NCBI GenBank assembly: GCA_011390695.1
Contig: JAABRW010000036.1
Location: 1-6,693 of the forward strand
DNA: 6,693 nucleotides
From: Desulfotignum sp.
GTDB taxonomy: Bacteria > Desulfobacterota > Desulfobacteria > Desulfobacterales > Desulfobacteraceae
Direction: 5' to 3'
Below, in pieces: positions 1 through 6,693 of this stretch. Made by a program: the position numbers and the translations under genes. Position 1 is the first letter of the stretch. Every line of letters starts with the position of its first letter. Under the pieces are notes generated by a model. It was not told the DNA's origin. It ran no database searches and worked only from the letters and a program-made list of their open reading frames with translations.

Positions 1-321
1 ATTTTTCTGATCCTGATCGGCATGTTCATGGAGACCCTGGCCACCATCATGCTGGTCACGCCGGTACTGCTGCCGGTCATGACCACGCTGGGGGTCGATC
101 CCATTCATTTTGGCATTGTTCTGGTCATGTGCTGTGAAATCGGGTTTGAAACACCGCCGCTGGGAGAAAACCTGTTCATTGCATCCGGGATCGGAAAGGT
201 GAGCATTGAGGAGATTTCCGTTCAAGCCATTCCGTTTTCCTTTGTACAGATAATTGCCGTATTCCTGGTGGCCTATATTCCAGGAATCTGCCTCTGGCTG
301 CCCAAGGTTTTTGGATATTGA
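1..321 (+). CDS. dctM: TRAP transporter large permease (DctM), C-terminal part
   Basis: The gene enters from the left edge in frame 1; 106 residues and the TGA stop are visible, against roughly 430 for the family, so about three quarters lies outside. DctM is the large, multi-spanning inner-membrane subunit of tripartite ATP-independent periplasmic transporters, which use an ion gradient and a periplasmic binding protein to import organic acids, including sulfonates. The visible part is strongly hydrophobic, with spans near residues 1-25, 37-50 and 75-103. It carries the typical C-terminal signature around residues 44-65, with the family's TPP-x-G-x-N-LF-x-ASGI pattern seen here as ETPPLGENLFIASGI. 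The dehydrogenase start lies 124 bases downstream on the same strand, so the transporter probably supplies the substrate of the following genes. Substrate specificity is set mainly by the binding protein, which is not in the window; a sulfonate is inferred from context. Confidence 0.9.
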   Translation: MFLILIGMFMETLATIMLVTPVLLPVMTTLGVDPIHFGIVLVMCCEIGFETPPLGENLFIASGIGKVSIEEISVQAIPFSFVQIIAVFLVAYIPGICLWLPKVFGY

Positions 322-430
322 TCCGCAGGCCCGGTTTCAGCGGCCCCTGATTTATCTTATGCTGTAAACACAGGTGCCGCCGCAGCAGGCCGGGGTCTGA
401 ATGACGATGTGTATTGAATCAACAACCCAT

Positions 431-434
431 GGAG
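431..434 (+). promoter_or_regulatory. Ribosome binding site supporting the start at 446
   Basis: GGAG lies 11 bases before the ATG at 446, slightly long spacing. The upstream in-frame ATG at 401 would add 15 residues that do not resemble the family N-terminus, whereas a start at 446 gives MLHIKKALK, which lines up with the HpsN-type beginning as I recall it. Confidence 0.55.
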
Positions 435-445
435 ACTGTAAAGAC

Positions 446-1759
446 ATGTTGCATATCAAAAAAGCGTTGAAAAGCGCTGAATCCCACAGCGAAGAGATCC
501 GGCCCATTGTCCAGGGCCTTTTGGATGAGATCAGAAAAGACAGGGAAAAAGCAGTGCAGAAACTGGCACTGAAGTTTGATAACTGGAAAGATGATTTCAT
601 TCTCAGTGATGAAAAAAGACAGCAGTTGATAGACACAGTGCCGGACCCGGTCAAAGATGATATCCGGTTTGCCCACCAGCAGGTGTCCGCCTTTGCAAAA
701 GCCCAGAGAGACAGCATCCAGGAGTTTGAAACCCAGGCCTATCCCGGGGTGCGCCTGGGGCAGCGGATCATTCCCATGGAGACGGCCGGGTGTTATGTGC
801 CCGGAGGTCGGTTTGCCCATGCCTGTTCCGCCATCATGAGTGTGGCCACGGCAAAAGCGGCCGGGGTCAAGACCGTTATTGCAGCCTCACCGCCCCGGGG
901 GACCAGTATCGATCCGGCCGTGGCCTATGCCATGGATGTGGCCGGCGCAGATATTATCCTTGAGATGGGCGGGGTGCAGGCCATCGCCACCATGGCATTC
1001 GGGTTGTTTACCGGGCAGCCGGCCAACATCATTGCAGGCCCCGGCAACGCCTATGTTGCAGAAGCAAAGGCGATCCTTGCCGGATCCGGTATGTGTGCCA
1101 TAGATGTGTTTGCCGGTCCCACAGAGTCGGCCATCATTGCCGATGACACCGCAGATCCCATGACCATCGCCGTGGACCTGGTATCCCAGGCCGAACACGG
1201 CTATGATTCCCCGGTCTGGCTGTTCACCGATTCCAGAGAACTGGGGGAACAGGTACTCAACATCATGCCCCGGGTGATTGCAGACATGCCGGATCCGGAT
1301 GTGCCGGCATCCTCATGGCGGGATTACGGTGAAATCATTCTTTGCGAAAACCGGGAAGAGATGGCTGCTGTCAGTGACCAATATGCGGCTGAGCATATAC
1401 AGGTAATGACCCGGGATCTTGCATGGTGGTGCAGCAACCTGAAATCCTATGGCTCGCTTTTTCTGGGGGAATACTGCACGGTTCCCCATGGAGATAAATG
1501 TTCCGGCACCAATCATATCCTGCCCACCAAAAAGGCCGGATATTTTTCAGGCGGGCTGAATGTGCATAAGTTCTTAAAAATTTACACCTACCAGGAAATT
1601 GAAAAGCAGGCCTGTGAAGAGATGAGTGCCCGGGCATCCAGGCTTTCCCGGGTGGAGGGCATGGAGGGCCATGCACGGGCCTGTGACTGGCGGTTGAAAA
1701 AATTTTTTCCAGACCAGGACCGGGATTTTAAAGTGTATTCCCAGAAACACTATTCATAA
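446..1759 (+). CDS. Histidinol-dehydrogenase-family enzyme, HpsN-like (sulfonate alcohol dehydrogenase)
   Basis: A 437-residue protein of the zinc- and NAD-dependent histidinol dehydrogenase family, which oxidises a primary alcohol to a carboxylate in two NAD-dependent steps in the cytoplasm. Residues matching the E. coli HisD zinc ligands are present: Q248 and H251 (SQAEHG), D350 (HGDKCSG) and H409 (EGHAR). The catalytic Glu-His pair is E316-H317 (AAEHIQ), and E404 matches HisD E414. It is closer to HpsN (sulfopropanediol 3-dehydrogenase, dihydroxypropanesulfonate to sulfolactate) than to biosynthetic HisD, judged from remembered family sequences: the YGSLFLGE-x3-TV-x2-GDK and NH-x-LPTK stretches and the GGL-x-V-x-KF-x-K segment are HpsN-style. 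No histidine biosynthesis genes are nearby; the neighbours are a TRAP permease, an aminotransferase and cuyA. The likely substrate is a C3 sulfonate alcohol such as dihydroxypropanesulfonate or, by inference, cysteinolate. The ATG at 401 is an alternative but less likely start. Confidence 0.85.
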   Translation: MLHIKKALKSAESHSEEIRPIVQGLLDEIRKDREKAVQKLALKFDNWKDDFILSDEKRQQLIDTVPDPVKDDIRFAHQQVSAFAKAQRDSIQEFETQAYPGVRLGQRIIPMETAGCYVPGGRFAHACSAIMSVATAKAAGVKTVIAASPPRGTSIDPAVAYAMDVAGADIILEMGGVQAIATMAFGLFTGQPANIIAGPGNAYVAEAKAILAGSGMCAIDVFAGPTESAIIADDTADPMTIAVDLVSQAEHGYDSPVWLFTDSRELGEQVLNIMPRVIADMPDPDVPASSWRDYGEIILCENREEMAAVSDQYAAEHIQVMTRDLAWWCSNLKSYGSLFLGEYCTVPHGDKCSGTNHILPTKKAGYFSGGLNVHKFLKIYTYQEIEKQACEEMSARASRLSRVEGMEGHARACDWRLKKFFPDQDRDFKVYSQKHYS

Positions 1760-1775
1760 TACTTTTGCGTAATCC

Positions 1776-1779
1776 GGAG
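1776..1779 (+). promoter_or_regulatory. Ribosome binding site supporting the start at 1789
   Basis: GGAG lies nine bases before the ATG at 1789. An in-frame TTG at 1765 sits only five bases after the upstream stop and lacks a Shine-Dalgarno of its own, so 1789 is preferred. Confidence 0.7.
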
Positions 1780-1788
1780 TCGGTTAAC

Positions 1789-3015
1789 ATGTCAGAACCA
1801 GCTGAACAGACACTTGTTTTTTCAAAAAGTTTTACCCGTCAGGAACCCATTGGCGACCAGGCCATAGAAGCGGCTGTCGCTATTCTGAAATCAGGGCGGA
1901 TTCACCGGTACAATGTCGGCAAAGATGGCATATCCCAGGCTGCTTTGCTGGAAAAGGAATTTGCCGGGTACATGGGAAAAAAATACTGCCTGGCCTGTGC
2001 CTCCTGCGGCAGTGCCATGTACCTGGCTCTGAAAAGTACCGGTGTAAAGGAGAATGAAAAGATCCTGTGCAATGCCTACACCCTGGCCCCGGTTCCGGGT
2101 GCCATTGAAAATGCCGGGGCAAGGATTGTGCTGGTGGAGATCACCGATGATTATACCATTGATTTTGATGATCTGGCTGCCAAGGCAAAGCCCGAAGATG
2201 TCAAATGGTTCATGATGTCCCACATGCGGGGACACATTGCTGATATGGATAAAATCGTTGATATCTGTACGCAGAACAATGTTACCCTGATCGAAGACTG
2301 CGCCCATACCATGGGGGCCAGATGGAACGAGCGGTTGTCCGGCACCTTCGGGGCTGCAGCCTGTTTCAGCACCCAGACCTACAAGCATATCAATTCCGGT
2401 GAAGGCGGTCTGCTGGTGACAGATGACCCGGATCTTATTGCAAAGGCCATCATCTATTCCGGATCATACATGAATTATGACCGGCACCTTTCCAGACCGG
2501 ATGACGCGGTGTTTGATGCCATAAGAGAGATTGTTCCCAACTACTCCTGCCGCATGGACAATTTGCGGGCCGCCATATTGCGGCCTCAGATACAGACCCT
2601 TGATGCCCAGTGCGAAAGATGGAACCGCAGATACCGCCTGCTTGAATCCCGCCTGAACCAGATACCGGGCATTCACTGTCCGCAGCGGGACCCAAAAGAA
2701 CAGTATGTGGGCAGTTCCATTCAGTTCACGCTGGATACGGACAATGAAACCGTGATCCGGCGGTTTCTGGATACCTGTCTGGCCCGGGGCGTTGAACTCA
2801 AATGGTTCGGCAACAAAAAGCCGGTGGGGTTCACCAGCGCCTATACCAGCTGGAAATATTTTGACAATCTGCCCGATTTGCCCAATACTGACAGAGTATT
2901 GTTCAAAATGTGCGATATGAGAATCCCGCTGACCTTTGATCTGGCAGACTGCGAGAAGATCGCACAGATAATTGCAGATGTGGCTGACCGGATATTGCCC
3001 CGGGAGGCTGCATAA
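1789..3015 (+). CDS. DegT/DnrJ/EryC1/StrS-family PLP aminotransferase
   Basis: A 408-residue fold-type I PLP enzyme of the DegT/DnrJ/EryC1/StrS family, a usual family length. D170 in LIEDCAH is the aspartate expected to pair with the pyridine nitrogen, and K199 in TYKHINSGEGG is the expected Schiff-base lysine in front of the family GEGG motif. S72-CGS-A76 occupies the phosphate-binding position where most members have a G-T-A motif. Members usually transfer an amino group from glutamate or glutamine to keto-sugars in cell-surface or antibiotic sugar pathways. No sugar-nucleotide or polysaccharide genes are here. The gene starts 29 bases after the HisD-like stop and ends 59 bases before cuyA, so it probably acts on a sulfonate intermediate, for example sulfopyruvate/cysteate or a keto form of cysteinolate. 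That substrate is inference; the family and catalytic residues are clear. Reading from TTG at 1765 would give 416 residues. Confidence 0.85.
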   Translation: MSEPAEQTLVFSKSFTRQEPIGDQAIEAAVAILKSGRIHRYNVGKDGISQAALLEKEFAGYMGKKYCLACASCGSAMYLALKSTGVKENEKILCNAYTLAPVPGAIENAGARIVLVEITDDYTIDFDDLAAKAKPEDVKWFMMSHMRGHIADMDKIVDICTQNNVTLIEDCAHTMGARWNERLSGTFGAAACFSTQTYKHINSGEGGLLVTDDPDLIAKAIIYSGSYMNYDRHLSRPDDAVFDAIREIVPNYSCRMDNLRAAILRPQIQTLDAQCERWNRRYRLLESRLNQIPGIHCPQRDPKEQYVGSSIQFTLDTDNETVIRRFLDTCLARGVELKWFGNKKPVGFTSAYTSWKYFDNLPDLPNTDRVLFKMCDMRIPLTFDLADCEKIAQIIADVADRILPREAA

Positions 3016-3074
3016 GAAATCTACGATTTTTTTTATTACCCGAAACCCTGATTTAAATAAAAAGGAATATCCCC

Positions 3075-4076
3075 ATGAATTTTGCACAATTTCCCAGAAG
3101 AAAATACATTCACACCCCCACACCCATCGAGCCCATGCCGGCGTTAAGCAAACGTCTTGGTAAGGATATCACCCTGTATGTGAAACGTGACGACCTGCTT
3201 CCCGGTGCAGGCGGGGGCAACAAAACCAGAAAACTGGAGTTCTGCATTGCCGATGCCATGGAAAAAAAGGCGGACACCATCATCACCTGCGGTGCGGTGC
3301 AGTCCAACCACTGCCGCCTGACCCTGGCCTGGGCTGTGAAAGAAGGCCTTGACTGCCACCTGGTGCTGGAAGAGCGGGTGAAAGGCTCTTATAAAAAAGA
3401 GGCCAGTGGCAACAATTTTCTGTTTGAACTCATGGGGGTAAAAAGCATCGAGGTGATGCCCGGCGGAACCGATATGATGGGTGCCATGGAAAAAAAAGCT
3501 GCCGAACTTGAGGCAAAAGGCAGACATCCCTATATTATTCCAGGGGGGGCATCCAATGCCATCGGTGCGCTGGGATATGTGTCGTGTGCTGCAGAAACAA
3601 TGACACAGCTTAACGACATGCACCTGAATATTGACCATATTGTTGTGCCGTCCGGATCTGCAGGCACCCATGCCGGTATGGTTGTGGGTATGGTGGGCTC
3701 CAGCAGCAATATTCCGGTCAGCGGTATCAATGTGTCCAGAAAAAAGGATATCCAGGAGGAAATCGTATATAAACTGGCTCTTGAAACAGCAAAGAAACTG
3801 GGGATAAGCACTGCAATGGACCGCAAATCGTTTGTGTGTTTTGACCAGTATGTGGGGCCGGGGTATTCAATCCCCACAGATGCCATGGTGGAAGCGGTAA
3901 AGCTGTTTGCACAGACCGAGTCGATTCTCCTGGATCCGGTCTATTCAGGCAAGACCGCAGCCGGATTGATTGATCTGATCAGAAAAGACCATTTCACACC
4001 CGGCGCAAAGGTGTTGTTTCTCCATACCGGCGGATCTCCAGCCCTGTATGCCTATATGGATACCTTTCGAAAATAG
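3075..4076 (+). CDS. cuyA: L-cysteate sulfo-lyase (CuyA-like), copy 1
   Basis: A 333-residue PLP-dependent enzyme of the D-cysteine desulfhydrase / ACC deaminase family. CuyA cleaves L-cysteate to pyruvate, ammonia and sulfite. K50 in GGNKTRKLEF is the expected PLP lysine, S77-N78-H79 forms the conserved QSNH motif, and SGSAGTHAG at 193-201 is the phosphate-binding loop. The insertion LEERVKGSY (98-106) followed by EASGNNFLF (109-117) matches remembered CuyA proteins and differs from DcyD of enteric bacteria, which favours cysteate over D-cysteine. The start has an AAAGGA at 3061-3066, eight bases before ATG, and the N-terminus agrees with copy 2. Neighbours are the aminotransferase upstream and an aspartate-type racemase downstream, which would let both cysteate enantiomers be used. 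D-cysteine desulfhydrase activity remains possible. Confidence 0.82.
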   Translation: MNFAQFPRRKYIHTPTPIEPMPALSKRLGKDITLYVKRDDLLPGAGGGNKTRKLEFCIADAMEKKADTIITCGAVQSNHCRLTLAWAVKEGLDCHLVLEERVKGSYKKEASGNNFLFELMGVKSIEVMPGGTDMMGAMEKKAAELEAKGRHPYIIPGGASNAIGALGYVSCAAETMTQLNDMHLNIDHIVVPSGSAGTHAGMVVGMVGSSSNIPVSGINVSRKKDIQEEIVYKLALETAKKLGISTAMDRKSFVCFDQYVGPGYSIPTDAMVEAVKLFAQTESILLDPVYSGKTAAGLIDLIRKDHFTPGAKVLFLHTGGSPALYAYMDTFRK

Positions 4077-4112
4077 CCGTCAGAAATAGACACCAGGAAT
4101 TGCCGTCAGAAA
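4076..4112. repeat. 11-base direct repeat after cuyA copy 1
   Basis: GCCGTCAGAAA occurs at 4076-4086, beginning on the last base of the cuyA stop codon, and again at 4102-4112, 26 bases later. The sequence between and after the copies does not continue the similarity. It may be a small slippage duplication or a paired protein-binding site; nothing in the window decides. Confidence 0.5.
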
Positions 4113-4137
4113 CAGCCGACATGCAGATAAACGAACA

Positions 4138-4167
4138 GCAGCCGCCCTTACATTTCAGGGCGACTGC
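4138..4167 (+). other. Imperfect hairpin between cuyA and racemase genes
   Basis: GCAGCCGCCC (4138-4147) can pair with GGGCGACTGC (4158-4167): nine of ten positions pair, with one C-A mismatch, around a 10-base loop. No T-run follows, so it does not look like an intrinsic terminator. In the transcript it would sit 48 bases before the racemase start and might protect the upstream mRNA end or lower racemase expression relative to cuyA. No role is shown by sequence alone. Confidence 0.5.
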
Positions 4168-4215
4168 TCTGACATTGCAGCCTGGCGGACAGACATTTGA
4201 GAGAAAGCAGAGAAC

Positions 4216-4923
4216 ATGACACAAACCCGTGAAAAAATTGTGGGCATCATCGGCGGAATGGGACCTGAGGCCACAGTGGACCTTATGCAGCGCATCATCC
4301 GCCTGACCCCGGCCACAGATGACAAGGACCATATCCGGTGCATTGTGGACAACAACCCCAAGGTGCCTTCTCGGATCAAGGCCATTATTGAAGGGGACGG
4401 AGAAGACCCCGGGCCGGTCATGGCAGACATGGGCCGGCGGCTGGAGGCCTGGGGCGCTGACTTTCTGGTAATCCCCTGCAACACAGCCCACTATTATTAT
4501 GATGCGGTGCAGCAGGCGGTCAACATACCCGTTGTCAACATGGTCGACCGGGTGGTGGAACAGGTGAAAACAAGGTATAGCAAAGAGAAAAAGATCGGGA
4601 TGCTGGCCTCTCCTGCCGTGGCCATGACAAAGCTTTACACCAGAGGCTTTGATGAATCGTTGGGAATGACGGAAGTCTGGCCGGATCCCGAACGCCAGGA
4701 CCTTCTTTTCCGTATCATCCGGCAGGTGAAGACCGGCCGCATTTCCCCGGATCTTCACCTGCAGTATGCCCGGGTCTGTCAGTATTTAAAGGCCCAGGGC
4801 GTCCGGGTGGCCATTGTGGCGTGCACGGAACTGAGCGCCCTGGGCGGAGACCTGCCCCTTGACACCATTGATGCTTCCCAGGTACTGGCCGAAGAGATCG
4901 TCCGGATTGTAAAAAATTCATAA
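4216..4923 (+). CDS. Aspartate/glutamate racemase-family protein, probable cysteate racemase
   Basis: A 235-residue, cofactor-independent amino-acid racemase of the Asp/Glu racemase family, full length for the family. The N-terminal IGGMGPEAT motif (12-20) is typical of aspartate racemases. Both catalytic cysteines are present: C88 in VIPCNTAHY and C203 in VACTELS, so two-base proton exchange should work in either direction. Aspartate and cysteate differ only in carboxylate versus sulfonate, and the gene follows cuyA by 139 bases on the same strand. The most economical role is interconversion of D- and L-cysteate to feed the L-specific lyase; aspartate racemase activity cannot be excluded. 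The Shine-Dalgarno is weak (GAGAGAAAG at 4199-4207). A decayed relative of this gene lies immediately downstream on the opposite strand. Confidence 0.8.
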   Translation: MTQTREKIVGIIGGMGPEATVDLMQRIIRLTPATDDKDHIRCIVDNNPKVPSRIKAIIEGDGEDPGPVMADMGRRLEAWGADFLVIPCNTAHYYYDAVQQAVNIPVVNMVDRVVEQVKTRYSKEKKIGMLASPAVAMTKLYTRGFDESLGMTEVWPDPERQDLLFRIIRQVKTGRISPDLHLQYARVCQYLKAQGVRVAIVACTELSALGGDLPLDTIDASQVLAEEIVRIVKNS

Positions 4924-4980
4924 AAACAGGTTGTTGACTGCACCAATGCCGGACAGGGCATTACTGCATTGAACGGTTTA

Positions 4981-5161
4981 TCCCGGTATCTGTATGATAG
5001 CTTCTATCCTGGATGGGATCTTTAGGTTATGATCAAATAATACAATGGATATGATCAATATCATCCAACGCAGGTTTCAGATGTATAATGCGATGCATTA
5101 AATCTACAGTTGCTTCAGGAACAATTCCTCCAAGAACATCTCAACAATTTTTTTCTGCCAT
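4981..5161 (-). pseudogene. Decayed racemase remnant (second cysteate/aspartate racemase copy)
   Basis: Read on the minus strand from an ATG at 5161-5159, the sequence is a broken relative of the racemase at 4216. From 5131 to 5036 the frame is intact and 23 of 32 residues agree, for example GGIVPEATVDLMHRIIHL against GGMGPEATVDLMQRIIRL, then DDIDHIHCII against DDKDHIRCIV. Before this, an extra A in a poly-A run and two further inserted bases create a TGA at 5143-5141 (codon 7). After it a TGA at 5035-5033 and a TAA follow, although PK and, in another frame, IEAII (about 5006-4992) still match PK and IKAII of the intact gene. It begins 57 bases after the stop of cuyA copy 2, in the same order as cuyA-racemase on the plus strand. 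Weaker similarity may continue down to about 4924. It cannot encode a working racemase. Confidence 0.85.
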
Positions 5162-5218
5162 TTTGGTTCTTCCGGGTATAAAGAAGGGGGCTGAAAGGCT
5201 TTCTAAATTTAGCATTTT

Positions 5219-6220
5219 TTACTGCCTAAACGTATCCATATAAGCATACAAGGCAGGTGATCCGCCAGTATGAAGGAACAATACATTAGATCCTTTCGAA
5301 AAATGACCTTTACGCACAATATCAATGAGGCCTGCAGCTGTTTTACCTGAATATACCGGATCAAGAAGAATAGCCTCATTTTTGGCAAAGAGCTTCACTG
5401 CTTCAACCATAGCATCTGTCGGTACAGAATAGCCAGGGCCGACATACTGGTCAAAACATACAATATCTTCCCGCTTAACTCCGCTTTTTACATCAAGTCT
5501 TTCCGCTGTATCCACTGCCAGTTTGTAAACAATATCTTCCTGAATATCTTTGGCTCTTGATACATTCACGCCACTAATGGGAATATTACCGTTTACACCT
5601 GTCATGCCGACCACCATACCTGCGTGGGTGCCTGCAGACCCGGAAGGCACCACAATGTGATTTATTTTAAGCCGCATGTCATTGAGCTGGGTCATGGTTT
5701 CTTCAGCGCAGGCTGCATACCCTGTGGCACCGATCGTATTAGAGGCTCCACCTGGAATGATATAGGGTTTTTTACCAGCAATGGTAAGCTCATCAGCTTT
5801 TTTACCCATCTCTGCCATCATATCTGAACCACCCTCAACAACAGTAATACTTTTAACACCAAGCAGTTCAAACAAAAAATTGTTTCCGCTGGCCTCTTGC
5901 TTATAAGAGCCTTTAACCCGCTCTTCAAGGACCAGGTGGCAATCGAGGCCTTCTTTGGCAGACCAGGAGGCGGTCAGTCTTGCATGGTTTGACTGGACAG
6001 CACCACAGGTAATGATAGTATTTGCTCTTTTCTCAAGAGCATCTGCCATGCAGAATTCGAGTTTTCTGGTTTTATTCCCACCAGCACAACCAGGAAGCAG
6101 GTCATCACGTTTCACATAAAGATTTATATCTCCCCCAAGTGCTTTGCTTAATGCCGGCATGGGTTCAATAGGTGTTGGACCTTGTAAATATTTTCTTCTG
6201 GGAAATTTTGTAAAATTCAT
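5219..6220 (-). CDS. cuyA: L-cysteate sulfo-lyase (CuyA-like), copy 2
   Basis: A second 333-residue CuyA-family PLP enzyme. It aligns with copy 1 without gaps and differs at about 76 positions by hand count, about 77% identity. PLP lysine K50, the QSNH motif (76-79), the GSY-x2-EASGNN stretch (104-114) and the SGSAGTHAG loop (193-201) are all kept. Near the active site, copy 1 GAGGGNK is GCAGGNK here and copy 1 SNHCR is SNHAR. The most divergent stretches are 136-151 and about 240-258, probably surface regions. The start at 6220 gives MNFTKFPRRKY, matching copy 1; an upstream in-frame start at 6310 would add 30 residues with no counterpart. The gene follows the GntR regulator by 73 bases on the same strand and is more AT-rich than copy 1 (sampled lines 40-55% GC against 57%). 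It may be a differently regulated or transferred paralogue. D-cysteine desulfhydrase activity is the alternative. Confidence 0.82.
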   Translation of the reverse strand: MNFTKFPRRKYLQGPTPIEPMPALSKALGGDINLYVKRDDLLPGCAGGNKTRKLEFCMADALEKRANTIITCGAVQSNHARLTASWSAKEGLDCHLVLEERVKGSYKQEASGNNFLFELLGVKSITVVEGGSDMMAEMGKKADELTIAGKKPYIIPGGASNTIGATGYAACAEETMTQLNDMRLKINHIVVPSGSAGTHAGMVVGMTGVNGNIPISGVNVSRAKDIQEDIVYKLAVDTAERLDVKSGVKREDIVCFDQYVGPGYSVPTDAMVEAVKLFAKNEAILLDPVYSGKTAAGLIDIVRKGHFSKGSNVLFLHTGGSPALYAYMDTFRQ

Positions 6221-6226
6221 TTTGTA

Positions 6227-6232
6227 TCCTCT
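6227..6232 (-). promoter_or_regulatory. Ribosome binding site of cuyA copy 2
   Basis: On the minus strand AGAGGA lies six bases before the ATG at 6220, a strong Shine-Dalgarno that fixes this start over the in-frame start at 6310. Confidence 0.75.
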
Positions 6233-6293
6233 CTTTTGAAATATTAGTGTAAATTTTAGATCAATTGTTATTTGGTCAGAATTGTTTTGATTT

Positions 6294-6693
6294 TTATTCT
6301 TTATACACATCTACGCCAAAAACAGACATCCTTTCACCCGATTCCATATAATGATTTCTAATCACAAACTCAATAACTTGGGGGTCTTTTGTTTTTAATG
6401 CTTCAATAATTTCTTTATGTCGTTCGTAGACTCTTATTGCAGGAAACAATTTAACCCACTGTCTGTATAGGAGAAATTTTGAAATTCCCTGACACGTTCG
6501 ACGGCAAAGTTCAACAATTAATTCATTGTCAATGCGGGAAAAAAGAAGATCATGGAAAGCTTTATCCAATGGAGCTTGATCTGATACAGAACCGCAGTTG
6601 TTTGCAACCTGTTTCATTTTTGAAATGATCTCTGCCAATTCAGCAATATCTTTATCAGTATAATGCTCTATGGCCTGTGCTACTGCAGCCGCT
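6294..6693 (-). CDS. GntR-family transcriptional regulator, FCD ligand-binding domain (5' end missing)
   Basis: The gene enters from the right edge on the minus strand; about 133 C-terminal residues are visible and the reading frame stays open to the edge, so the N-terminal winged-helix DNA-binding domain lies outside. The visible part is an all-helical FCD domain of the FadR/VanR branch. Candidate metal ligands are the Asp and His of LDKAFHDLL, the His of YERHKEIIEAL and the His of VIRNHYMES, matching the D-x3-H ... H ... H arrangement of this domain, which usually binds organic-acid effectors. It sits 73 bases upstream of cuyA copy 2 on the same strand and so probably controls that unit in response to a sulfonate or breakdown product; this is inference. 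Its base composition is AT-rich (sampled lines 28% and 42% GC), unlike the plus-strand operon. Confidence 0.85.
   Translation of the reverse strand, partial: AAAVAQAIEHYTDKDIAELAEIISKMKQVANNCGSVSDQAPLDKAFHDLLFSRIDNELIVELCRRTCQGISKFLLYRQWVKLFPAIRVYERHKEIIEALKTKDPQVIEFVIRNHYMESGERMSVFGVDVYKE

Follow-up and report, generated by a model that had tools for sequence, protein, structure and literature searches.

Which sulfonate is broken down by an operon that couples a histidinol dehydrogenase-like enzyme to the enzymes of cysteate cleavage, and what does the aminotransferase encoded between them contribute? We addressed this question for 6,693 nucleotides of Desulfotignum sp. DNA (the window, i.e. 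the whole stretch analysed), the nearest named relatives of which are Desulfotignum MAGs (95-96%). A sequence-only reading had placed a HisD/HpsN-type gene, a racemase and a cysteate lyase in 446..4923, and family profiles and ORF ends locate all three there. The DegT gene (1765-3015) had remained unnamed in its text. The window comprises the following genes:

1..321, + strand: C-terminal part of DctM, the TRAP transporter large subunit (PF06808, 92 bits, cut-off 23.8), with the remainder upstream of the window
446..1759, + strand: HpsN/HisD-type NAD- and zinc-dependent dehydrogenase, proposed cysteinolate dehydrogenase (HpsN 8v35, 491 bits; GRFAH; clade SH-aLRT 99)
1765..3015, + strand: DegT/DnrJ/EryC1/StrS-type PLP aminotransferase, proposed cysteinolate / 2-oxo-3-hydroxypropanesulfonate aminotransferase (PF01041, 188 bits)
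3075..4076, + strand: CuyA, D-cysteate sulfo-lyase (NF052482, 531 bits, cut-off 450)
4216..4923, + strand: CuyB, cysteate racemase (NF052483, 276 bits, cut-off 190)
5219..6220, - strand: second copy of CuyA, a separate convergent unit (NF052482, 523 bits, cut-off 450)
6294..6692, - strand: FCD-domain portion of a GntR-type regulator whose reading frame extends past the window edge (PF07729, 52.6 bits, cut-off 24.3)

The genes for HpsN, DegT, CuyA and CuyB share one orientation. By ORF ends the spaces between them measure 5, 59 and 139 bases, the first being 29 bases if DegT starts at 1789. DegT probably does start at ATG 1789 rather than TTG 1765, and its nearest homologue, P0001, has 408 aa, the length expected from ATG 1789. 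In the Desulfotignum locus L001 HpsN is preceded by genes for an IclR regulator, DctP, DctQ and DctM.

Curated family models give good support to the end of the pathway, as both CuyA copies exceed the cut-off of NF052482 and CuyB that of NF052483, in agreement with the earlier proposal of a route ending in cysteate, a racemase and CuyA. CuyA is a D-cysteate lyase and CuyB interconverts L- and D-cysteate (PMC11382572; also the names of the family models). Racemisation followed by CuyA cleavage, as originally suggested, stands in its steps and is corrected in one name, CuyA now being termed D-cysteate lyase. Since CuyA takes D-cysteate and CuyB interconverts both enantiomers, the racemase fits a preceding step that forms L-cysteate.

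The product of 446-1759 belongs to the histidinol dehydrogenase family (PF00815, 420 bits; TIGR00069, 399 bits with a cut-off of 244), where passing TIGR00069 does not identify a protein as HisD because this model spans both branches, HisD and HpsN. Its best solved relatives are the sulfopropanediol 3-dehydrogenase HpsN (8v35, 491 bits) and an (R)-DHPS dehydrogenase (8wwe, 431 bits), whereas histidinol dehydrogenases score 198-216 bits. HpsN enzymes carry the motif G-R-Y-A/S-H, and HisD enzymes have G-S-A-P-L and lack His126 (PMC11382572). The HpsN motif of the window enzyme reads GRFAH, with Phe in place of Tyr, as also in 10 of 27 canonical HpsN rows. Thus, although HisD shares the Pfam family and provides the precedent of a four-electron oxidation of an amino alcohol, a role of 446-1759 in histidine biosynthesis was rejected on the basis of scores, motif and neighbours.

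With 8v35 and 8wwe the window enzyme has in common the fold family, zinc ligands, catalytic Glu/His, and the sulfonate-binding His and Lys. Across the clade of DegT-linked HpsN proteins the sulfonate-binding His and Lys (Lys353) are present in 49/49 rows each and the motif Arg in 46/49, and the zinc and catalytic positions are conserved too (equivalents of Gln248, His251, Asp352 and Glu318 in 49/49 each, His319 in 48/49 with one Asp, and His411 in 48/48). Comparison of the clade with the 27 canonical rows and 8wwe revealed no active-site residue separating it from DHPS dehydrogenases, so the clade enzyme may still act on R-DHPS. All 49 clade rows have Ser247 and Thr355, yet these residues also occur in 3 and 6 of the 27 canonical rows, respectively, and in 8wwe, and neither was therefore counted as evidence. 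For this comparison the two sets excluded twelve rows (repeats, deep outliers, L108, L118, L119 and L133), and L141-L152, which are weak matches interpreted as histidinol dehydrogenases, were retrieved but not used. L-cysteate, the product proposed here, occupies the CpHpsN site in the manner of R-sulfolactate (PMC11382572); the complex is one with a product or an inhibitor. A term search of that paper did not return cysteinolate.

DegT was found in 41 genomes out of the 389 in the class sample. In 39 of these 41 loci, which had been located via DegT alone, HpsN lies directly upstream, so that no other gene is linked to HpsN as closely as DegT. In 27 of the 41, both CuyA and CuyB lie no more than about 8 kb away, and the order HpsN-DegT-CuyA-CuyB is repeated in L001 and L002. 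Desulfoluna butyratoxydans is an example of a sequenced isolate with the operon. The arrangement thus exceeds chance, and the co-occurrence in related genomes that had been put forward as a check is borne out. Seven of the 41 loci, some on cut contigs, have neither CuyA, CuyB nor a ThrC-like gene, L106 has DegT, CuyA and CuyB with no HpsN nearby, and twelve DegT loci of other classes are without these partners. The identity thresholds behind the neighbour counts were our choice, and matches below them were also inspected.

HpsN could, however, oxidise R-DHPS to R-sulfolactate, from which an unlinked sulfolactate dehydrogenase would yield sulfopyruvate and DegT L-cysteate for CuyB and CuyA. Such a route fits the HpsN active site and makes the DegT step obligatory. 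It resembles the CuyA-type DHPS/sulfolactate pathway of Ruegeria pomeroyi and Roseovarius nubinhibens, which likewise combines HpsN with CuyA and leads via cysteate to pyruvate, ammonia and sulfite; that pathway has HpsNOP and SlcD, its aminotransferase, including that of R. pomeroyi, and its racemase being described as unidentified (PMC11382572). In the same 2024 survey the combination of hpsN and cuyA, in some cases from Thermodesulfobacteria, was scored as a DHPS pathway. The window operon, in contrast, is without HpsO/HpsP or ComC, but has DegT and CuyB. HpsP, SuyA, SuyB and ComC are absent from all 41 DegT loci, and HpsO is represented by two weak matches (31% and 25% identity, both in L056), so that, as judged by HpsO, HpsP, SuyAB and ComC, none of the loci shows a canonical set (hpsO/hpsP with suyAB, or slcD/comC). 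The flanking operons were likewise free of a sulfolactate dehydrogenase, which would have spoken against cysteinolate, in 41/41 loci as far as the ComC family, the sole type searched, is concerned. Conversely, 12 canonical HpsN loci contain HpsO (11), HpsP (11) and SuyB (6), and none of them has DegT, CuyA or CuyB.

This division recurs in the phylogeny, where the DegT-linked HpsN proteins of the class form one clade apart from canonical HpsN (SH-aLRT 99), tied to DegT and mostly to CuyA/CuyB, not to HpsO/HpsP. A line of 57% identity between the two groups, set after the searches had been seen, agrees with the tree. The tree was labelled by hand; we had discarded rows that contained stops or were shorter than 330 residues, together with repeat fetches (L031-L045, L070, L071, L084, L085, L004 and L140), and repeats from L086-L088 and L091 were kept under the label 'other'. 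In one further row set the L086-L100 rows were dropped as repeats. Four genomes (G003, G274, G007 and G127) carry both kinds of HpsN, the canonical copy being flanked by hpsO, hpsP and suyAB in G003, G274 and G007. A genome-wide search of 11 genomes for sulfolactate dehydrogenases of the ComC type alone (PF02615) found none in G001-G006, three genes in G009, which has the DegT operon, and two each in Enterovibrio G007 and G008, the last three genomes being in line with the DHPS route.

The variants of the module point in the same direction as the clade. A taurine-type ABC binding protein adjoins HpsN-DegT in L064, L065, L118, L119 and L134, and a ThrC-like enzyme with RidA replaces CuyA/CuyB in L066 and L067. 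A conserved DegT module lacking DHPS genes, a separate HpsN clade, genomes with both copies, and variant endings and transporters together favour an aminosulfonate, namely cysteinolate, making the DHPS route the less likely of the two and, in our view, unlikely. The original preference for cysteinolate over DHPS is hence strengthened by gene content, clade, second canonical copies and transporters, although no residue decides. Known anaerobes that free sulfite from C3 sulfonates, Desulfovibrio sp. DF1 and Taurinivorans muris, differ in using DhpA, SlaB and SuyAB, or SlcC, ComC and SuyAB (PMC6278857, PMC10507020).

We thus consider it moderately probable that the operon imports cysteinolate (2-amino-3-hydroxypropane-1-sulfonate) and degrades it via cysteate. 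We infer the substrate from gene neighbourhoods; gene families, conserved residues, operon conservation and the separate clade are the observations behind this reading. The TRAP transporter would take up cysteinolate. The HpsN-type enzyme would treat the primary alcohol of this compound as HisD treats that of histidinol, oxidising it to L-cysteate through two NAD-dependent reactions at a single zinc site. CuyB would then convert L- into D-cysteate, which CuyA would cleave to pyruvate, ammonia and sulfite, the latter presumably serving this sulfate reducer as electron acceptor. RidA, which many relatives encode and which was not seen within the window, would remove 2-aminoacrylate.

Direct oxidation to cysteate, as first proposed, agrees with the racemase but leaves DegT without a job. 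Membership of the DegT family is clear from the profile (188 bits over 19.8) and from Lys207 (numbered from the TTG), which is kept in 76/76 rows, aligns with the lysine of 2c7t and is presumably the PLP-carrying residue. These features are shared with sugar and cyclitol aminotransferases of the DegT/DnrJ/EryC1/StrS type (2c7t and others), but the window DegT lies among sulfonate genes and all named sugar-transaminase models stay far under their cut-offs (PseC, 124 vs 423.5 bits), and a surface-sugar function at this locus was rejected. Most likely, DegT interconverts cysteinolate and the ketone 2-oxo-3-hydroxypropanesulfonate. This would allow the ketone, or the wrong enantiomer, to be channelled into the form accepted by HpsN as well.

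The ketone might even be the imported compound, or arise from DHPS oxidised at C2 elsewhere, with DegT forming cysteinolate and HpsN L-cysteate. DegT would then be obligatory, the substrates of its solved relatives are ring or sugar ketones with an adjacent hydroxyl, and the ketone and cysteinolic acid were found together in phytoplankton (PMC11131964). Nevertheless, the loci show no recurring C2 dehydrogenase and the taurine-type transporters of the variants suit an amine better, rendering this order of events distinctly improbable.

MttB-family genes beside clade HpsN (L061, L063, L132 and L139) and URO-D/MtaA-like genes (L053, L064, L082 and L083) would be in line with a different aminosulfonate or an N-methylated one, which some lineages would demethylate before further breakdown. 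Both families are absent from the window and most loci, however (MttB at >40% identity in 2/41, UroD in 4/41), and since MttB genes are numerous in Desulfobacterota, the observed neighbours are likely due to chance. We regard such a substrate as very improbable.

Cysteinolic acid, the substrate we favour, is a widespread solute of marine microalgae with cellular amounts in the DHPS range (PMC8703288), and in roseobacters it forms the head group of a sulfonolipid (PMC11631085). The literature searched contained no description of its breakdown by bacteria, nor of a pathway of this kind. Tentatively, the module may represent a widespread undescribed route in Desulfobacterota, Gammaproteobacteria and Alphaproteobacteria, with a dedicated HpsN-derived cysteinolate dehydrogenase, DegT as the first cysteinolate / 2-oxo-3-hydroxypropanesulfonate aminotransferase, and interchangeable endings (CuyB and CuyA, or a ThrC-like L-cysteate lyase and RidA). 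Lone alphaproteobacterial DegT copies may work in reverse and supply roseobacter sulfonolipids with their cysteinolate head group; the gene table of sulfonolipid producers in PMC8319176 does not list DegT. If the route exists, a gene cluster common among sulfate reducers would tie algal cysteinolic acid to sulfite and sulfide, genes annotated as histidinol/sulfopropanediol dehydrogenase and sugar aminotransferase would gain a testable function, and hpsN counts in metagenomes would exaggerate DHPS use.

The second CuyA is 77% identical to the first, and the GntR-type regulator upstream of it is 88% identical to the regulator adjoining the second CuyA in L073.

The genes and gene order that the sequence-only reading had assigned to the window were confirmed. 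D-cysteate sulfo-lyase (CuyA) and cysteate racemase (CuyB) score above their curated cut-offs, and the dehydrogenase (HpsN) is closest to enzymes acting on 2,3-dihydroxypropane-sulfonate (DHPS).

Features of the window
1-321, +, end part of a TRAP transporter gene
446-1759, +, HpsN/HisD-type dehydrogenase (431-491 bits to solved DHPS dehydrogenases vs 198-216 bits to histidinol dehydrogenases)
1765-3015, start probably 1789, +, DegT-type aminotransferase (DegT)
3075-4076, +, CuyA, first copy (531 bits vs curated cut-off 450)
4216-4923, +, CuyB (276 bits vs curated cut-off 190)
5219-6220, -, CuyA, second copy (523 bits vs curated cut-off 450)
to 6692, -, FCD-domain regulator, open at the window edge

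The closest named relatives of the window are Desulfotignum MAGs with a 95-96% identical dehydrogenase. The two CuyA copies are 77% identical to each other; the second recurs together with its own FCD-type regulator (window 5219-6692, -) at locus L073:11518-12987 (CuyA 77%, regulator 88%) and is perhaps part of a separate cysteate-utilisation unit.

The co-occurrence in related genomes that the sequence-only reading had put up for checking was found using the DegT protein alone as query. DegT was matched in 41 of 389 genomes sampled from the class of Desulfotignum, and one locus per genome was compared (40 fetched, with L003 as the 41st). HpsN lies directly upstream of DegT on the same strand in 39/41 loci, the exceptions being L068 and L069, whose contig starts within DegT. 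CuyA is present in 30 loci, CuyB in 28 and both in 27, accompanied by RidA (25/41), DctM (25/41) and a GntR/FCD regulator (18/41); as several contigs are short, the counts of presence are minimum values and absences carry less weight than it seems. CuyA was detected above the cut-off elsewhere in the genome in four of the 12 genomes searched (G176, G179, G209, G249). Two HpsN copies of the DegT-linked branch share a contig, at a distance of about 13-17 kb, in three genomes (G004:C7, with loci L005 and L012; G300:C1; G209:C93), and in L012, the second Desulfoluna copy, no DegT adjoins.

Searching the same sample with HpsN matched 56/389 genomes. HpsN of at least 57% identity occurs in 42 genomes, 40 of which carry DegT (not G356 and G130), and none of the 14 genomes with weaker HpsN only (<57%) does, the 57% line having been chosen after the data were seen and related genomes in these counts not being independent. 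Twelve canonical HpsN loci (L121-L131 and L135, drawn from the class of Desulfotignum, from Enterovibrio and from Labrenzia's class) contain HpsO (11/12), HpsP (11/12) and SuyB (6/12), the twelfth, L130, being a short contig; DegT, CuyA and CuyB are absent from all 12. Four genomes (G003, G274, G127, G007) harbor both kinds of HpsN, with hpsO, hpsP and suyAB adjoining the canonical copy in G003, G274 and G007, while the canonical copy of G127 is that of L130. In a quick HpsN tree calculated without bootstrap all 45 DegT-labelled rows fall inside one 54-row clade (SH-aLRT 99); 9/41 loci gave no row owing to cut sequences, lack of HpsN or repetition of earlier loci. Outside this clade are the DegT-linked alphaproteobacterial HpsN of L118 and L119, on long branches, and the HpsN of L108, which is not adjacent to DegT. 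The pathway is likely to be separate from canonical DHPS degradation.

A route from DHPS to cysteate would, according to the sequence-only reading, need a sulfolactate dehydrogenase. Across the 41 DegT loci HpsP, SuyA, SuyB and ComC gave no match, and the sole HpsO matches are a weak pair in L056 (31% and 25%); no additional dehydrogenase is among the identified recurrent families of these loci, a few families of 3-5 loci lying outside that set. The ComC family (PF02615), searched in 11 genomes, is also absent from G001-G006, including the Desulfoluna butyratoxydans isolate, but G009, a Desulfobacula MAG carrying the DegT operon, has three such genes; two each were counted in Enterovibrio G007 and G008 and in G010, and one in Labrenzia G011. 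For the ComC family, the one covered, the absence supports, but does not prove, that the sulfolactate step is missing.

The sulfonate group in CpHpsN is bound by zinc together with His126 and Lys353, zinc also coordinates the C2 substituent, and L-cysteate sits in the site like R-sulfolactate (PMC11382572). The equivalents of His126, Gln248, His251, Glu318, Asp352, Lys353 and His359 are kept in 49/49 HpsN rows of the clade, that of His319 in 48/49 and that of His411 in 48/48. Since these residues are kept, the substrate is expected to be a C3 sulfonate whose C2 carries OH or NH2, between which the residues do not distinguish. The partners, i.e. cysteate endings, taurine-type transporters and the lack of HpsP, SuyAB and ComC, point to an amine. 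Cleavage of cysteate is highly likely to be the end of the pathway, and cysteinolate is our best guess for its substrate, with the balance tipping slightly in its favor. By our own priority reasoning the cysteinolate matching L-cysteate is R, because L-cysteate is R and exchanging COOH for CH2OH keeps the priorities; DHPS, too, is accepted by HpsN in the R form. HpsN would produce L-cysteate, which would explain a CuyB step ahead of CuyA, D-preferring according to PMC11382572 and termed L-cysteate lyase in older work (PMC10507020). Algal cysteinolic acid has been reported under both L- and D-names, judging by titles cited in PMC8703288. Solved DegT relatives carry names of cyclic or sugar ketone enzymes, and by analogy DegT would interconvert cysteinolate and 2-oxo-3-hydroxypropanesulfonate, compounds found together in phytoplankton (PMC11131964).

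The hpsN-cuyA link itself is already known, because a 2024 HpsN survey scored hpsN with cuyA, in some cases in Thermodesulfobacteria, as DHPS pathway (PMC11382572). The literature searched yielded no description of cysteinolic acid catabolism and no mention of HpsN together with DegT; a 2022 review on cysteinolic acid, cited in PMC11631085, may discuss its metabolism. Relative to the literature searched, the present analysis adds the association with DegT and CuyB and a distinct HpsN clade.

Several loci depart from the arrangement of the window. L066 and L067 encode IclR, HpsN, DegT, RidA and a ThrC-like PLP enzyme where other loci have CuyA and CuyB; relatives of the latter enzyme occur in L059 (77%, about 5 kb from DegT), L118 (54%, beside HpsN-DegT) and L139 of genome G360 (77%, upstream of HpsN). 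Its NCBIfam name is threonine synthase, and it looks like a racemase-independent lyase replacing the D-specific ending, with a putative activity on cysteate. G275, G278 and G230 lack a proven CuyA, and no ThrC-like gene was seen in their loci. A taurine-type ABC binding protein is encoded beside HpsN-DegT in L064, L065, L118, L119 and L134; that of L065 passes TIGR01729 (381 bits vs cut-off 304), and the binding protein of L059 passes no such cut-off. Enterovibrio L009 and L010, L101, L102 and alphaproteobacterial L105 share the reordered genes CuyA, HpsN, DegT, TRAP and CuyB. MttB-family methyltransferase genes are found beside HpsN of the clade at L063:6453-7934 (-), L061:1552-3022, L132 and L139; in L063 and L061 the gene follows just after DegT and is split into two parts by one in-frame TAG, like pyrrolysine-type trimethylamine methyltransferases. 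A URO-D/MtaA-CmuA-like methyltransferase gene is located in the HpsN-DegT region of 4/41 loci (L053:13136-14311, L064:7394-8557, L082:10753-11877, L083:6612-7736).

Outside the class, the order of Enterovibrio gave DegT matches in 5/197 genomes and the class of Labrenzia in 16/289, and 20 loci were fetched from four and 15 of these genomes, respectively, G007 being represented already by L009 and G728 left out. HpsN lies directly upstream of DegT in five loci, CuyA and CuyB occur without adjacent HpsN in two (L106, L108), and in 12 DegT has no HpsN, CuyA or CuyB partner (L103, L104, L107, L109-L117). A DegT tree rooted on the 37% outgroup L120 places the lone copies within the HpsN-linked DegT, suggesting that the link to HpsN may be older than the lone state. 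Among the neighbouring genes scanned no clear pathway emerged; the lone copies might serve to synthesise cysteinolate, which forms the head group in sulfonolipids of roseobacters. In L106 (3912-14589) CuyA, an arginase-family hydrolase, DegT, CuyB and a betaine/choline-type ABC transporter are encoded with no HpsN nearby, a set that perhaps constitutes another route into cysteate.
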